Source: Aliivibrio sifiae
GTDB taxonomy: Bacteria > Pseudomonadota > Gammaproteobacteria > Enterobacterales > Vibrionaceae
DNA: 64,000 nucleotides
Assembly (NCBI RefSeq): GCF_002954715.1
Contig: NZ_MSCP01000001.1
Coordinates: forward strand, 1,087,453 to 1,151,452
Direction: 5' to 3'
The notes below the pieces were generated by a model. It had not been told where the DNA came from. It was given only the letters and a program-made list of their open reading frames with translations, and did not search any database. Shown here piece after piece: positions 1 to 64,000 of the stretch (positions are counted from its first letter, which is position 1; each line of letters begins with the position of its first letter). Position numbers and translations under genes: made by a program.

Positions 1-801
1 CTTATTAGTACAGCTGGTGGTACATGGTTTGTATTGAAAGAAAAATGGATGTCGCCTTTAGGTGCGCTTGCTATTTTTGGTAGTTTAGTAATGGTAACTC
101 TGGCGTATTTTGTCGTGGGCCCATTAAAACTAAGTAAACCAAAAACAGGTCGTAAGATTAAACGCTGGTCTCGTATGGACCGTGCCTTACACTGGAGTAT
201 GGCATTTAGCTTTTTAACTTTAGCGTTCAGTGGGTTATGCTTGGTTTATGGTAAGCACTTTTTAAAGCCAATCTTACCAACTGATCTTTGGGGCATGATT
301 ATTTATGCTGCGAAGCAGTACCATAACTACATGGGACCAATCTTCTTTATTCTATTAATGTGTGTACTTCTGAAATGGTGGAGAAAATCAATCTTCAACA
401 AAACAGACATGCAGTGGTTCATGAAAATGGGCGGCATGGTTGGTAAACACAAAGGATCGCACCCATCAGCAGGTTTCTCTAATGGTGGTGAAAAAGCGAT
501 TTACTGGTTATTGATTGTTTTTGGTGTTGTTGTCGCGTTCAGTGGTTTCGTATTAGATTTCCCAATCTTCGGTCAATTACGCCGTGATATGGAGTTATCT
601 AACCTTGTTCATATGTTATCAGCATTGGTCTTAATCTGTGGTTTCATCTTCCACATCTATATCGGTTTGTTCGGTATGGAAGCGGGTTTAGATGGCATGG
701 TTACCGGTGATGTTGATGAAACATGGGCAAAAGAGCACCATGATTTATGGTATAATGAAGTTAAAGACTTACCAGAGAATCAACCACAAGATAAAAAGTA
801 G
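1..801 (+). CDS. Formate dehydrogenase cytochrome b556 (gamma) subunit, 5' truncated
   Basis: This is the membrane subunit that anchors a respiratory formate dehydrogenase and passes electrons to the quinone pool through two b hemes. The reading frame is open to the first base, so the N-terminus lies outside the window and the TTG at 34 is internal. The visible part has four hydrophobic segments and candidate heme histidines in RALHWSM, KQYHNYMG and GFIFHIYIG, as in the FdnI/FdoI family. The hydrophilic C-terminal tail is typical. A strong terminator follows, so this is probably the last gene of its operon. The catalytic and iron-sulfur subunits should lie upstream. Family assignment is confident; the exact paralog is not. 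Confidence 0.88.
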   Translation, partial: LISTAGGTWFVLKEKWMSPLGALAIFGSLVMVTLAYFVVGPLKLSKPKTGRKIKRWSRMDRALHWSMAFSFLTLAFSGLCLVYGKHFLKPILPTDLWGMIIYAAKQYHNYMGPIFFILLMCVLLKWWRKSIFNKTDMQWFMKMGGMVGKHKGSHPSAGFSNGGEKAIYWLLIVFGVVVAFSGFVLDFPIFGQLRRDMELSNLVHMLSALVLICGFIFHIYIGLFGMEAGLDGMVTGDVDETWAKEHHDLWYNEVKDLPENQPQDKK

Positions 802-831
802 TTAGTCCTTAGAATTTATCTGTAAAAATTT

Positions 832-865
832 AAAAGCCGAGCAGGGTAACTTGCTCGGCTTTTTT
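832..865 (+). terminator. Rho-independent terminator after formate dehydrogenase gene
   Basis: The 9-bp stem AGCCGAGCA/TGCTCGGCT encloses an 8-nt loop and is followed by six T. A near-identical copy with the same loop core lies at 2018-2052. Confidence 0.9.
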
Positions 866-1037
866 GTACCTAAGGATTGAGGAAAGAGAAAATGCACTGC
901 TTATGGTTAATATTATCAATAGCTTGGGTTTTAATAAAAACTAGAACTTAAAGGCAAAACAAAAAGAAAGCACATGAAATCTACTTAAGAAAGGATATGA
1001 TGTACGCAAGATAAATAACCACTTCAAAGGATGACTT

Positions 1038-1565
1038 ATGTTTACAGTAGAGGTTGACAGTGAATTAAAATTGGCACTTATTGAGCCATCTTTTGCGAAA
1101 AAGTATTTTGAAATCGTATCGAAGGAAGATGCTTATTTGTCTCAATGGCTAGCTTGGCCACCACATGCAAAATCTGAGGATTTCTTTTTACGCTTTGTTC
1201 GTAAATCATTATTGGATTATGCCGAAGGCAAAGGAATGGTTTGCGCCATGATCTACCAAGGTGAGTTGGTTGGTAATGTTAGTTTTAATACGATTAACCA
1301 TCAGTTAAAAGTGGCAGAGATAGGTTATTGGCTTAGTGAGTCTTATCAAGGTAAGGGTATTATTACTCGTGCAGTGTCTAAGTTAATCGAGATTGCATTC
1401 ACAGATTTACAACTTGAGAAAATTCAAATAGCAGCAGGCGAGCATAACCTACCAAGCCGTAAAGTTTGTGAGCGTTTAGGAATGACATTAGAAGGCATTA
1501 TTTCTAATCGAGAAAACTTGAATGGCAGTATTATCAACCATGCTATTTATGGCTTATCGAAGTAG
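1038..1565 (+). CDS. GNAT acetyltransferase, RimL/YdaF-like
   Basis: This 175-aa protein is a GCN5-related N-acetyltransferase that should transfer acetyl from acetyl-CoA to an amine, possibly a protein N-terminus as in RimL. The C-terminal half has EIGYWLSESYQGKGI, the acetyl-CoA pyrophosphate-binding strand and loop, and then NLPSRKVCERLGMTLEG, the usual last helix and strand. Length and motif order match the RimL-like group. It starts at ATG after AAAGGATG. It is the only intact gene between two near-identical terminators at 832-865 and 2018-2052, which suggests a separately acquired segment. The substrate is unknown. Confidence 0.85.
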   Translation: MFTVEVDSELKLALIEPSFAKKYFEIVSKEDAYLSQWLAWPPHAKSEDFFLRFVRKSLLDYAEGKGMVCAMIYQGELVGNVSFNTINHQLKVAEIGYWLSESYQGKGIITRAVSKLIEIAFTDLQLEKIQIAAGEHNLPSRKVCERLGMTLEGIISNRENLNGSIINHAIYGLSK

Positions 1566-1597
1566 GGTTTGAGTTAACTGCATAAAGCGATACGTTG

Positions 1598-1626
1598 TCG
1601 TATAGCATGGAGTGTTAGCTATACGA
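1598..1626. repeat. Perfect 9-bp inverted repeat before a decayed gene
   Basis: TCGTATAGC at 1598-1606 and GCTATACGA at 1618-1626 form a perfect stem with an 11-nt loop. No T-tract follows. It lies just upstream of the ribosome binding site of the pseudogene at 1634 and could be an operator, an attenuator or a recombination remnant. Confidence 0.5.
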
Positions 1627-1633
1627 GGTAAGT

Positions 1634-2020
1634 ATGTCGGAATATTAATTAACAGAAGAAATAATTAAGTTGTCTCAATCGCAACTATCGGATGTTACTA
1701 AATCTGAATGGACTTTGTACGAAATATACGAAGCTGATGAGCCAGAGCGTTGTTTGTGTGGGCATTTCCCTATCATTGAAATTTGTAATTTTAAGAACAA
1801 GTTAAATCCTAACTATGCGACTGTTGGAAACTGCTGTGTTAAGAGGTTCATTGGTTTACCTTAAGATAACATTTTCCAAGCAATAAAGCGGGTTAGAAAA
1901 AACGATGATAAATCGCTAAATGCAGAGGCAATATCTCACGCTTACGACAAAGGTTGGATTAATGATTGGGGAAAAAAACTTTTATTTCGACGTTATGCGA
2001 AAGCGCAAACTTACATTTAA
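1634..2020 (+). pseudogene. Decayed hypothetical gene, two stops plus a frameshift
   Basis: An ATG at 1634 follows a good ribosome binding site (GAGGT). Reading in frame gives MSEY, a TAA at 1646-1648, then about 70 codons including YEIYEADEPERCLCGHFPII, a second TAA at 1862-1864, and then about 50 more codons in the same frame. Near 1968-1978, in a G4-A7 run, a one-base change shifts the frame: removing one base gives NFYFDVMRKRKLTF, a more natural protein end than the current frame. The longest uninterrupted piece, 1670-1864, uses a TTG with no ribosome binding site. The CLCGH and NCCVKRF cysteine and histidine motifs suggest a small metal-binding or redox fold. I cannot name the family. 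Confidence 0.7.
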
Positions 2021-2052
2021 AGCCGAGCAGGGTAACTTTGCTCGGCTTTTTT
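2018..2052 (+). terminator. Near-copy of the 832-865 terminator
   Basis: It has the same stem AGCCGAGCA/TGCTCGGCT as at 832-865, the same loop core GGGTAACT with one extra T, and a six-T tract. Identity also covers the flanking TTTAAA and the TTTTTTGT after the stem. Confidence 0.85.
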
Positions 2053-2095
2053 GTGTGTAACGAATTACAGTGGGCATTAAGAATATACTAACTAT

Positions 2096-2110
2096 TGATA
2101 ATGGTTATCA
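2096..2110. promoter_or_regulatory. Probable Fur box
   Basis: TGATAATGGTTATCA is an inverted repeat that matches the 7-1-7 Fur consensus (TGATAAT-N-ATTATCA) at 13 of 14 defined positions. It lies 48 bp upstream of the preferred start at 2158, which is where iron-dependent repression would act. This is inferred from sequence only. Confidence 0.6.
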
Positions 2111-2157
2111 TTCAATGTTATTGTTCTGTTAATTTTATAATAAGAAGGATGGCTAGG

Positions 2158-2739
2158 ATGAAAATTAGAATGATCGCAGTGTTTTGTTTGGCAACAATGG
2201 CTCCACAATCATATGCTGATGCATACAATATTAATGATTGTAATATATTAAAATTAGGGAAGTACTATAGGTTAGACACCAATAATGGGTACTGCTTGCA
2301 GACAAAAGTTGATAAGGCGGTATTTATTAATTTATCGTCAGCTAAAATTGAAAGTATAGATTTAAAGCAATCGTCATACATTGTATATCCAAAAGAATAT
2401 TTAACGACTACGGGTAAGTTTGCACTTAATAATGCAAAAGGTGTCGTTATTGGCTTGGAAGGAAAAGGGCTTATTGTTGCTCGAGACTTAGATAAAAAGA
2501 AGATCACTTTAAAGATCGCACCTGCTGTGATCTATGCTGGAGGCGGAGCTGTTGTAGGGGCAATGGCTGTAGTAGGAAGTAACCCTGATGCTGGTTTTAG
2601 AGAAGTAGCGATTGGCGCTTTTTCTGGCGCAGTTGGTGGAGGATTAACTCCTATTATGGGAGCTGGAGTTTTTGGTACTGTTGCCGCTGGTGGGTTAGGA
2701 GTATCTGCTTCAGGTGGTTGTTCATCATGCCACAATTAG
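2158..2739 (+). CDS. Secreted or envelope protein with glycine-rich hydrophobic C-terminus
   Basis: I do not recognise this family. The ATG at 2158 is preferred because AAGAAGGA lies 8 nt upstream and the product then begins with a signal peptide (MKIRMIAVFCLATM, then SYADA). A longer frame from 2095 would start at the edge of the Fur box. The mature protein of about 170 aa has a polar middle domain, then from about residue 120 a Gly/Ala-rich hydrophobic stretch (YAGGGAVVGAMAVVG, GAFSGAVGGG, GVFGTVAAGGLG) and a GGCSSCHN end. The pattern resembles glycine-zipper membrane-inserting segments. The next gene overlaps it by 13 bp, so the two are probably translated together. Iron control is suggested by the Fur-like box. 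Confidence 0.65.
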   Translation: MKIRMIAVFCLATMAPQSYADAYNINDCNILKLGKYYRLDTNNGYCLQTKVDKAVFINLSSAKIESIDLKQSSYIVYPKEYLTTTGKFALNNAKGVVIGLEGKGLIVARDLDKKKITLKIAPAVIYAGGGAVVGAMAVVGSNPDAGFREVAIGAFSGAVGGGLTPIMGAGVFGTVAAGGLGVSASGGCSSCHN

Positions 2740-3008
2740 CTTTTCTTTTTGTTATTGCTGAATTTGTTATCTTAATATTATTAACTACAAATACATGGCC
2801 ACATCGTATTTCGTTATTTTTTTTATGTTGTTTTAGTTTTTGGATAAATAAGAATGTGGAACTTACTTTATGGGTATATATGTTAAGTGCTCCAATCATT
2901 TTTTTGTTTGATTTCTATCTTAAAAAATCGAATGATGAATTATCATTTAGTTTTATGTTAATTATATTTATTATACTTTTTCTTTATCCTGTTTTTTTAG
3001 GGGTCTAG
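2727..3008 (+). CDS. Small integral membrane protein overlapping the Gly-rich gene
   Basis: This 93-aa protein is nearly all hydrophobic, with about three membrane segments (LAFLFVIAEFVILILL, ISLFFLCCFSF, SFMLIIFIILFLYPVF) and a short KKSNDE loop. The ATG at 2727 lies inside the end of the preceding gene, which argues for translational coupling. A TTG nine bases earlier is also in frame but less likely. No family is recognised. A small membrane protein coupled to a secreted Gly-rich protein is the arrangement of some bacteriocin-immunity pairs, but nothing here proves that role. Confidence 0.6.
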   Translation: MPQLAFLFVIAEFVILILLTTNTWPHRISLFFLCCFSFWINKNVELTLWVYMLSAPIIFLFDFYLKKSNDELSFSFMLIIFIILFLYPVFLGV

Positions 3009-3384
3009 AATAAGTAAAGATAATTTGGTTGTTTTTCCATTTTTCCGAAATTGTCTAATTCGGTGAACGTATTTAGGGTGAAATTTGAGAAAGATAAAGA
3101 AGCAGAAAATAGGCTTCAGCAGGGGAGATCTCAAACTGTTACATACGAGAAAGTTTATACACGGCAGTACTTTCTTACAGATAAAATTACCTTGTGAGCG
3201 CATAAAACCGTTCATAGGTAATTTGGGATAAACAGGAATCTTTCTGTGGTATAAGTGATTAGATGAAGGCGAGTTCAAATGTTTAATTTAGCATATCCAG
3301 AAAAGACTTAATGAGAATATGCTATGTCTTAATTTTTTACTTATAAGTAAACTTCGAAATAAAATCTTTTTATGGAATAAAACA
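3009..3384. other. Non-coding stretch with an imperfect long hairpin
   Basis: No convincing gene was seen on either strand. An AT-rich inverted repeat lies at 3184-3225: AAATTACCT and AGGTAATTT pair perfectly, and the stem continues with TGAGCG against CGTTCA (one mismatch), giving roughly 15 paired positions around a short loop. There is no T-tract. It could be a structured RNA or a mobile-element relic. Confidence 0.4.
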
Positions 3385-3918
3385 GTGTATAAAATACTTC
3401 CTTTACTTGTAACCGTGTGTTCATTTTCAACATTTGCACAAGAAACTAATGACAAATACCAAGATGTCTATATTGCTGCTGGTTATTCCTCTCATGAGAT
3501 ATCAGATAAAACGGGTGATGCATTTGAAGGATACTTTGGAGCTAGAAACATCTATGAAAATTCATTTTTTGTTGGTGGAGAATTAGAAGGTAAGATAATT
3601 CAAAACTCATCTCTTAAAGACTCAATTGGCCTTAAAGAGAAATACGCATTATCAGCAAATATACCACTAGGAAGAAGATTTGAACTATCGGATTCTGTTG
3701 CTCTTGATGCTTATGGCCTTATTGGGTACTCAATGCTTAAAACAGATCCATCAATGGACGATACATCATATGGTTTTAAATACGGAGTAGGGGCAGATCT
3801 TAATATGACAGATTGGTTTATTGGTATTCGATATACGGAGGTTGACTTGCATTCTGATTTAGGACAGAAAGATATTTCAGTGCTTGTTGGTTATAAATTA
3901 AACTCATTATTTAATTAA
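3385..3918 (+). CDS. Outer-membrane beta-barrel protein
   Basis: This is a porin-like small barrel of the OmpA/OMP_b-brl type, about 177 aa and exported. I prefer the GTG at 3385, preceded by GGAA, because the product then starts with a signal peptide, YKILPLLVTVCSFSTFAQ, ending in an Ala-X-Ala-like site. The frame extends upstream to an ATG at 3319 without a good ribosome binding site. The mature protein alternates polar and aromatic residues in strands: DVYIAAGYSSHEI, FEGYFGARNIYE, FFVGGELEGKI, WFIGIRYTEVDL and a final ISVLVGYKLNSLF. The last residue is Asn rather than the usual terminal Phe. Its role is unknown; it may be an adhesion or stability factor. Confidence 0.7.
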   Translation: MYKILPLLVTVCSFSTFAQETNDKYQDVYIAAGYSSHEISDKTGDAFEGYFGARNIYENSFFVGGELEGKIIQNSSLKDSIGLKEKYALSANIPLGRRFELSDSVALDAYGLIGYSMLKTDPSMDDTSYGFKYGVGADLNMTDWFIGIRYTEVDLHSDLGQKDISVLVGYKLNSLFN

Positions 3919-3962
3919 GGCAACGGTTAAGTTGTGTTGAAAATGTAGCTGTGCCATCAAGA

Positions 3963-3991
3963 GGCTCGTTATTTGTTTATCGAGCTTTTTT
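3963..3991 (+). terminator. Terminator after the barrel gene
   Basis: GCTCG at 3964-3968 pairs with CGAGC at 3981-3985 across a 12-nt loop, and a run of T follows. The stem is short but the context fits. Confidence 0.65.
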
Positions 3992-4401
3992 CATTCAGAT
4001 TAGAAGGTTTCATGATGTGGAACTTATGGTTCTTGTTCCAATGTGTTGTGGAAGAGTGCAAAAGTGAAAGAGGGTGAAAATCAAAGTCGTTGAATATTTT
4101 TTAACTTAAGAGCTTAGAAAGGTAGGTCCTTTTATAATGGAACTCTTCTAAATAAATGATAATCATTTACAAGTTTGTGTAACTAAATATAAGTCCTGTT
4201 AGTATTTTTTATTATATTTTGAGGTTAAAACATACAATTTAATTTAAGTTTTTGTATTTTATGGTTTTTGTAAGGTGCGAAATAAGAGTGAAAGTTACAA
4301 TGTATGAAAGGAAATGAAATCTCGAGTTTGAGATTGGACCTCTGGTTATAATTTATGTGATATAAGTAACACTTTAAACATAACTATAACCAATAAGGTA
4401 A
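3992..4401. other. AT-rich intergenic region with a Fur-like palindrome
   Basis: No gene was seen. At 4152-4170 the sequence ATAAATGATAATCATTTAC contains the central ATGATAATCAT of the Fur consensus, about 14 of 19 positions. At 4356-4371, TGTGA-N6-TAACA resembles a CRP site with one mismatch, about 30 bp before the next start. Neither neighbour has an obvious iron or carbon role. Confidence 0.35.
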
Positions 4402-4761
4402 ATGCTATACATGATTGTTTTTAACGCTAAGTCTGCTTGTTACATCTCACAAATTTTTGAATCCGAAAACATAACTCTTCAAAACGAAATCTTTTTTAAT
4501 GACGGAATAAAAAATCGTCAAATAACAGAAGTTAAACGGCTTAATCAAGATTTTGAAGCTAATGGAATGTTCCAATCTATATTTACAGGTTACCGTTTAC
4601 TTTTAGAGGATGGCTGTGAATTTGAAATAGATATCTTAAAGTCGATTACAAAGTTCATCCAGAGAGACAGTGAAACTAAACCAAATAAATTAAATTATTC
4701 TACTGAACCTAATGATTTAAATGATTGGATTGATGCTAGCATTAATAAATACATGTTTTGA
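4402..4761 (+). CDS. Hypothetical protein, 119 aa
   Basis: I do not recognise this protein. It has no signal peptide or membrane segment. It is acidic and mixed alpha/beta in appearance (SACYISQIFESENITLQ, then FTGYRLLLEDGCEFEIDILK) with a polar tail. The ATG at 4402 has AAGG only 3 nt away; a second ATG at 4411 is 12 nt away, so the start is uncertain by three codons. Codon use is as AT-rich as its accessory neighbours. It stands alone with non-coding stretches of more than 280 bp on both sides. Confidence 0.5.
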   Translation: MLYMIVFNAKSACYISQIFESENITLQNEIFFNDGIKNRQITEVKRLNQDFEANGMFQSIFTGYRLLLEDGCEFEIDILKSITKFIQRDSETKPNKLNYSTEPNDLNDWIDASINKYMF

Positions 4762-5055
4762 AAATATTGAATTATTTTTATATCTAAAAACTAACCCACA
4801 GAGCTAATATATTTATCATTACAATGGTTACACGATATTTGCGGGGTTGGTACAAGTTATAATATATTGTCCTTGCTTTATAATTAATAATACATTCCAG
4901 GTAGCGTTATTCATTGATGAATATTAATATATTCTACAGAATAGGTTATATGTAATATTTAAAATAGTTATTATACCTAGCGTTTCAGTAAATTTTTATT
5001 TGTTATTTTGGTACAGTTATTCTCGAATACACGTTATTTTTTTTGGAGGTTTATA
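4762..5055. other. Very AT-rich gap
   Basis: No coding potential was seen on either strand. The region must carry the promoter of the gene at 5056; TATAAT at about 4859 is one possible -10 element, but it has no good -35 partner. Confidence 0.4.
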
Positions 5056-5343
5056 ATGTATCAAGAACAAGCTGAAGCTTTTGTGGCGAATCAATCACCT
5101 GATGCGGTGGCAACTGGTGAATTATTCGTAATAAAAAATACGATTAAAAGGTATGTATCAGGACCAAATAGAGCGAGATTAATGAGATTAGCAAACTCAG
5201 TACTTGGTAATCTATGCACTCGTGCTAATGCTGGTAATATTGATAGAATTCGAGAACTATTTCAGTCAATGGTTCAATTGATAAAAGCAGGGAATATAGG
5301 ACAATTTGAGAATGAAATAGCACGCTCAAAGACAGAGTTCTAA
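5056..5343 (+). CDS. Hypothetical helical protein, 95 aa
   Basis: The ATG at 5056 follows an excellent ribosome binding site (GGAGG, 6 nt spacing), which decides the start over the longer frame from 5008. The product is predicted to be nearly all helical and polar-to-basic (NTIKRYVSGPNRARLMRLAN, then NIDRIRELFQSMVQLIKAGN). It has no signal peptide or membrane segment and no recognised family. A large inverted repeat follows directly at 5353-5409. The strong ribosome binding site suggests real and perhaps high expression. Confidence 0.6.
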   Translation: MYQEQAEAFVANQSPDAVATGELFVIKNTIKRYVSGPNRARLMRLANSVLGNLCTRANAGNIDRIRELFQSMVQLIKAGNIGQFENEIARSKTEF

Positions 5344-5352
5344 TATAAAATT

Positions 5353-5409
5353 TATCCCCTAGAGTTGGTATGTATATGAATCTTTATCATATTAATAGGC
5401 TAGGGGATA
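5353..5409. repeat. Long two-tier hairpin between two small genes
   Basis: TATCCCCTAG at 5353-5362 and CTAGGGGATA at 5400-5409 are a perfect 10-bp inverted repeat. Nested inside, ATATGA and TCATAT form a second 6-bp stem around a 7-nt loop. The symmetry suggests a structured RNA or a terminator without a strong T-tract. Confidence 0.6.
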
Positions 5410-5445
5410 TTACTGTTACATTGTGATATATGTTAGAGGATAACC

Positions 5446-5796
5446 TTGAAAAAATTTATATTAATTATCACTTTTTTAATTTCAGGATGCAGTGAGAACA
5501 TAAGTCATTACTATCCAACATATCAAGATGCTTCGGAACATCAACTTTTTGTTCGCGGTTGGTTACCAAATATTTTGCCTGAATCAACAACAGAGATTAA
5601 TGTTAATAATGATCTTGATCTCGATGTTTCTACGGGGAGTTTTGTTATAGCTAAACACGATTTGACTACTTTTGTATCGCAACTTACCCCAATAAATAAT
5701 AGGCGTCGTTTTTTTGAATACTCTCTTGGTAGAAGCCGTTGGACTTTTGAGATTGAAGAAAATGGCTTGGTGAGTTACATCCTATCAACGAATTAA
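5446..5796 (+). CDS. Small lipoprotein of unknown function
   Basis: This 116-aa protein starts at TTG, with AGAGGA 5 nt upstream. The N-terminus MKKFILIITFLISGC is a lipoprotein signal with the lipobox LISGC (Cys15). The mature domain is polar with a few aromatic patches (FVRGWLPNILPESTTEINV, RSRWTFEIEENGLVSYIL). Ser-Glu after the lipidated Cys suggests outer-membrane sorting rather than Lol avoidance. I recognise no family. The layout, 5-prime hairpin then a lone lipoprotein, gives no clue to its role. Confidence 0.65.
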   Translation: MKKFILIITFLISGCSENISHYYPTYQDASEHQLFVRGWLPNILPESTTEINVNNDLDLDVSTGSFVIAKHDLTTFVSQLTPINNRRRFFEYSLGRSRWTFEIEENGLVSYILSTN

Positions 5797-5877
5797 TATA
5801 TTTCAGTTAATAATACGATTATTTTAAATCTTCCTCTAAGCTTAGTAGAAGATATGATGACAATTTAAAGAGGCACA

Positions 5878-6072
5878 ATGGAACTTTTACATGAAGAAAC
5901 AATACGTTGTCCTTATTGTAATGAATCAATTGTTATTCTAATTGATCAAGAAGATCGTAACCAAGAATATATTGATGATTGCAGCGTGTGTTGTCGTCCC
6001 ATTCAAATACAAGTCACTACTAATGACACAGATGAGTTAGTAGTGATTGTAAATGATGAAAATGAAGTTTAA
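5878..6072 (+). CDS. CPXCG-type cysteine-rich small protein
   Basis: This 64-aa acidic protein has two Cys pairs, RCPYCNE near residue 11 and DDCSVCCRP near residue 35, which would bind one zinc in a ribbon. It matches the small CPXCG-motif cysteine-rich family found across gammaproteobacteria, including marine species. Its function is unknown. The start ATG lies after AAAGAGG. It ends 10 bp before the convergent SDR gene, and no terminator is visible between them. Confidence 0.8.
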   Translation: MELLHEETIRCPYCNESIVILIDQEDRNQEYIDDCSVCCRPIQIQVTTNDTDELVVIVNDENEV

Positions 6073-6082
6073 CCGTAAATGA

Positions 6083-6793
6083 TTATTTTTCTAAATCAAT
6101 GGTTTTACAACGAATTGAAAGTGTAGACATACTTGCACTTGGCGATAAGCTACGAATAAAATCGATAGCTTTGGTTAAGTCTTGAGTTTCTATTTTAAGG
6201 GCATTAAGAATACGACCGTCATTAGTCATATCTGTATCAACAACACTTGGACATAAACAGCAGACCTTAACTCCAAAAGGAAGTAACTCCTGATAGAGTG
6301 ATTGGCTATAACTCACAATAGCGGCTTTTGTTGCGGAATAAGCGGCAATTTTGGGAACCGGCTCTAGGCCTGCGGTTGAGCCGATATTATAAATCTCACC
6401 ATGACCTTGTTCTTTCATTTTTTCGACAACCAAATTACACGCAGTAATCGTAGAAAGTAGGTTAACGTTTATTAATTCTGAGAGTTGATTTAGCGTTAAA
6501 TTAGTATGTCCCGCCATGAGAACTCCTGCGCTATTTACCATCACGTCGATAGAGTTGTGGTTAGAAATAATTGATGAAATGCTGGATTCAACATCTGTAG
6601 GGTTATTAAAATCGACACTAATGGCTTCGATACTGTTTGATGGGTATAGGGCTTCTAATTCTCTCTTTGTAGTATTGAGATTGTCCTTATTTAGTGATAC
6701 TAAAATAAGTGAATAACCTTGTTGAGCAAAGTAATGAGAAATCGCTTTTCCTATACCTCGACTCGCACCTGTAATGAGTGCAAACTTAGACAT
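6083..6793 (-). CDS. Short-chain dehydrogenase/reductase
   Basis: This is a classical SDR of 236 aa. It has the Rossmann motif TGASRGIGKAI at the N-terminus, the NSAGV motif near residue 85, a catalytic Ser in YNIGSTAG, and the YSATK active-site Tyr and Lys. The ATG at 6793 is chosen because AGGAG precedes it and the protein then starts directly before the nucleotide-binding strand. A longer frame to 6898 adds basic, non-homologous residues. The substrate is unknown. The C-terminus is slightly shortened relative to many SDRs. Confidence 0.88.
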   Translation of the reverse strand: MSKFALITGASRGIGKAISHYFAQQGYSLILVSLNKDNLNTTKRELEALYPSNSIEAISVDFNNPTDVESSISSIISNHNSIDVMVNSAGVLMAGHTNLTLNQLSELINVNLLSTITACNLVVEKMKEQGHGEIYNIGSTAGLEPVPKIAAYSATKAAIVSYSQSLYQELLPFGVKVCCLCPSVVDTDMTNDGRILNALKIETQDLTKAIDFIRSLSPSASMSTLSIRCKTIDLEK

Positions 6794-6972
6794 AACAGAC
6801 TCCTTGTTTATTAGTTTTCTGCACCTTAACACCTTCCAATACTTTCTAAAAGTGACAATCTTATGTCGGTATTTATCGTTTTTATTTATTTTTAGCAAGA
6901 AGATAACAAAGCGATTAAAGCGATGGCATATATTTAGTCCTTAGAGTGTTAAGATCATTGGTTTTGATGATG

Positions 6973-6993
6973 GACGTATTATACGATTACGTC
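6973..6993. promoter_or_regulatory. Inverted repeat in the yiiM-like promoter region
   Basis: GACGTA at 6973-6978 and TACGTC at 6988-6993 form a perfect repeat around a TA-rich centre that could be a -10 region. It looks like an operator, but the regulator cannot be named. Confidence 0.4.
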
Positions 6994-7026
6994 TCAAAGT
7001 ACCCAGTAAGCAAACGAGGTTAGGAC

Positions 7027-7713
7027 ATGAAAAAGAACTATCTTGATAGAATTTACCGTGGAAAAGTAGAGCATCGTTATGGTTTTGATACCGCGATAAA
7101 TAAATCACCTATTGAAACCCACTTATCCCTTTCTCTGGAAGGGCTGGAAGGTGATCAATGCGCTGATTTACGACATCATGGTGGGGTAGAGCGTGCGTTG
7201 CATCAATATCCTTTAGAACACTATGCTTACTGGAAAGAAAAATACGGCGGTGATGTTCAGTGGGAGGCTCCTGGTATGGGAGAAAACCTTAGCTCAAGAG
7301 GAATGACAGAAGATACGGTTTGTTTGGGTGATCGTTATCAATGGGGAGAGGCTATTATCGAAGTGAGTCAACCTCGTTCGCCATGCTTTAAATTGAGCAA
7401 ACGTTGGCAGGTAGAGAATTTCTCGGTTGATATGCAAGATATTAGTCGCTGTGGCTGGCTATATCGTATCATTCAACCGGGAATGGTTAGTGCTGATGAA
7501 CCTCTCGAATTGATTGAACGAGAATCTAACGCAATGACAATACGTGAAGTATGTGATGTGTTTTTTGGTGATCCGCTGAATAATGATGGTCTGTTAAAGT
7601 TACAGCAACAAACTAAATTATCAGCTAGTTGGATGACAAAAGTAATAGAGCGTCTTGAGACTAACCGCATAGAGAATTGGAATTTTAGATTACTCGGACA
7701 CGCAGGTCTTTAA
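7027..7713 (+). CDS. MOSC domain protein, YiiM-like
   Basis: This 228-aa cytoplasmic protein carries a MOSC domain, the molybdenum-cofactor sulfurase C-terminal fold. E. coli YiiM is a molybdoenzyme that detoxifies N-hydroxylated bases such as 6-N-hydroxylaminopurine. The GDQCADLRHHGGVERALHQY stretch and the Cys in QPRSPCFKLSKRW, the likely Mo ligand, fit that group. The C-terminal 60 residues form a YiiM-type three-helix extension. The start ATG follows GAGGTTAGG. A perfect 12-bp hairpin ends the gene. Confidence 0.85.
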   Translation: MKKNYLDRIYRGKVEHRYGFDTAINKSPIETHLSLSLEGLEGDQCADLRHHGGVERALHQYPLEHYAYWKEKYGGDVQWEAPGMGENLSSRGMTEDTVCLGDRYQWGEAIIEVSQPRSPCFKLSKRWQVENFSVDMQDISRCGWLYRIIQPGMVSADEPLELIERESNAMTIREVCDVFFGDPLNNDGLLKLQQQTKLSASWMTKVIERLETNRIENWNFRLLGHAGL

Positions 7714-7719
7714 ATACAG

Positions 7720-7752
7720 AATAGAAGTACCTACCTTATTGGTACTTCTATT
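7720..7752. terminator. Bidirectional hairpin between convergent genes
   Basis: AATAGAAGTACC at 7720-7731 and GGTACTTCTATT at 7741-7752 pair perfectly over 12 bp with a 9-nt loop. The T-tract is weak, but the site lies between convergent genes. Confidence 0.75.
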
Positions 7753-7757
7753 CTCTT

Positions 7758-7780
7758 AATTGCTAATTGCTAATTGCTAA
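7758..7780. repeat. Triple 7-bp tandem repeat at a gene end
   Basis: AATTGCT is repeated three times in a row across the stop codon and last codons of the minus-strand gene that ends at 7770. Copy-number change would alter the protein's last residues or its stop. Confidence 0.7.
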
Positions 7781-8414
7781 CTGGGTAAGTTACTGTCGGG
7801 TCGATACATTCATAAATCTTCCCAATGCTATCTTTATTTTCTAAGAGTTGATGAGCTAGTTTTGCCACATCGCTTCGATTAATTAATCCATGAACTTCCA
7901 CGCCTTGTGATAGTTCGGCATTTCCTGTTGTGTCTCCACTCATTAAACCACCAGGGCGCAATATGGTGAAATCTAAATGACTGCTTTGTAACCAAGATTC
8001 AGCCAGTGACTTCTCTCTAACGACAGATCCAAAAGCGCTCTTCGAACGATCAGATAAATATTCCCAAGAATCACCACAGCCTAAAGAAGTAATCATCAGG
8101 AAGCGGTTAATATTTGTTTTTTCAAGCGCATTAATTAAGTGCCTATGGCCAATATAATCAACAGGAACATCAGCATTGAAGCTTCCCATTGCTGATATTA
8201 TCCACGTATCGGTTGATAACTGGCTTATTGCTGTTTGAACTTCTGCTTGAATGGTAGCATCGCAAGTTAATGTTTGTATTTTTAGTTCTGATAAACGTGA
8301 GTTTTTGCTTGGATCTCTGGCTATGCCGATAACAATAAAGCCTTTCTCGTAAAAAAATTCGACTAATGCAGCGCCTAACGCACCAGCAGCACCAAAAATA
8401 GCAACCTTCTTCAT
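7770..8414 (-). CDS. NAD(P)-binding atypical SDR, NmrA/YwnB-like
   Basis: This 214-aa protein has an N-terminal dinucleotide-binding motif, FGAAGALGAALVEFF, then a second strand with IGIARDPSK. It lacks the classical YxxxK triad layout of the gene at 6083 and fits the NAD(P)H-binding domain family of flavin-reductase or epimerase-like proteins. FTILRPGGLMSG is the typical substrate-side motif. A Fur-like box lies just upstream of the start. The substrate is unknown; a role in iron or redox stress is only an inference from the box. Confidence 0.8.
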   Translation of the reverse strand: MKKVAIFGAAGALGAALVEFFYEKGFIVIGIARDPSKNSRLSELKIQTLTCDATIQAEVQTAISQLSTDTWIISAMGSFNADVPVDYIGHRHLINALEKTNINRFLMITSLGCGDSWEYLSDRSKSAFGSVVREKSLAESWLQSSHLDFTILRPGGLMSGDTTGNAELSQGVEVHGLINRSDVAKLAHQLLENKDSIGKIYECIDPTVTYPVSN

Positions 8415-8433
8415 ATTGTTTCTCTTTATTAGT

Positions 8434-8452
8434 GATAATGATAATAGTTTGC
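8434..8452. promoter_or_regulatory. Probable Fur box
   Basis: GATAATGATAATAGTTTGC matches the classical 19-bp Fur consensus at about 15 positions, including the whole left half. It lies 20 bp upstream of the minus-strand gene that starts at 8414. Confidence 0.55.
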
Positions 8453-8607
8453 ATTAAAGATTTTGGTTTTACTAGGTTTTTCATGAATAAATTTCATAAT
8501 AAAAGAATAAAGAGGGATTAGAACAAAGGAACAAACGACATTGCAGGTTGAAGAGTTTATTGATGAAATAGGGTCGAATTCTTACTTTAAACTTTAGCGA
8601 GATTGAT

Positions 8608-9021
8608 ATGAGCAAAGCGATAGAACAAAGAATTGGTAATATTGCCTTAGTTGTTGAAAACTATGATGATGCGATTGAATTTTATACTAAGAAGCTTCAG
8701 TTCGAGCTCATCGAGGATACCGATTTAGGTGATGGTAAACGATGGGTTCAAATTTCGCCGCCAAATTCAACGGGTACGAATTTACTTTTAGCTCAAGCAA
8801 GTAATGACGAACAATTAAAATCAGTGGGTAATCAAGCTGGAGGGCGTGTTTTCTTATTTCTCCAAACGAATGACTTTTGGCGTGATTATGAATTTATGAA
8901 AGCTCAAGGTGTTGAGTTTATGGAAGAGCCACGTGTGGAAGTGTATGGAACTGTTGTCGTTTTTAAGGATTTATACGGTACAAAATGGGATTTATTACAA
9001 TTAAATCAAACGAGTAAATAA
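8608..9021 (+). CDS. VOC/glyoxalase-family protein
   Basis: This 137-aa protein has the vicinal-oxygen-chelate fold with two beta-alpha-beta-beta-beta units, starting NIALVVENYDDAIEFYTKKL. The second unit has FLFLQTNDFWRDYEFMKAQG and ends VVFKDLYGTKWDLLQL. The metal-ligand positions are not all typical of glyoxalase I, so a dioxygenase-like or resistance-type member is as likely. The ATG follows GCGAGATTG and is the natural start. It is monocistronic as far as the sequence shows. Confidence 0.82.
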   Translation: MSKAIEQRIGNIALVVENYDDAIEFYTKKLQFELIEDTDLGDGKRWVQISPPNSTGTNLLLAQASNDEQLKSVGNQAGGRVFLFLQTNDFWRDYEFMKAQGVEFMEEPRVEVYGTVVVFKDLYGTKWDLLQLNQTSK

Positions 9022-9152
9022 ATACACATAAACGCGCAAGGATACAAATAGCGGGAGACGTTCATATATCAAGATACATTATGTTGTCTTGACTGTAAGT
9101 GAAGCCGCGATAAGTTATACTAGTTTTTGAATTAACTAAAGGTTAGATAGGT

Positions 9153-9506
9153 ATGAACAATAATCGAGAGATCGTAGATAGTCTGCGTGAACGTATTCCA
9201 ACCTTTGAATGTACACCAGGGTGTCATGATTGTTGTGGTCCTGTTACGACGTCTTCCGAAGAAATGTCTCGTTTACCAGTGAAAAGCGATGCAGAGCATG
9301 AAGCAGCATTAAATGAATTTGACTGCGTTCATTTAGGCCCGAAAGGTTGCACCGTTTATGAAGAAAGACCGTTAATATGTCGTCTTTTTGGTACGACACC
9401 GAATATGCCGTGTCCAAATAGTTGTCGACCTAAAGAGATGATTGATTCAAAAACAGAGCGTCAGATCCATCACTACATTGCGAATACACGACAAGTACTA
9501 GTGTAA
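9153..9506 (+). CDS. YkgJ-family cysteine cluster protein
   Basis: This 117-aa protein has the CxxxCxxCC motif (ECTPGCHDCCGPV), then CVHLGPKGCTVYEERPLICR, and C-terminal PCPNSC cysteines. This is the zinc- or iron-binding Fe-S-oxidoreductase-like UPF0153/YkgJ cluster family. Its function is unknown, though members are linked to metal handling. The start follows AAAGGTTAGATAGGT. A good terminator follows. Confidence 0.88.
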   Translation: MNNNREIVDSLRERIPTFECTPGCHDCCGPVTTSSEEMSRLPVKSDAEHEAALNEFDCVHLGPKGCTVYEERPLICRLFGTTPNMPCPNSCRPKEMIDSKTERQIHHYIANTRQVLV

Positions 9507-9538
9507 AAATAACGAGCTTTTTATCTCATTAAAGTTTA

Positions 9539-9566
9539 AACCGAGCAGGAGTCTGCTCGGTTTTTA
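9539..9566. terminator. Terminator between convergent genes
   Basis: CCGAGCA at 9541-9547 and TGCTCGG at 9554-9560 pair perfectly with a 6-nt loop. A T-tract follows on the plus strand, and A residues precede it for the minus strand. The stem resembles those at 832 and 2018. Confidence 0.85.
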
Positions 9567-9602
9567 TTTATCTGGATACGAAATATTCTTTAAAGAAAAT
9601 GA

Positions 9603-11666
9603 TTAAAAAACAATGTCACACAAATGATTGTATTGATTTCGTCCATTACTTTTAGAATAGTAGAGTGCATTATCAGCTTCGATGATTGCGGTTTCATTAT
9701 CTTTATAGGGAGTATTTACGTCGAATGTTGTGATACCAATGCTTAATGTGACAAAAGGAGATACCGCCGATTTTTGGTGGGGGATCTCGAGATACTCAAT
9801 ACTCTTTTTTATGTGTTCTGCAGTTGAAATCGACTTAGCTTTATCTGCATGATCCATGACTAAAATAAACTCCTCCCCCCCAAAACGAGCCAGAAAATCA
9901 TTATTCCTACAACAGCTTTTTAATGCTTTTGCGATGGCGATTAATACATCATCACCGTGTTTGTGCCCATAGGTATCATTGTATTGTTTAAAATAATCGA
10001 TATCTATCATCATAATGGATCGCGTATTTAATTGATCATAAGGTTTAGAAAGGTGATCTTCTAATGCTCTACGGTTTGGTATTGCGGTTAACCCATCTGT
10101 AATACTTAATTGATGTAATTGGATATTAAGAGTACTGATTTCTTTATTTTTTCCCATCAGAATACGCATAAAAGTAGCAAAAGCAATGAGTATGCATATA
10201 AGTAAGCCTGTAAAAATAATAATGTAGTTTGTGTTCTTTTCTAACTCTAAAATACGGCTTTCTTTTTTTGTGTTATCAAAAGAATATACAAGAAATTGAG
10301 TTTGAGCCTGATTATTACTATTCAGTTGATCTTCATGTAAGAAATGACTTTTCTCTAAATAAGAAATCGCTTTTTCATAACTCATCTGCTTCATATAAGT
10401 TTCATATAAATAGATGTAATTTCTATTTTGTAGGTAGAATAATTTTCGTTTATTGATCAAACCTTCGGCAAGTTTATGCTGTTGGACTGATTGTTCATAT
10501 AGACCTAAGCGATTGTAGATTTTCCCATAGGTTTCATGAAGACTAATATCAAAATGATAGAAGCTATTCGCTAAACCTTGTTGATGACGTTCGCTTGCTC
10601 GATGAATAAATAAGAGTGCTTCATCAGCCTTATCTATGGTGGTAAGATAATCGGCTTCTAACAGTAACTGGTTACTTTTAAAGTTTTCTTTGTCTATTGA
10701 GTCCGCTAACGTGTCTAAAAAGAACTGTGCTTTGTCTAAATAGTATTTAGCATTACCTAAGTCATTTAATTGTAGATAAGCAGTATGGAGCTTATAGGTA
10801 ATGTAATATGCTTCTTTTGGTGGAATTTTATAATTCTCAGCTTGATATTGTAATGCATGCGTCAGTTGTCTGATTGCCTCGTCATAATTTCTAAGAAAAA
10901 GATAATCAATACCAATATCGGTGAGGGTGTAAGTAATGTCACCATGCTGTTGTTTTTGAATGTAGCTGTTTAATGCTTTTAATTTGAAATTGATCCCCAT
11001 AATAGTTTGATTATTATTCCAATAGGATAATCCTAGAATAAAATAGACATCTTCCATTTTTGAATAACGAATGCTTTCAGCAAATTCTAATGTTTTTTGT
11101 GCTTGCTTAATACTCAGTTCGCTGCCTTCATCGACATATGCAAGATCATAGGTGCGACCTAAGGAAATGGTAATGAACGTATTATGATGCTGCTCTTTTT
11201 TGTTAAATAGGGCTTCAGCCTTACCGTAATTACGTTCAGAAATTTGAGCATCTCCTTGTTTTAACTGAACGTAACTTAACTCATAATAAAAACGAGATTG
11301 TATGTGAGTAGGAATTAAGGGTGAAAGGTGTTGCTGTGAGTCATTAAAATGATTTTCTGCGAGATCAAAATTGTTATTAGCAGAAGCAATATAGCCTTGA
11401 ATAAAGTGAGTATAAAAAGAACAATTTTGATTTTTAGTGTCAATATTTCTATTTTTTGAAGAGACGGCCTGAGAGAGAATATCAAGTTTTTCACCTCTTC
11501 GAGAAGATTGATTTTTAAGTATGATCGTAATTGCTTCTTGAATATGAGGGGAGTGACTTGATAGACAGGTAACTGGCTTATCGAAGTTACTTTCAATAAA
11601 CCAAAAAGTGATAAAACTAGCTAAGAAAACGAAAGCAGCTAAATATTTTAATTTCATATAAGTCAT
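9603..11666 (-). CDS. TPR-sensor diguanylate cyclase (GGDEF)
   Basis: This 687-aa membrane protein should make cyclic-di-GMP. An N-terminal hydrophobic segment is followed by a long, probably periplasmic, helical repeat region with several TPR-like units (YAKAEALF and AIRQLTHALQYQ types). A transmembrane segment lies near residue 480-505 (YIIIFTGLLICILIAFATF) and a C-terminal GGDEF domain with LTAIPNRRALEDHL follows. The active motif is RFGGEEF near residue 595. The inhibitory site RNND sits in the standard place before it, so product inhibition is expected. There is no EAL domain. It lies beside the polysaccharide locus. The start has no clear ribosome binding site; an ATG 9 nt later is also possible. 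Confidence 0.9.
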   Translation of the reverse strand: MTYMKLKYLAAFVFLASFITFWFIESNFDKPVTCLSSHSPHIQEAITIILKNQSSRRGEKLDILSQAVSSKNRNIDTKNQNCSFYTHFIQGYIASANNNFDLAENHFNDSQQHLSPLIPTHIQSRFYYELSYVQLKQGDAQISERNYGKAEALFNKKEQHHNTFITISLGRTYDLAYVDEGSELSIKQAQKTLEFAESIRYSKMEDVYFILGLSYWNNNQTIMGINFKLKALNSYIQKQQHGDITYTLTDIGIDYLFLRNYDEAIRQLTHALQYQAENYKIPPKEAYYITYKLHTAYLQLNDLGNAKYYLDKAQFFLDTLADSIDKENFKSNQLLLEADYLTTIDKADEALLFIHRASERHQQGLANSFYHFDISLHETYGKIYNRLGLYEQSVQQHKLAEGLINKRKLFYLQNRNYIYLYETYMKQMSYEKAISYLEKSHFLHEDQLNSNNQAQTQFLVYSFDNTKKESRILELEKNTNYIIIFTGLLICILIAFATFMRILMGKNKEISTLNIQLHQLSITDGLTAIPNRRALEDHLSKPYDQLNTRSIMMIDIDYFKQYNDTYGHKHGDDVLIAIAKALKSCCRNNDFLARFGGEEFILVMDHADKAKSISTAEHIKKSIEYLEIPHQKSAVSPFVTLSIGITTFDVNTPYKDNETAIIEADNALYYSKSNGRNQYNHLCDIVF

Positions 11667-11840
11667 TGTGATAAAACACTAATTACCATCTATTATATCA
11701 ATGACAAAGAGGTAAATATAGCTTGCCGTTTTAAATAAGGAATAAAATACCATTATATCAATAAGCCACATTGTTACATGTAAACAGCCTTTGATTAAGT
11801 TGTCATAAAGGGTAAGTATTTTTGTTGTTAATTGTTCTTT

Positions 11841-12986
11841 TTATATTGGGCTTTCTATCCAATTTGATAACTGTTTGGCTTGTTTTAGTGCATTGAAGTT
11901 TTGTACCACTCGTTTTCTTGCCATGCTCCCCATTTCAAATCTTTGTTCAAAGGTAAGTTTGGCAAACTGTTCAATACTATTTTTTAGTTCGATGACATTT
12001 TTTTCGTTGACTAAGTAGCCAGTCTCTGAGGTTACTATTTCTTTGCAACCCATAATATTGGTTGTAATAACTGGCGTACCAACAGCCATGGCCTCTTTCA
12101 GTACTAGTGGACCAGTATCAACACATCCTGTTTGAGAAAAGCAAAAAGGGGCGACTAGACAGTCGTATTTTGATAAGTTTTCTTTTACCCATCGATGTGG
12201 TTTTGAACCTAAGAAACGTACGTGGTTTGATAAACCTTTACGTATTACTTGCTCTTTTAATTGCACTTCCATTTCCCCCGTACCAGCAATATCTAAATGA
12301 ATATTGAGGCGTTTAGCTATGGGCGCAAGAGCATCAATTAAATGATGAATTCCTTTTTGTTGAACTAATCGACCAAGAAATACAAAGCTTAAATGATCAG
12401 AAGGTTTTTTATCTTCCATTACAAATTGATCTGTTTTTACACCACAATGTAAGAGTTTGATGTTGCCTGCCGCCATTTTTTCAAAATCATTCTTCATGTC
12501 TTTGCAAACGGTAACAACAAAGTCACTGGCTAAGATCTTCTTGTCGATATCATAAGCGGTTTCATAAACATCATGACCATGGGCTACAAATGAACAGGTA
12601 ATATTAAGGAATTTAGCTGCAACAATCGCGTGAGCCGCAGTGTGTTGGCAAAAGTGAGCATGAATATGTTCAGCTTTTATGTCAGCAAGTTGTAGAGCCA
12701 ATTTTAATCCGTAGTTAAAAAGAGATCTCTTAGGTAAATGCTTTTGTTCACGAATGAATTTTATCGCTTCTAGAGCTCCCGACAGATGAAGATTCTTATA
12801 CATATCTGTCTGTATATTTTTACCTATTTGAATAACGTTATAATCAAATTCATGTTGATAATCTTCAATTTCAAACGTTAATACGCATACGTCATGTCCG
12901 CATGCCTTAATAGCGTCAACTTCCGTTTGAATGAAGGTTTCACTAAGAACAGGATAGGTTGGAGCGATAAAAGCCACTTTCTTCAT
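11841..12986 (-). CDS. Glycosyltransferase family 4
   Basis: This GT-B fold transferase of 381 aa moves a sugar from a nucleotide donor to a growing glycan in the cytoplasm. The N-terminal domain has FIAPTYPVLSETFIQTEVDA, and HIHAHFCQHTAAHA lies near residue 115. The C-terminal domain has the FLGRLVQQKGIHHLIDAL donor loop and LKEAMAVGTPVITT, the GT4 EX7E-type region. The ATG at 12986 is preferred because AGAGG is 6 nt away; the ATG at 12992 is too close. A sigma-54-like promoter lies 34 bp upstream. The sugar and acceptor are unknown. Confidence 0.9.
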   Translation of the reverse strand: MKKVAFIAPTYPVLSETFIQTEVDAIKACGHDVCVLTFEIEDYQHEFDYNVIQIGKNIQTDMYKNLHLSGALEAIKFIREQKHLPKRSLFNYGLKLALQLADIKAEHIHAHFCQHTAAHAIVAAKFLNITCSFVAHGHDVYETAYDIDKKILASDFVVTVCKDMKNDFEKMAAGNIKLLHCGVKTDQFVMEDKKPSDHLSFVFLGRLVQQKGIHHLIDALAPIAKRLNIHLDIAGTGEMEVQLKEQVIRKGLSNHVRFLGSKPHRWVKENLSKYDCLVAPFCFSQTGCVDTGPLVLKEAMAVGTPVITTNIMGCKEIVTSETGYLVNEKNVIELKNSIEQFAKLTFEQRFEMGSMARKRVVQNFNALKQAKQLSNWIESPI

Positions 12987-13019
12987 ATTCATATCCTCTA
13001 ATACTGACTAAGTAATTAA

Positions 13020-13035
13020 AGCAAAATATACGCCA
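13020..13035 (-). promoter_or_regulatory. Sigma-54-type promoter for the GT4 gene
   Basis: On the minus strand, TGGCGTATATTTTGCT has the GG of the -24 box and GC of the -12 box at the correct distance. It matches the consensus TGGCACG-N4-TTGCW at 9 of 12 positions. Transcription would start near 13010, leaving a short leader before the ATG at 12986. Confidence 0.55.
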
Positions 13036-13077
13036 TTAATTATGTTGTTAAATATCAGCGGGTTACTTAAGTATCTT

Positions 13078-13113
13078 TTGATTGTGTGTTGTTATTCTCA
13101 ATATGACAATCAA
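13078..13113. promoter_or_regulatory. Dyad containing a SypG-like enhancer
   Basis: TTGATTGT at 13078-13085 and ACAATCAA at 13106-13113 are a perfect inverted repeat. Between and over its right arm lies TTCTCA-ATA-TG at 13095-13105, which matches the core of the V. fischeri SypG enhancer (TTCTCA-N3-TGC...) except for the last C, as I recall that consensus. It is about 60 and 93 bp from the two sigma-54-like promoters. Confidence 0.5.
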
Positions 13114-13201
13114 TATGAAATGATTCTGGCTGTATTGTTTACTTCAGATATGCATTTTAAGAAAAATAGAAATAGCATAATAAATTCAATGAATTATGTT
13201 C

Positions 13202-13217
13202 TGGCATGCTTTCTGCT
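13202..13217 (+). promoter_or_regulatory. Sigma-54-type promoter for the GT2 operon
   Basis: TGGCATGCTTTCTGCT matches TGGCACG-N4-TTGCW at 10 of 12 positions, with GG and GC correctly spaced. Transcription would start near 13228, 27 bp before the ATG at 13255. Confidence 0.6.
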
Positions 13218-13254
13218 GTAATCAATTATTACTTCAGTGTTTAGGGATAAAATT

Positions 13255-14178
13255 ATGGCGAAGGTATCGATCATCATTCCAACGTATAACTGCTTAGTTT
13301 TTCTACCTACAGCGATAGAAAGTGTATTAGCGCAAGCACACCAAGATTTTGAATTATTGATCATCAATGATAATAGTACTGATGGTACGGCAAGCTATCT
13401 AAATAAATTAATGGATAAAAGAATTATAACGATAACGACCAATGGTGTCGGCGCTGCTCAGGCAAGGAACTTAGGAATCGCGAAAGCATCTGGTGAATTT
13501 ATTGCATTTTTAGATGCCGATGATTTCTGGTTACCAGAAAAATTATCATTGCAATTAGCTCTGCATGCTGATTCTCCAAATCTAGCGATGAGCTTCACCA
13601 ATTATGATCATTTAACTGAAAGTTATGAGTCAATAGTCGATTGTTTTGGTTATTGGGATCAATTTCAGGGACAAGATGAACAGTTTATCACGCTTAAAAA
13701 TCCGCTCGATTTCATTATAAGAAATAACATTATAGGCACGTCGACGGTAATGGTGAAAGCTGAGATTTTAACTCAGATGCATCGATTTAATGAAGATTTG
13801 AAATATGGTGAAGATTGGGAGTTATGGCTAAGAATATGTGAAAAGCATGGTGTTGGCATATTGAATTCCATTCAAACAGGTTATTTAATGCGTCAGAATT
13901 CAACGACACAAACCGATGGGTTACGACTTAGGAATCTTCGATGTATCGAGTTGATTTTAAGTCGTTATCAAGAAGAAAAACACCATTGGAACTTATCTTC
14001 TTCAGCTCTTAATAATGCCCGAGCGAGGATATTAGAGGGATACGCTGATTATCATCGTGGTTTGTGCCAACATAGCACGGCAATAACGTATGGTATTTAT
14101 TCTTTATTCCTTGCTCCTCAAAAAAGAAGGGTTCGCAGTTTACTTGGTGATTGTAAAAGTATGTTATTGCCGGTTTAA
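13255..14178 (+). CDS. Glycosyltransferase family 2
   Basis: This GT-A fold transferase of about 307 aa has VSIIIPTYNCLVFLPTAIES at the N-terminus and the donor-binding DADDF near residue 90. The catalytic region KYGEDWELWLRI supplies the acidic ED motif. The rest is a helical C-terminal extension without membrane segments. The ATG at 13255 is chosen over the GTG at 13237 because AGGGA lies about 8 nt before it. The flippase follows after 12 bp, so the two form an operon. It would add a sugar to a lipid-linked repeat unit. Confidence 0.9.
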   Translation: MAKVSIIIPTYNCLVFLPTAIESVLAQAHQDFELLIINDNSTDGTASYLNKLMDKRIITITTNGVGAAQARNLGIAKASGEFIAFLDADDFWLPEKLSLQLALHADSPNLAMSFTNYDHLTESYESIVDCFGYWDQFQGQDEQFITLKNPLDFIIRNNIIGTSTVMVKAEILTQMHRFNEDLKYGEDWELWLRICEKHGVGILNSIQTGYLMRQNSTTQTDGLRLRNLRCIELILSRYQEEKHHWNLSSSALNNARARILEGYADYHRGLCQHSTAITYGIYSLFLAPQKRRVRSLLGDCKSMLLPV

Positions 14179-14190
14179 GAGGAAGATAGA

Positions 14191-15609
14191 ATGAGTTCAC
14201 TCAAACAATCAGCCTATTACGCGGTTGGGATATTAATGATGAAGGGGATCTCTCTTGTGATGATCCCTTATATCACCCATAAAATGACACTTGAAGAATA
14301 CGGTTCTTTAGAGTCTTTAGTATTACTTGCCGACATCGGAACCATCTTGTTTGGTTTTGGTATTGTGGATGCAATGTATCGTTATGTTGGGGTTGCGAAA
14401 GGAGAGGATAAACGTAAGTTAATATCAAACTGTTTTACGTTAAGTGTGTTTGTTTGTCTGCTCGGTGGGTTATTAATAGCAATTAGTTTGCCCGCCTTAT
14501 TGCTAGTATTGCCAGTTAAATTTTCTGCCTATCAAATATTTCTTCTGCTTATTCCTACGATGCTTGATGGTGTTATCTCGATACCGTTGACCTTGTTGAG
14601 GATGAATGCGATGGCCAAACGTTTTTGTTTTTTAAACGTATTTAAGGGAATAATACAGGCGTTGATGACATTTTCTCTGTTAGAAGCGGGGTATGGTATT
14701 GATGGTGTACTTATCTCTGGTGCCGTATCAAGTATCCTCTTACTGATATGTTTATTGAGTTACCAATGGCAAGAAATGGGAAAGTTTGGTTATTTAAAAT
14801 CATCTAAGTTGGTATTGAGTTTCGGATTACCGGTATTGGTTGGTGGCGCGTCTGTATATATGATTAATGGATTAGATCGTTGGTTTTTAGCAAGCTTCAT
14901 CGGAGTTGAGGAATTGGCTGTTTATGCCGTTAGTGCTAAATTTGCGTTGATATTAGGGCTTATTCTTCAACCTTATGCGTTGTGGTGGTTTCCTAATCGG
15001 GTATCTATATTACAGCTTGAGAATGGAAAGAAAAAATGTGCAGATAAGGCGTTACTTGGCGTAAACATAGGTATCGTTATGGGGACTTTGTTGATCCTTA
15101 CTGTTCCCGGATTAATTATGATTATTTTACCGAGTAGCTATCATTTAGCGGGAACAATCGCCGTGGTTTTATTGGCAATTGGCATGATAAAAAACGCAGG
15201 GGACTATTTGAATTTAGGGTGTTACAGCGGTAATTCGAGTCAATCTCAAATGTGGATACAAGGTATTTGTGCCATTGTTGCTGCCGTTGGTTATTTTGTT
15301 ATCACACCAATGTTTGGTTTATGGGGGGTGGTTGGTGTGCTTGCTACAGCCTATACATTGCGCTTGGTGTTGTTATACATGGCAAGTCAATCGATGGAGT
15401 TTCTTCCTTATGAGCATTCAAAATGGCTCACTTGCATCGTGATTGCTTTTTTTGCGATTACATTGAATCATTTTCTGGGAAATGTATTTACAGGAATACC
15501 AGAGATTGTCACTGGGGTTGGGGTGAGTTTACTTGCATTGTTTAGTTTTGTTAAGAGTGCTGTTATTCCTTTGTCTGATACGACGATCATGAAGTCCAAA
15601 CCAAGTTGA
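14191..15609 (+). CDS. Polysaccharide flippase, Wzx/MOP-like
   Basis: This 472-aa protein has about 12-14 hydrophobic segments and the start YYAVGILMMKGISLVMIPYI, typical of the polysaccharide-transporter branch of the MOP superfamily. Such proteins move lipid-linked oligosaccharide units across the inner membrane. A GAGGAAGA ribosome binding site precedes the ATG. It lies just after a GT2 gene and before an EamA transporter. No polymerase (Wzy) or chain-length protein is visible nearby, so the locus may be an accessory part of a larger system or a modification unit. Confidence 0.85.
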   Translation: MSSLKQSAYYAVGILMMKGISLVMIPYITHKMTLEEYGSLESLVLLADIGTILFGFGIVDAMYRYVGVAKGEDKRKLISNCFTLSVFVCLLGGLLIAISLPALLLVLPVKFSAYQIFLLLIPTMLDGVISIPLTLLRMNAMAKRFCFLNVFKGIIQALMTFSLLEAGYGIDGVLISGAVSSILLLICLLSYQWQEMGKFGYLKSSKLVLSFGLPVLVGGASVYMINGLDRWFLASFIGVEELAVYAVSAKFALILGLILQPYALWWFPNRVSILQLENGKKKCADKALLGVNIGIVMGTLLILTVPGLIMIILPSSYHLAGTIAVVLLAIGMIKNAGDYLNLGCYSGNSSQSQMWIQGICAIVAAVGYFVITPMFGLWGVVGVLATAYTLRLVLLYMASQSMEFLPYEHSKWLTCIVIAFFAITLNHFLGNVFTGIPEIVTGVGVSLLALFSFVKSAVIPLSDTTIMKSKPS

Positions 15610-15728
15610 AGTAAAAATTAACACTTTGTTCGCGTGTTATTTTTTGTTCTCTTTTTAACGAGTGGGTGATACGTTTAGAAGATACTAATAAATGTATTAT
15701 TAAGACACGCTTTATAAAAGGGATTGGT

Positions 15729-16616
15729 TTGCAAAAAGTATTTCAAAATAGAGTTCACACGGTTATGTATACACTTATTGCTCTTGTTGCATTTGCTGCG
15801 AATTCGGTGCTATGTAGGATCGCATTGAAAGGCGAAGCCATTGATGCATCAAGCTTTACAATAATTCGTCTTCTGTCTGGTATTTTTACGTTTTTTATTT
15901 TGTTGAATATTAAATCCCTCCACTCGCCAAAGCAAAAAACAGTTCAGGTTAAGCGTTGGAAGTCATCATTTCTGTTATTTATTTATGCCATTACGTTTTC
16001 ACTTGCTTATGTATCGTTAGATACGGGAACTGGTGCGCTCATTTTATTTGGTGCGGTTCAACTCACGATGATTTTTTGTAATATGATAAAAGGGAATCGA
16101 CTGCGTTTTTATGAATGGGTTGGTGTTAGTGTTTCTTTTACCGGTTTAGCTTATTTGGTGTATCCAACATTAACTACACCGAGTGTGTCAGGGTTTGTAT
16201 TAATGATGGCCTCTGGTATCGCTTGGGGGGGATATACTTTATTTGGTCGAGGGTCAGCGACCCCTCTCATTGATACAGCAAACAACTTTAAGTACACGAT
16301 GCCTTTAGTGCTTGTATTATTGTTTATTGCTTTTCCTACCATTGAACTGTCAAATTCAGGAATCATTCTTGCGGTGTTATCCGGATCTATTGCTTCTGCA
16401 CTGGGTTACACTGTGTGGTATATGGCTCTTAGAGGTTTATCGGCAACGGAAGCTGCCGTCGTACAATTATCAGTGCCAGTTATTGCAGCTATCGGTGGTG
16501 TTATATTTGTATCTGAACCGATTTCTGAAAGGTTGATTGTCGCTTGTATTCTTGTGTTAGGTGGGATATTAAGTGTTGTAGTAAGTGGCATGAAAGTTAA
16601 TAGTGATACTAGGTAA
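15729..16616 (+). CDS. EamA-family drug/metabolite transporter
   Basis: This inner-membrane protein has ten hydrophobic segments in two homologous halves, as in the DMT superfamily, with ALVAFAANSVLCRIAL as segment 1. The frame opens at 15666 (GTG), but the first 20 residues there are polar. I prefer the TTG at 15729, which has AAAGGGA upstream and is close to the first membrane segment. The last segment, LIVACILVLGGILSVV, is typical. It may be co-transcribed with the flippase, 120 bp upstream. The substrate is unknown. The start is the least certain part. Confidence 0.8.
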   Translation: MQKVFQNRVHTVMYTLIALVAFAANSVLCRIALKGEAIDASSFTIIRLLSGIFTFFILLNIKSLHSPKQKTVQVKRWKSSFLLFIYAITFSLAYVSLDTGTGALILFGAVQLTMIFCNMIKGNRLRFYEWVGVSVSFTGLAYLVYPTLTTPSVSGFVLMMASGIAWGGYTLFGRGSATPLIDTANNFKYTMPLVLVLLFIAFPTIELSNSGIILAVLSGSIASALGYTVWYMALRGLSATEAAVVQLSVPVIAAIGGVIFVSEPISERLIVACILVLGGILSVVVSGMKVNSDTR

Positions 16617-16672
16617 GCACTAGTTATGATGTGTCGTCATATTGGATTGATATAAATAGGTAGGAATAGAAG

Positions 16673-17068
16673 ATGTCAGGTATTACGGATTTAGATATGT
16701 TGTTAGCATCAATGTCTCCAAAGTTAATGGATGGAGAATATGTGTTCTGTACAATTAAGGGAAAATTGAGTGAATACGTCCAATATAATCCGTTAGCAAC
16801 ATACCAGGAAAGTGAAGGGTTAACACTAGTATTAACGTTAGAAGAAGCTCGTCGAGGAGATTTTGAATTCAACGGTGTTTATCGTTTGATCACACTAATG
16901 GTTCACTCTAGTTTGGATGCGGTGGGGTTAACTGCTGCTGTTGCAAGTAAATTAAAATCATACGACATTAGTGCAAATGTAATTGCTGCTTATTATCATG
17001 ACCATATCTTTATTCAAAAAGAGAAAGCAGAGCTAGCATTAGAGGCATTGAAAGAATTTAGCCTTTGA
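16673..17068 (+). CDS. ACT-domain protein, 131 aa
   Basis: The protein has two ACT-like halves. The N-terminal part has DGEYVFCTIKGKLSEYVQYN and LTLVLTLEEARRG. The C-terminal part, YRLITLMVHSSLDAVGLTAAVASKLKSYDISANVIAAYYHDHIFI, has the beta-alpha-beta order of ACT domains that bind amino acids. It lacks any catalytic domain, so it is probably a small regulatory or binding protein. The start has AGGAA at a good distance. A perfect bidirectional terminator follows. Confidence 0.85.
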   Translation: MSGITDLDMLLASMSPKLMDGEYVFCTIKGKLSEYVQYNPLATYQESEGLTLVLTLEEARRGDFEFNGVYRLITLMVHSSLDAVGLTAAVASKLKSYDISANVIAAYYHDHIFIQKEKAELALEALKEFSL

Positions 17069-17073
17069 TATTA

Positions 17074-17103
17074 AATAGTTGCGGCGACAATGCCGCAACT
17101 ATT
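17074..17103. terminator. Bidirectional terminator
   Basis: AATAGTTGCGGC and GCCGCAACTATT form a perfect 12-bp stem with a 6-nt loop between convergent genes. Confidence 0.85.
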
Positions 17104-17116
17104 AGATAGAACTGTT

Positions 17117-19588
17117 TTAATAGAATGTAGCGTAGACATCCACTAAATTATCAGGTTGAGAGGCTGTTACTGAGAAATAAACGTAACCTGCTTTCTCAAC
17201 GTTCATTTCAATGAATTTGTTACTTGCTTTACCTGTAGAGGAGACTTCATTTTGGATCTCTGTTGGCCAATAACCTTTAGCTGCATAGAGATTAATATCA
17301 CCTTTATTTACATTTGCTGCTGATTTTTTCTTATCAACCCAAATACGGACAGTTTGCTCATCCTTTGGAACATATAATGCTAAATAACGCTGTTTATTAA
17401 TTATGATGTCTGTTGCAAGATTATTATCTAGTAGGATCGGTTTTAAATTATCAGATGGCATTGAAGGAGTCGTGGACGTACTCTTAGTGTCTACATTAAC
17501 CGCCAAAGTCACTTCTTTAAACGCTTCTCGTGCTGCGACACTAAAATAATAGCGACCGACTTTAAGGGGTATACTGGTATTATGTGATGTAAATTGAATG
17601 TTTTCATCGCTACCATGTTGAAAGTTACTTGTTTCATAATCATAGTAATGAGCGACTTTATTGAAACTTGCATATAAATCGGCATCACCATCTCCATTGA
17701 TAGATACAGACACGACTGCTGCATCTGATGTGACATCAAAATAAAATAATTGCTCATTATAAATTTCTGACGATAGTGTAATGGTTGTATTTGCACTTAG
17801 TGCAGTCATCGTTTCTGAAGGTTGTGTTGGTTTTTGCTGCTCATTGGTTTCTTTGTTATCAGGTGTCGTTTCATCAATTACAGTGTCCAACCATAGATTG
17901 AATTCATTGTCGTATTGTTCTCCAATGTTTATTACTTTTCTTGCCCATTCTTTATAATCACCTTCGCGAGAGAGTGTTAATAAAATGTTGACATCTTCAG
18001 GGTGGTTATCGATAAGAAAACGAACGGCTAGATAGCCCCAACGATAGACTCGATCAGTATTATGATCATAGGTTGTCGCCAATACGTCAGATAAACGATA
18101 GGTTTTTTCTCGTCCAATTTGAATAGCTGCACTGTAACTGTTTTTATAAGACATGTACTCAGCGAAACCTTCTAACCACCAAATGATATAGCCTTCACGT
18201 AAATTCTCGTTAAAGCTACCATGTTGGTTAAAACGACCATCTAGATAATGTATGTATTCGTGTTCAAGGTTTAAGATAGAAAACCCTTTCTCATTATCTT
18301 GGCGATAAGCAATAAAACGAGCTTGATTATTTATATTGCTTGGTAAGCCTTCAAGATATTGCCCACCATTGTTTGTGGTATTCCCAAATAGGAAAGAAGA
18401 ATAAGTAACATAATCAGCATGACTATCAAATACAGCAACTTCGACACTATCGTTTAGATCATCGTTGACTGGACGATAACCACTATTAGTAACTAGGTGA
18501 AAATCAGCTTCTTTTGCATTTAATGTGTCACAACTCATTTGAGCTTGCTCTTGAGTCATATTTTGACCACGAATGATTGCAGGACCATCGCATTCATAGT
18601 TTAAGGTAATAATACGTTGTTCTAATTCGCTTTTTGCATTTTCAAGACCAAATTCTGCTGCTCTATCTGGGGCGAAATAGTTTATCATTTCTGCTATACC
18701 AACCCACATTTTATCGCTCTTACCCCCTAATGGATAACGATCTAATAAGTCTTTTAAAATGGTAAATACTTGCTGACGAGTACTGGTGTGTGGGCTTGCA
18801 AGTAAACGTCCCATTTCACGGCCAGCATTAGTGACTAAGAACCCTGAACCAGTTTTTAAGGCCCATTCTTTATTTAAGATAAACTGATGTAATTGTGTAA
18901 GATATTCAGGGTGGGCTTGTAGATTATCGTAATATGTTTGTATGCCAGAGTGCCCACTCATTGCCTGAAACAATACATTTAAGTTTTTCTGATTTTCCCA
19001 ACTCTCTGCGTTTTCAACTGTAAGAGAATCTAATAAGTGTACAAGAGAACCCATGATTGAAGGTAATTTACGAATACTGTCAATCATATAGATCATACTG
19101 TGCATCGCGCTTGCTTGCTTCTGTCCTTTTGCCATCGCTTGTGGATGAGCAATAAAAGATTGAATACTTGCAGCCAATTGCATATCAAGTTGTTCAGAAT
19201 AATCGTTTAGCTCTGCTTTAAAACCATAACGAACAAAATAGGCCGCTCGAATATATTCTGATAGGTTTTCAATGCGTTTTGCTTGTGTTTCCTCACCTGT
19301 ATATTCAGTAATGCGTTGATTAAGTCGGCTGACTACTTTTTGTAATTGCGGTTCGCTATATAAGGATTCAAACATTGAACGGGGCGCATTAAACCAAGTT
19401 CTCTGACAATCGTTATTTGCAACTTCTATTTGATTGAGAAATTGGCTTGATTCTGAGATGTTCTGTATTGAACATGATTGAGATACACTTGAGTCACTAG
19501 CAAGTGTAGATGTTGAAATTAAGCTTCCTGAAATAGCAAGTGCAAGAGGAGCGATGCGGTACCAACTGCTGATGTAATTATTAATCAT
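17117..19588 (-). CDS. Secreted M9 collagenase
   Basis: This zinc metalloprotease of about 823 aa breaks triple-helical collagen. The ATG at 19588 gives a signal peptide (WYRIAPLALAISGSLISTST). The N-terminal collagenase module of about 300 residues precedes the peptidase unit, with the zinc motif LEHEYIHYLDGRF and the third ligand Glu in LEGFAEYMSY. A Thr/Gln-rich linker near residue 600 leads to two PPC domains (one beginning near TITLSSEIYNEQLFYFDV, one near DIIINKQRYLALYV). No PKD domain was seen. A longer frame to 19648 has a poor N-terminus. The enzyme is presumably secreted by type II secretion. Confidence 0.92.
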   Translation of the reverse strand: MINNYISSWYRIAPLALAISGSLISTSTLASDSSVSQSCSIQNISESSQFLNQIEVANNDCQRTWFNAPRSMFESLYSEPQLQKVVSRLNQRITEYTGEETQAKRIENLSEYIRAAYFVRYGFKAELNDYSEQLDMQLAASIQSFIAHPQAMAKGQKQASAMHSMIYMIDSIRKLPSIMGSLVHLLDSLTVENAESWENQKNLNVLFQAMSGHSGIQTYYDNLQAHPEYLTQLHQFILNKEWALKTGSGFLVTNAGREMGRLLASPHTSTRQQVFTILKDLLDRYPLGGKSDKMWVGIAEMINYFAPDRAAEFGLENAKSELEQRIITLNYECDGPAIIRGQNMTQEQAQMSCDTLNAKEADFHLVTNSGYRPVNDDLNDSVEVAVFDSHADYVTYSSFLFGNTTNNGGQYLEGLPSNINNQARFIAYRQDNEKGFSILNLEHEYIHYLDGRFNQHGSFNENLREGYIIWWLEGFAEYMSYKNSYSAAIQIGREKTYRLSDVLATTYDHNTDRVYRWGYLAVRFLIDNHPEDVNILLTLSREGDYKEWARKVINIGEQYDNEFNLWLDTVIDETTPDNKETNEQQKPTQPSETMTALSANTTITLSSEIYNEQLFYFDVTSDAAVVSVSINGDGDADLYASFNKVAHYYDYETSNFQHGSDENIQFTSHNTSIPLKVGRYYFSVAAREAFKEVTLAVNVDTKSTSTTPSMPSDNLKPILLDNNLATDIIINKQRYLALYVPKDEQTVRIWVDKKKSAANVNKGDINLYAAKGYWPTEIQNEVSSTGKASNKFIEMNVEKAGYVYFSVTASQPDNLVDVYATFY

Positions 19589-19927
19589 AGTATCTCTAGT
19601 TATTGTATATATTTTCTGGAGATGCGGTTTTATCAATAATACATTCACTATACCAATGAGTTTCTTATTATTAAGAACTCAGTTCAAGAATCATATATAT
19701 AGTAATTACACCTATTGCTTTAGATTAAATAACTGTTTTTTCTTGTTGAATTAGGGTTAATTTGATGTCTGAAAAACATAAATATCAAAATTAAATAAAT
19801 ATAAGCGTGAAAGGTGATAATAAATAATGATCAAAAAGTTAACTCTATATTAAGGGAGGGGTTGAACACTGCTAGATTGAGTTTTATTTATATTATCATT
19901 GCAATTATCGGTATAAGAGGTTGAACC
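19589..19927. other. Divergent intergenic region, collagenase and GNAT promoters
   Basis: No gene was seen. At 19628-19639, TTTTATCAATAA is half of a LuxR/LitR-type quorum-sensing site without its partner half. At 19658-19680 a GAGTT/AACTC hairpin with one bulge lies upstream of the collagenase start. The right part is plain AT-rich sequence. Confidence 0.35.
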
Positions 19928-20413
19928 ATGTTAAAAATAAGAGATTATGTTGAGGATGATGCTTATGCATTATGGGAAATATTCTTTAATACGGTTAGAA
20001 ATGTAAATATTAATGATTACTCTAAAGAACAAGTAATCGCATGGGCTCCTAGTGATTTTGACTTTACTGTTTGGAGAAATCGAATGGGAAAGTTGAGTCC
20101 TTTTATCGCAGAACTAGATGGTGTCATTGTTGGTTATACTGACTTACAAGATGACGGGTTAATTGATCATTTCTTCTGTCATTATCAATATCAAGGAGAG
20201 GGCGTCGGCAGAGCATTAATGAATCAGGTCTTTTCTATAGGTAAGCAGAAAGGGATACCGCGATATTATTCAGAAGTGAGTATTACGGCAAAACCTTTTT
20301 ATGAGCACTTTGGATTTACGATTATTAGACAACAAACGATTGATATTCGTGGGCAAAAGCTTGTAAATTATGTGATGGAAAAGACGATAGATAACGAATC
20401 GTCTGTAATTTAA
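19928..20413 (+). CDS. GNAT acetyltransferase
   Basis: This 161-aa single-domain GNAT has YQGEGVGRALMNQVFSIGKQ as the acetyl-CoA loop and helix, and YYSEVSITAKPFYEHFGFTI as the last helix and strand. The length fits the ElaA/PhnO-like group. The target is unknown. The ATG is preceded by AGAGGTTGA. The lipoprotein gene starts 12 bp after its stop, so the two may be co-transcribed. Confidence 0.85.
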   Translation: MLKIRDYVEDDAYALWEIFFNTVRNVNINDYSKEQVIAWAPSDFDFTVWRNRMGKLSPFIAELDGVIVGYTDLQDDGLIDHFFCHYQYQGEGVGRALMNQVFSIGKQKGIPRYYSEVSITAKPFYEHFGFTIIRQQTIDIRGQKLVNYVMEKTIDNESSVI

Positions 20414-20424
20414 ATGAGTAAGAA

Positions 20425-20913
20425 ATGAAGAAGCAAAGTGTAGTCTTAATTTTGGCCACGTTACTCTCTGGTTGTAGTACGCAATTAGGTCCTTTAGATT
20501 CGCCAATCACTGTTTTTGATATAAAAGCACAGACATTTACTTATAACGGACTTAATGGAAAACAAACCACACTATGGGAAAAAGCACGACGTCACATCAT
20601 AGTAACGTATGGACAGAGTCAGCCTATATTAAGGGTTGAAAATAAAGCAAGTGGAACGCTACTGGGAAAAGGACTTGTTCGTTGGAAGTTGTCTTCAGCT
20701 TTAGAGAGCCGCTATTGCTATTCTGAATATGATATTCGATTTATGGCCAGAGATCATAAAGCACGTTTGCAACTGACATTATTGCCCGGAGTCCCTACAC
20801 AATCTGAGTGCGATGATTGGGGATTACCTTCTCAATATGGTTATGATCAGATTCTCGATAAGTTCGAATTGATATCTGATAATTTGGATTCTGTTTTACG
20901 TAGCGTTAAGTAG
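20425..20913 (+). CDS. Lipoprotein with DUF4468-like domain
   Basis: This 162-aa protein starts MKKQSVVLILATLLSGC, a lipoprotein signal with the lipobox LSGC. The mature part has LLGKGLVRWKL and YCYSEYDIRFMARDHKARLQLTLL, the strand-rich pattern of DUF4468, a TBP-like fold found in envelope proteins. It ends in a short helix. Its function is unknown. It follows the GNAT gene closely and precedes the GH3 gene by about 85 bp. Confidence 0.75.
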   Translation: MKKQSVVLILATLLSGCSTQLGPLDSPITVFDIKAQTFTYNGLNGKQTTLWEKARRHIIVTYGQSQPILRVENKASGTLLGKGLVRWKLSSALESRYCYSEYDIRFMARDHKARLQLTLLPGVPTQSECDDWGLPSQYGYDQILDKFELISDNLDSVLRSVK

Positions 20914-20998
20914 TATTTATTTTATCTTTACTGCTTTTTTGAGCCTCTTTCTTATCCTAGACTAAAAATAATGGATGGAATTAGAGAAGGGGTTCTCG

Positions 20999-23728
20999 AT
21001 GGTTATCAAAAATAGCACGACTCATACGAGTGTGATTGGCTTTTCTCTCATTTTTCTTACGACTCTTCCTGTCTCTTCAGATCAAAGTACTGTTCCTTTA
21101 TTCGATGACGGTTCGCTACCTTACTTTCAGGAGTGGCCGAAAATAAAAAGCGATATTCCAAAACGAGATTATATTGAAGAAAGGGTTGCGGATATCGTTG
21201 CTCAAATGACATTAGGTGAAAAGGTTGGGCAAATGATCATGCCTGAATATCGTCAAATTACACCTAAAGAAGCGAAACAATATAAAATTGGGTCAGTACT
21301 TAATGGCGGTGGTGGTTGGCCAAATGAAAATAAACATGCGTCGGCATTAGAATGGGCTTTGCAATCTGATAAATATTGGACCGCATTAGATCAAGCATAT
21401 GCCGGCAGAGGTTTTCGGATCCCATTTATGTGGGCAACAGATGCTGTGCATGGAAACAATAATGTTTATGGGGCGACATTATTCCCTCATAACATAGGAT
21501 TAGGAGCAGCAAATAACCCCGAGCTGCTTTTTGAGATTGGTCGAATTACAGCAAAAGAAGTTGCTGCTACAGGTCTTGATCTTACTTTTGCACCAACAGT
21601 TGCAACTCCCCGTGATTATCGATGGGGAAGAATCTACGAAGGCTATTCAGAAATTCCAACTATAACGTATCAATACGCCAGTTCTATCGTTAAAGGGTTG
21701 CAAGGTACTGAAAAAGAGCTTCGTTCTGAGCAGCGCGTACTATCTACGGTAAAGCATTGGATTGGTGATGGAGGCACGTTTAACGGTGTTGATCGTGGTG
21801 TAACTTTCTATAGTGAAGACGACTTACGAAACATTCATGCTATGGGGTATTACTCGGCTCTTGAAGCTGGTGCTCAAGTGGTTATGACATCATTTAACTC
21901 TTGGCAGAATTACGATCTGAAAGGTAAGTCGATAAACTCAAAAGATAGAAATAATAATCGTTTTGGTAAACTTCACGGCAGTCGTTATTTAATCACTGAG
22001 GTATTAAAAGAAAAAATAGGCTTCGATGGCATTGTTGTGACCGATTGGAATGGTCATGGTGAAGTAGAAGGTTGTACTAACCAAAGCTGTCCCAAAGCGG
22101 TGAATGCTGGTAATGATTTGTTTATGGTGACAGACAATAAAGATTGGAAAGCGTTTTACCAAAATGTCATCAAACAAGTTCAAGGTGGACAAATACCAAT
22201 GGTTCGCATTGACGATGCGGTGACTCGTATTTTACGCGTTAAGATGCGTGCGGGTTTATGGGAGAAACCAAAGCCATCTTATCGTATTCTTGCGGGAGAA
22301 CAGCAAGTTTTAGGAGCACTTGAACATAGAAAAGTAGCTCGGCAGGCAGTTAGAGAGTCTCTGGTTTTATTAAAAAATGAGAATAAAATACTGCCATTTA
22401 AACAAAAAAATCATAGCTATGTTGTGCTAGGAAGTGCCGCCAATGACATTCAAAAACAGAGTGGTGGTTGGACATTAACATGGCAAGGTAATGAAAATAA
22501 GTCTCAGGATTTTGTTCATGCGACGACGGTTTTAGAGGCGTTTAAACAGGTGGTTGGAGATAAACATGTATATACCGACCCTAACCAAGCGTCGATGGAT
22601 GCAATTGCTGTGGTGGTAATGGGAGAAGATCCATATGCTGAAATGTATGGAGATATTAAAGATCATCAAACATTGGCGTATTCAGAATTAAAACCCAGCT
22701 ACGCAAAAGATTTACAGTTAATTCAAGAGATGAAAAAGAAAGGGTTTAAGGTAGTCACAATCTTATTCTCTGGGCGTCCTTTGTATGTAAATCCTGAATT
22801 AGCACTTTCAGATGCCTTTGTCGCGGCATGGTTACCTGGTACTGAAGGTCGAGGGATTACTGACGTATTATTTGCCCAAAATGGAGCTGATTTTAGCGGT
22901 AAGCTTTCTTATTCTTGGCCAAACAATAAATGTATGACGACCATTAATGAGAACAGTCGAAATATCCCCAATTACCATGTGCCAGATTTTGAGCAAACAG
23001 GGGAAGAATTCATGCCCTTATTTCCTTACGGTTATGGCTTGAATTATGCCATTGAGCAGAACGCCGCATCTCAACCTACATTGTTTATGGATAAACGCCA
23101 ATGGGGGTGTGGAGAAACAAAAGCTAAAGATCGACCAACGACAAATCTTGAGATATTCAGTCGTGAAGCGACAACCACGTTTGTACCTAAAATGAGTGGA
23201 AAAGTGACAAAGTGGAAAGGGACGTTTATCTCTAGAGCTAAAAAGATGACAGTTGGCAGTGCGTCAATATTATCTCTTAATTATAAGCATCAACAAGATG
23301 CATTAAGAATTGATTTTGGTAAACAACTTCCTATGCAACTTTATATTCAAACGCCAGATAAAAAAGGGCTCGACATGCGTCATTATTTGACGGCAAACTC
23401 AACATTAGAGTTTGATATTGCAGTGAAAAGCGAGATCCCTAGTTCATTAAAATTGGCTGCTCATTGTGTTTACCCTTGTGGTGCTATCGCTCCTATACAA
23501 AAGGAACTAAAAGCCATTGTAGAAGTTTCTGAATCTGAGTGGGTAACCGTTAAAGTTCCTTTACAATGTTTTGCGGATAATGGCGTGAATTTTTCTAATA
23601 TCAATACCCCTTTTCTGTTGTACTCAGATGAGCCGTTTCAGTTTGATATTGGGGAAATTAGATACGTACCGAAAGAAAAAGGAATTACCGAGAATACAAT
23701 GAGTTGTGATATTTTTAAGCCGATTTAA
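20999..23728 (+). CDS. Glycoside hydrolase family 3 exo-glucosidase
   Basis: This exported glucanase of about 909 aa should release glucose from the ends of beta-glucans. The ATG at 20999 follows AAGGGG and gives a signal peptide (GFSLIFLTTLPVSS). The N-terminal GH3 barrel has WATDAVHGNN, STVKHWIGDGGTFNG and the nucleophile region FDGIVVTDWNGHG. The C-terminal alpha/beta domain has RESLVLLKNE and VATILFSGRP-type motifs. An extra beta domain of about 200 aa ends the protein, as in ExoP-type glucosidases. It is likely periplasmic or surface-associated. Confidence 0.9.
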   Translation: MVIKNSTTHTSVIGFSLIFLTTLPVSSDQSTVPLFDDGSLPYFQEWPKIKSDIPKRDYIEERVADIVAQMTLGEKVGQMIMPEYRQITPKEAKQYKIGSVLNGGGGWPNENKHASALEWALQSDKYWTALDQAYAGRGFRIPFMWATDAVHGNNNVYGATLFPHNIGLGAANNPELLFEIGRITAKEVAATGLDLTFAPTVATPRDYRWGRIYEGYSEIPTITYQYASSIVKGLQGTEKELRSEQRVLSTVKHWIGDGGTFNGVDRGVTFYSEDDLRNIHAMGYYSALEAGAQVVMTSFNSWQNYDLKGKSINSKDRNNNRFGKLHGSRYLITEVLKEKIGFDGIVVTDWNGHGEVEGCTNQSCPKAVNAGNDLFMVTDNKDWKAFYQNVIKQVQGGQIPMVRIDDAVTRILRVKMRAGLWEKPKPSYRILAGEQQVLGALEHRKVARQAVRESLVLLKNENKILPFKQKNHSYVVLGSAANDIQKQSGGWTLTWQGNENKSQDFVHATTVLEAFKQVVGDKHVYTDPNQASMDAIAVVVMGEDPYAEMYGDIKDHQTLAYSELKPSYAKDLQLIQEMKKKGFKVVTILFSGRPLYVNPELALSDAFVAAWLPGTEGRGITDVLFAQNGADFSGKLSYSWPNNKCMTTINENSRNIPNYHVPDFEQTGEEFMPLFPYGYGLNYAIEQNAASQPTLFMDKRQWGCGETKAKDRPTTNLEIFSREATTTFVPKMSGKVTKWKGTFISRAKKMTVGSASILSLNYKHQQDALRIDFGKQLPMQLYIQTPDKKGLDMRHYLTANSTLEFDIAVKSEIPSSLKLAAHCVYPCGAIAPIQKELKAIVEVSESEWVTVKVPLQCFADNGVNFSNINTPFLLYSDEPFQFDIGEIRYVPKEKGITENTMSCDIFKPI

Positions 23729-23886
23729 TATCAATTAATGCGTTGGTTAACAATGGTATTAATAATAATGATTACATTCTTTGATTTCAGTAGCTTAGGT
23801 GGTAGATTGACATCATCGTTAGGAATTAGCGTGTAAGTTAAATCAGAATGAAATTATTCAAGCTCAATAAGCACAAGGATTAAGTT

Positions 23887-24168
23887 ATGAATGTGGATAA
23901 AGCAAAAAAGCGTATAGCAAAACAAGTTAAAAAAGGATTCAAAGGATATCCTCAGCTTTCTCTATCCTATTTCGGTAAAACGTCTGAACTAGCAACAGAA
24001 GTTGTTGTAACTTTTACTTTAGAAGAAGGTGCAGAGCCTCAAGAGCAAAAATTTGTCAGTGAAAATAACGTGAGAGAAGATGAAACCATACAATCAGTTT
24101 TGGTTAAAATTATTGATCGTGCTGATGCAAATAGCGTTATGGAAGTTGAAGGGACTGCAATTATTTAA
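23887..24168 (+). CDS. Hypothetical protein, 93 aa
   Basis: This small soluble protein starts NVDKAKKRIAKQVKKGFKGY, a basic helix, then has a beta-rich acidic part (TEVVVTFTLEEGAE, VEGTAII). It has no signal or membrane segment. It looks conserved in style but I cannot name its family. The ATG follows AAGGATTAAGTT. A hairpin terminator lies between it and the convergent gene at 24242. Confidence 0.6.
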   Translation: MNVDKAKKRIAKQVKKGFKGYPQLSLSYFGKTSELATEVVVTFTLEEGAEPQEQKFVSENNVREDETIQSVLVKIIDRADANSVMEVEGTAII

Positions 24169-24186
24169 TTGATTTTTCTATTACAC

Positions 24187-24229
24187 AAAACCAATGACAC
24201 GATATAAATTATATAACGTCATTGGTTTC
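24187..24229. terminator. Long hairpin between convergent genes
   Basis: AAACCAATGAC at 24188-24198 and GTCATTGGTTT at 24218-24228 pair perfectly over 11 bp. The 19-nt inner part contains a shorter AT palindrome. T runs on the minus strand fit termination of the gene that starts at 25006. Confidence 0.7.
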
Positions 24230-24241
24230 ATGCTTCAAACG

Positions 24242-25006
24242 TTAGTTAGATAAGTCATTAAAGCCAATACACACAATCCCTTCTTTTTTGAGCCAAAGTG
24301 ATAATTCTGGTGATGTTAATAAATCTCTTTCTACAACTCTCATAGCCTTATAACTCGTTAACTTAGTAAGATCTGAATTGTCTTCTGTGCTTGGATGGCA
24401 CATGAGTTCTAAAACGCCATTAGAAAGCGTTTCTTTATAGCCTAACAGTAGTGTTTGTAATTGTTTAAGAGAAACGCCTTCATCAAAAAATTGAGCATCA
24501 AATGCATCTGGAGTTGGTACGATTAGTCCATCTTGGCCACTAATAATATTATCTATGCGGCGAACCGGAAGACCTGTTTCATTAGCAAATCGAATAAATG
24601 CTTTTTTTAGTGGTGGGTATACACCAGCGAAATGGTGGCTATCAATATGATTAATGTCAAAACCTGCCTTAATTGCTGCGTTGTACTGTGCTTTAAGTTC
24701 AATATAGACTTCTTCATCACTCACATTCTTTGTCATTAATATTTTTCTATCGAGAAAATAACCATGTTCATCAACTAAGCTTGATACGGTCAAAGGATTA
24801 GATAACGGTTGTCCTGCAGTGACAGTAAAATGTAATCCAACCTCAGGAACTAAACCTTCTTTATACAACAGTGCTGCGTGATCAACACCTTTTTGATTCA
24901 TCATTATGGTAGTGGATTTTACGATACATGACTTTAGGCATTCTACGATCCCGTTATTTACACTTTCTGATAACCCAAAGTCATCGGCGTTCATGATTAA
25001 TTTCAT
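24242..25006 (-). CDS. YdjC/ChbG-family carbohydrate deacetylase
   Basis: This 254-aa enzyme removes an acetyl group from a short N-acetylglucosamine sugar such as diacetylchitobiose, using a metal. It has LIMNADDFGLSESVNNGI at the start, with the catalytic Asp and metal Asp, then VGLHFTVTAGQPL and HIDSHHFAGVYPPL, with the metal-binding His residues. Length matches E. coli ChbG. No PTS or other chb genes lie beside it. The window also holds a CE4 chitin deacetylase at 36332. Specificity is inferred from the family only. Confidence 0.87.
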   Translation of the reverse strand: MKLIMNADDFGLSESVNNGIVECLKSCIVKSTTIMMNQKGVDHAALLYKEGLVPEVGLHFTVTAGQPLSNPLTVSSLVDEHGYFLDRKILMTKNVSDEEVYIELKAQYNAAIKAGFDINHIDSHHFAGVYPPLKKAFIRFANETGLPVRRIDNIISGQDGLIVPTPDAFDAQFFDEGVSLKQLQTLLLGYKETLSNGVLELMCHPSTEDNSDLTKLTSYKAMRVVERDLLTSPELSLWLKKEGIVCIGFNDLSN

Positions 25007-25169
25007 GGTAGTTACCTTAATATTGAATATGTTGAACTGCTAAATCTATTAATAAGCCATTTAATCACCACTGACAAGTGAGTATACTTGGGGAAGGGAT
25101 TGCTGGTTCTAATGCGTGATAGAGACCACGATTTGATTGGGTACATAAATTTTACGTGAAGGAGAAAAC

Positions 25170-25655
25170 GTGATTATTAGAGCCATTTTAGAGAAAGACA
25201 TTGATGCGATACTTGAGTTAAATGAGCAGTTTGTGCACGTATTAAGTCCAATGGATAAGAGTAAGTTAATTCGGCTCATTGAAATGTCGGCGATATCTGT
25301 TGTTATCGAGGAAGATAACCATATTGCAGGTTTTATGCTGGCTTTTACTCAAGGAGTAAAATATGAAAGTATTAACTATGAGTGGTTTAATGAGAATTAC
25401 GATTCATTTTTGTATATAGATAGAATTGTTGTTTCTGAGCATTTTCAAGGAAAAAGAGTCGCATCGAGACTTTATAAGCAGGCGTTGGATTTGGCAGCAG
25501 AGCGTTCGTTATCTTGTGTTGTTGCTGAAATTGATATTATGCCACCGAATGACCCTTCATTACTTTTCCATCAAAAAATGGGCTTTAAAGAAATTCAGTT
25601 ATTAACGCATAATGAGAACAAAGTAGTGTCTTTACAAGAATTAATAATAAGTTAA
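25170..25655 (+). CDS. GNAT acetyltransferase
   Basis: This 161-aa single-domain GNAT starts at GTG with GAAGGAG before it. The acetyl-CoA loop is EHFQGKRVASRLYKQALDLA near residue 95, and the end of the fold is NDPSLLFHQKMGFKEIQLL. Its acceptor is unknown. It is followed after 37 bp by the DUF1090 gene. Confidence 0.82.
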   Translation: MIIRAILEKDIDAILELNEQFVHVLSPMDKSKLIRLIEMSAISVVIEEDNHIAGFMLAFTQGVKYESINYEWFNENYDSFLYIDRIVVSEHFQGKRVASRLYKQALDLAAERSLSCVVAEIDIMPPNDPSLLFHQKMGFKEIQLLTHNENKVVSLQELIIS

Positions 25656-25692
25656 TTTTATAGTTACTGTCGTCAATTTTCGGAGAAATGTT

Positions 25693-26118
25693 ATGAATAA
25701 AAAATTATCACGTCTGTGTGTTATCTCTGCAATGAGTTGCAGTGGATTGTTTTTAGGTTTGTCTACAGCGCAAGCGTCAGCAACATTGGATTGCCGTGAT
25801 CAAGTAGGTTGCGCTCAGAAAACTTGTGAGATTGAAAAGCAAATTAGTATTGCTAAAGAAAATGGGAATGAACATAAGCTGCCTGGCTTAAAAATAGCAC
25901 TGAAAGAAGTTGCTACTTATTGTACTGATGCAGACATTAAAGACGACTTGAAAGAAGAAATTGAAGAGTTAAATGAAGAAATGGCTGAAGATCACTCCGA
26001 TCTCATTGAAGCAAAGCAAGATCAGAAAGAAGATAAAATTCAAAAATATCAAAGAAAGATAGCAGAAAAAGAACAAAAAATAGAGCAACTTAAAGACGAA
26101 TTATCAAGAATCAAATAA
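25693..26118 (+). CDS. DUF1090 (YqjC-like) periplasmic protein
   Basis: This 141-aa exported protein starts with a signal peptide (LCVISAMSCSGLFLGLST, then AQASA). The DRDQVGC-type start, CAQKTCEIEKQISIAKENGN and the long coiled-coil tail match the YqjC/DUF1090 family of E. coli, whose function is unknown. The C-terminal helix is highly charged with repeated Lys and Glu. The PhzF gene follows 27 bp later. Confidence 0.85.
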   Translation: MNKKLSRLCVISAMSCSGLFLGLSTAQASATLDCRDQVGCAQKTCEIEKQISIAKENGNEHKLPGLKIALKEVATYCTDADIKDDLKEEIEELNEEMAEDHSDLIEAKQDQKEDKIQKYQRKIAEKEQKIEQLKDELSRIK

Positions 26119-26145
26119 ATCAAAGTATCTAGGAGTTAATAGCAA

Positions 26146-26946
26146 ATGGATTTAAATATATATCAGGTTGATTCTTTTACGAGTGAAGCGTTTAAAGGAA
26201 ACCCTGCGGGTGTTTGTATTAGCGAAAATGGCTTAACAGAAGCACTGATGCTATCTATTGCTGAAGAAATGGCCGTATCCGAAACGGCTTTTTTATCTCT
26301 TTCAGACATGAGATTAAGATGGTTTACACCTCAAGTTGAAGTGGCTTTATGTGGTCACGGAACCTTGGCTGTTGCGCATATTTTAAAAGAGATTGGTGTT
26401 GCAAAAGCGGGTGAATGTATTGAGTTTAATACGTTGTCTGGCGTCCTGTCTGCCAAACTTCAAGACTCAACCATTGAATTAGATTTTCCATCCACCACAA
26501 TGTCGTTTAACTCGATAAAAAATAAGGCGTTATTAACGTGTTTAGGGATTAATGAAAAAGACGTTATCTCATTTGGTCTGTTTGACTCAAAAGAATTTAT
26601 TGAAATAGAAAGTGAAGAGGCGTTACTTGCGTTATCCCCTAATTTCGATGGGTTAAAGTTGCTTTCTGGTCGTGGTGTGTTGATTACCGCGAAATCTTCA
26701 TCAGAATCATTGGATTTTGTCTCTCGCTATTTTGCGCCTTGGGTAGGAATTAATGAAGATCCTGTTACTGGTTCGGCGCATTGTGCATTAACGGTTTATT
26801 GGGCTGAGAAATTGAAGAAATCAACGTTTAATGCTTATCAAGCTTCTTCTCGAGGTGGTTACGTTGGTACAGAACTTCTTTCTAATGGAAGAATAAAGCT
26901 AATTGGCTCTGCAGTAACCACAATAAAAGGACAAATGTTCGTATAG
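26146..26946 (+). CDS. PhzF-family isomerase
   Basis: This 266-aa protein has the PhzF/YddE two-domain fold. The first domain has YQVDSFTSEAFKGNPAGVC and EEMAVSETAFL, where the catalytic Glu lies. The second has VGINEDPVTGSAHCALTVYW with the Asp and Ser conserved in the family. E. coli YddE is the nearest kind of relative. Its substrate is unknown and no phenazine genes are nearby, so the phz name must not be taken as function. A hairpin overlaps its stop codon. Confidence 0.87.
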   Translation: MDLNIYQVDSFTSEAFKGNPAGVCISENGLTEALMLSIAEEMAVSETAFLSLSDMRLRWFTPQVEVALCGHGTLAVAHILKEIGVAKAGECIEFNTLSGVLSAKLQDSTIELDFPSTTMSFNSIKNKALLTCLGINEKDVISFGLFDSKEFIEIESEEALLALSPNFDGLKLLSGRGVLITAKSSSESLDFVSRYFAPWVGINEDPVTGSAHCALTVYWAEKLKKSTFNAYQASSRGGYVGTELLSNGRIKLIGSAVTTIKGQMFV

Positions 26947-26957
26947 AGAACATTTGT
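26931..26957. repeat. Perfect 10-bp inverted repeat across a stop codon
   Basis: ACAAATGTTC at 26931-26940 and GAACATTTGT at 26948-26957 pair with a 7-nt loop that holds the stop of the PhzF gene. No T-tract follows, so it is not a typical terminator; it could modulate coupling to the next gene. Confidence 0.55.
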
Positions 26958-26971
26958 CTAGAGTAAATTAT

Positions 26972-27235
26972 ATGAATAAAGCAATAATCACGGGTTTTTT
27001 TACTTCATTACTAGGTTTAATAGGACTTATTGCTGCGCTATCTATTGGTTCACATTTTCCAATGTATCGTTGGCCTTATGACGCATTTCAAGGCATTGTT
27101 TTTTCTTTGGCGTTTGGCCTTGGTTTTTCTGAAACTGTAAGTTACGCCGTCACGTCTGCGTTTATTTTTCTGGTCGCTATTATTTTCTTTATTATAGGTG
27201 CTAAATTATCGCGCTTTCTATTTGGTTTTAAGTAA
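26972..27235 (+). CDS. Small membrane protein
   Basis: This 87-aa hydrophobic protein has about three membrane segments (AIITGFFTSLLGLIGLIAAL, FQGIVFSLAFGLGF, VTSAFIFLVAIIFFIIGAKL). The ATG at 26972 is preferred to the TTG at 26954. It has no recognised family. It lies 25 bp after the PhzF gene and may share its transcript, with the intervening hairpin acting on it. Confidence 0.55.
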   Translation: MNKAIITGFFTSLLGLIGLIAALSIGSHFPMYRWPYDAFQGIVFSLAFGLGFSETVSYAVTSAFIFLVAIIFFIIGAKLSRFLFGFK

Positions 27236-27341
27236 GCTGAAAGTAAAAAAATTGATTAATTAAAGTGGGTCACATTCCGTATTCTTGATGTTAAGTATAA
27301 TCCAGAGATAATTGTTTTTATTAAACTTTCTGGGGTTTTAA

Positions 27342-27887
27342 ATGACTGAAAAAGAAAAAATGTTAGCTGGTCTTCCATATGATGCTTGGGATGAAATTTT
27401 ACTTAATGATCGCATGAATGCTAAAGCGAAATGCCATCAATTTAATCTGGCTGATCCAACTGAATTAAACGAAAGAATGGCGATATTGAAAGGGCTTTTG
27501 TGTATAAAAGATCAGGCTCATATGGAACCAAATTTCTTTTGTGATTATGGCTATAATATTGAAATTGGTAGTAATTTCTATTCTAATCATAACCTGACTA
27601 TTGTCGATGTATGCAAAGTGGCTATTGGTAATAATGTCTTATTTGGTCCACACGTTATGATCTCGACAGGTACTCATCCTTTAGATCCTATTGAACGTCA
27701 GAAAACAGAATGCGGTGCTAGTATTTCTATTGGTAATGATGTTTGGGTTGGTGGCAATGTGTCTGTCTTACCGGGAGTTAAGATTGGTAATAATTGTGTG
27801 ATAGGTGCGGGTAGTGTTGTTAATCGTGATATTCCGGACAACTGTGTTGCTGTAGGGAACCCGTGTCGTGTGATTAAATCAATTTAG
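27342..27887 (+). CDS. Maltose/galactoside O-acetyltransferase family
   Basis: This 181-aa left-handed beta-helix enzyme acetylates a sugar hydroxyl from acetyl-CoA, as Maa and LacA do. The N-terminal helix region MTEKEKMLAGLPYDAWDEIL is typical. Hexapeptide repeats run from about residue 60, with MISTGTHPLDP holding the catalytic His and VGAGSVVNRDIPDN-type turns at the end. It is likely a trimer. The paralog at 40415 has the same fold. A strong terminator follows. Confidence 0.88.
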   Translation: MTEKEKMLAGLPYDAWDEILLNDRMNAKAKCHQFNLADPTELNERMAILKGLLCIKDQAHMEPNFFCDYGYNIEIGSNFYSNHNLTIVDVCKVAIGNNVLFGPHVMISTGTHPLDPIERQKTECGASISIGNDVWVGGNVSVLPGVKIGNNCVIGAGSVVNRDIPDNCVAVGNPCRVIKSI

Positions 27888-27901
27888 GACCTATAAATAA
27901 T

Positions 27902-27931
27902 AAAAACCTCGGTAAATAGCCGAGGTTTTTC
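27902..27931. terminator. Terminator between convergent genes
   Basis: AAAACCTCGG and CCGAGGTTTT form a 10-bp stem with a 7-nt loop, followed by T. Confidence 0.88.
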
Positions 27932-27939
27932 ATTATCTA

Positions 27940-28104
27940 TTATGAGCATGAACCACAGCAAACTCCTGGTTCTCCGTGTTTTTTTATTTTTTTCTCTTTA
28001 TCTTCAAACGATTTTTTTTCATTTAAGGCTGGTTGTTGTACTAATTTATCATCAGTTGGTTTGCTTTCGCTTTTCTTGAATATCTTTGTGAACGATAGTG
28101 CCAT
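27940..28104 (-). CDS. CCGSC-tail small protein, 54 aa
   Basis: The protein starts MALSFTKIFKKSESKP and ends HGEPGVCCGSCS, a Cys-rich tail of CCGSC type that recurs in small enterobacterial and vibrio proteins of unknown role. The middle is a charged, probably disordered Lys/Glu linker. The ATG at 28104 is preferred because AGAGAGA is about 5 nt away; a longer frame to 28134 exists. The Cys cluster may bind a metal or act in redox. I cannot say more. Confidence 0.65.
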   Translation of the reverse strand: MALSFTKIFKKSESKPTDDKLVQQPALNEKKSFEDKEKKIKKHGEPGVCCGSCS

Positions 28105-28366
28105 GGTGATCTCTCTGTAATTAATAAGGTGCATTTGAAATGCATCTTATTTAAAGTGTTACAAATAGTCAAGATTTAACATAGGACAAATAAGTTCGAA
28201 TACTTTCATCGATATTTAATGGGGTGTTTACTGGTTATGAATATACAAGGCTTTCATATTAAGAGGCAGTCGGTGATTCCTTCTAATTAGACTTATGTAG
28301 CAAAACATCTCAGGGTGGGGCATTATGCGTTTTATATTTAAAAATAGTACATATAAATAGGTAGTT

Positions 28367-29029
28367 ATGGACAGTTTTTTTAATAGTGAGATCATTCTCT
28401 CTAACTCGACCTTCTTTTTCTTTATGACTTTGCTGCTTACTGGTTTTCTTCATATACCATTATTATGTGGTAAAAATCTGTCTAAAATACAATGGAAAAA
28501 AATTGATTATCTTTGGCCTATTGTTGCTGGTATTGGTTTGATGGGGACAGTATCTGAGGTGAGATCAAGAGTGGCAAGTGATTGGGCTGAAACAGAGCAT
28601 ACTCGCGCCGTATTAAGCCTTGAATCTATTAATGATTATACCGTAAATCAATTAAATAGTTTTTTATGTGCGAATGATTCAAGAGTTGATGAACGTGCCG
28701 GAACGCAACCATTTTGTTTATGGCTCTCAGAATCTGCGCATTATTTACAATCTATTAATTTTGATGAATTACCCAATATTACGTTTAATAGTTTGCCAAA
28801 AATCACATTCAGTTCTGAACTAATCGATTCGAATGTTATGTGGTTGCAAGGTATGTTTGATAATTATCAAACTCAAAAATATGCCTATGAAAGTACGATG
28901 TTAGAAACACAAAAACACCCACTAGAAGAGCTGTTTTGGTATCTAAGTCCTTATCTTATCTGCATTGCTATTTCTGTTCGTGTAACTAAAGTGTCGGCTG
29001 AATTAAAAATAGAGAAACAAAACTTATGA
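28367..29029 (+). CDS. Membrane protein of unknown function
   Basis: This 220-aa protein has two N-terminal membrane segments (FFFFMTLLLTGFLHIPLLC and IDYLWPIVAGIGLMGTVSEV), a polar loop of about 115 aa and a C-terminal segment (FWYLSPYLICIAISVRV). The loop holds two Cys and aromatic patches (FLCANDSRVDERAGTQPFCLW), which suggests a periplasmic domain. No family is recognised. It starts after AGGTAGTT and stands alone. Confidence 0.6.
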   Translation: MDSFFNSEIILSNSTFFFFMTLLLTGFLHIPLLCGKNLSKIQWKKIDYLWPIVAGIGLMGTVSEVRSRVASDWAETEHTRAVLSLESINDYTVNQLNSFLCANDSRVDERAGTQPFCLWLSESAHYLQSINFDELPNITFNSLPKITFSSELIDSNVMWLQGMFDNYQTQKYAYESTMLETQKHPLEELFWYLSPYLICIAISVRVTKVSAELKIEKQNL

Positions 29030-29193
29030 CAGTTAAGTTAATGTAGAACTGTACTATGAATCCATTTGATAACTAAGTGGTCAGTCCAGATGGTATCTAG
29101 CTCACACTATGACTAATGAATAATAGCATTCCCTTATTTAAGCGGTATTTTTATTAATGTAGATAACAATACTAATAAAATACATAAGGAAAT

Positions 29194-29634
29194 GTGATGC
29201 TCAATGAAAAGCTATCAGGCTTAGAATTAATGAAGGCAATGGTGACAGGGGATTTTCCTCATCCATCAATGGCTGACGTTGTTCCTATGAAGATTATATC
29301 GGCAGAGTATGGAAAGGTTATCTTTGAAGCCATGGCTGATGAACGACACTTAAATCCACTTGGTGGAGTGCATGGTGGTTTTTTCGCAACGGTGATGGAC
29401 TTAGTGACAGGTTGTGCTGTTCATACGACATTAGAGCCGAACATTGGTTATGGGACAATTGATCTTCATGTAAAGATGTTGAAAGCAATACCAAAAAACA
29501 CACGATTAATCGCTGAAAGTCGAGTTATACAATCGGGTTATTCTTTGGGAATATCTGAGGGAAGTTTAAGAGATGAAAAAGGAAACTTATACGCACATTC
29601 GACCGCAACTTGCATGATATATCGCGATAAATAA
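29194..29634 (+). CDS. PaaI-type thioesterase, hotdog fold
   Basis: This 146-aa hotdog protein should hydrolyse an acyl-CoA or acyl-protein thioester. It has NPLGGVHGGFFATVMDLVTG, the characteristic helix with the HGG motif, and YGTIDLHVKMLKAIPKNTRL in the second strand pair. The length and motifs fit the PaaI/YdiI group. It lies before an unrelated small membrane gene. The substrate is unknown. Confidence 0.87.
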   Translation: MMLNEKLSGLELMKAMVTGDFPHPSMADVVPMKIISAEYGKVIFEAMADERHLNPLGGVHGGFFATVMDLVTGCAVHTTLEPNIGYGTIDLHVKMLKAIPKNTRLIAESRVIQSGYSLGISEGSLRDEKGNLYAHSTATCMIYRDK

Positions 29635-29692
29635 TACCAGTTAATGGTAATGTGGCACTAGATTTACAGGTATATTTAATTAAGGATGCATC

Positions 29693-29959
29693 ATGTTATT
29701 TAAATTGATTTTTCTATTTGCTGCATTGACGTTGCATGGCGTTAGGATGAACCCTTATCCTCCAACACTTCTTTATACTATCCCTCTTGTGTTAATGAGT
29801 TTGCTATCAGGATCTTCGTTCTTTATGTCACTGATATGGGGCGTGATAACTCTGTGCGTGTCATTTGTCTATTTTTCTTTACTCACTCATGTTTCTAGTG
29901 GCCCAAGACATTATGCTATTATTATTTTAGGTGGCATATTATTAATTTTCTTCGTGTAA
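29693..29959 (+). CDS. Small membrane protein
   Basis: This 88-aa protein is almost all hydrophobic, with three membrane segments (LFKLIFLFAALTLHG, LLYTIPLVLMSLLSG, SFFMSLIWGVITLCVSFVYF) and a final hydrophobic end. It has no recognised family. The ATG follows AAGGATGCATC. A terminator follows that also serves the convergent FAD enzyme. Confidence 0.55.
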   Translation: MLFKLIFLFAALTLHGVRMNPYPPTLLYTIPLVLMSLLSGSSFFMSLIWGVITLCVSFVYFSLLTHVSSGPRHYAIIILGGILLIFFV

Positions 29960-29989
29960 ATTGAGAATTGGAAATATAGTAAAGAAGAA

Positions 29990-30017
29990 AAAGCAGTATA
30001 GAAATATACTGCTTTTT
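29990..30017. terminator. Terminator between convergent genes
   Basis: AAAGCAGTATA and TATACTGCTTT form an 11-bp stem with a 4-nt loop and a T-tract. Confidence 0.9.
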
Positions 30018-30028
30018 CATTTAGGTTA

Positions 30029-31639
30029 TTACGCGTTTTTTAGCATATCTAGAGCAACCGCTTCAGCGATTTTAATTCCATCAATACCTGCAGATAGAAT
30101 ACCACCCGCATAGCCAGCGCCTTCACCACCAGGGTATAAACCTTTCGTGTTGATACTTTGGAAGTCTGGGCCACGTTTAATTTGAACTGGTGATGAAGTA
30201 CGAGTTTCAACACCTGTTAGCATTGCATCTTTGCTGTCAAAACCACGGATTTTCTTAGCAAATGCAGGTAGAGCTTCACGAATTGCTTCAATAGCGAAGT
30301 CTGGTAGTGCATCACTTAAATCGGTCATTTTTACGTTTGGTTTATAAGATGGTTCAACGTTTTCGAATGGTTTGCCTTTGCCTGCTGCTAGGAAGTCACC
30401 CACCATTTGTGCGGGTGCATCATAGTTACTGCCGCCCATCACATACGCATTACGCTCTAATTGACGCTGAAGAGCAATACCTTGTAGTGGATCATTATTG
30501 AAGTCTTCAGGTGAAATACCAACAACGATAGCACTGTTTGCATTACGCTCACTACGTGAATATTGGCTCATGCCGTTAGTTACAACTGCATGTTCTTCTG
30601 AAGTTGCAGCCACAACAACACCACCTGGACACATACAGAAACTATATACTGAACGGCCATTTTTACAGTGGTGAACTAATTTGTAATCGGCGGCACCTAG
30701 AAGTGGGTGACCTGCATTTTTGCCGAAGCGTGCTTGGTCAATCATTTCTTGTTTATGCTCAACACGGAAACCAATCGAGAATGATTGTGCTTCCATATGT
30801 ACGCCTTTATCGTGCAACATTTGGAATGTATCACGAGCACTGTGGCCAATAGCAGCAACAACGTGTTTACTATTAATCACTTCGCCACCGTTTAGTGTAA
30901 CGCCTGTCACTTGTCCGTCTTCGATATTGATTTCATCAACGCGAGTTTCAAAACGAATGTCACCGCCTAGCTCAATGATTTTACTGCGCATTTGTGAAAC
31001 CATCGTCACTAACTTATAAGTACCGATATGAGGCTTACTTACGTAGATGATTTCAGCAGGAGCACCGGCTGCAACAAATTCTGTTTTTACTTTAAGTCCT
31101 AGGAACCCTGGATCTTTCACTTGGCTGTATAGCTTGCCATCAGAGAAAGTACCTGCGCCGCCTTCACCAAACTGAACATTTGATTCTGTGTTTAATTCAC
31201 TGGTACGCCAAAAACGGAAGGTATCTTTCGCACGTTCGTGTACTGATTTACCACGTTCTAAGACGATTGGCTTGAATCCCATTTGCGCTAGAATTAGAGC
31301 AACGAATAAACCGCATGGGCCCATACCAATAACAATAGGGCGCTCAGATAAATCAGCAGGAGCAGTGGCAACGTATTTGTATTCTGTGTCAGGTGAAACA
31401 CGAATATTATGGTTGTCTTCAAAGTTGCCTAATAGCTGCTCTTCATTCACGTCTTGCAGGGTAATATCTAGTGTGTAGATTAAGAAAATTTGATTTTTTT
31501 TACGTGCGTCATAGCCACGTTTAAATACATGGATATCAACCAGCTGTTCTTCAGTAATAGACAGTGTGTTTAAAACTGCATTTTTCAGTTCGTCTTCACT
31601 GTGATCCAGCGGTAATTTAACTTGGTTGATACGTATCAT
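30029..31639 (-). CDS. FAD-dependent dehydrogenase, COG2509 type
   Basis: This 536-aa flavoprotein has an N-terminal domain of about 90 residues, then the dinucleotide motif IVIGMGPCGLFVALILAQMG near residue 105. ESNVQFGEGGAGTFSDGKLY is the flavin loop of the COG2509 family, and the C-terminal GGEGAGYAGGILSAGIDG closes the FAD site. The substrate is unknown. It is a single-gene unit; its start at 31639 is followed by a plain promoter region. Confidence 0.85.
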   Translation of the reverse strand: MIRINQVKLPLDHSEDELKNAVLNTLSITEEQLVDIHVFKRGYDARKKNQIFLIYTLDITLQDVNEEQLLGNFEDNHNIRVSPDTEYKYVATAPADLSERPIVIGMGPCGLFVALILAQMGFKPIVLERGKSVHERAKDTFRFWRTSELNTESNVQFGEGGAGTFSDGKLYSQVKDPGFLGLKVKTEFVAAGAPAEIIYVSKPHIGTYKLVTMVSQMRSKIIELGGDIRFETRVDEINIEDGQVTGVTLNGGEVINSKHVVAAIGHSARDTFQMLHDKGVHMEAQSFSIGFRVEHKQEMIDQARFGKNAGHPLLGAADYKLVHHCKNGRSVYSFCMCPGGVVVAATSEEHAVVTNGMSQYSRSERNANSAIVVGISPEDFNNDPLQGIALQRQLERNAYVMGGSNYDAPAQMVGDFLAAGKGKPFENVEPSYKPNVKMTDLSDALPDFAIEAIREALPAFAKKIRGFDSKDAMLTGVETRTSSPVQIKRGPDFQSINTKGLYPGGEGAGYAGGILSAGIDGIKIAEAVALDMLKNA

Positions 31640-31740
31640 AATTCACCTGATAGTTGGCATGAAAATAAGCGCGTAGTTTACGTGATCTATCTCAAAAATG
31701 TAATCAATATTACCGCTTAAAAACGGCAAAAGTATTCATT

Positions 31741-32685
31741 TTATATCACACCATACCAATGATGTTTTTTTGCCAGTTTTTTCAATAATGTAATTTCATT
31801 TTCTGAGCTCAGTTTTAACCATTTAATTAGATCATCAATTACGGCTGAGTGGGTGCGTTGGTGTCCATAATAGGTCCATGCACTGTGTTGAATTTTCACA
31901 TTTTCAGGGCAATAGAAGAAACCTCTTTCTAATTCTTGAAGTATTAATAATAAATCGGTAACGGTCACGCCTTGTCCTGATAAACAGGCGCTTAATGCAA
32001 GATCTAGAGAAAGAAAACTGGTATTTCTTATCTGTTGATACGGGGGCATAGCGACATCTGCTAGCCACATCTTCCAATCGTGGTGATCAAGCGTAGGGTG
32101 CAATCTTGGCATGGTTAAAATTGAATCTATATTAGTATGCTCTGTTGCGATACTTGCAGCACACACTGGGGCCATAAATTCTTCTCGAAGAAGGAACATA
32201 TTTTCTTTGTTGTCGTAATGATCTTTTAAACGTGTATGGAAGATCAGTAGATCATAATCAGGTTTATCTAAACATTCGTCTTCTTCTAAAGAAGGGATAA
32301 TTACGATTTCGTAATCAGGGTAACGTTCATTAAGCTCTCGAACTTTAGGGATGAGTACCCGAGTAGCAAAGCTGAGAGTTGCTTTGATAACGATTCGTTT
32401 CTGTTTTGGTTCTTGCCAAGATGAAATGATTGATTCTAATGTGGAATAGTTACCTTGTAACGCATGATAAAGCTCTAATCCTTGTAAAGTCAGTTCAATG
32501 GCTCGGTGCTTTCGTATAATCAGGGATGCACTGAGATCATCTTCAAGCTGCTTTACCTGACGACTTACAGCACTTTGAGTCACATTCAATTCATTGGCGG
32601 CAGAGGTAAAACTCATTAGGCGCGCCACGGATTCAAAGGTTTTTAGTCCGTTATGTGAGTACGGTAAATTGGGATAAGGGGTCAT
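31741..32685 (-). CDS. LysR-family transcription regulator, GcvA-like
   Basis: This 314-aa regulator has an N-terminal winged helix with HNGLKTFESVARLMSFTSAA, NVTQSAVSRQVKQLED and HRAIELTLQG, as in the GcvA branch. The C-terminal half is a periplasmic-binding-like effector domain with CVTVTDLLLILQE-type segments. It diverges from the MATE exporter at 32809 with about 120 bp between them, the usual layout in which a LysR protein controls its neighbour. No inducer can be named. Confidence 0.9.
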   Translation of the reverse strand: MTPYPNLPYSHNGLKTFESVARLMSFTSAANELNVTQSAVSRQVKQLEDDLSASLIIRKHRAIELTLQGLELYHALQGNYSTLESIISSWQEPKQKRIVIKATLSFATRVLIPKVRELNERYPDYEIVIIPSLEEDECLDKPDYDLLIFHTRLKDHYDNKENMFLLREEFMAPVCAASIATEHTNIDSILTMPRLHPTLDHHDWKMWLADVAMPPYQQIRNTSFLSLDLALSACLSGQGVTVTDLLLILQELERGFFYCPENVKIQHSAWTYYGHQRTHSAVIDDLIKWLKLSSENEITLLKKLAKKHHWYGVI

Positions 32686-32808
32686 AATTTATTCGCATGA
32701 GTTTTTGGAATGCCAGTGTGACGGATATATCAATTGAATACCAGTCTCTAACCCTTTAACTTTGGCTTATTGATACCTTGGTTTAATTAATATAAGAATT
32801 CTCTTTTT

Positions 32809-34161
32809 ATGAAAAAAATACTGTCACTCGCATTCCCACTCATCATCTCACAACTTATTTCTATGGCATTGGTGTTGACTGATGTTTGGATGATGTCGCG
32901 GTTAAGTGTTTCTGCATTGGCAGGTGGTGGTCTGGGCGCTTCAATCTATTTTTTTATTTTTATTATCGGTAGTAGCACCGTTGGCTGTGTCGCTAACTTA
33001 ATCGCGATTGCTTATGGGCAGCGTTTAGCAAGACCTGATTATGGAAATCAACAGATCCGTTTAGCGGTTAAAGGGGCAGTATTACTGTCTGTGCTATTAA
33101 GTATTGTTCTTATGCTTCTTTTTTCGTATGCACCAGTAGTATTAAGAGCAGCGAATCAACCAGAAGAGATGATTACTTTGGCGATGGAATACGTTCACGC
33201 TTTGAAATGGGTTATGTTCCCATCATTCATATTACTGGTACTGCGTGGCCTAACCAGTGCATTGGGTAATGTTAGATCGATTATGGTGATGTCTGTTATT
33301 ACTGTGATTTTAAATGTTCCGATAAGTTATGTCTTAACGTTTCAATTTGATATGGGTCTTACTGGTTTAGGGTTAGGAACGGCAATATCAGCCTTTGTTG
33401 TGATGATTGGTTATGGTTCTTGGGTATTTAAACAATCTGAATACTATGCATTTGCACCATGGCTTAATAGAAATGAGTATTCGTTTAAATTAATGACGCC
33501 TTTATTAATGATGGGATTACCTATTGGTTTAGCGGCGCTGCTTGAGCATGGATTGATTTATGGCGGTACATTAATGGCAGGTACGATCAGTATTGCTTCG
33601 TTGGCGTTACATCAAATTCTATTGCAGTGTTTAAGTTTTACTTGGAACTTCAATTTTGGATTTTCTCAAGCCGCCGCCATTTTAGTAGGGCGTGACTTTG
33701 GTTCGGAAAATTACGCAGGTATAAAGAAAACGTCATTACATAGCTTCTTGCTTGTGACTGCTATTAGTGTTTTTTTATCTGCCGTTTTCATTCTTTGGCC
33801 TAATATGATTGCTGACTTGTTCCAACTTGATGATGGAACGAATAATATGTCGACATTATTGTCTTCCGTAATTTGGGTTGTTGCTTTGTGTTTTATTGTC
33901 GATGCATGGCAATTGCTAGCGATTAACTTATTGCGAGGCATGAAAATAGTCTCTATGCCAACATTAATGACTGCTATTGGTTACTGGCTGTTTGGTTTAC
34001 CTGCAGCATGGTTCTTAATGCCTTTATTTGGTTTAGCCGGTATTTGGGCTGGTATTGGTGTTGGTCTAGGAGTGACTGGGGTACTTTTATTAATACATTT
34101 AATGATTGCTATTCGCCGTCATGGAGATATAAGAAACCATACCATTCACAGTGTGAATTAG
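32809..34161 (+). CDS. MATE efflux transporter
   Basis: This 450-aa inner-membrane exporter has twelve hydrophobic segments in two halves, with SLAFPLIISQLISMALVLTD at the start and LLMMGLPIGLAALLEHGLIY at the start of the second half. It belongs to the NorM/DinF-type MATE family, which exports drugs in exchange for sodium or protons. It diverges from the LysR gene at 31741 and may be controlled by it. Substrates are unknown. Confidence 0.87.
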   Translation: MKKILSLAFPLIISQLISMALVLTDVWMMSRLSVSALAGGGLGASIYFFIFIIGSSTVGCVANLIAIAYGQRLARPDYGNQQIRLAVKGAVLLSVLLSIVLMLLFSYAPVVLRAANQPEEMITLAMEYVHALKWVMFPSFILLVLRGLTSALGNVRSIMVMSVITVILNVPISYVLTFQFDMGLTGLGLGTAISAFVVMIGYGSWVFKQSEYYAFAPWLNRNEYSFKLMTPLLMMGLPIGLAALLEHGLIYGGTLMAGTISIASLALHQILLQCLSFTWNFNFGFSQAAAILVGRDFGSENYAGIKKTSLHSFLLVTAISVFLSAVFILWPNMIADLFQLDDGTNNMSTLLSSVIWVVALCFIVDAWQLLAINLLRGMKIVSMPTLMTAIGYWLFGLPAAWFLMPLFGLAGIWAGIGVGLGVTGVLLLIHLMIAIRRHGDIRNHTIHSVN

Positions 34162-34237
34162 TCTGGTAAGATTTGTTAGTTGGTGTATTTAAGGTAAATT
34201 CGGGCTCTTTTATATAAAACAGTCTCGGGTACAAATA

Positions 34238-34894
34238 ATGAATAAAGATTCAGCGACGTTTGCTGGGCAAGCGGTGTATTCCAAAAAAGTACTCTCGATC
34301 TATGATTTATGGGTATTAGGTTTTTCAAACCATTACTTATGGAAGTGCCCAACGAAATTGATTAGCCAACAGTTTATTGAACTTGCATCAAAGAATCATT
34401 TAGATATAGGGGTTGGTACTGGCTATTACTTAAAAAATTATTTATCGCAAATAGAGAGACGCATAGCCTTAGTTGATCTGAATGAAAATAGTCTTGAATC
34501 AACAGCAACGGCAATTCAGCATTTTAATCCAGAAGTGTATCGCAGAAATATATTAGAGCCTTTAGAGTTTAAATGTGAGAAATTTGATTCAATTAGTATC
34601 AATTATTTACTACATTGTTTACCTGGTGATTTGTCTGAAAAAAGCGTTATTTTTACGCATTTACATGAAGTGTTAAATGATGGTGGGGTGTTATTTGGCA
34701 GTACTATTCTAGGCCAAGGGGTTCCAAAGAATGCATTTGCGAGTAAATTAATGAGTGTCTATAACAAGAAGGGCATTTTTACTAATGAAGGCGATGACGT
34801 TCATGCACTAGAAGCGGCATTAAACGACAATTTTGTTGATGTAAAAATAGACGTTATTGGTTGCGTCGCTCTATTTTCTGCTCGAAAAAAATAG
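34238..34894 (+). CDS. SAM-dependent methyltransferase
   Basis: This 218-aa class I methyltransferase has the AdoMet-binding loop LDIGVGTGYYLKNYL and an acidic strand end ALVDLNENSLESTATAIQ. Motif II-like SINYLLHCLPG and GGVLFGSTILGQG follow. The fold is complete. The acceptor is unknown. It follows the MATE gene by 75 bp and may be co-transcribed. Confidence 0.87.
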   Translation: MNKDSATFAGQAVYSKKVLSIYDLWVLGFSNHYLWKCPTKLISQQFIELASKNHLDIGVGTGYYLKNYLSQIERRIALVDLNENSLESTATAIQHFNPEVYRRNILEPLEFKCEKFDSISINYLLHCLPGDLSEKSVIFTHLHEVLNDGGVLFGSTILGQGVPKNAFASKLMSVYNKKGIFTNEGDDVHALEAALNDNFVDVKIDVIGCVALFSARKK

Positions 34895-35052
34895 CAAAGA
34901 TATCTTTTGTTCTGCACTCAGCATTTACTGTGTTGAGTGTTTCCTTTCAAACATCTCTTTTTCATTCTAGATATTCAAATAAGTTCACAAATTGTGCCCT
35001 AGATTCGTGGTAATTTATCTCTATGTTAAATGTTTTAAATCAAAGGGATGTA

Positions 35053-35178
35053 ATGGGAATAGTAATAGGCTTAATATTACTCGCTTTTATCGCCTACATG
35101 ATAAAAAAGAATACGGGACAACATTTACATCGCTGGATAGAAAAGAAATACCAAGAATACGAAGATTCAAAAAAATGA
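35053..35178 (+). CDS. Small membrane-anchored protein, 41 aa
   Basis: The ATG at 35053 follows AAAGGGATG at a good distance. The product is MGIVIGLILLAFIAYMI, one membrane segment, then a polar basic and acidic tail that reads KKNTGQHLHRW and ends YEDSKK. A different frame over the same DNA gives a longer but implausible protein. Small one-pass proteins like this are common in vibrios, and this one has no name I can give. It is easily missed in automatic calls. Confidence 0.65.
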   Translation: MGIVIGLILLAFIAYMIKKNTGQHLHRWIEKKYQEYEDSKK

Positions 35179-35279
35179 GTTTATCTACTCTGTGATAACT
35201 CACACCAAGTGAAAATATTCTGAGTTAATGCTACTTCGTTACAAGTTTGATTACATTGTTGTGTTTATAAAAGGAATTT

Positions 35280-35831
35280 ATGATGATTCACACGATTAAA
35301 GAGACGGTATTTACGTATCCTCAACGATTACTTGATGGTTGGAAAAAAGGGAAGAAAGAAAACTGGTTACCTTCTAGTTTACTTATCCCGACAGAGGTTG
35401 AGCAACAACCTAATGAGTATTTTGGTGCGTATTTTGGGTTATCTCAATACATGAAACAGGGGTGGTTAGGTACGGCGTTTTATGCGCTTGGTAATTGGGA
35501 ACTTGATAATCCATTGTATACAGAAGGCCGAATCTTACTTGCTCAGTACATCAATCCAAATAAGCTATCACTCTTTAAAGGGTTACGAACAGGATTAACC
35601 TCAGGTGAGCCTGATTTATTTTTATATAAACTTGACGGTTCGATACTGTTTGTAGTGGTAAAAAAAGAGAATGAATTTCTTTCAGACGCTGAGTTAATCT
35701 GTTTATCAAACATTAAATCAGTATTAGAATGCGATGTAGAAGTCGCTTATCTTGCAGAAGAGCGCAACCCTTATATTCCCAAAAGTTACGATATCAAGGT
35801 AGTTCAGTTTCCAAACCCACTTGGTGTGTAA
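35280..35831 (+). CDS. VRR-NUC-like protein with an altered catalytic site
   Basis: This 183-aa protein has an N-terminal region with PNEYFGAYFGLSQYM and GWLGTAFYALGNW, and a C-terminal half that follows the VRR-NUC nuclease pattern: GLTSGEPDLFLY, then ILFVVVKKENEFLSDAE. VRR-NUC enzymes need G-x-PD and E-V-K. Here the Glu of E-V-K is Val (GTG where GAG would be expected), while the PD and Lys remain. This suggests an inactive or altered nuclease; a different enzyme fold is possible. The family call is from motif order only. Confidence 0.6.
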   Translation: MMIHTIKETVFTYPQRLLDGWKKGKKENWLPSSLLIPTEVEQQPNEYFGAYFGLSQYMKQGWLGTAFYALGNWELDNPLYTEGRILLAQYINPNKLSLFKGLRTGLTSGEPDLFLYKLDGSILFVVVKKENEFLSDAELICLSNIKSVLECDVEVAYLAEERNPYIPKSYDIKVVQFPNPLGV

Positions 35832-35894
35832 TTCTTTTATATATTAACTCGAATTTTTAATATGCTTATTAAGCAGTAGGTAATAGAGTCCATT

Positions 35895-36293
35895 ATGGTC
35901 AAACGTATATTAGTCAGTTTCTTATTTTTTCTAGGTCTGTTTTCATCTTCAGTGTGGGCAAGTAACGCTGACGTGAAGCGTGCTTTTGATTCTCATCGTA
36001 GTGATGTTCAAGTTGAGGGCGTGGGAGAGGTTATTCGAGTGTTACCGGATGATAATAAAGGTTCAAGACATCAAAAGTTTATACTTCGTTTAGATAATCG
36101 CTTAACCATTTTGATTGCGCATAATATTGACTTAGCACCGAGAATTCCAAACTTAAAAAAAGGCGATACTGTTAAGTTTTATGGTGAATATGAATATTCA
36201 AATAAAGGCGGCGTCGTACATTGGACTCATCTTGACCCAGGAAATCGTCATACTCATGGATGGTTAAAGCACAACGGACGTACTTACGAATAG
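35895..36293 (+). CDS. DUF3465 periplasmic OB-fold-like protein
   Basis: This 132-aa exported protein has a signal peptide (ILVSFLFFLGLFSSSVWA) and a beta-rich body with VEGVGEVIRVLPDDNKGSRH, HQKFILRLDNRLTILIAHNI and GDTVKFYGEYEYSNKGGVVH. It ends HTHGWLKHNGRTYE. This matches DUF3465, a small OB-like domain common in vibrios, of unknown function. A terminator follows. Confidence 0.82.
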   Translation: MVKRILVSFLFFLGLFSSSVWASNADVKRAFDSHRSDVQVEGVGEVIRVLPDDNKGSRHQKFILRLDNRLTILIAHNIDLAPRIPNLKKGDTVKFYGEYEYSNKGGVVHWTHLDPGNRHTHGWLKHNGRTYE

Positions 36294-36300
36294 AAATTTA

Positions 36301-36330
36301 AATCCCCTTCCTAAACAGAAGGGGATTTTC
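36301..36330. terminator. Terminator between convergent genes
   Basis: AATCCCCTTC and GAAGGGGATT form a 10-bp stem with a 7-nt loop and T follow. Confidence 0.9.
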
Positions 36331-36331
36331 A

Positions 36332-37669
36332 TTATAAGGGTGTGCAAGTTTTAATTATTTTCCATGGTGAGTTTTCTACGAGCCCGGGGATTTCTAACTG
36401 TGTCCACCATTGAGCTTGCCACATTTTTTCTTGGTAAGTGACCGTATTGCCTTTTTGGTAAACATCATGCACTTGCCATTCTTTTTGCGGGCATAATGTT
36501 AATGGCTCAGGAGAAACCATCCAATCAATGATCTGCTTGTGGTTTACAAACCTTACTTCTGGTTTTGTTAGTGCATATGTGATAAACCGTTTTAATACAT
36601 TTTGACGGCTCTTAACGGTTGTTTCTGGCATGCCAACATGCTCTTTTCCATTTATGTAACCATAAAAAGCAGAATGTAGCCCAAGAACAAGTGGTGCTCT
36701 GTTGCCTTTTAAGCGAAGGTCTAGATTGTAGCTATATATGGCAACTACATCATTTTCATTAAGACCAGCCGCCCCCCAGTTTGGCGTGGTATAGAGGTTC
36801 CAGTCAAAATTATCTCCTTTGCCTGAGGTAGGGTCAAAATAGCCAATACGACTCGCTATTTTGTCTCTGAGTGAATAATTTAATCCATATTTTTCTAGTT
36901 CGTTGTCTGGCGGAACAATTAATGTGTGTAAAGGGATCTCCCATAGACCAGGGTAGTTATTAATACTCGGCTTCCACCAACCGTTTACGGCTTGATTATG
37001 TGATGGACTGCCGTTATCTAAAGTAAACGGCCAATAATTGTTAAGGCCATTTTGTTCTGAAGTAATTCCTGCTGGAAAGCTGACATCATAACGAATTTTC
37101 TCATTTACGATTGCTTTAAGCGTATTGTCGTTATACGTCATATATGGAGATCGGAATCCAGAAACGTTTTTTACCCCAATGCCTCCATTTTTAATCGACT
37201 GTTTTAACCAAGAGTTACAGCTCTCCACTTCTTGCTGCCATTGCTCTGAAGTCATCCATGATTGAAGAGGGTTATAATTAACCTTATCGTCAGGATGAGT
37301 TTCTGTGTGGTTACCTATATCGTGACCTGTGATGACAAGTTGTCGCCATAGTGACTTTATTTCTTCCTTGCCTCTTGCTGGTTCGCAATGCATAAAGAAA
37401 GACGCTGATAATGGTTGTTCGGCGTATTTATCATTTCCTATTGGGTTGGTTGTATCCGCTAATTGGTTCATTACCCATATCAACCCATCAGACTCTACAT
37501 TGTCATCAAACCCTAAACTAATAAACATAGGTGTTTCTGATAATGGAATAGGTGATTTTGATGAGGGAGGAACGTTATCACTAACGATAGGAGAAGCCTG
37601 TATTGGTAGTGAATTAAAGACGAATACGCAACTAAGCATTGAAATCTTGATTATTGTTGATTTTGTCAC
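36332..37669 (-). CDS. CE4 chitin oligosaccharide deacetylase with chitin-binding tail
   Basis: This secreted enzyme of 445 aa removes acetyl groups from chitin oligosaccharides. A signal peptide is followed by a NodB-type CE4 domain: FISLGFDDN supplies the catalytic and metal Asp pair, and ITGHDIGNHTETHP supplies the metal His residues. VSGFRSPYMTYND is motif 3. A C-terminal module with WQVHDVYQKGNTVTYQEKMW and AQWWTQ is a CBM5/12 chitin-binding domain. This domain order matches Vibrio chitin oligosaccharide deacetylases, which trim chitin disaccharide. It would work with ChbG-like and other chitin genes. Confidence 0.88.
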   Translation of the reverse strand: MTKSTIIKISMLSCVFVFNSLPIQASPIVSDNVPPSSKSPIPLSETPMFISLGFDDNVESDGLIWVMNQLADTTNPIGNDKYAEQPLSASFFMHCEPARGKEEIKSLWRQLVITGHDIGNHTETHPDDKVNYNPLQSWMTSEQWQQEVESCNSWLKQSIKNGGIGVKNVSGFRSPYMTYNDNTLKAIVNEKIRYDVSFPAGITSEQNGLNNYWPFTLDNGSPSHNQAVNGWWKPSINNYPGLWEIPLHTLIVPPDNELEKYGLNYSLRDKIASRIGYFDPTSGKGDNFDWNLYTTPNWGAAGLNENDVVAIYSYNLDLRLKGNRAPLVLGLHSAFYGYINGKEHVGMPETTVKSRQNVLKRFITYALTKPEVRFVNHKQIIDWMVSPEPLTLCPQKEWQVHDVYQKGNTVTYQEKMWQAQWWTQLEIPGLVENSPWKIIKTCTPL

Positions 37670-37906
37670 TTTACAAATTCCTTTTTAAAATGAAAAAGGA
37701 GTGTAGTAAGAGGTGATGACAAAACAAATAATGAGTCGGGGCTTTATATATCCGCATGTAAATCTGCGACGTTATTCACTATGGGGTGTAATTAAAAGAA
37801 AGAACAATTACACAATGAGATTTTCAAAAATGGAACGACAGTCGACTAGATAATTTGATATAACTGAACCAAACTCAATCTATGCATGTATGAAAAAGGA
37901 CTTTCA

Positions 37907-39841
37907 ATGCGTTTGATGATTAAGGTTAATTGGTTTGTGGTATTTATCGGAGTGCTTGGCAGTTCGAGTGCCTTTGCCGTCTCAGAGCTGTGGTTAAATC
38001 GTTATGCCTATGATGCGATTCAACAAGGATTTAATAAGAGTGATATTTCGGTTTATAACAGAAAACGTGCAGATATTGATAACTATGCTTTAGCCGCGTA
38101 TACGGATTATCGCGCTTTTTTATTTGATATCACCAATAAGACCCCAGAACAGGTTAACCAATTTTCTTTACATTATTCTGATTATCCTTTCTCGGTATCT
38201 ATAAGAGCTGACTACCTTAATGCAATGATTGCTTCTAAGAATTGGAAGTCACTATTAGATTACCAAACGACACCTCCTAGAGATCAAGATTATCAATGTT
38301 GGTATTACACTGCTTTTTATCATCAAGATAATAAAGAAATGGCATTTAGCGGAGCAAAAAAGCTTTGGTTAAATGGTGAAAGTGTCTCTAATGCCTGCAA
38401 TGGACTTTTCTCGTATTGGGACAAGGCTGGAGAGAGAACGGATGAGGTGATATTTCAGCGTGCGTTGTTAGCTGTTCAAAGCAAAAATCCTCGTCTTATT
38501 ACCTACCTTCGTAAACTTGTGTCTAACGAAGAGATGAAAGATCTTCTTTCTGAAATGCTTCGTTTATATAAGCAACCAGACAAACTAATAATGACGTTTG
38601 AAACAAAAGAAGATTCTCTATTTACTCGTGACTATGCTCAGGTGATGTTTCGGCATTTAGCTCGGTATGACATTGATAAAGCCCATGAGGCTTCTGTGTT
38701 TTTAAATGATCATTTCTCATTTAGTATTAATGAGTTTCAACCTAGCTTAGAATATGCCGCTGTGCGACTTTTAGATATAAAGGATGAAGAAATAATTCAA
38801 TGGCGAGATAGTACCTTTGATCAATCAACTAATGACCAAGCATTAGAACAAAGAATACGTTTAGCAATACGAAAGACTGAATGGAAAGACATTCAACATT
38901 GGGTTATACGTCTTTCAGAAGAAGAGCAAGCAAGTTATCGTTGGCAATATTGGTTGGGACGCAGTGAAATATCTCTTGGGGAGAAAGAGAATGGAGAAGC
39001 AAGATTAAAGCGTATTGCTGGAGATCGTCACTTCTATAGTGTTGCAGCGGCAATCACCCTAAATAGAATGGTTAAGTACCCGATTTCTAGCGTTGATTTG
39101 GATACCGATAAATTATCTCCTTTTCTTCCTGATATAGAACGAGTTAATGAATTACTTGATTTAGGAAAAGAAGCAGCGGCAAAAAGCCAATGGCGCCATT
39201 TAATTTCTAGAGTAGATAAGCGGGATAAAGCATTATTGACCCGTTATGCAGTAGCACAGAATTGGAATGCTTTCGCTCATGATGCAACGTTGGTTGGAGA
39301 GTTATGGGATTATATTGAATTACGTTTTCCTGTTCGTTATCAAGCTCTGTTTAAACGTTATAGTAAGAAGCATAAGGTTAATATGGTTACCTTGTTGTCT
39401 TTAACTCGACAAGAAAGTGGGTTTGATCCGTCAGCTCATTCTCCAGTAGGGGCATTAGGCTTAATGCAAGTATTACCGAGTACTGCGGCTTACGTGGCAG
39501 ATAAATATAATTTAGAGTATAAAAAGCGTTCTATGCTTTTCAATCCCAATAAGAATGTTGAGATAGGTAGTAAATATTTAGGTCACTTACTTCGTCATTA
39601 TGATCAAAATAGGGCTCTTGCTTTTGCGGCCTATAATGCAGGGCCTACTATGGTGGCAGTATGGCGACGACAAGCAAGCAATGAGATTGATATCTTTGGT
39701 TATATTGAATCTATTTCTTTTAAAGAAACTCGTGTCTATGTAAAGAATATTTTAATGTTTGAGATGTATTACCGAGATTTATTAAAGATAGAAGGCGATT
39801 TTCTTACCGCTTCTGAATTGAAATGGACTCCTTCATTGTAA
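37907..39841 (+). CDS. slt: Soluble lytic murein transglycosylase
   Basis: This periplasmic enzyme of 644 aa cleaves peptidoglycan with formation of anhydromuropeptides. The ATG at 37907 follows AAAGGA and gives a signal peptide (VNWFVVFIGVLGSSSAFA). A long helical superhelix of about 440 residues, the doughnut domain, precedes the C-terminal SLT domain: LTRQESGFDPSAHSPVGALG supplies the catalytic Glu, and AFAAYNAGPTMVAVW ends the fold. Domain order and length match Slt70. In E. coli trpR lies just downstream; here it does not. Confidence 0.92.
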   Translation: MRLMIKVNWFVVFIGVLGSSSAFAVSELWLNRYAYDAIQQGFNKSDISVYNRKRADIDNYALAAYTDYRAFLFDITNKTPEQVNQFSLHYSDYPFSVSIRADYLNAMIASKNWKSLLDYQTTPPRDQDYQCWYYTAFYHQDNKEMAFSGAKKLWLNGESVSNACNGLFSYWDKAGERTDEVIFQRALLAVQSKNPRLITYLRKLVSNEEMKDLLSEMLRLYKQPDKLIMTFETKEDSLFTRDYAQVMFRHLARYDIDKAHEASVFLNDHFSFSINEFQPSLEYAAVRLLDIKDEEIIQWRDSTFDQSTNDQALEQRIRLAIRKTEWKDIQHWVIRLSEEEQASYRWQYWLGRSEISLGEKENGEARLKRIAGDRHFYSVAAAITLNRMVKYPISSVDLDTDKLSPFLPDIERVNELLDLGKEAAAKSQWRHLISRVDKRDKALLTRYAVAQNWNAFAHDATLVGELWDYIELRFPVRYQALFKRYSKKHKVNMVTLLSLTRQESGFDPSAHSPVGALGLMQVLPSTAAYVADKYNLEYKKRSMLFNPNKNVEIGSKYLGHLLRHYDQNRALAFAAYNAGPTMVAVWRRQASNEIDIFGYIESISFKETRVYVKNILMFEMYYRDLLKIEGDFLTASELKWTPSL

Positions 39842-39870
39842 TTTTCATTACAGTGTCACTTTCTTGTGTT

Positions 39871-39897
39871 GTTACCATCTAAGTAACAGATGGTAAC
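39871..39897 (+). terminator. Hairpin after slt
   Basis: GTTACCATCT and AGATGGTAAC form a perfect 10-bp stem with a 7-nt loop. The T-tract is interrupted (TAACTTTTTC). Confidence 0.75.
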
Positions 39898-39959
39898 TAA
39901 CTTTTTCTATCGGTTTTTATTTATATAATAGCGCTAACATTAACGTTTGGAGTTATATA

Positions 39960-40370
39960 ATGAGAACTCGTTTTGATCGTATCCGTCACGCTATATTATT
40001 TGAATTAATCGGTTTGTTATTGATTGTGGGTCTGTTGAGCCAATTTGGCTTTGAAATGGGCCATGTTGGTATTATGGGAGTCGTCTTTTCGGTGGTGGCG
40101 ACAGGTTGGAATTATGTTTATAACATTTTGTTTGATAAATACATGATAAGAAAAACAGGAAACACGGTAAAAACGACCTTGAATCGTGTAGTGCACAGTT
40201 TAGGGTTTGAAGGTGGATTACTTATTTTAACTATTCCTGCCATAGCTTGGTTTTTAAGTATCAGCTTAATCGAAGCGTTTATTCTTGATATCGGTCTCGT
40301 CGTGTTCTATTTGTTTTATGCATATGTATATAACCTAGCTTATGATAAAACCTTCCCTATTAGCGTGTAA
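39960..40370 (+). CDS. PACE-family biocide efflux transporter
   Basis: This 136-aa four-helix membrane protein is a proteobacterial antimicrobial compound efflux (PACE) transporter, of which AceI exports chlorhexidine. It has two tandem bacterial transmembrane pair domains: RHAILFELIGLLLIVGLLSQ carries the conserved Glu of helix 1, and WNYVYNILFDKY is the characteristic end of the first pair. The second pair starts RVVHSLGFEGGLLILTIPAIA and ends YAYVYNLAYDKTFP. It lies before an acetyltransferase gene. The substrate is not known. Confidence 0.9.
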   Translation: MRTRFDRIRHAILFELIGLLLIVGLLSQFGFEMGHVGIMGVVFSVVATGWNYVYNILFDKYMIRKTGNTVKTTLNRVVHSLGFEGGLLILTIPAIAWFLSISLIEAFILDIGLVVFYLFYAYVYNLAYDKTFPISV

Positions 40371-40414
40371 TCTAGGCTAGTAAATAGGGTGTGCCATTTA
40401 AAAAAGGAATGAAA

Positions 40415-41026
40415 ATGAGCAATAAATTGTCAGATTTTACTGTGCATATCCCTATTAATCGTGAGCTTATGGCATTTCAGAATCAAGTAAAAGAAATGCT
40501 GTATGATTTTAATCACAGTCGGCCTTCACAAGAGGTATTGAGACAAGAATTACTACATCGTCTTTTAGGTGGTTGTCAGGGCGTGACTATTATCCCTCCA
40601 TTTTATTGTGATATGGGGAAAAATATTCACTTTAAACAAGGAGGGTTCTTAAATACAGGCGTCACGATCCTTGATCTCGCCCCCGTCATTATTGGTGAAT
40701 ACGTTCAAATTGGTCCTAATGTAGTCATTAGCACTGCAGGGCACCCCTTTAATCTTGCTGAACGCGTACTTCCTATCGCGACAGGAAACCCTATTACTAT
40801 TGGTAATAATGTATGGATAGGTGCGAATAGCGTAATTTTAGATGGTGTAACCATTGGTGATAGAAGCATTATTGGAGCAGGCAGTATTATAACCAAAGAT
40901 ATTCCTTCTGATTGTGTTGCCGTTGGTAACCCTTGTCGTGTAATTAAGTCAATTTCTCACAGTGAAATGCCGACAGATGAAGAATTAGATGAGATGTGGC
41001 GCCCATTAATGGCAGATAATAATTAA
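40415..41026 (+). CDS. Sugar O-acetyltransferase, LacA/NodL type
   Basis: This left-handed beta-helix enzyme of about 203 aa acetylates a sugar. The ATG at 40415 gives AGGA a 7-nt spacing, better than the upstream GTG at 40391 or the ATG at 40409. It has a helical N-terminus, GVTIIPPFYCDMGKNIHFK and VVISTAGHPFNLAERV with the catalytic His, and the end motif GAGSIITKDIPSDCVAVGNP. It is a paralog of the gene at 27342. The sugar is not known. Confidence 0.87.
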   Translation: MSNKLSDFTVHIPINRELMAFQNQVKEMLYDFNHSRPSQEVLRQELLHRLLGGCQGVTIIPPFYCDMGKNIHFKQGGFLNTGVTILDLAPVIIGEYVQIGPNVVISTAGHPFNLAERVLPIATGNPITIGNNVWIGANSVILDGVTIGDRSIIGAGSIITKDIPSDCVAVGNPCRVIKSISHSEMPTDEELDEMWRPLMADNN

Positions 41027-41177
41027 CGATAGAATTAACAATTGTTCTTTTTTTGAACAAAAAAATATATTAGTGATCGTGATAGCATTTTGTGTTCGCA
41101 AAGTTATCTAAACTCTTAATAGAGAAGCTTGTTTTTGGAATTCGAGCTGATTTTATCAACAGACAAGGAGGTAACTT

Positions 41178-41552
41178 ATGGATAATGTATCAATTGCATT
41201 ACATCAATTAAATAGGGCCATTGATCTTTACTTTGAGCAGAAAGACTTTGTAAGCGCAATAACATTAAGTAATGCAGCTCAGGCGATCTTAGTAAAGAAA
41301 TGGATAGTTGATAGCCAAGCTAAAGCTTGTGAAGATGTTATTTTTAATTCAACCCAATCTCCAGATATTTTGCAATATGCCCATAAAATGGATCTGTGTA
41401 TATCATTTTCATCACTAGATAGTCATGATGAATTGGAAGAAAAAGCCCATCAAATATTAATGCGTTGCTGTGAAAATATTATGAGGATGAATCTTCCACG
41501 TAGTAATCAAGTTTCCGTGTTTATCCGTTCAAAAAGTAAAATACTCGTGTAA
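41178..41552 (+). CDS. Hypothetical helical protein, 124 aa
   Basis: This soluble protein starts after a strong AAGGAGG ribosome binding site. It is all helix with DNVSIALHQLNRAIDLYFEQ and SNAAQAILVKKWI at the N-terminus and HQILMRCCENIMRMNL later. The pattern is HEPN-like or TPR-like but neither can be shown. No partner gene is clear. A terminator follows. Confidence in its being a gene is good; its function is unknown. Confidence 0.65.
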   Translation: MDNVSIALHQLNRAIDLYFEQKDFVSAITLSNAAQAILVKKWIVDSQAKACEDVIFNSTQSPDILQYAHKMDLCISFSSLDSHDELEEKAHQILMRCCENIMRMNLPRSNQVSVFIRSKSKILV

Positions 41553-41592
41553 TGTTCGAGACAAGCTTGGTTATTCAATAATGCCTCTATTG

Positions 41593-41616
41593 GCTTTAGC
41601 CGTTTAAAGCTTTTTT
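41593..41616 (+). terminator. Terminator
   Basis: GCTTTA and TAAAGC pair around a 6-nt loop and are followed by six T. The stem is short but well placed. Confidence 0.65.
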
Positions 41617-41786
41617 ATTATCATTCTCGGCTTTTAATTTGATTATTGTTTACGAGAGGCTTTGTTTAGGTCCTTAAAATAGCTATTTTGCATGATTTTA
41701 AGTTTATGTTTTTAAAGGGTTTATATTTATTGGTATTTATTATGGATACTGATAGTCTTCTTTTATAAAACGTAAAGAGGCAAAAC

Positions 41787-42443
41787 ATGGCTACATATAA
41801 TGAAGTATTTAATAAAGTAGATTTTTCACGCCAAGATTTAAGTGAATCATATTATGAAGGATGTAAGTTTTATTGCTGTAATTTTAGTCGAGCAAATTTA
41901 AGAGATGCTAGATTTGTAGACTGTTCCTTTATTGAGCAGGGTGCAATTGAAGGTTGCCACTTTGACTACAGTGATTTACGAGATGTTTCATTTAAAAATT
42001 GTCGTTTAACAATGGCTAATTTTAAAGGAGCGAATGGATTTGGTGCCGAGTTTAGAGATTGTGATCTGAAAGGGGCGAACTTCCTGCAAGCGAATTTTGT
42101 AAATCAAATCAGTCACCAAATGTATTTTTGTTCTGTTTATATCACTGGTTGTAATTTGTCTTACGCTAATTTTGAACGTTTATGTATTGAAAAGTGTGAT
42201 TTATTTGAAAATAAATGGAATGGTGCAAACCTACAAGGGACGTCATTAAAAGGGTCTGATCTTTCTCGTGGTTCTTTCTCAGAAGACGCTTGGGATCAAT
42301 TTAGAATGCAAGATGCTAATTTGTGCCACTGTGAATTAGAAGGCTTAGATCCTCGTAGGGTTGATTTAACCGGCGTTAAAATTTGTGGTTGGCAACAAGA
42401 GCAGTTATTAGAACCATTAGGTTTGGTTATTTTACCTGATTAA
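41787..42443 (+). CDS. qnr: Qnr pentapeptide-repeat protein, QnrS-like
   Basis: This 218-aa protein folds as a right-handed quadrilateral beta-helix that mimics DNA and protects gyrase and topoisomerase IV from quinolones. The repeats read A/C-D/N-L/F-X-X, with ANLRDARFVDCSFIEQGAIE and CDLKGANFLQANFVNQIS, a break for the loops, and GCNLSYANFERLCIEKCDLF. Length and end (DPRRVDLTGVKICGWQQEQL) match plasmid QnrS. It looks chromosomal: housekeeping genes lie on both sides and no insertion sequence or integron is visible. No LexA box was seen upstream. Confidence 0.9.
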   Translation: MATYNEVFNKVDFSRQDLSESYYEGCKFYCCNFSRANLRDARFVDCSFIEQGAIEGCHFDYSDLRDVSFKNCRLTMANFKGANGFGAEFRDCDLKGANFLQANFVNQISHQMYFCSVYITGCNLSYANFERLCIEKCDLFENKWNGANLQGTSLKGSDLSRGSFSEDAWDQFRMQDANLCHCELEGLDPRRVDLTGVKICGWQQEQLLEPLGLVILPD

Positions 42444-42455
42444 TAGGTGAGTGTG

Positions 42456-42767
42456 ATGAGTAATTTGTTTACGAACCTTCCTACTGAGCTAAGTAATGAG
42501 GTATTTACTGATCTAGTGACAAGTCATTCAGTGCGTATAGAGAGAATAGTATCGTCAGGTCAAAGTTCGCCTGATTCGGGTTGGTATGATCAAGATGAAA
42601 ATGAATGGGTTTTAGTGCTTGAAGGTTTTGGTACGATTGTATTTAAAGATGGAACAGAGAAAACCCTATGTAAGGGGGATTACTTAACTATCCCTGCACA
42701 TCAAAAACATAAAGTGAGTAAAACAGATCCTGATAATTTAACTATTTGGTTAGCGGTCTTCTATTGA
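42456..42767 (+). CDS. Cupin-domain protein
   Basis: This 103-aa protein is a single small cupin. It has SSPDSGWYDQDENEWVLVLE and GTEKTLCKGDYLTIPAHQKH, the two cupin motifs, though the metal-ligand set is not complete. The ATG at 42456 is preferred over the GTG at 42447, as AGGTG is 8 nt away. It begins 12 bp after qnr, so the two are probably co-transcribed. Its substrate is unknown. Confidence 0.8.
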   Translation: MSNLFTNLPTELSNEVFTDLVTSHSVRIERIVSSGQSSPDSGWYDQDENEWVLVLEGFGTIVFKDGTEKTLCKGDYLTIPAHQKHKVSKTDPDNLTIWLAVFY

Positions 42768-42842
42768 GTAAGTGAAGATTCTTACATTTGGGCTTTTAAT
42801 CGTTTACTCTGTCTTCTCTATTCATAGAACGGAACAAATAAA

Positions 42843-43133
42843 ATGACACAGACACTAACTATTGTGGCAAGAATTGAAGCACAAGAAGGTAAAGCTGAAT
42901 TGGTTAAGGCTGAAATGCTTAAACTGCTTGAACCGACACGCAAAGAAGTTGGTTGTATTCAGTATGATTTACATCAAGATAATGACAACCCGTGTGTATT
43001 TGTATTCCATGAGCAATGGGAGAGCGAAGTGCTTTTACAAGACCATTTAAATTCTGCTCATATTGCTGAGTATGTAAAAGCAGTAGACGGTTCCATCGCC
43101 TCATTTGTTCTTAATCGTATGACGAAGCTTTAG
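42843..43133 (+). CDS. Antibiotic-biosynthesis-monooxygenase-like (ABM) protein
   Basis: This 96-aa protein has the ABM dimeric ferredoxin-like fold: LTIVARIEAQEGKAELVKAE and EVGCIQYDLHQDNDNPCVFV, then HEQWESEVLLQDHLNS. It resembles E. coli YgiN, a quinol monooxygenase. No antibiotic cluster is present. It follows the cupin gene by 75 bp. A strong terminator follows. Confidence 0.87.
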   Translation: MTQTLTIVARIEAQEGKAELVKAEMLKLLEPTRKEVGCIQYDLHQDNDNPCVFVFHEQWESEVLLQDHLNSAHIAEYVKAVDGSIASFVLNRMTKL

Positions 43134-43191
43134 TTGACGATAAATTATTAAACTTTTTTAGATATAACAAGTTATTAAGAAAGTTATGATT

Positions 43192-43229
43192 AAAAAGCCA
43201 CTCACGTATTATCATGAGTGGCTTTTTTA
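43192..43229. terminator. Bidirectional terminator
   Basis: AAAAAGCCACTCA and TGAGTGGCTTTTT form a 13-bp stem with a 10-nt loop between convergent genes. Confidence 0.93.
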
Positions 43230-43260
43230 TATCTGATGTATCATATCACTATCGATTCTT

Positions 43261-44481
43261 TTAGAAGGAAAGGAAGATACCAGCAACAGTTGCGCTCATT
43301 AAGTTTGCTAATGTTGCAGCAAAGATAGCTTTCATACCTAAGCGGGCAATGTCTGGGCGACGGCTTGGAACGACACCACCTAATCCACCCATTAGCATGG
43401 CAATAGAGGTTAAGTTTGCAAAGCCACATAAAGCAAAGGTAACAATAGCTTGAGAATGCTCACTTAATTGGTCTTTAACTGCCATTAAGTCTGCAAAGGC
43501 AACAAATTCGTTAATTGCGATTTTCTTACCAATTAAACTTGCAGCAACAGTCGCTTCTGACCATGGAACACCGATTAACCATGCGATAGGAGCAAATAAG
43601 TAACCAAAAATAAGATCTAAGCTTAAATTATCAAAACCAACCAATAAGCCGACTTTATGTAACCCACCATTAACTAGGGCAATTAAGCTGATAATAGCTA
43701 ATAAACTAGCACCTACGGCAAAGACAATTTGTAAGCCATTTAATGCGCCTTGTGATGCGGCATCAATGATATTGACAGGGGCGTCATCAACATCGTCATC
43801 TTCATATTGATCAGCTTCGTTAATTTCTTCCGTTTGCGGAACAATGAGTTTTGCCATCATCAAACCAGCAGGGGCAGACATAAAGCTTGCAGCGATTAAA
43901 TAACGTAACTCAACGCCTAAACCCGCGTAACCTACCATTGTGCCGCCAGCTACAGATGCTAAACCACCAACCATAACGGCAAACAATTCAGAACGTGACA
44001 TTTTAGCAAGGAAAGGTCGGACGACTAAAGGTGCTTCAACCGAACCTACAAATATATTTGCCGTAGCTGACATGGACTCTGTGCGAGTTGTACCAAGAAA
44101 ACGTTGTAAACCGCCACCAATAATTTTAATGATCCATCCCATTATACCTAGGTAGTAAAGAACAGAGATTAAGGCTGAAAAGAAAACGATGGTAGGCAAA
44201 ACGTTGACGGCAAAAATAAAGCCTAATTTATATTGAGCTAAATCACCAAAAAGGAATTCGGTGCCTACACGTCCATAAGCGATAATATCAGAGACGGCAG
44301 TAGAGATACTATTAAGGATAGTTTGGCCAATTGGCACATAAAGAATGAATCCGGCAAATAGTAACTGAATTAGGAACGCGCCTAATACAGTGCGCCATTT
44401 GATGGCTTGTCGGTTTTCAGAAAAGAGAAAGGCAATCGCGAATAGGCAAACAATGCCTAAAATACTGACCAAAAAGTTCAA
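43261..44481 (-). CDS. NupC-family nucleoside transporter
   Basis: This inner-membrane sodium- or proton-driven nucleoside importer of the CNT family has about ten membrane segments. The TTG at 44481 is the probable start: TGGAG lies upstream and NFLVSILGIVCLFAIAFLFS is then segment 1, giving 406 aa like other NupC proteins. The longer frame to 44556 adds polar residues. SVEAPLVVRPFLAKMSRSEL and GGLASVAGGTMVGYAGLG are the CNT core. A CRP-like site lies upstream. It ends in a bidirectional terminator. Confidence 0.88.
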   Translation of the reverse strand: MNFLVSILGIVCLFAIAFLFSENRQAIKWRTVLGAFLIQLLFAGFILYVPIGQTILNSISTAVSDIIAYGRVGTEFLFGDLAQYKLGFIFAVNVLPTIVFFSALISVLYYLGIMGWIIKIIGGGLQRFLGTTRTESMSATANIFVGSVEAPLVVRPFLAKMSRSELFAVMVGGLASVAGGTMVGYAGLGVELRYLIAASFMSAPAGLMMAKLIVPQTEEINEADQYEDDDVDDAPVNIIDAASQGALNGLQIVFAVGASLLAIISLIALVNGGLHKVGLLVGFDNLSLDLIFGYLFAPIAWLIGVPWSEATVAASLIGKKIAINEFVAFADLMAVKDQLSEHSQAIVTFALCGFANLTSIAMLMGGLGGVVPSRRPDIARLGMKAIFAATLANLMSATVAGIFLSF

Positions 44482-44541
44482 GGTCAAACTCCAATAGTAT
44501 TTAGTTAATGATTGCGGGGGTATTCTAGTCAAAAATAAAAG

Positions 44542-44557
44542 TGTGACAAGGATCAAA
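44542..44557. promoter_or_regulatory. CRP-like site upstream of the NupC gene
   Basis: TGTGA-CAAGGA-TCAAA matches TGTGA-N6-TCACA at 9 of 10 positions. It lies about 60 bp before the TTG start. nupC is controlled by CRP in E. coli. Confidence 0.55.
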
Positions 44558-44731
44558 TTGTTATTGATTCTACATTACGATAACAAAAAATGAAGCAATC
44601 GTTTATCTATTCATCAATAAATGCATATTTGAGAGGTTTATCACATATGGGAGAGTCAGTTGTTACTATATGGGATAATTAAGTGTGCTATTGAATATCA
44701 TTATCCCTAATTTGTAGTGGTGGGTGCTCTA

Positions 44732-45643
44732 TTATATATTATCAATCTTGTCTGAATTAATGTGCTGACGAACAAACGCCATAAAAATATGCACTTTTTT
44801 AGGTAGAAACTTACGTCGAGGATAAATGGCGTATAAAGGCATTGATTGATTTAATTTCCAATCAGGTAAGAGTTGAACCAGTTTGCCTGTTCGCAATTCA
44901 TCTGATAGAAGATAAGTTGCAATATAGCCAATACCGTTACCTGCAATCGTGGCGTTACGAATAGCGTCGGCAGAATCGATTCGATAATTACCGGTCACTT
45001 TGATTTGTAGATCCTCTTCTCCTTTATGAAACCCCCACACATTGTCCTTACGTTCACGACTAATATAAGTAAGGCAGTTGTGTTTTTTAAGATCATAAGG
45101 ATGGTACGGTATCCCTTGTTTTGCTAGATAACTAGGGTTTGCAACTAGAACGAAATGACAATCAATCAGATGCCTTGCAACAAATCCTTCTGGAGGGGAC
45201 TCCATCACACCTATCCATAAGTCTAATTGCTCTGCAATCACATCAATCTTATGATCAAACAAGGTTATTTCGATATTCAGTTGTGGATAGCGTTGATGAA
45301 GCTCTGAAAGATAGGGCAATATATGATTAGTCGCGAAAGATTGAGCGATACCGACACGAAGCTTGCCATTTAATGTATTCATGTTAGATAGTAATTCATT
45401 TTCAGCTTCGTTAATCTCATCGGCGATATTCGCACAATGCACTGCGAACGATTGACCGGCTTCTGTAAGAGAGAAAGAACGCGTCGTTCTCTGAACTAAT
45501 TGAACACCTAAACGTTCTTCAAGAAGTTGAATTTGTAAACTGACCTGTGTTCTTGAAATATCAAGAAGCTGAGCTGCCTTAGTAAAGCTTTTTTGCTGAG
45601 TAAGCGCATTGAATACGATCATTTGTTTAGCTTGCTTTAGCAT
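44732..45643 (-). CDS. LysR-family transcription regulator
   Basis: This 303-aa regulator has a winged helix with QKSFTKAAQLLDISRTQVSL and LEERLGVQLVQRTTRSFSLT, then an effector domain (LRVGIAQSFATNHILPYLSE). It is of the CrgA/YafC-like branch often seen with short-lived effectors. It is divergent from the cobB gene at 45808 with about 165 bp between them. The target is not known. Confidence 0.9.
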   Translation of the reverse strand: MLKQAKQMIVFNALTQQKSFTKAAQLLDISRTQVSLQIQLLEERLGVQLVQRTTRSFSLTEAGQSFAVHCANIADEINEAENELLSNMNTLNGKLRVGIAQSFATNHILPYLSELHQRYPQLNIEITLFDHKIDVIAEQLDLWIGVMESPPEGFVARHLIDCHFVLVANPSYLAKQGIPYHPYDLKKHNCLTYISRERKDNVWGFHKGEEDLQIKVTGNYRIDSADAIRNATIAGNGIGYIATYLLSDELRTGKLVQLLPDWKLNQSMPLYAIYPRRKFLPKKVHIFMAFVRQHINSDKIDNI

Positions 45644-45807
45644 AGGTTTCTCTATTGGTCGTTTAACAGTAAAAGGTCTAGGCTATTGTAATAGAGCGAT
45701 GGAATTGAATAAAGTGCGTTATACCTTTGTTTTACGTTGTCTATTAAAAATACATTGTTTTTTCATGGTAAAATTTAGCTATGAAAAAGATTGTTAAGGA
45801 TGATTGA

Positions 45808-46521
45808 ATGTTATTTCCATATAAAAACATAGTTATTTTAACTGGCGCAGGGATTTCTGCAGAATCAGGAATTCAAACATTTCGAGCAAGTGATGGTCTT
45901 TGGGAAAATCATCGCATTGAAGATGTGGCGACCCCAGAAGGTTTTTTTAAAGATCCTAATTTAGTTCAAGACTTTTATAATAAGCGCCGTGAGTTATTAA
46001 AAAGTGATGAAATTCAACCAAATAAAGCTCATAAAGCCTTGGCGTTACTTGAAAAAGAACTCGATGGTACAGTTACAATTGTGACGCAAAATATTGATGA
46101 TTTACATGAGCGTGGTGGCAGTGTAAATGTGATTCACATGCATGGTGAGTTGAATAAAATTCGCTGTGAAGAGTCAAACCAAGTCATTACGTGTACTGAA
46201 AATATTCATACTGGTGATTTGTGTCACTGTTGTCAGATCCCTGCACAGTTACGACCTCACGTCGTCTGGTTTGGTGAAATGCCGTTGGAGATGGGCCGTA
46301 TTCATGATGCGTTAAATAAAGCCGATCTGTTTATTTCGATTGGTACTTCCGGCTCGGTTTATCCTGCTGCTGGCTTTGTTCATGAAGCAAGATTGCATGG
46401 TGCTCATACGATTGAAATTAACCTAGAACCAAGTGCGGTTGATGATGAGTTTGAAGAAAAACGCTATGGAAAAGCGGGAGAATTAGTGCCTGAATTAGTT
46501 ACTGAGCTATTAGAAGCCTAA
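45808..46521 (+). CDS. cobB: NAD-dependent protein deacylase CobB (sirtuin)
   Basis: This 237-aa class III sirtuin removes acetyl and other acyl groups from lysines using NAD. It has [20 protein letters not shown], the NAD loop, [20 protein letters not shown] with the catalytic His, and a zinc site with Cys in KIRCEE and [15 protein letters not shown] and [15 protein letters not shown] complete the family pattern. Length fits the short bacterial CobB form. A terminator follows. Confidence 0.93.
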
Positions 46522-46544
46522 TTATTCTAATTTAAATTGTGAAT

Positions 46545-46582
46545 AAAAAAGCCAATGAGTCGTTTGATTCATTGGCTTTTTG
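46545..46582. terminator. Bidirectional terminator
   Basis: AAAAAGCCAATGA and TCATTGGCTTTTT form a 13-bp stem between convergent cobB and potD1. Confidence 0.92.
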
Positions 46583-46616
46583 TTTCTATTTAGACTTAGT
46601 CAAAAGTGAAATGATA

Positions 46617-47660
46617 TTACATATCTACTTTTAGACGTTGGAAATATTCATCATAAAGAGAGCTTGCAGCACCAACTTCGTCTTGCCATTCACCAGAGTC
46701 CATGACTTCTTGTGGTGGGAAGATGTTTGGATCGTTTGCAAATGCCTTAGGAAGAAGAGGGTACGCTGATTTAACTGGCGTTGGGTAACCAATTTCTAAT
46801 GCGATTTTTGCTGCGTTTTCAGGACGAAGTAAAAAGTCCATCATTTGATGAGCGGCATCGACATTTTTAGCACCAGAAGGGATTGCTAGGCTATCCATCC
46901 AGAAAATAGTGCCTTTTTCTGGCCATACGATTTGAATGTTTGCACCTTCTTCACGAGCCATGTAAGCAGAGCCATTCCACAGCATACCAACACTTGTTTC
47001 ACCAGCTAAGTATGGATTTGCAGGGAAATCTGAGTTAAATACTAATACGTTAGGCATCAGTTTTTTCAACTCTTCGTATGCTGCTTTGATTTCATCTGGG
47101 TTGGTTGTATTTGCTGAGTAGCCTAACTTAGTTAATGCAATATGGAAGACTTCACGAGAATCATCCATCATCATTAGTTGGCCTTCCCATTTTTCATCCC
47201 AGAAATCATCCCAAGAATGCAGATCATTTGGATTCATCATATCGGCATTTACACCAATACCTGTCGCACCCCAAATGTAAGGAATTGAGTAATTGTTGTT
47301 TGGATCGAATGGTTTGTTCAAATAGTTAGGATCTAAATCTTTGAAGTGTGGCAGTTTGCTTTTATCTATCTTTTGTAGCATGCCTTCTTTGCGCATTTTA
47401 GACACAAAGTAAGTTGAAGGAACAACTAGGTCGTATCCAGAACCTTGAGTTTTTAACTTAGCGTACATGCTTTCGTTAGACTCATAAGTTGAATAATAGA
47501 CTTTGATACCTGTTTCTTTGGTAAAGTCTTCTAGTACTTCATTAGGGATGTATTCTGACCAGTTGTAAAAATAGAGCTCTTTATCTGCAGCTTGTGCATT
47601 ACCAGCGATTAAGGCTGCAGCGCACAGTCCTGTAGAGACGAGAGTTGTCCACTTTTTCAT
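46617..47660 (-). CDS. potD: Spermidine/putrescine-binding protein PotD1
   Basis: This 347-aa periplasmic binding protein delivers polyamines to the PotABC importer. A signal peptide (LVSTGLCAAALIAGNAQA) precedes KELYFYNWSEYIPNEVLEDF, and the middle has LKTQGSGYDLVVPSTYFVSK and VGMLWNGSAYMAREEG. It is a close paralog of the protein at 47870. A terminator at 47822-47845 and about 160 bp separate the two, so this one may have its own promoter. In V. cholerae one of two PotD copies is required for spermidine uptake. Confidence 0.9.
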   Translation of the reverse strand: MKKWTTLVSTGLCAAALIAGNAQAADKELYFYNWSEYIPNEVLEDFTKETGIKVYYSTYESNESMYAKLKTQGSGYDLVVPSTYFVSKMRKEGMLQKIDKSKLPHFKDLDPNYLNKPFDPNNNYSIPYIWGATGIGVNADMMNPNDLHSWDDFWDEKWEGQLMMMDDSREVFHIALTKLGYSANTTNPDEIKAAYEELKKLMPNVLVFNSDFPANPYLAGETSVGMLWNGSAYMAREEGANIQIVWPEKGTIFWMDSLAIPSGAKNVDAAHQMMDFLLRPENAAKIALEIGYPTPVKSAYPLLPKAFANDPNIFPPQEVMDSGEWQDEVGAASSLYDEYFQRLKVDM

Positions 47661-47821
47661 TTCCTTCTCCTATATCAGAGGGGTTTCCATTAATTAGCCG
47701 AGTATTATACCAATATTTGAGACAGACTTCATGGGTTTATAAATCAAGGGCTTGATATAGATTAGTTTTTGAAGTGAGAAAGGGTTAGTAGAGATAAGTA
47801 AACATAGTTTATAGGCATAAA

Positions 47822-47845
47822 AATGGCAGCGTAAACGCTGCCATT
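47822..47845 (-). terminator. Terminator between potD2 and potD1
   Basis: ATGGCAGCGT and ACGCTGCCAT form a 10-bp stem with a 2-nt loop. On the minus strand a TTTTTAT tract follows, so it should end potABC-potD2 transcripts. Confidence 0.88.
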
Positions 47846-47869
47846 AATTAAGGTCAGTAAAGGGTTAGG

Positions 47870-48904
47870 TTACTGTCCGGCTTTCAGTTTCAAGAAATAC
47901 TCTTCGTATTTCACTGTCATATCACCAACTGCAGATTGCCATTCAACACGATCAAGATCTTCTTGAGATGGGAACAGTGGGGCAACATCTTTGAATTTAT
48001 CATTTGATGCTTTAACTGCAGTTAAATAACCAGTATCTGTGGAGATACGTGCTGCGATTTCAGGACGAAGTAAGAAGTCGATCATCTTATGTGATGCTTC
48101 TACGTTTTTCGCACCAGATGGAATTGCAAAGTTATCAACCCAGCCAATGCCACCTTCTTTAGGGAAGATCAATTTAATTGGTAGGCCTTCAGCTTGTGCT
48201 GCTGCCGCTGAGCCATTCCAAAGCATACCAAGACCAACTTCACCAGCCATGTATGGTGCCGCAGGGTTGTCTGAGTTAAACACTAATACGTTTGGCATTA
48301 GTTTTTGTAGTTCAGCGTAAGCTTCATCAATTTCTTTTGGATTGGTTGAGTTACCTGAGTAACCTAGTTTGCGTAATGCAATGTGGAATACTTCACGAGT
48401 ATCGTCCATTAACATTAATTGACCTTCAAACTCTGGGTTCCAAAGGTCGCTCCAGCTATCGAAATCATCTGGATTATACATTTCAGTGTTTACAGCAAGA
48501 CCTGTAATAGCAACTACATGTGGGATAGAGTATTCATTCTTTGGATCGAATGCTTTATCTAAGTAGTTTGTATCTAAACCATTGAAGTTTGAAATTTTCG
48601 ATTTATCAATTGGTTGTAGCATTTTTTCGTCACGCATTTTTGCTACAAAGTAAGTTGATGGTACAACTAAATCGTAACCTTTATTATGCGCTTTCATTTT
48701 TGCATATAATGTTTCGTTAGACTCGTAAGTAGAGTAGATAACTTTAATACCAGTCTCTTTAGTAAATTCTTCTAAGATATCACTGTTGATGTATGGTCCC
48801 CAGTTCATGAATACCAATTCATCATTTTCTTTTGCGTTAGCAACATTCATTGTTAGTGCTAATGCACAGGCGGTTCCAGTAAAAAACGCAGCCATTTTGT
48901 TCAT
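47870..48904 (-). CDS. potD: Spermidine/putrescine-binding protein PotD2
   Basis: This 344-aa periplasmic binding protein is a paralog of PotD1. The ATG at 48904 follows TGGAGAG and gives a signal peptide (AAFFTGTACALALTMNVANA); a longer frame to 48958 has a poor N-terminus. It has DELVFMNWGPYINSDILEEF and ETLYAKMKAHNKGYDLVVPS, and VGLGMLWNGSAAAAQAEG. The acidic and aromatic ligand region matches the PotD pattern with changes. It follows potC directly in the operon. Confidence 0.9.
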   Translation of the reverse strand: MNKMAAFFTGTACALALTMNVANAKENDELVFMNWGPYINSDILEEFTKETGIKVIYSTYESNETLYAKMKAHNKGYDLVVPSTYFVAKMRDEKMLQPIDKSKISNFNGLDTNYLDKAFDPKNEYSIPHVVAITGLAVNTEMYNPDDFDSWSDLWNPEFEGQLMLMDDTREVFHIALRKLGYSGNSTNPKEIDEAYAELQKLMPNVLVFNSDNPAAPYMAGEVGLGMLWNGSAAAAQAEGLPIKLIFPKEGGIGWVDNFAIPSGAKNVEASHKMIDFLLRPEIAARISTDTGYLTAVKASNDKFKDVAPLFPSQEDLDRVEWQSAVGDMTVKYEEYFLKLKAGQ

Positions 48905-49012
48905 TGATTGACTCTCCATTAGAGTGATAAAAAAGAAGACATGTCGAACAAAAGGCATGTCTTCCAGATTTCATTGCTTGCAATAAGCAATTGATTTTAA
49001 ATTTTGAAAGAG

Positions 49013-49783
49013 TTACTTAATTTTTTCTCTTGCAAGGAGTTGTGAAATGACAACTAAAGCCAGTGAAACGATTAACATTACTGTTGCTAGGGCATTCACT
49101 TCTGGTGAAATACCAACTTTAACCATTGAATAAATCTTCAGTGGTAAAATTTCATACGTTGGACCAGTTACAAATGAGCTGATGATTACGTCATCTAGCG
49201 ATAGAGTAAAGCTTAAAAGCCAACCCGCAGCAACTGCAGGTTTTGCTAATGGTAAGATAATTTGTTTTAAAATCACCCACTCACTTGCGCCCAGATCTCG
49301 TGCTGCCTCTAACATTTTCACATCAAAGCCTTTTAAGCGGCTATATACTGTTACAACCACGAATGGTAAACAGAAAGTGATGTGAGCAATTAACAGTGTC
49401 AAAAAGCCAAGTTCAAAACCGATTACAAGGAAAATAGCCAGTAACGAAATTGCCATCACGATATCTGGTGACATCATTACGATAAATAATAATCCATTAA
49501 CAAATTTCTTTCCCTTAAACTGATAACGGAATAGGGCTACGGCTGTTAAACTACCAATAATGGTTGCTGCTGTGCCTGAAATTACTGCAATAGTAATTGA
49601 GTGCCAAGCGGCTTGCATTAGGCTGTCATTGTTAACTAGTGCTTCATACCATTTTGTAGTGAAGCCACCCCATTTCATGCCAAATTTGCTTGCGTTAAAT
49701 GAGTTTGCGATCAAAACGATGATTGGTAGGTATAAGAAGATGTATACCAAACTCATGAAACTAAATTTTATTGTGCGTCCCAT
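49013..49783 (-). CDS. potC: Polyamine ABC permease PotC
   Basis: This 256-aa inner-membrane permease has six hydrophobic segments and the EAARDLGA loop that docks on the ATPase. FSFMSLVYIFLYLPIIVLIA is segment 1. The start ATG overlaps the potB stop by one base, so the two are translationally coupled. It forms a PotB-PotC pair with the upstream gene. Confidence 0.93.
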   Translation of the reverse strand: MGRTIKFSFMSLVYIFLYLPIIVLIANSFNASKFGMKWGGFTTKWYEALVNNDSLMQAAWHSITIAVISGTAATIIGSLTAVALFRYQFKGKKFVNGLLFIVMMSPDIVMAISLLAIFLVIGFELGFLTLLIAHITFCLPFVVVTVYSRLKGFDVKMLEAARDLGASEWVILKQIILPLAKPAVAAGWLLSFTLSLDDVIISSFVTGPTYEILPLKIYSMVKVGISPEVNALATVMLIVSLALVVISQLLAREKIK

Positions 49784-50640
49784 TAATCTAGATCCGCCTT
49801 TTTATTTAATAACTTTCCTGCACGGTAGTATGCGTACAGCATTAATGCCATTGCTAAGGTTAGGGCAATACTGGTTGCTGCGCCAAATGGCCAGTCACGA
49901 GCATTAAGAACCTGACTTTTAATAACGTTACCAATTAATAGGTTTTTCGCGCCACCTAGCAGATCCGAAATGTAGAACATTCCAAGTGCAGGTAGAAGCA
50001 CTAACAGACAACCACCGATAATGCCTGGCATTGTTAGTGGTAGCACAATTTTCCATAACGTTTGAAGTTTGTTCGCACCTAAATCACGAGCGGCTTCTAG
50101 ATAAGTACCGTCTAGTTTTTCAATTGCTGAATACAGTGGCAAAATCATAAAAGGCAATAGAATGTAAACTAAGCCAATCATTACTGCGCTCTCTGTATAC
50201 ATAATGCGTAATGGTTTATCAATGATATCCATTGCGATTAGGCTTTTATTCAAAATACCTTGCGTGCCTAACACTATTTTTAATCCGTAAGTACGGATTA
50301 ATGAGTTAGTCCAAAAAGGAACAATGATTAAAAACAGCATAAATGGACGCCACTTTTCAGGCATTTTTGCAACAATGTAAGCAAATGGGTAACCCACAAC
50401 TAAACATATTAATGTTGCAACAATGGCCATATAAAATGAGTGCCACAGTACTTTTGCGTATAAAGGATCAAAAAGACGAAGATAGTTATCCATCGTAAAC
50501 GTCATTTCAATTAAATTTGCTTCATCACGAGTTAAGAAACTGGTCCCAATAATCATTACATTAGGAATGAATACGAACAGCAGTAACCAAGTTACGATAA
50601 TTGTGATGATGATATTTTGGAGATTAAACTTCTTGTTCAT
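49783..50640 (-). CDS. potB: Polyamine ABC permease PotB
   Basis: This 285-aa permease has six membrane segments and the EAARDLGA loop for PotA contact. The first segment is [20 protein letters not shown], and the end has [20 protein letters not shown]. Its ATG overlaps the end of potA, so the operon is tightly coupled. It pairs with PotC. Confidence 0.93.
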
Positions 50641-51742
50641 CTGCTAACACCACTTCCCAGCTTTCAACCCAAGTAATTGCTACTTTTTGACCTAAAGAAT
50701 GATCAACATCTGGATCATCTTCATTAAAGAACTCACTGATCATGACTCGCATTCCTGAATCTAATTCAAGTACAGAATCTAATGTCATCCCTTTGTAGGT
50801 ACGTTCACGAACGTAGCCTGTGATGCCTTTAGTCACTGACTCTTTAATTTCTTCAAGTCGCAAATCTTCAGGACGCAGTAGTACTTTTACTTTATCGCCT
50901 GGATTCACATCCAGTTCACAGTAAACAACAGCTGTCGTATCTTCGATTTCAGCTTTAATACGTTTTTCATCAAGACGTTCTAGCACAGTAGCTGCAAACA
51001 CATTGATTTCACCGATAAAGCGCGCAACAAATAAGTTCTTAGGTTCTTCGTAAATTTCACGAGGAGTACCATCCTGTTCGATAACACCATCACGCATTAC
51101 AATAATGCGGTCAGACATCGAAAGGGCTTCTTCTTGGTCGTGTGTTACAAAGATAAAAGTAATACCCAATTGACGTTGTAATTGCTTAAGCTCAATTTGC
51201 ATTTGTTTACGTAATTTGTAATCAAGTGCAGATAAAGATTCATCTAATAATAGAACCTTAGGCTTATTTACTACTGCACGCGCAATAGCGATACGTTGTT
51301 GTTGGCCACCAGATAACTGATGAGGTTTACGATTTGCCATTTGGGCAAGACGTACCATTTGCAATGCTTCCATTACTCTTGGCTCAATGTCTTTACTTGG
51401 AATGTTTTGCATACGTAAACCAAACGCAACGTTTTCAAATACCGTCATGTGTGGGAATAGGGCATAGCTTTGGAATACAGTATTCACATGCCTCTGTTCA
51501 GCGGGTATTGACGTTACATCTGTCGAATCCAGTAAAATTGTTCCTGCATCTGCAGTTTCAAAACCTGCGATCATGCGTAACACTGTGGTTTTACCACAAC
51601 CTGATGGTCCAAGAATTGTTAAAAATTCACCGTGATTAACATCTAAATCAAAATTAGAGATCACTTCTTTGCCATCAAAGCTTTTTGAAATGCCAGTTAA
51701 TTTAATAACGGCTTCTTTTTCGGATTGTTCTGTAACGTTCAA
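50624..51742 (-). CDS. potA: Polyamine ABC ATPase PotA
   Basis: This ATPase of about 372 aa drives the polyamine importer. It has the Walker [10 protein letters not shown], signature LSGGQQQR, Walker [13 protein letters not shown] and the H-loop in [10 protein letters not shown]. The C-terminal third is the TOBE regulatory domain. The frame is open to 51829, but those residues are not typical. The TTG at 51742 ([17 protein letters not shown]) is the likely start; GGAG is 11 nt upstream, a loose spacing. The gene starts the potABCD2 operon. Confidence 0.9.
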
Positions 51743-52069
51743 TGTCTTTTTATCTCCGCCTTCGGGTAGTGATACCGCGCTTAGTATTATGAATGTAAGA
51801 TGGGATTTCGGGCGCATAATAGACCCCAAGTTACGATATTAAAAGTGTTTTTTATTTGATAACACTATTTTTTTTTAAACCCTTTGTTTTTTAGCGTCTT
51901 AGTGTATATATGTTGAGCTTAATTATAGACAAAAATCAGTAAGTTGGTTGGTTTTGTTACAATTAAAAGTCGTTGTTTTCAAAGGATTAGTAAAATTCTT
52001 TTTTTTGATTACTGCACTGGGAGGATGAAAGCCGTATAATCGGCCCATGTTTTATTGTGGTATATAGAA

Positions 52070-52897
52070 ATGAGCGAACAACCAAAAGAAAAAACGTTTA
52101 TCCTTGGTGGGAGCATTGAAAAGGCAATGACTGGTCAGGTTGAATTAAGTCCTGTCAGTGTACTCCAAGAAGCGTGGAAGAATACAATTACGCATTTCTT
52201 CACGTTTTCACCCGCTATTTTATTGCTGACGTTTTCTTATATGGCAATATTCTTCATTGCTTTACAAGTTCAATTAGGTGATCCCGCAATCTTGTTTAAA
52301 GCATTCTTAGGTGAGACTGAACTGACGACCACTATCTCTTATGCTGCATTTGTTGCAGGTTTAAGTGCTCAAGTCATTGTTTCTCCCTTAACTGCTGGTG
52401 CAAGCTTAATGGGTATGAGTCATGCAGCAGGGCTAAAGTGTCGTTCAAATTATATTTTTAAAGGTATGGCTTCTGCGGGCATGGTTGCTCTGGTTACTAT
52501 TCTTTCAGAGGTCTTACAAGGATTGGTAAATATCTATTTACCAATGGTTGCTCTTTATTTATCAATGGCTTTTGGTTTTGCTATTCTTTTAGTATGTGAG
52601 AAAAAAGTTCCGCCATTAAAAGCTTTGCTATATTCATTTAGAGCAACGAATAAAAAGCTAACATCAATGCTTCTTATTCATGTTGTGATTATGCTTGCTT
52701 TGGTGTTTGGTATTGCTTTGTACGGTGTAGGCTTAATTGTGATAATGCCATTTATCTTTAACATTAAAGGTATTCTTTATCGCAATATGTTTGGTATTAC
52801 ACTAAAAGTAATGGTGAAAAGTGACGAGGATAGTGGTAATAACGATGACCACAATACCCCAAATCAAGATGTTAAAAACAATATTTTCAATGCGTGA
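52070..52897 (+). CDS. Multi-pass membrane protein of unknown function
   Basis: This 275-aa protein has six hydrophobic segments, including HFFTFSPAILLLTFSYMAIF, ILSEVLQGLVNIYLPMVALY and SMLLIHVVIMLALVFGIALY. The N-terminal stretch is polar (SEQPKEKTFILGGSIEKAM). It resembles DUF-type membrane proteins of vibrios but I cannot name it. The ATG at 52070 has a weak ribosome binding site; a frame start at 52055 is less likely. Its stop precedes the bax start by 8 bp, so both may be in one operon. Confidence 0.7.
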   Translation: MSEQPKEKTFILGGSIEKAMTGQVELSPVSVLQEAWKNTITHFFTFSPAILLLTFSYMAIFFIALQVQLGDPAILFKAFLGETELTTTISYAAFVAGLSAQVIVSPLTAGASLMGMSHAAGLKCRSNYIFKGMASAGMVALVTILSEVLQGLVNIYLPMVALYLSMAFGFAILLVCEKKVPPLKALLYSFRATNKKLTSMLLIHVVIMLALVFGIALYGVGLIVIMPFIFNIKGILYRNMFGITLKVMVKSDEDSGNNDDHNTPNQDVKNNIFNA

Positions 52898-52905
52898 GTT
52901 CTGTA

Positions 52906-53640
52906 ATGATTAAAAAAATTCTTGTTCTATCTGCTGTATTAATGATGTCTGCTTGTACTCCAAAAGAAGATGTTCCTGATTTTAAAGCCTTTACTGATGT
53001 AAAAGAGAAGAAGGCCGCTTTTTTTAATTTTATGTATCCAGCGGTAATTGCTGAAAATGCTCGAGTTAAAGAAGAACGCACTTTCTTAGAGTCTTTAGTC
53101 ATAAAATTAGATAACGATACTGATATTTCTACAAAGGAGCTAGATCGAGCAACAGAGCTGTCTTCGCTATATAAGGAAAAGTTGACAGATAAAGGCATTA
53201 CCGCCGTTTGGGTTAATGCAATGTTAGTTAAGGTTGATTATATTCCAGCTCCTCTTGTGTTGAGCCAAGGAGCAAATGAATCAGCATGGGGAACCTCTCG
53301 TTTTGCACGTGAAGCGAATAACTACTTTGGACAGTGGTGTTACACTAAAGGGTGTGGTGTTGTTCCAAGTAAGCGTAACGAAGGCGCAGCTCACGAAGTG
53401 GCAAAATTTGATTCGTCAAAAGATGCGGTTCATGCTTACTTTATGAATGTAAACCGCAATAATGCTTATGCCGATCTTCGTATTATTCGCGCTAAGCTAC
53501 ACAGTTCACCTGAAGCATTAACACCAGAGCAAGAAGCGAATGCATTAGCACATGGACTTATTCGTTACTCTGAACGTGGCGATGCTTACGTAGAAGAGAT
53601 CCAAGCGATGATCCGTCATAACAGTCAGTATTGGAGATAA
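52906..53640 (+). CDS. bax: Bax-like glucosaminidase-domain lipoprotein
   Basis: This 244-aa protein has a lipoprotein signal ending LMMSAC (ATG at 52906) and a Bax/FlgJ-type glucosaminidase domain that would cut peptidoglycan. The motif LSQGANESAWGTSRFAREAN has the catalytic Glu, followed by YFGQWCYTKGCGVVP and HAYFMNVNRNNAYADLR. The Cys pair in WCYTKGC is typical of Bax. The DUF2987 gene starts one base after its stop, so the pair is coupled. Confidence 0.88.
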   Translation: MIKKILVLSAVLMMSACTPKEDVPDFKAFTDVKEKKAAFFNFMYPAVIAENARVKEERTFLESLVIKLDNDTDISTKELDRATELSSLYKEKLTDKGITAVWVNAMLVKVDYIPAPLVLSQGANESAWGTSRFAREANNYFGQWCYTKGCGVVPSKRNEGAAHEVAKFDSSKDAVHAYFMNVNRNNAYADLRIIRAKLHSSPEALTPEQEANALAHGLIRYSERGDAYVEEIQAMIRHNSQYWR

Positions 53641-53641
53641 A

Positions 53642-54289
53642 ATGAAAAAATGGATTGGTGCGACAACGTTGTCACTGTTGTGTTTGGCGTTACCAGTTAA
53701 AGCTGAGCAGTATCGTTTTACGTATTCGAAACTGTATTACCAGTTAAAAGTAAATCAAAAAGAAGGTCACGAAGATGTTCGTATGGCTCTGTTCTTTAAT
53801 GATTCACAAACGGGTAAGGCCTGTCAAATAAAAAAAGCATGGATGGAAAAAGAAGAGCATTACGAGGAATTCAAAATTCCAACTAATCAGGAGTTGCCTC
53901 TTCCTATTGATGACAATTTAAAATCAGCTAATCCATTAGTTTATATTCAAACAGAAGAAGGGAAACAATGCGATATTTCAATGGAAGTATTAGCAAATAA
54001 CCCGTTAATTGACACGGTGAGTGTTAATGAATTAACTTTATTAACAACTCAAATGGATGCCATGCTTTCTGATATTGGAGGCATGTTCTCTAAGTATTTT
54101 ATGCCAGATGTGGAAGGCGTACGCTTTGTTTTTAGTGACGCGGTAACATCGGGAATTAAAGCATCTAATGGCGTGATTATTCCTATTGAAAATGGGAAGG
54201 CAACGATAGATTTAAGAGAATTCAATAAAGGGGATTCTTTTGAGTTACCAGCTACGCCATTGAAGGTAACTCCTTGGCTTGTTAAGTAA
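53642..54289 (+). CDS. DUF2987 periplasmic protein
   Basis: This 215-aa protein has a signal peptide (GATTLSLLCLALPVKAE) and an envelope domain of DUF2987 type, with YRFTYSKLYYQLKVNQKEGH and HEDVRMALFFND at the start. The end has GDSFELPATPLKVTPWLVK. Its function is unknown. It starts one base after the bax stop. A strong bidirectional terminator follows. Confidence 0.87.
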   Translation: MKKWIGATTLSLLCLALPVKAEQYRFTYSKLYYQLKVNQKEGHEDVRMALFFNDSQTGKACQIKKAWMEKEEHYEEFKIPTNQELPLPIDDNLKSANPLVYIQTEEGKQCDISMEVLANNPLIDTVSVNELTLLTTQMDAMLSDIGGMFSKYFMPDVEGVRFVFSDAVTSGIKASNGVIIPIENGKATIDLREFNKGDSFELPATPLKVTPWLVK

Positions 54290-54305
54290 TTTACTTCAAC
54301 TGAAT

Positions 54306-54345
54306 AAAAAATGGCGTTACTTTTAATAAGTAACGCCATTTTTTG
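54306..54345. terminator. Bidirectional terminator
   Basis: AAAAAATGGCGTTACTT and AAGTAACGCCATTTTTT form a 17-bp stem with a short loop between convergent genes. Confidence 0.95.
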
Positions 54346-54397
54346 TATATAGCACTTTATTAGAGTAAGTGTTAATCACTAGCTGTTCAAAATAAGC

Positions 54398-55321
54398 TTA
54401 TTGAACGTTCACAACATCTAATTGAAGTGATGGATCAAATTCGGTAACAGCGTCATCTGAATCAACAGTTTGAATAGGCATCTCTTCTTTATCAAAACCA
54501 ATATCTCCACCGTTAATTACACCAGAATCACGGTTAATACTCTTAAAGTCAAAAGTATTAAAGTCTGCAAGATGACTTGGAACTACGTTTTGCATTGCCG
54601 TAAACATAGATTCAATACGTCCAGGAAATTGCGTATCCCAAGTATTAAGCATTTGCTTAACATTTTGACGTTGCATGTTTGGTTGTGAACCACAAAGGTT
54701 GCAAGGAATGATAGGATAATCAGCCATGTCTGCGTATTTGATGATGTCTTTTTCACGACAGTAAGCCAATGGACGAATAACGACATGCTCACCATTATCA
54801 GAAACTAGTTTTGGTGGCATACCTTTCAATTTACCGCCGTAAAACATGTTTAAGAACATAGTTTCTAAAATATCATCACGATGGTGACCAAGTGCAATTT
54901 TAGTTGCTCCTAGCTCTTTTGCTGTGCGATACAAAATACCACGGCGTAAACGTGAGCATAAAGAACAGGTCGTCTTTCCTTCAGGTACTTTATCTTGAAC
55001 AATTGAGTAAGTATCTTCTTCTACAATTTTGTACTCAACACCTAGTTTTTCTAGGTATTCAGGTAAAATATGTGAAGGGAAACCAGGTTGTTTCTGATCA
55101 AGGTTTACTGCGATTAGATCAAATGAGATAGGCGCACTTTTCTTTAAACCCATAAGAATATCTAACATGGTAAAACTGTCTTTACCACCAGATAAGCAAA
55201 CCATGATACGGTCGCCATCTTCAATCATATTGTAATCGGCAATTGCATTACCGGTGTTACGACGGATTTTCTTTTGAAGCTTATTGAAATTGAATTGCTG
55301 CGCTTTGGTTAATTCGCTCAT
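54398..55321 (-). CDS. ttcA: tRNA 2-thiocytidine synthetase TtcA
   Basis: This 307-aa enzyme adds sulfur to cytidine 32 of some tRNAs using an iron-sulfur cluster. It has the PP-loop [11 protein letters not shown], the first Cys pair in [12 protein letters not shown] and the third cluster Cys in [13 protein letters not shown]. The length matches TtcA. It stands between uspE and the convergent DUF2987 gene. The fnr-uspE-ttcA order is common in vibrios. Confidence 0.95.
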
Positions 55322-55422
55322 TTATTTACTCTAACCTAATGATGGAACTGATAAGGCGGGTATTATACCCAATCAAGATCAATAAGCGAGTTTCAGCAGG
55401 GATTATTTTGTGAATGAACAAT

Positions 55423-55444
55423 AGGGCGACGACCTAGTCGCCCT
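55423..55444. terminator. Hairpin after uspE
   Basis: AGGGCGAC and GTCGCCCT pair over 8 bp with a 6-nt loop. The T-tract is weak on the minus strand. Confidence 0.6.
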
Positions 55445-55452
55445 TATTGTGA

Positions 55453-56400
55453 TTAGATATGGTTAGGGTCTAAAGGACTAATATAGCCTTCTGGTTTTAA
55501 CGCTAATATATCGCTGTTTAAGAGTGATAATGTATTTTCTGCTGTGTTGCCAATAAAGATCGCCGACAAGCCTGTACGTCCAGTTGTTCCTAGAATAACA
55601 AGCCCTGCATGCAATTCGTCTTCAACTTCGGAGATTACTTCCTCTGTTATTCCTTCATATACATGAGTTTGTTCTTCTGGTATTCCATGATCTTGTCTTA
55701 ATGCTTTCATCTGAGTCAGATGATGACCTCGAATAGCATCTTTATATTGAACGGTATCAAACTCTGGCAACTCTGCATGTATTGATGGCGGTGTCGAAGG
55801 GTAGGCATTCACTAAATGAGGCGTTGAGTTAAGAACCTCGGCAAAGTATTTTGCCTCTTCTACCATTTTATGATTAAGAGCTAGATGTGTCGGGTTTTCA
55901 GAACCGACATGAACGGACGCTAAAATATTTCCATTATCAGGCCATCCTCTCGCTTTAACCAAAAGTACAGGAATCGGGGATTTACGTAATAAATGCCAAT
56001 CGGTAGGTGTAAAAAAGACGGTTTCAAACTTGGCATGTTCACGGGTAGCTTTTACTAATAAATCGTAACCATCATCAAAAACCTCATTAATAATCGCTTC
56101 ATAAGGTCGATTGTGCCAAACTATTTTTATCGTAATTGAAACATGCTCAGGAATATCATAACTTTCGATAACATCATTAAGCATTTTCACTTTCTGGGAT
56201 ACAACACCATTCCTCATTGCTGTTCTTTCATCAGCAGAGAGCATAGATGTCATTTCATAGGAGAAATCGTAGGTTGTACAGAATAGGGTAATTTCAGATG
56301 ATTTTGTACTGCGCTTAGCAATGTCTAAAGCACGGTATAATGCGGGTTGTTCATCCTGATCAATTATTCCCACAACAAGTATTTTACGGTAGCGGTTCAT
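55453..56400 (-). CDS. uspE: Universal stress protein UspE
   Basis: This 315-aa protein has two tandem Usp domains. The first runs KILVVGIIDQDEQPALYRAL to about residue 150 and the second from about 155 to the end. The second has GLVILGTTGRTGLSAIFIGN and GNTAENTL, the ATP-type loop. UspE responds to growth arrest and osmotic or DNA stress in E. coli. It lies next to fnr, its usual neighbour. Confidence 0.93.
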   Translation of the reverse strand: MNRYRKILVVGIIDQDEQPALYRALDIAKRSTKSSEITLFCTTYDFSYEMTSMLSADERTAMRNGVVSQKVKMLNDVIESYDIPEHVSITIKIVWHNRPYEAIINEVFDDGYDLLVKATREHAKFETVFFTPTDWHLLRKSPIPVLLVKARGWPDNGNILASVHVGSENPTHLALNHKMVEEAKYFAEVLNSTPHLVNAYPSTPPSIHAELPEFDTVQYKDAIRGHHLTQMKALRQDHGIPEEQTHVYEGITEEVISEVEDELHAGLVILGTTGRTGLSAIFIGNTAENTLSLLNSDILALKPEGYISPLDPNHI

Positions 56401-56488
56401 AATAACCTCCTTGGTAAAACCAATTCATAAAATCGTTCTGTTATATTTACTTTAGCAGTTTGGTTGGGGATTTGTAGCGTTAGGATGC

Positions 56489-56528
56489 AAAAAAGTGAGG
56501 TACTTCAAAGAGAAGTATCTCACTTTTA
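56489..56528 (-). terminator. Terminator after fnr
   Basis: On the minus strand, AAAAGTGAGATACTTC pairs with GAAGTACCTCACTTTT around a 5-nt loop, followed by T. One mismatch lies in the 16-bp stem. It should end fnr as a single-gene unit. Confidence 0.9.
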
Positions 56529-56550
56529 TATGATATTTTTGGGGTGTTAC

Positions 56551-57303
56551 TTATTTTATTTCTTTAGCAGAGCCAGCAAGTTCAGCTAATGCATCGTGAT
56601 CATTAATCGTGATGTATTTTCCTTTAACTGTCAGCATTTCAGTCTTTTGGAAACGTCCCAATAAGCGACTGATTGTTTCTACTGTTAAGCCTAAGTAATT
56701 ACCGATATCACCACGAGTCATGGTTAATCGGAATTCTCTTGGAGAGAAACCACGTTGATGAAAACGAGTTGATAAATTATATAAGAAAGCGGCTAAACGT
56801 TCTTCTGCGTTCTTTTTTGAAAGCAGTAGAATCATTTCTTGATCGCCTTTAATTTCGTTACTCATTAAACGCATGATTTGTTGACGAAGTTTCGGCATTT
56901 TACCTGATAGGTCATCAAGGATTTCATAAGGTATTTCACATACCATTGACGTTTCTAAGGCTTGAGCAAAGCTTGGATGCTCAGCATCAGTAATTGCATC
57001 AAAACCTACTAAATCACCAGCTAAGTGAAAAGCGGTAATTTGCTCATCGCCTTGCTCTGTAATTGTGTAACTTTTGATTGTGCCTGAACGAATAGCATAT
57101 AAAGAACGTAATTCATCACCTGCTTTAAAAAGCTCTTGGCCTTTTTGAATAGGTTTCTTACGCTCAATGATTTCATCCAACTGATCTAATTCTGATTCAT
57201 TTAATGTGAATGGAATACATAGCTGACTAATACTACAATCTTGGCAGTGAATAGCACAACCGCCTGACTGGATTCGTTTGTTTGCTGAGTTATCTGACAT
57301 CAT
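56551..57303 (-). CDS. fnr: Anaerobic regulator Fnr
   Basis: This 250-aa oxygen sensor binds a [4Fe-4S] cluster when oxygen is low and then controls anaerobic genes. The ATG at 57303 gives the E. coli length and numbering: Cys20, Cys23 and Cys29 are in [13 protein letters not shown], and the fourth is in [12 protein letters not shown]. The CRP-like sensor barrel is followed by the helix-turn-helix [20 protein letters not shown], whose Glu and Ser recognise FNR sites. The frame starts at TTG 57312, which is less likely. An FNR-like site lies 21 bp upstream. Confidence 0.95.
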
Positions 57304-57323
57304 CTCATTCAATGCTCTTATAA

Positions 57324-57337
57324 TTGATATAAGTCAA
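57324..57337. promoter_or_regulatory. FNR box in the fnr promoter
   Basis: TTGAT-ATAA-GTCAA matches TTGAT-N4-ATCAA at 9 of 10 positions and lies just upstream of the fnr start, as in E. coli autoregulation. Inferred from sequence only. Confidence 0.65.
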
Positions 57338-57399
57338 TTTTAGCATTAACCTGTCCAAAAGTGGTAGCATAAAAACAAAACTATGCAAAAAAATTATAA

Positions 57400-58074
57400 T
57401 TAGTTTAATTGATCTATAGCAATAGATATCGTATGAAGCCCATAAACTAATAATAATAAGCCACTTATGTTTTTTGTTACCTTATGATTTAACCATGATT
57501 TTAGTGTTTGAGCTCCTAGCCCTACGAGAAACATAGCGGGAAGAGTACCTAAACCAAAAGCCACCATAATAAGAGCGCCATTAATAGCACCTCCAGAAAC
57601 GGCTGCCCAACTTAATGTTGAATAGACTAATCCGCAAGGTAACCATCCCCATAAGAACCCAAAAGGAATAGCATGAAAGGGGGTTTTTAAAGGGAGTAAC
57701 CGTTTTGTTAGAGGAGACAAATATTGCCAAAGTTTCTTGCCTATAACTTCAATATAAACCAGACCTTTCCACCAGTTCCCGATATAAAAGGCAAGTAAAC
57801 ACATCAGTAGACCCGCAAGAATACGTAAGTAAACTAGTGCACTATAACTTCCTGATGTTGATGCAATAGAGAAGAAGAACCCACCAATCAAGAAACCAAA
57901 AATAGAGTAGGAGCAAATTCTACCAAGGTTATAAAGTAGGATGAATGACCAGCGAGGATAGCTTGTTTTCGCAGTATTCATGGAAATAACAGCTGAAATA
58001 CCACCGCACATACCTATGCAGTGGCCCGCTCCCATTAACCCAATAATAAAGGCCCCAATAAAATCAATGTTCAT
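57400..58074 (-). CDS. TauE/SafE-type membrane protein of the cco cluster
   Basis: This 224-aa membrane protein has about six hydrophobic segments and the UreH/TauE-like start IGAFIIGLMGAGHCIGMCGG, with Cys and His residues that could bind copper. The C-terminal segment is NISGLLLLVYGLHTISIAID. In vibrios the gene follows ccoS. It starts 11 bp before the end of ccoS, so the genes are coupled. A role in copper supply to the oxidase is an inference from context and the Cys-rich first segment. Confidence 0.85.
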   Translation of the reverse strand: MNIDFIGAFIIGLMGAGHCIGMCGGISAVISMNTAKTSYPRWSFILLYNLGRICSYSIFGFLIGGFFFSIASTSGSYSALVYLRILAGLLMCLLAFYIGNWWKGLVYIEVIGKKLWQYLSPLTKRLLPLKTPFHAIPFGFLWGWLPCGLVYSTLSWAAVSGGAINGALIMVAFGLGTLPAMFLVGLGAQTLKSWLNHKVTKNISGLLLLVYGLHTISIAIDQLN

Positions 58075-58234
58075 CTTTTTTCTTTTTTATTGGTGTATCT
58101 TCGTCAAACAAGATTTCAGTCCCTTGACGGTCAAGATCTTCAAATTGATCGCTTTTTACTGCCCAAATGAAAACAGCAACAGCGACACATACCAACATAA
58201 TTGCGATTGGAATTAATAAATATAAACTAGCCAT
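58064..58234 (-). CDS. ccoS: cbb3 oxidase maturation protein CcoS
   Basis: This 56-aa protein is short and easily missed. The reading frame gives MASLYLLIPIAIMLVCVAV, one membrane segment, then the acidic tail WAVKSDQFEDLDRQGTEILF. This is the standard FixS/CcoS pattern (L-D-x-x-x-x-x-ILFDED). Its start overlaps the ccoI stop by 8 bp, and its end overlaps the next gene by 11 bp. CcoS is needed for copper and heme maturation of the cbb3 oxidase. Confidence 0.92.
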   Translation of the reverse strand: MASLYLLIPIAIMLVCVAVAVFIWAVKSDQFEDLDRQGTEILFDEDTPIKKKKDEH

Positions 58235-60605
58235 TTTCTTTTAATAACCTAAGAGAATTAGAGACAACAATAATAGAACTACCAGACATTCCTACAACAG
58301 CAATATAAGGAGCAACTAATCCCATAACCGCTAATGGTAATATAATGGCATTATAACCTAAAGCCCACGCTAAATTCTCACGTATGATTTTTCGTGTCTT
58401 CATCGCCAGTTTTCGAGCTTCAATAAGTCGAGAAAGGTTATCACCAAGAAGAATCATATCCGCCGAGGCTTTTGCTACATCAGTTCCTGAGCCCATTGCA
58501 ATTGATAGATGAGCACCTGCGAGGGTCGGGGCATCATTTATACCATCACCAACCATTAGACTGACTTCTTGTTTAGGTAGTGATTTTAAATAATCTAACT
58601 TGCCTTGTGGTGTCGCACCTGAGACAACTTCATCTATATCTAATGCTTTTGCCACTCGTTCAACAGAAGAACTGCTGTCGCCAGTGAGCATCGTTATTTT
58701 TATGCCTAAGTGGTGTAGTGATTGAATTAAGGCTTGGCTCTCTTGGCGAATTGGATCATCCAGTACAAAAGCAGCAACCGCTTGTCCATTTTTAGACAAC
58801 CAAACTTGATAATCTTGATGGTTTTCTAATCTACAATCTTGTGCGGCAAACGCTTTATGTCCAATTTTCCATTCATCATTACCAATATAACCTTTTAAGC
58901 CTGAACCGATTATGTTCTCAACACGATCAAAATAGGTTTGATTTGCGTCTCTGTAGTGTGAAAAAGCACGAGCAATAGGGTGATTTGCAAAAGACTCTAA
59001 CTCAGAAGCAATGGTCTTTGATTCATCGATTGTTATATCACCAAAGGCATGCGTTTCTGTTAGGCGAATATTACCCTCGGTTAGCGTACCTGTTTTATCA
59101 ATAACTAAGCGATTTACTTTGCATAATGTTTCTAAAACATGCCCCCTACGAAGCATAAGACCTAACTGAGCTAATCGAGATGTTGAGCAAGTAATCGCTG
59201 TTGGTGTTGCTAATGATAAGGCACAAGGACAAGTTGCAACTAATACAGAAAGCATGATCCAAAAAGCGTCATCAGGCTTGGTTTCATGCCAATAGAACCA
59301 GGTGAAAGCTGAAATAATCAAGATACCAGCCACAAAATAGCGAGCGACTAAGTCTGCAATCTCTGCCACTTTAGGTTTCGACATTTGAGCTTCATCTTGT
59401 AATTTAACAATATTAGATATTAATGAATCAGCTTTGGTTTTCGTTACTTCTATGGTTAGATTTCCATCGCCATTAATCGTCCCGGCATAAACTGGATTGG
59501 TTTCTGTTTTAGCGACAGGCATTGATTCGCCCGTAAACATTGATTCATCAATCGCACTGCAACCAGACAGTACAATACCATCAGCGGGTAAGTGTTCTCC
59601 TGGTGGAACAATTACGGTATCACCAACATCGAGTGTTCTAGCTGGTACTTTTTTACCTGATGTTAATGTCGCCATTACAGGAATTAATTTTAATAGATTA
59701 CCAGTAATGGCTGCGGCCTTACGACGAGCTCGCATTTCTAAAAATCGACCAAGTAACAAGAAGAAAGTAAACATGGCAACTGATTCAAAAAAAACTTCGC
59801 CTGTTTCAGTCACGGTTGCAACAACACTGGCAAAATAGGCAAATAACATTGCGATCGAAACGGGAACATCCATTCCTAGCGTTCTCGCTTTTAAACTGCG
59901 CCAAGCATTCATATAAAATGGCAGTGCCGAATACAGCATCACTGGCGTTGCAAACACTAAACTAACGTATCGAAGGTAGTTTCTAAATTCAGCATCTAGA
60001 TCTCCGAATACCTCTAAGTACAATGCCACAGCAAGCATCATTACTTGCATTGTAGCTAATCCAGCAACGCCTAATCGATATAGGTATTGTTTCATTGAAC
60101 GATGGTATTCTTCTTCTTGCTTATCTGCTTCAAATGGCGCCGCTTTATATCCTAATTGGTGAATAAGAGTAAGAAGGGTGCTTAATTTTGTTTCTTCTGG
60201 ATTCCAACTTAGCAAAGCGCGATGGGTCGAGGTATTTACTTTGATTTGATGAATCCCTTTTGCATTAGCAAGTTGTTTTTCAATTAACCAAGCACAGGCC
60301 GCACAAGATACACCATCAAGTGACAATGTCACTTCTTTGAAGTTGTCGTTAGTTCGTATAAATTCTTTTTGGATCTCACTATGGTCATAGTGCGCTAATG
60401 CTTTTAATTGTTCTGGGACTAAATCTGCTTTATCGGCAGGGGCCGTACGATATTGATAATATGAAGAGAGCCCATTCTCTACAATAGTTTGCGCTACTGA
60501 TTCACAGCCTGGGCAACACATATCACGAGTTTGACCTAAAATATCAACTTGAAAGTGTGAACCGGAAGGTACAGGTTCACTGCAGTGGTAACAATCCTTC
60601 GACAT
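58227..60605 (-). CDS. ccoI: Copper P-type ATPase CcoI
   Basis: This 792-aa ATPase exports copper for cbb3 oxidase assembly. An N-terminal Cys-rich region (CYHCSEPVPSG, MCCPGCES) precedes an HMA-like domain with DGVSCAACAWLIEKQL. Eight membrane segments carry the CPC motif ATCPCALSLATP, and the catalytic loop has DKTGTLTEG and MVGDGINDAPTL. This is the FixI/CcoI pattern rather than the CopA housekeeping type. It overlaps ccoS and follows ccoH by 18 bp. Confidence 0.94.
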   Translation of the reverse strand: MSKDCYHCSEPVPSGSHFQVDILGQTRDMCCPGCESVAQTIVENGLSSYYQYRTAPADKADLVPEQLKALAHYDHSEIQKEFIRTNDNFKEVTLSLDGVSCAACAWLIEKQLANAKGIHQIKVNTSTHRALLSWNPEETKLSTLLTLIHQLGYKAAPFEADKQEEEYHRSMKQYLYRLGVAGLATMQVMMLAVALYLEVFGDLDAEFRNYLRYVSLVFATPVMLYSALPFYMNAWRSLKARTLGMDVPVSIAMLFAYFASVVATVTETGEVFFESVAMFTFFLLLGRFLEMRARRKAAAITGNLLKLIPVMATLTSGKKVPARTLDVGDTVIVPPGEHLPADGIVLSGCSAIDESMFTGESMPVAKTETNPVYAGTINGDGNLTIEVTKTKADSLISNIVKLQDEAQMSKPKVAEIADLVARYFVAGILIISAFTWFYWHETKPDDAFWIMLSVLVATCPCALSLATPTAITCSTSRLAQLGLMLRRGHVLETLCKVNRLVIDKTGTLTEGNIRLTETHAFGDITIDESKTIASELESFANHPIARAFSHYRDANQTYFDRVENIIGSGLKGYIGNDEWKIGHKAFAAQDCRLENHQDYQVWLSKNGQAVAAFVLDDPIRQESQALIQSLHHLGIKITMLTGDSSSSVERVAKALDIDEVVSGATPQGKLDYLKSLPKQEVSLMVGDGINDAPTLAGAHLSIAMGSGTDVAKASADMILLGDNLSRLIEARKLAMKTRKIIRENLAWALGYNAIILPLAVMGLVAPYIAVVGMSGSSIIVVSNSLRLLKENG

Positions 60606-60623
60606 AGGGTCTGCTTGCCTTAT

Positions 60624-61103
60624 TTATTTGCCTAGTGGGAAAAAATCTTCGGTAGGGAAATTAGTGCGACCTTGGATCATCCATGCGCTATCGTGAGGTA
60701 ATAATTCGATAAACCAAGGGCCAGTTAAAGGATCTTCTAGCTGAATCCGATAAATACTTTTCGCATCAGAGGTTAGTACTTGAGAAAAATCGTGATTTGG
60801 TAAAGTACGGTGAGTAAAAATAGCTTTAATTGCTGGGTTATGTTCGAGCTTTCCTTTGTCTAATTGGATTTCAATTGTATTACCAACAGAGCGAACTTTT
60901 GCAAAAATAGAGAGTTCTTGAGCCACTTTTATTTTAGAAAGATCGACATTAATCGCCTTTCCTTTTTTGTAGTAATCTTCAGCAACCAGATCAACATCAT
61001 TTTCGACGAACAAAACAAAGGTAGTAATACAAGCGACAACAACAGTACCTGGGAGGATGATGAGAAACCAAGGCCAAAACTGCTTATACCAAGGTTGAGA
61101 CAT
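60624..61103 (-). CDS. ccoH: cbb3 oxidase assembly protein CcoH
   Basis: This 159-aa inner-membrane protein has one N-terminal membrane segment (FWPWFLIILPGTVVVACITT) and a periplasmic domain of FixH type, with DLVAEDYYKKGKAINVDLSK as its conserved start. It aids assembly of the oxidase complex. It begins a second transcription unit after the ccoP terminator. Confidence 0.9.
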   Translation of the reverse strand: MSQPWYKQFWPWFLIILPGTVVVACITTFVLFVENDVDLVAEDYYKKGKAINVDLSKIKVAQELSIFAKVRSVGNTIEIQLDKGKLEHNPAIKAIFTHRTLPNHDFSQVLTSDAKSIYRIQLEDPLTGPWFIELLPHDSAWMIQGRTNFPTEDFFPLGK

Positions 61104-61197
61104 AGTAATAATTCCTATTAAAAATCTTTCTATAAGTGTTGATTATGTTGAAAGATATACGGCAAAAAGATGAGTTTAGAACGTGTTTTTATAAAAT

Positions 61198-61225
61198 AGA
61201 AAAAGCCCCTGAACATACAGGAGCT
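61198..61225 (-). terminator. Terminator after ccoP
   Basis: On the minus strand AGCTCCTG pairs with CAGGGGCT with one G-U pair, a 6-nt loop and a TTTTTC tract. It should separate ccoNOQP from ccoHIS. Confidence 0.85.
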
Positions 61226-61235
61226 GTTGTTTCTA

Positions 61236-62207
61236 TTACTTGTTGCTTAGGCTCCAGACATAAGCTGAAAGAAGTTGAACTTTCTCTTCACCTAATACGT
61301 CTTTCCATGCAGGCATAACACCTTGACGGCCATTAGTTACTGTTTCAGTAACGGCTGCACGAGAATCGCCAAATAACCAATCATTGTCAGTGAGATCAGG
61401 AGCACCTAACGCAGGGTTTCCTTTACCATCCGTACCATGACATGCTGCACAAACGATAAATCGTTGTTTACCGGCAGCGGCATCTTTAGCATTAACTTTA
61501 CGACCTGATAGGCTAAGTGTGTAGCTAACTACTTCTTCTACGCCATCAGCACCTAAAGCATCTCCCCAAGCTGGCATGTTACCAATACGACCATTCATAA
61601 TGGTTGTTTTGATTGCTTGCGGTTCTCCACCATATAACCATGCGTTATCGGTTAGGTTAGGGAAACCAATCATGCCTCTTGCATCTGAACTATGACATTG
61701 AGAACAGTTTTGTAAGAATAAACGTTGACCCACTTTTAGTGCATCTTCATCATTTGCAATATCAGTAATAGCTCTAAACTCAGACGTTCCTGGCTTATAT
61801 GCAAGTTTAGAGAATGTTTCACCAAAGCTTGTATTTGCATCGTCTAATTCACGAGCAAATTGGTCTAACGTTTTATCTTTATGAGCACGTTCAATCGATG
61901 CTCGTGATTCTTCAACTGTTCGAACGGTTTGATCTGAACTCGTCCAACCTAATACGCCTTTAAAGTTGCCTAATCCTGGGTAAAGAATTAAATAAACAAC
62001 CGCAAAAACGATTGTTGCCCAGAACATATAAGACCACCATTTTGGTAATGGGTTATTTAGCTCACGAATACCATCGTATTCATGACCCATGTCTTCACCT
62101 TCTTCAACGCCTGTTGTATTTTTCAGACAAAAACGAAGAAGTAAACCACAACCTATTAGCGTACCAATGGTAATGACACTTATCCAGAGACTCCAAAAAG
62201 TACTCAT
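61236..62207 (-). CDS. ccoP: cbb3 oxidase subunit III CcoP (di-heme c)
   Basis: This 323-aa membrane-anchored cytochrome carries electrons to the oxidase. Two N-terminal membrane segments (SLWISVITIGTLIGCGLLLR and SYMFWATIVFAVVYLILYPG) precede two heme c motifs, CSQCH near residue 168 and CAACH near residue 253, each followed by a distal Met region (GNMPAWGD, GVMPAWKD). It overlaps the ccoQ stop by one base. Length and order match CcoP. Confidence 0.94.
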   Translation of the reverse strand: MSTFWSLWISVITIGTLIGCGLLLRFCLKNTTGVEEGEDMGHEYDGIRELNNPLPKWWSYMFWATIVFAVVYLILYPGLGNFKGVLGWTSSDQTVRTVEESRASIERAHKDKTLDQFARELDDANTSFGETFSKLAYKPGTSEFRAITDIANDEDALKVGQRLFLQNCSQCHSSDARGMIGFPNLTDNAWLYGGEPQAIKTTIMNGRIGNMPAWGDALGADGVEEVVSYTLSLSGRKVNAKDAAAGKQRFIVCAACHGTDGKGNPALGAPDLTDNDWLFGDSRAAVTETVTNGRQGVMPAWKDVLGEEKVQLLSAYVWSLSNK

Positions 62208-62389
62208 TATTTTTCGACTCCTGTCTTAAGTTGGCTTGAAGTACTATTTTCTTCTTCATCAGCAAAAATCAAATTAGCTGCTTCTTCAAAGCGTGTCTTT
62301 TGTTTTTTACTGTATGCCCAGAAAATAATGCCTACCATGCTTAAAAACAGAATAACTGTCCAAATTGCATGAATAGTTCCAGCGTCCAT
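62207..62389 (-). CDS. ccoQ: cbb3 oxidase subunit CcoQ
   Basis: This 60-aa protein has one membrane segment (HAIWTVILFLSMVGIIFWAY) and a charged tail (SKKQKTRFEEAANLIFADEE), the FixQ pattern. It stabilises the assembled oxidase in other bacteria. The gene overlaps ccoP and lies just after ccoO. Confidence 0.92.
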   Translation of the reverse strand: MDAGTIHAIWTVILFLSMVGIIFWAYSKKQKTRFEEAANLIFADEEENSTSSQLKTGVEK

Positions 62390-62399
62390 AGGGACCTCC

Positions 62400-63011
62400 T
62401 TACTTCATTGCGTGGCCAAGAGACTGAAGGTAAGCAATAAGTGCATCCATTTCAGTCTTGCCTTTAACCGCTTCAGATGCATTTTTAACATCATCTTCAG
62501 TGTATGGAACACCAAAGTTATTACGGAAAATGGCAATTTTCTTCGATGTTAATTCACCGTCAAGCACGTTCTCAGCTAACCAAGGGAAGCCAGGCATGTT
62601 TGATTCAGGAACTACATCACGAGGATTCATTAAGTGAACACGATGCCACTCATCAGAGTATCGATCACCAACTCGAGCTAGATCAGGACCTGTACGTTTA
62701 GAACCCCATAGAAATGGATGTTCCCAAACACTTTCACCAGCAACTGAATAATGACCGTAACGTTCCGTTTCTGCACGGAATGGGCGGATCATTTGACTGT
62801 GACAAACATTACAACCTTCACGGATGTAGATATCACGGCCTTCCATTTCTAGAGGAGTATAAACTCGTAGGTTCTCAACAGGTTCTGTTGTCTGTTTTTG
62901 AAATATTAGTGGAGTGATCTCTACTAACGCACCAAAACTGATAGCAACAATAACCAATACAGCGAGGAGACCAACATTTTTTTCTATGATTTCATGACGA
63001 TTAGAACTCAT
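62400..63011 (-). CDS. ccoO: cbb3 oxidase subunit II CcoO (mono-heme c)
   Basis: This 203-aa membrane-anchored cytochrome c has one N-terminal segment ([20 protein letters not shown]) and the heme motif [14 protein letters not shown], with [10 protein letters not shown] as the likely Met region. It forms the ccoNOQP core with its neighbours. The ATG follows GGAGATCAG. Confidence 0.95.
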
Positions 63012-63023
63012 AATCTGATCTCC

Positions 63024-64000
63024 TTATTGTGCCGGTTGAGGGATAGCTTTTAGGCTGTTCTTCGGAGCTGAAATTGTTTTATATGCGTTGAACGCAAGTA
63101 AGAACATTCCTGATAAGAAGATTAAGCCGCCTAAAAAGCGAACAAAATAGAATGGGTAAGAGGCTTCTAACGACTCAACAAAGCTATACGTCAATGTGCC
63201 ATCTGCATTTACTGCACGCCACATTAGACCTTGCATTACACCTGAAATCCACATCGCTACAATGTAAAGAACCGTACCGATAGTCGCTAACCAGAAATGA
63301 ACATTGATTAGTGAGACAGAGTACATACGCTCTTGGCCAAATAGCTTAGGAATTAAATGGTATAGAGAACCAATTGAAACCATCGCAACCCAACCTAACG
63401 CACCAGAGTGAACATGACCGATAGTCCAGTCAGTATAATGAGATAGGGCGTTTACAGATTTAATTGCCATCATTGGACCTTCAAAGGTAGACATACCATA
63501 GAAAGACAGAGATACAATTAAGAATCGAAGAATAGGGTCATAACGAAGTTTATGCCAAGCACCAGACAGTGTCATTATACCATTGATCATGCCACCCCAA
63601 GATGGTGCGAATAGAACTAATGACATAACCATACCTAGTGACTGAGTCCAGTCAGGTAAAGCTGTGTAATGTAAATGGTGAGGACCGGCCCAGATATAAA
63701 GTGATACTAATGCCCAGAAGTGAACAATAGATAAACGGTAAGAATATACAGGACGTTCCGCTTGTTTTGGTACGAAGTAATACATCATACCTAAGAAACC
63801 AGCAGTCAGTAGGAAACCTACTGCATTATGGCCGTACCACCATTGAACCATTGCATCAACAGCACCAGAATAAATCGAATATGATTTACCTAGTGATACT
63901 GGAACAGCAAGACTATTCACAATATGAAGAACCGCAACGGTTAAAATGAATGCTCCAAAGAACCAGTTTGCAACGTAGATGTGAGATGTCTTACGTTTAA
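63024..64000 (-). CDS. ccoN: cbb3 oxidase catalytic subunit CcoN, 5' truncated
   Basis: This is the C-terminal part of the heme-copper oxidase subunit I that reduces oxygen and pumps protons. The frame stays open to the edge of the window, so the N-terminus is missing; the GTG at 63920 is internal. The visible part has many membrane segments, and [13 protein letters not shown] holds conserved copper-site histidines. [20 protein letters not shown] has the heme histidines. Later segments include [20 protein letters not shown]. It leads the operon ccoNOQP. Confidence 0.93.

Follow-up and report, generated by a model that had tools for sequence, protein, structure and literature searches.

The 262-bp spacer between a GT4-family glycosyltransferase gene on the minus strand and a GT2-family glycosyltransferase-flippase gene pair on the plus strand harbors two outward-facing sigma-54-type promoter elements around a SypG-type enhancer site. 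It lies within the window, the whole 64-kb stretch of DNA that was analysed, which belongs to a genome of 4.74 Mb that is Aliivibrio-like, judging by its named relatives. The spacer would be the shared control point of two divergent sigma-54 promoters, both of which phosphorylated SypG is predicted to fire from a central tandem site, towards GT4 on one side and towards GT2 and the flippase on the other. The flippase and the two glycosyltransferases may represent an arm of the syp exopolysaccharide machinery that has become detached. In many species, where the syp locus lacks SypK and usually SypI and SypJ as well, this cassette would stand in for them. In Photobacterium species without SypG, the promoters appear to be paired with a LuxO-type site, and the cassette there would therefore answer to quorum sensing. 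A divergent module fired by SypG and driving a detached syp arm, with the LuxO-type case of Photobacterium included, is probably the best explanation. The promoters, the enhancer site, their conservation, their resemblance to syp promoters and the way in which SypK and the cassette flippase nearly exclude each other were read from the sequence; we infer from them that SypG binds, that sigma-54 transcribes the genes and that SYP assembly uses the cassette products.

Divergent sigma-54-type promoter elements

The cassette comprises the genes for the GT4-family glycosyltransferase (11841..12992, minus strand; Pfam Glycos_transf_1 and Glyco_transf_4), the GT2-family glycosyltransferase (13255..14178, plus strand; Pfam Glycos_transf_2) and a polysaccharide flippase of the Wzx/Polysacc_synt kind (14191..15609, plus strand; Pfam Polysacc_synt). 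No NCBIfam family scored above cut-off for the cassette proteins. The first ATG of the GT4 gene is at 12992 and the start conserved in alignments at 12986; for GT2 the ATG at 13255 is conserved, and the list of open reading frames gives a GTG at 13237.

Promoter elements were scored against the sigma-54 consensus TGGCACGNNNNTTGCW. The plus-strand element TGGCATGCTTTCTGCT at 13202-13217, which faces GT2 and the flippase, matches in 10 of 12 positions, and the minus-strand element TGGCGTATATTTTGCT at 13035-13020, which faces GT4, in 9 of 12. The GG at -24 and the GC at -12 are invariant in both and stand at fixed spacing. Thus, the two outward elements of the original prediction were recovered in place and with the proposed scores. 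The plus element is the sole match of at least 10/12 in the 64-kb window when both strands are searched and GG and GC are required. Among 20,000 dinucleotide shuffles of the 262-bp region, with leaders limited to 10-100 nt, a plus element of at least 10/12 arose in 0.21% and a minus element of at least 9/12 in 0.32%, and both together in none (0/20,000). With transcript start points inferred from the -12 positions, the leader measures about 27 nt on the GT2 side (ATG at 13255) and about 17-23 nt on the GT4 side (start at 12992 or 12986), in agreement with the short leader that had been proposed for each gene.

The SypG-type enhancer site

Between the two elements lies the SypG-type site TTCTCAATATGACAA (13095-13109; contig positions 1100547-1100561), which is conserved in the orthologues and within which the predicted TTCTCA-N3-TG core was found at 13095-13105. 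It matches 11 of 12 positions of TTCTCANNNTGAGAA, the palindrome of the syp promoters of the same genome, with one mismatch; a match of 11/12 occurred in 0.1% of 20,000 dinucleotide shuffles. Compared with the published SypG UAS consensus TTCTCANNNTGMDWN, as quoted in PMC10162802, the site shows a single departure, a C at the D position. A second, weaker tandem site (13107..13121; core TCAATATGA at 13110-13118) is located 12 bp from the first and is kept in Aliivibrio and some of the Vibrio loci. What is conserved is a block of about 26 bp in which TCAATATGA stands as a direct repeat, at 13098-13106 and 13110-13118. The 8-bp dyad described earlier (13078-13085 and 13106-13113) is exact, but it was rejected as an operator because conservation among the orthologous regions does not extend to its left arm; only the right arm overlaps the conserved block.

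Searching the window's genome with TTCTCANNNTGANAA yielded 10 places, namely four syp promoters, five positions in long open frames (247-863 aa, measured from stop to stop and not proven genes) and the site described here. All intergenic matches are syp promoters or the site at 13095. The reversed pattern, used as a control, gave one forward and one reverse match. The syp promoters of 11 species bear the same type of site. A co-evolutionary change from TTCTCA to TTGTCA in Enterovibrio, which had been noted first, was not retained, since both forms are found at syp promoters and TTGTCANNNTGAGAA is TTCTCANNNTGACAA reversed.

The distances between site and promoter match in helical phase between syp and cassette promoters at a period of about 10.8-11, with phases of 9.4 and 10.2, respectively, at period 10.8. 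In the first phase test, eight syp and four cassette rows were dropped, near-duplicate loci being left out. With no row dropped, R at period 10.8 was 0.59 for the syp promoters (n=47), 0.81 for nine cassette loci (n=35) and 0.76 for all 30 loci (n=104), values that refer to partly non-independent distances and to a period that is not sharply fixed, the syp distances peaking near 11.5. That SypG drives the divergent promoters is well supported by these sequence comparisons. The proposed bidirectional sigma-54-type module around a SypG-type enhancer also gained support, and the genome itself carries a syp locus with sypG.

Conservation of the module

Orthologous divergent pairs are present in four other Aliivibrio genomes and in Enterovibrio. 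In addition, 28 named loci were compiled from Aliivibrio, Vibrio, Enterovibrio and Photobacterium, some of them from the same genomes as the orthologous pairs. GT2 is divergent from GT4 in 28/28 of these loci and the flippase follows in 26/28. A more distant pair (L026) is without both sigma-54-type elements. The window, the 28 named loci and G003 constitute 30 homologous regions; counts over them are not independent, because the regions are related. Both elements at 8/12 or better with a leader of 10-100 nt occur in 28 of the 30 regions, compared to 0.02 expected. An element of at least 9/12 faces GT4 in every region (30/30), and one of at least 8/12 faces GT2 in 28, the misses being L145 and L169. 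The enhancer site matches the syp palindrome in at least 10/12 positions in 22 regions against an expectation of 0.66; it is missed in L157 and L161, which reach 9/12 with a TCANNNTGA core, and in six Photobacterium regions.

A SypG orthologue at 62-100% was detected in 23 of the 30 genomes, the window's genome included and G064 with a partial match. The other seven genomes, which are A. sifiae (genome G006, locus L168) and the six Photobacterium, show only a LuxO-like match of 49-51%. In V. splendidus 12E03 (G064, locus L195) the SypG match is confined to residues 165-492 in a frame of 346 aa, which could reflect a truncated sypG or a break in the assembly.

The diguanylate cyclase gene, which the original prediction had mentioned as lying next to the glycan locus, gave no match beside the cassette in the named loci (0/28) and was rejected as a cassette gene, as was an EamA gene that is adjacent in one of the 28 (L159). 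No terminator was found between GT4 and the cyclase or 3' of the flippase. In P. profundum (L165) a conserved polysaccharide gene past the cassette was considered and rejected; the neighbors there encode a dehydrogenase, an aminotransferase, a LysR regulator, an ABC protein and one protein without family. In the window, a gene for a secreted protease of the collagenase family (M9) is located at 17117-19648 on the minus strand, after the genes downstream of the cassette.

Distribution of SypK and the cassette flippase

SypK, the Wzx of the syp/eps/scv locus, is of the same broad protein kind as the cassette flippase, but the two are only about 31% identical in the window's genome (SypK at L050, 12872-14305), and the gene of the latter sits in an unlinked cassette. 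Their distribution is nearly exclusive. In 33 genomes whose SypG reaches at least 62%, the syp stretches were searched by a profile built from flippases, absence of SypK being judged on stretches of 11.7-20 kb. A cassette-flippase orthologue is present in 22 of these genomes and absent in 11. No SypK was detected in 20 of the 22, whereas each of the 11 has one (table [[20,2],[0,11]]; Fisher 4e-7). Both flippases occur together in the window's genome and in Enterovibrio; here, and in G111 of the wider sample described below, the cassette is therefore not needed to make up for a missing SypK. V. genomosp. F10 and V. amylolyticus possess GT4 and GT2 without the cassette flippase, and SypK is present in both. 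G035, with neither SypK nor GT4, was an apparent exception until a cassette-flippase orthologue (70%) was found in it, located beside GT2 and preceded by a sigma-54-type element and sites. The pattern holds within Aliivibrio and within Vibrio separately. The set of 33 leaves out G015, G032 and G033 (SypG 56-60%) as well as G048 and G053 (SypG-like, 52-58%); a flippase is present in the syp stretch of G032, and none was found in those of G015 and G033.

The contrast recurs among 256 genomes of the family, in which cassette-type flippases were defined by a cut-off of E <= 2.4e-144. A second match at E <= 1e-20 is lacking in 44 of the 47 genomes with such a flippase, the others being the window's genome (G000), G036 and G111. 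A SypK-like match at E <= 1e-20, counted irrespective of its place in the genome, is carried by 126 of the 209 genomes without one (Fisher 1.8e-12). The gap between sypG and the Wzy gene amounts to about 1.2-1.6 kb in 16 of 19 SypK-less genomes and to 2.4, 2.5 and 3.4 kb in G013, G077 and G070, compared to 3.9-5.2 kb in 12 SypK-bearing genomes with a Wzy match; no Wzy match was found in the SypK-less G081 or in Enterovibrio. This shorter gap indicates that SypI and SypJ are usually missing too where SypK is. On a weakly supported SypG tree, one flippase trait changes five times and the other six times. There are two independent pairs on starred branches and five on all branches, none of which go the same way, and with few independent origins the sign test on these pairs is not significant (median p 0.5).

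Published surveys contain corresponding absences. According to PMC5801674, K is lacking in 15 species, which were inferred to be unable to export the polysaccharide, and 12 clusters have neither I nor J. PMC8941931 notes absent scvG and scvI as divergence and describes scv genes lying 15-1,612 kb apart in three Vibrio species; these scattered genes partly foreshadow an unlinked arm. The original prediction of a second glycan locus is changed here, since the distribution of the two flippases suggests an arm that has split off from the syp pathway itself. Of two readings, the one in which the cassette supplies the missing arm of SYP is the likelier, and it is fairly probable. If it is true, the SypG regulon gains a biosynthetic unit, and species thought unable to export SYP can do so. 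With the flippase gene in a cassette that is unlinked but answers to the same activator, the no-export conclusions of PMC5801674 for the 15 species would change, and the absences recorded as divergence in PMC8941931 would be reinterpreted.

Sites in genomes without SypG

Where SypG is absent, the SypG-type site is gone in all six Photobacterium regions and kept in A. sifiae. In Photobacterium it is replaced by a LuxO-type site. The exact sequence TTGCANNNTGCAA lies upstream of the sigma-54-type element in L162, L163, L165 and L169, and TCGCATTCTGCAA, which has one mismatch, is found in L166 and L167. The P. obscurum cassette shows no GT2-side element at 8/12 or better. The pattern TTGCAWWWTGCAA occurs in three places in P. 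frigidiphilum, two in P. indicum and four in P. obscurum, the cassette being one of them each time, and another of the places in P. obscurum is at a Qrr gene. Reversed-pattern controls gave one, three and one forward matches, respectively; as the control count exceeds the real count in P. indicum, rarity alone is no proof of function. In its DNA-binding end LuxO is the regulator closest to SypG, with scores of 123 in the window's genome and 127 in A. sifiae, whereas the other regulators compared do not exceed 59 (12 of 13 and 10 of 11 loci scored, respectively). A swap from a SypG to a LuxO site in Photobacterium is plausible and somewhat favored by these data, and it would provide a natural example in which an enhancer passes from one activator to its paralogue. 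For the more far-reaching proposal, in which the module was re-wired between the sister activators SypG and LuxO and the cassette under SypG carries the working Wzx of SYP together with two transferases, making export possible, the balance is even.

Further LuxO-type sites were observed outside the cassette. In P. obscurum, a second one (L227:1501-1513) is followed after 74 bp by a 10/12 sigma-54 element and an open frame; a molybdenum-cofactor riboswitch is nearby on the opposite strand. P. frigidiphilum and P. indicum have an intergenic TTGCAAATTGCAA in common (position 1501 of L225 and L226), near which neither a sigma-54 element of at least 9/12 nor a Qrr match was found.

A. sifiae G006 (L168) possesses the cassette with the site TTCTCAAAATGACAA, a form shared with syp promoters of V. 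crassostreae and Enterovibrio. Except for weak matches to the ATPase region of sypG, this genome yielded no syp DNA. Purifying selection acts on its cassette genes (dN/dS 0.056-0.109 in computable pairs), and 55 of 58 motif positions are identical to those of the window, compared to 137 of 204 other positions. Because the site is kept without syp, a factor other than SypG may use it or the loss may be recent. LuxO might serve the site in A. sifiae.

Alternative explanations

Another enhancer-binding protein, LuxO foremost, could be the main activator, with SypG contributing where it is present. LuxO is the nearest SypG paralogue in the DNA-binding end, its type of site stands in the six Photobacterium regions, A. 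sifiae retains its site without SypG, and both proteins share sites at V. fischeri qrr1 according to PMC10162802. However, the Aliivibrio site is far from TTGCAWWWTGCAA, which occurs only beside qrr and luxO in the window's genome and in A. sifiae, and the palindrome TTCTCANNNTGAGAA is absent in the SypG-less Aliivibrio genomes G006 and G012; a leading role of LuxO is thus rather unlikely. Use of the site by VpsR, which is not known to require sigma-54, or by another regulator linked to c-di-GMP is much less likely still. The diguanylate cyclase gene downstream of GT4 would fit such a regulator, and PMC10804989 reports VpsR control of other V. fischeri exopolysaccharide genes independently of SypG, but the cyclase accompanies the cassette in none of the 28 named loci and no VpsR site for comparison was found in the literature searched. 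A chance resemblance in an AT-rich spacer that is transcribed from sigma-70 promoters has a very slight probability. The region does contain three sigma-70-like sites, near the shuffled mean of 2.0, but the shuffle results and the joint conservation speak against this possibility, and conservation already contradicts it.

A different objection leaves SypG in control of the promoters. The cassette could make or modify a different glycan that is co-expressed with SYP, and the inverse pattern of SypK would then reflect clade history. The window's genome and Enterovibrio hold both flippases, the tree-corrected test is not significant, and the cassette is also present in Photobacterium and A. sifiae, which are without SypG or syp, as would be expected of a separate glycan. 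On the other hand, the pattern recurs inside Aliivibrio and Vibrio, SypK is kept in V. genomosp. F10 and V. amylolyticus exactly where the cassette is without its flippase, and the flippase of G035 was predicted by the pattern before it was found. A separate glycan is therefore regarded as improbable, and a detached arm of the syp pathway is preferred.

Comparison with known systems

The syp promoters of V. fischeri, which belong to four SypG-dependent, sigma-54-dependent operons, likewise combine -24/-12 elements with an upstream site of the TTCTCANNNTG type, and those of the window's genome and other genomes agree with the cassette in spacing and helical register. Unlike them, the cassette has one enhancer region, with two sites 12 bp apart, for two divergent promoters, and it is located away from the syp locus on another contig. 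The syp locus of the window's genome (L050) contains sypG, and its promoters carry sites of the TTCTCANNNTGAGAA form. A short Hpt-domain protein (237 aa; L050:8190-8903) was observed there in the place of sypF, not a full hybrid kinase.

SypG targets outside syp are known from V. fischeri. Dependence on SypG is described for syp, bmp and bal in PMC10804989, and bmp, bal and qrr1 (PMC10804989 and PMC10162802) would be comparable to the cassette, whose targets differ in being two glycosyltransferases and a flippase. In V. fischeri, a same-species search did not recover the cassette, and the species is absent from the 28 named loci. The LuxO-dependent qrr promoters share the LuxO-type site TTGCANNNTGCAA with the Photobacterium cassette; unlike them, the cassette loci have glycan genes as targets and showed no Qrr RNA. 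No paper describing the cassette was found in the literature searched, which mostly excludes subscription journals. In a genome of another family (G037:C1:1694902-1699009), a SypG/LuxO-like regulator (47%) is encoded beside a GT4 relative (41%).
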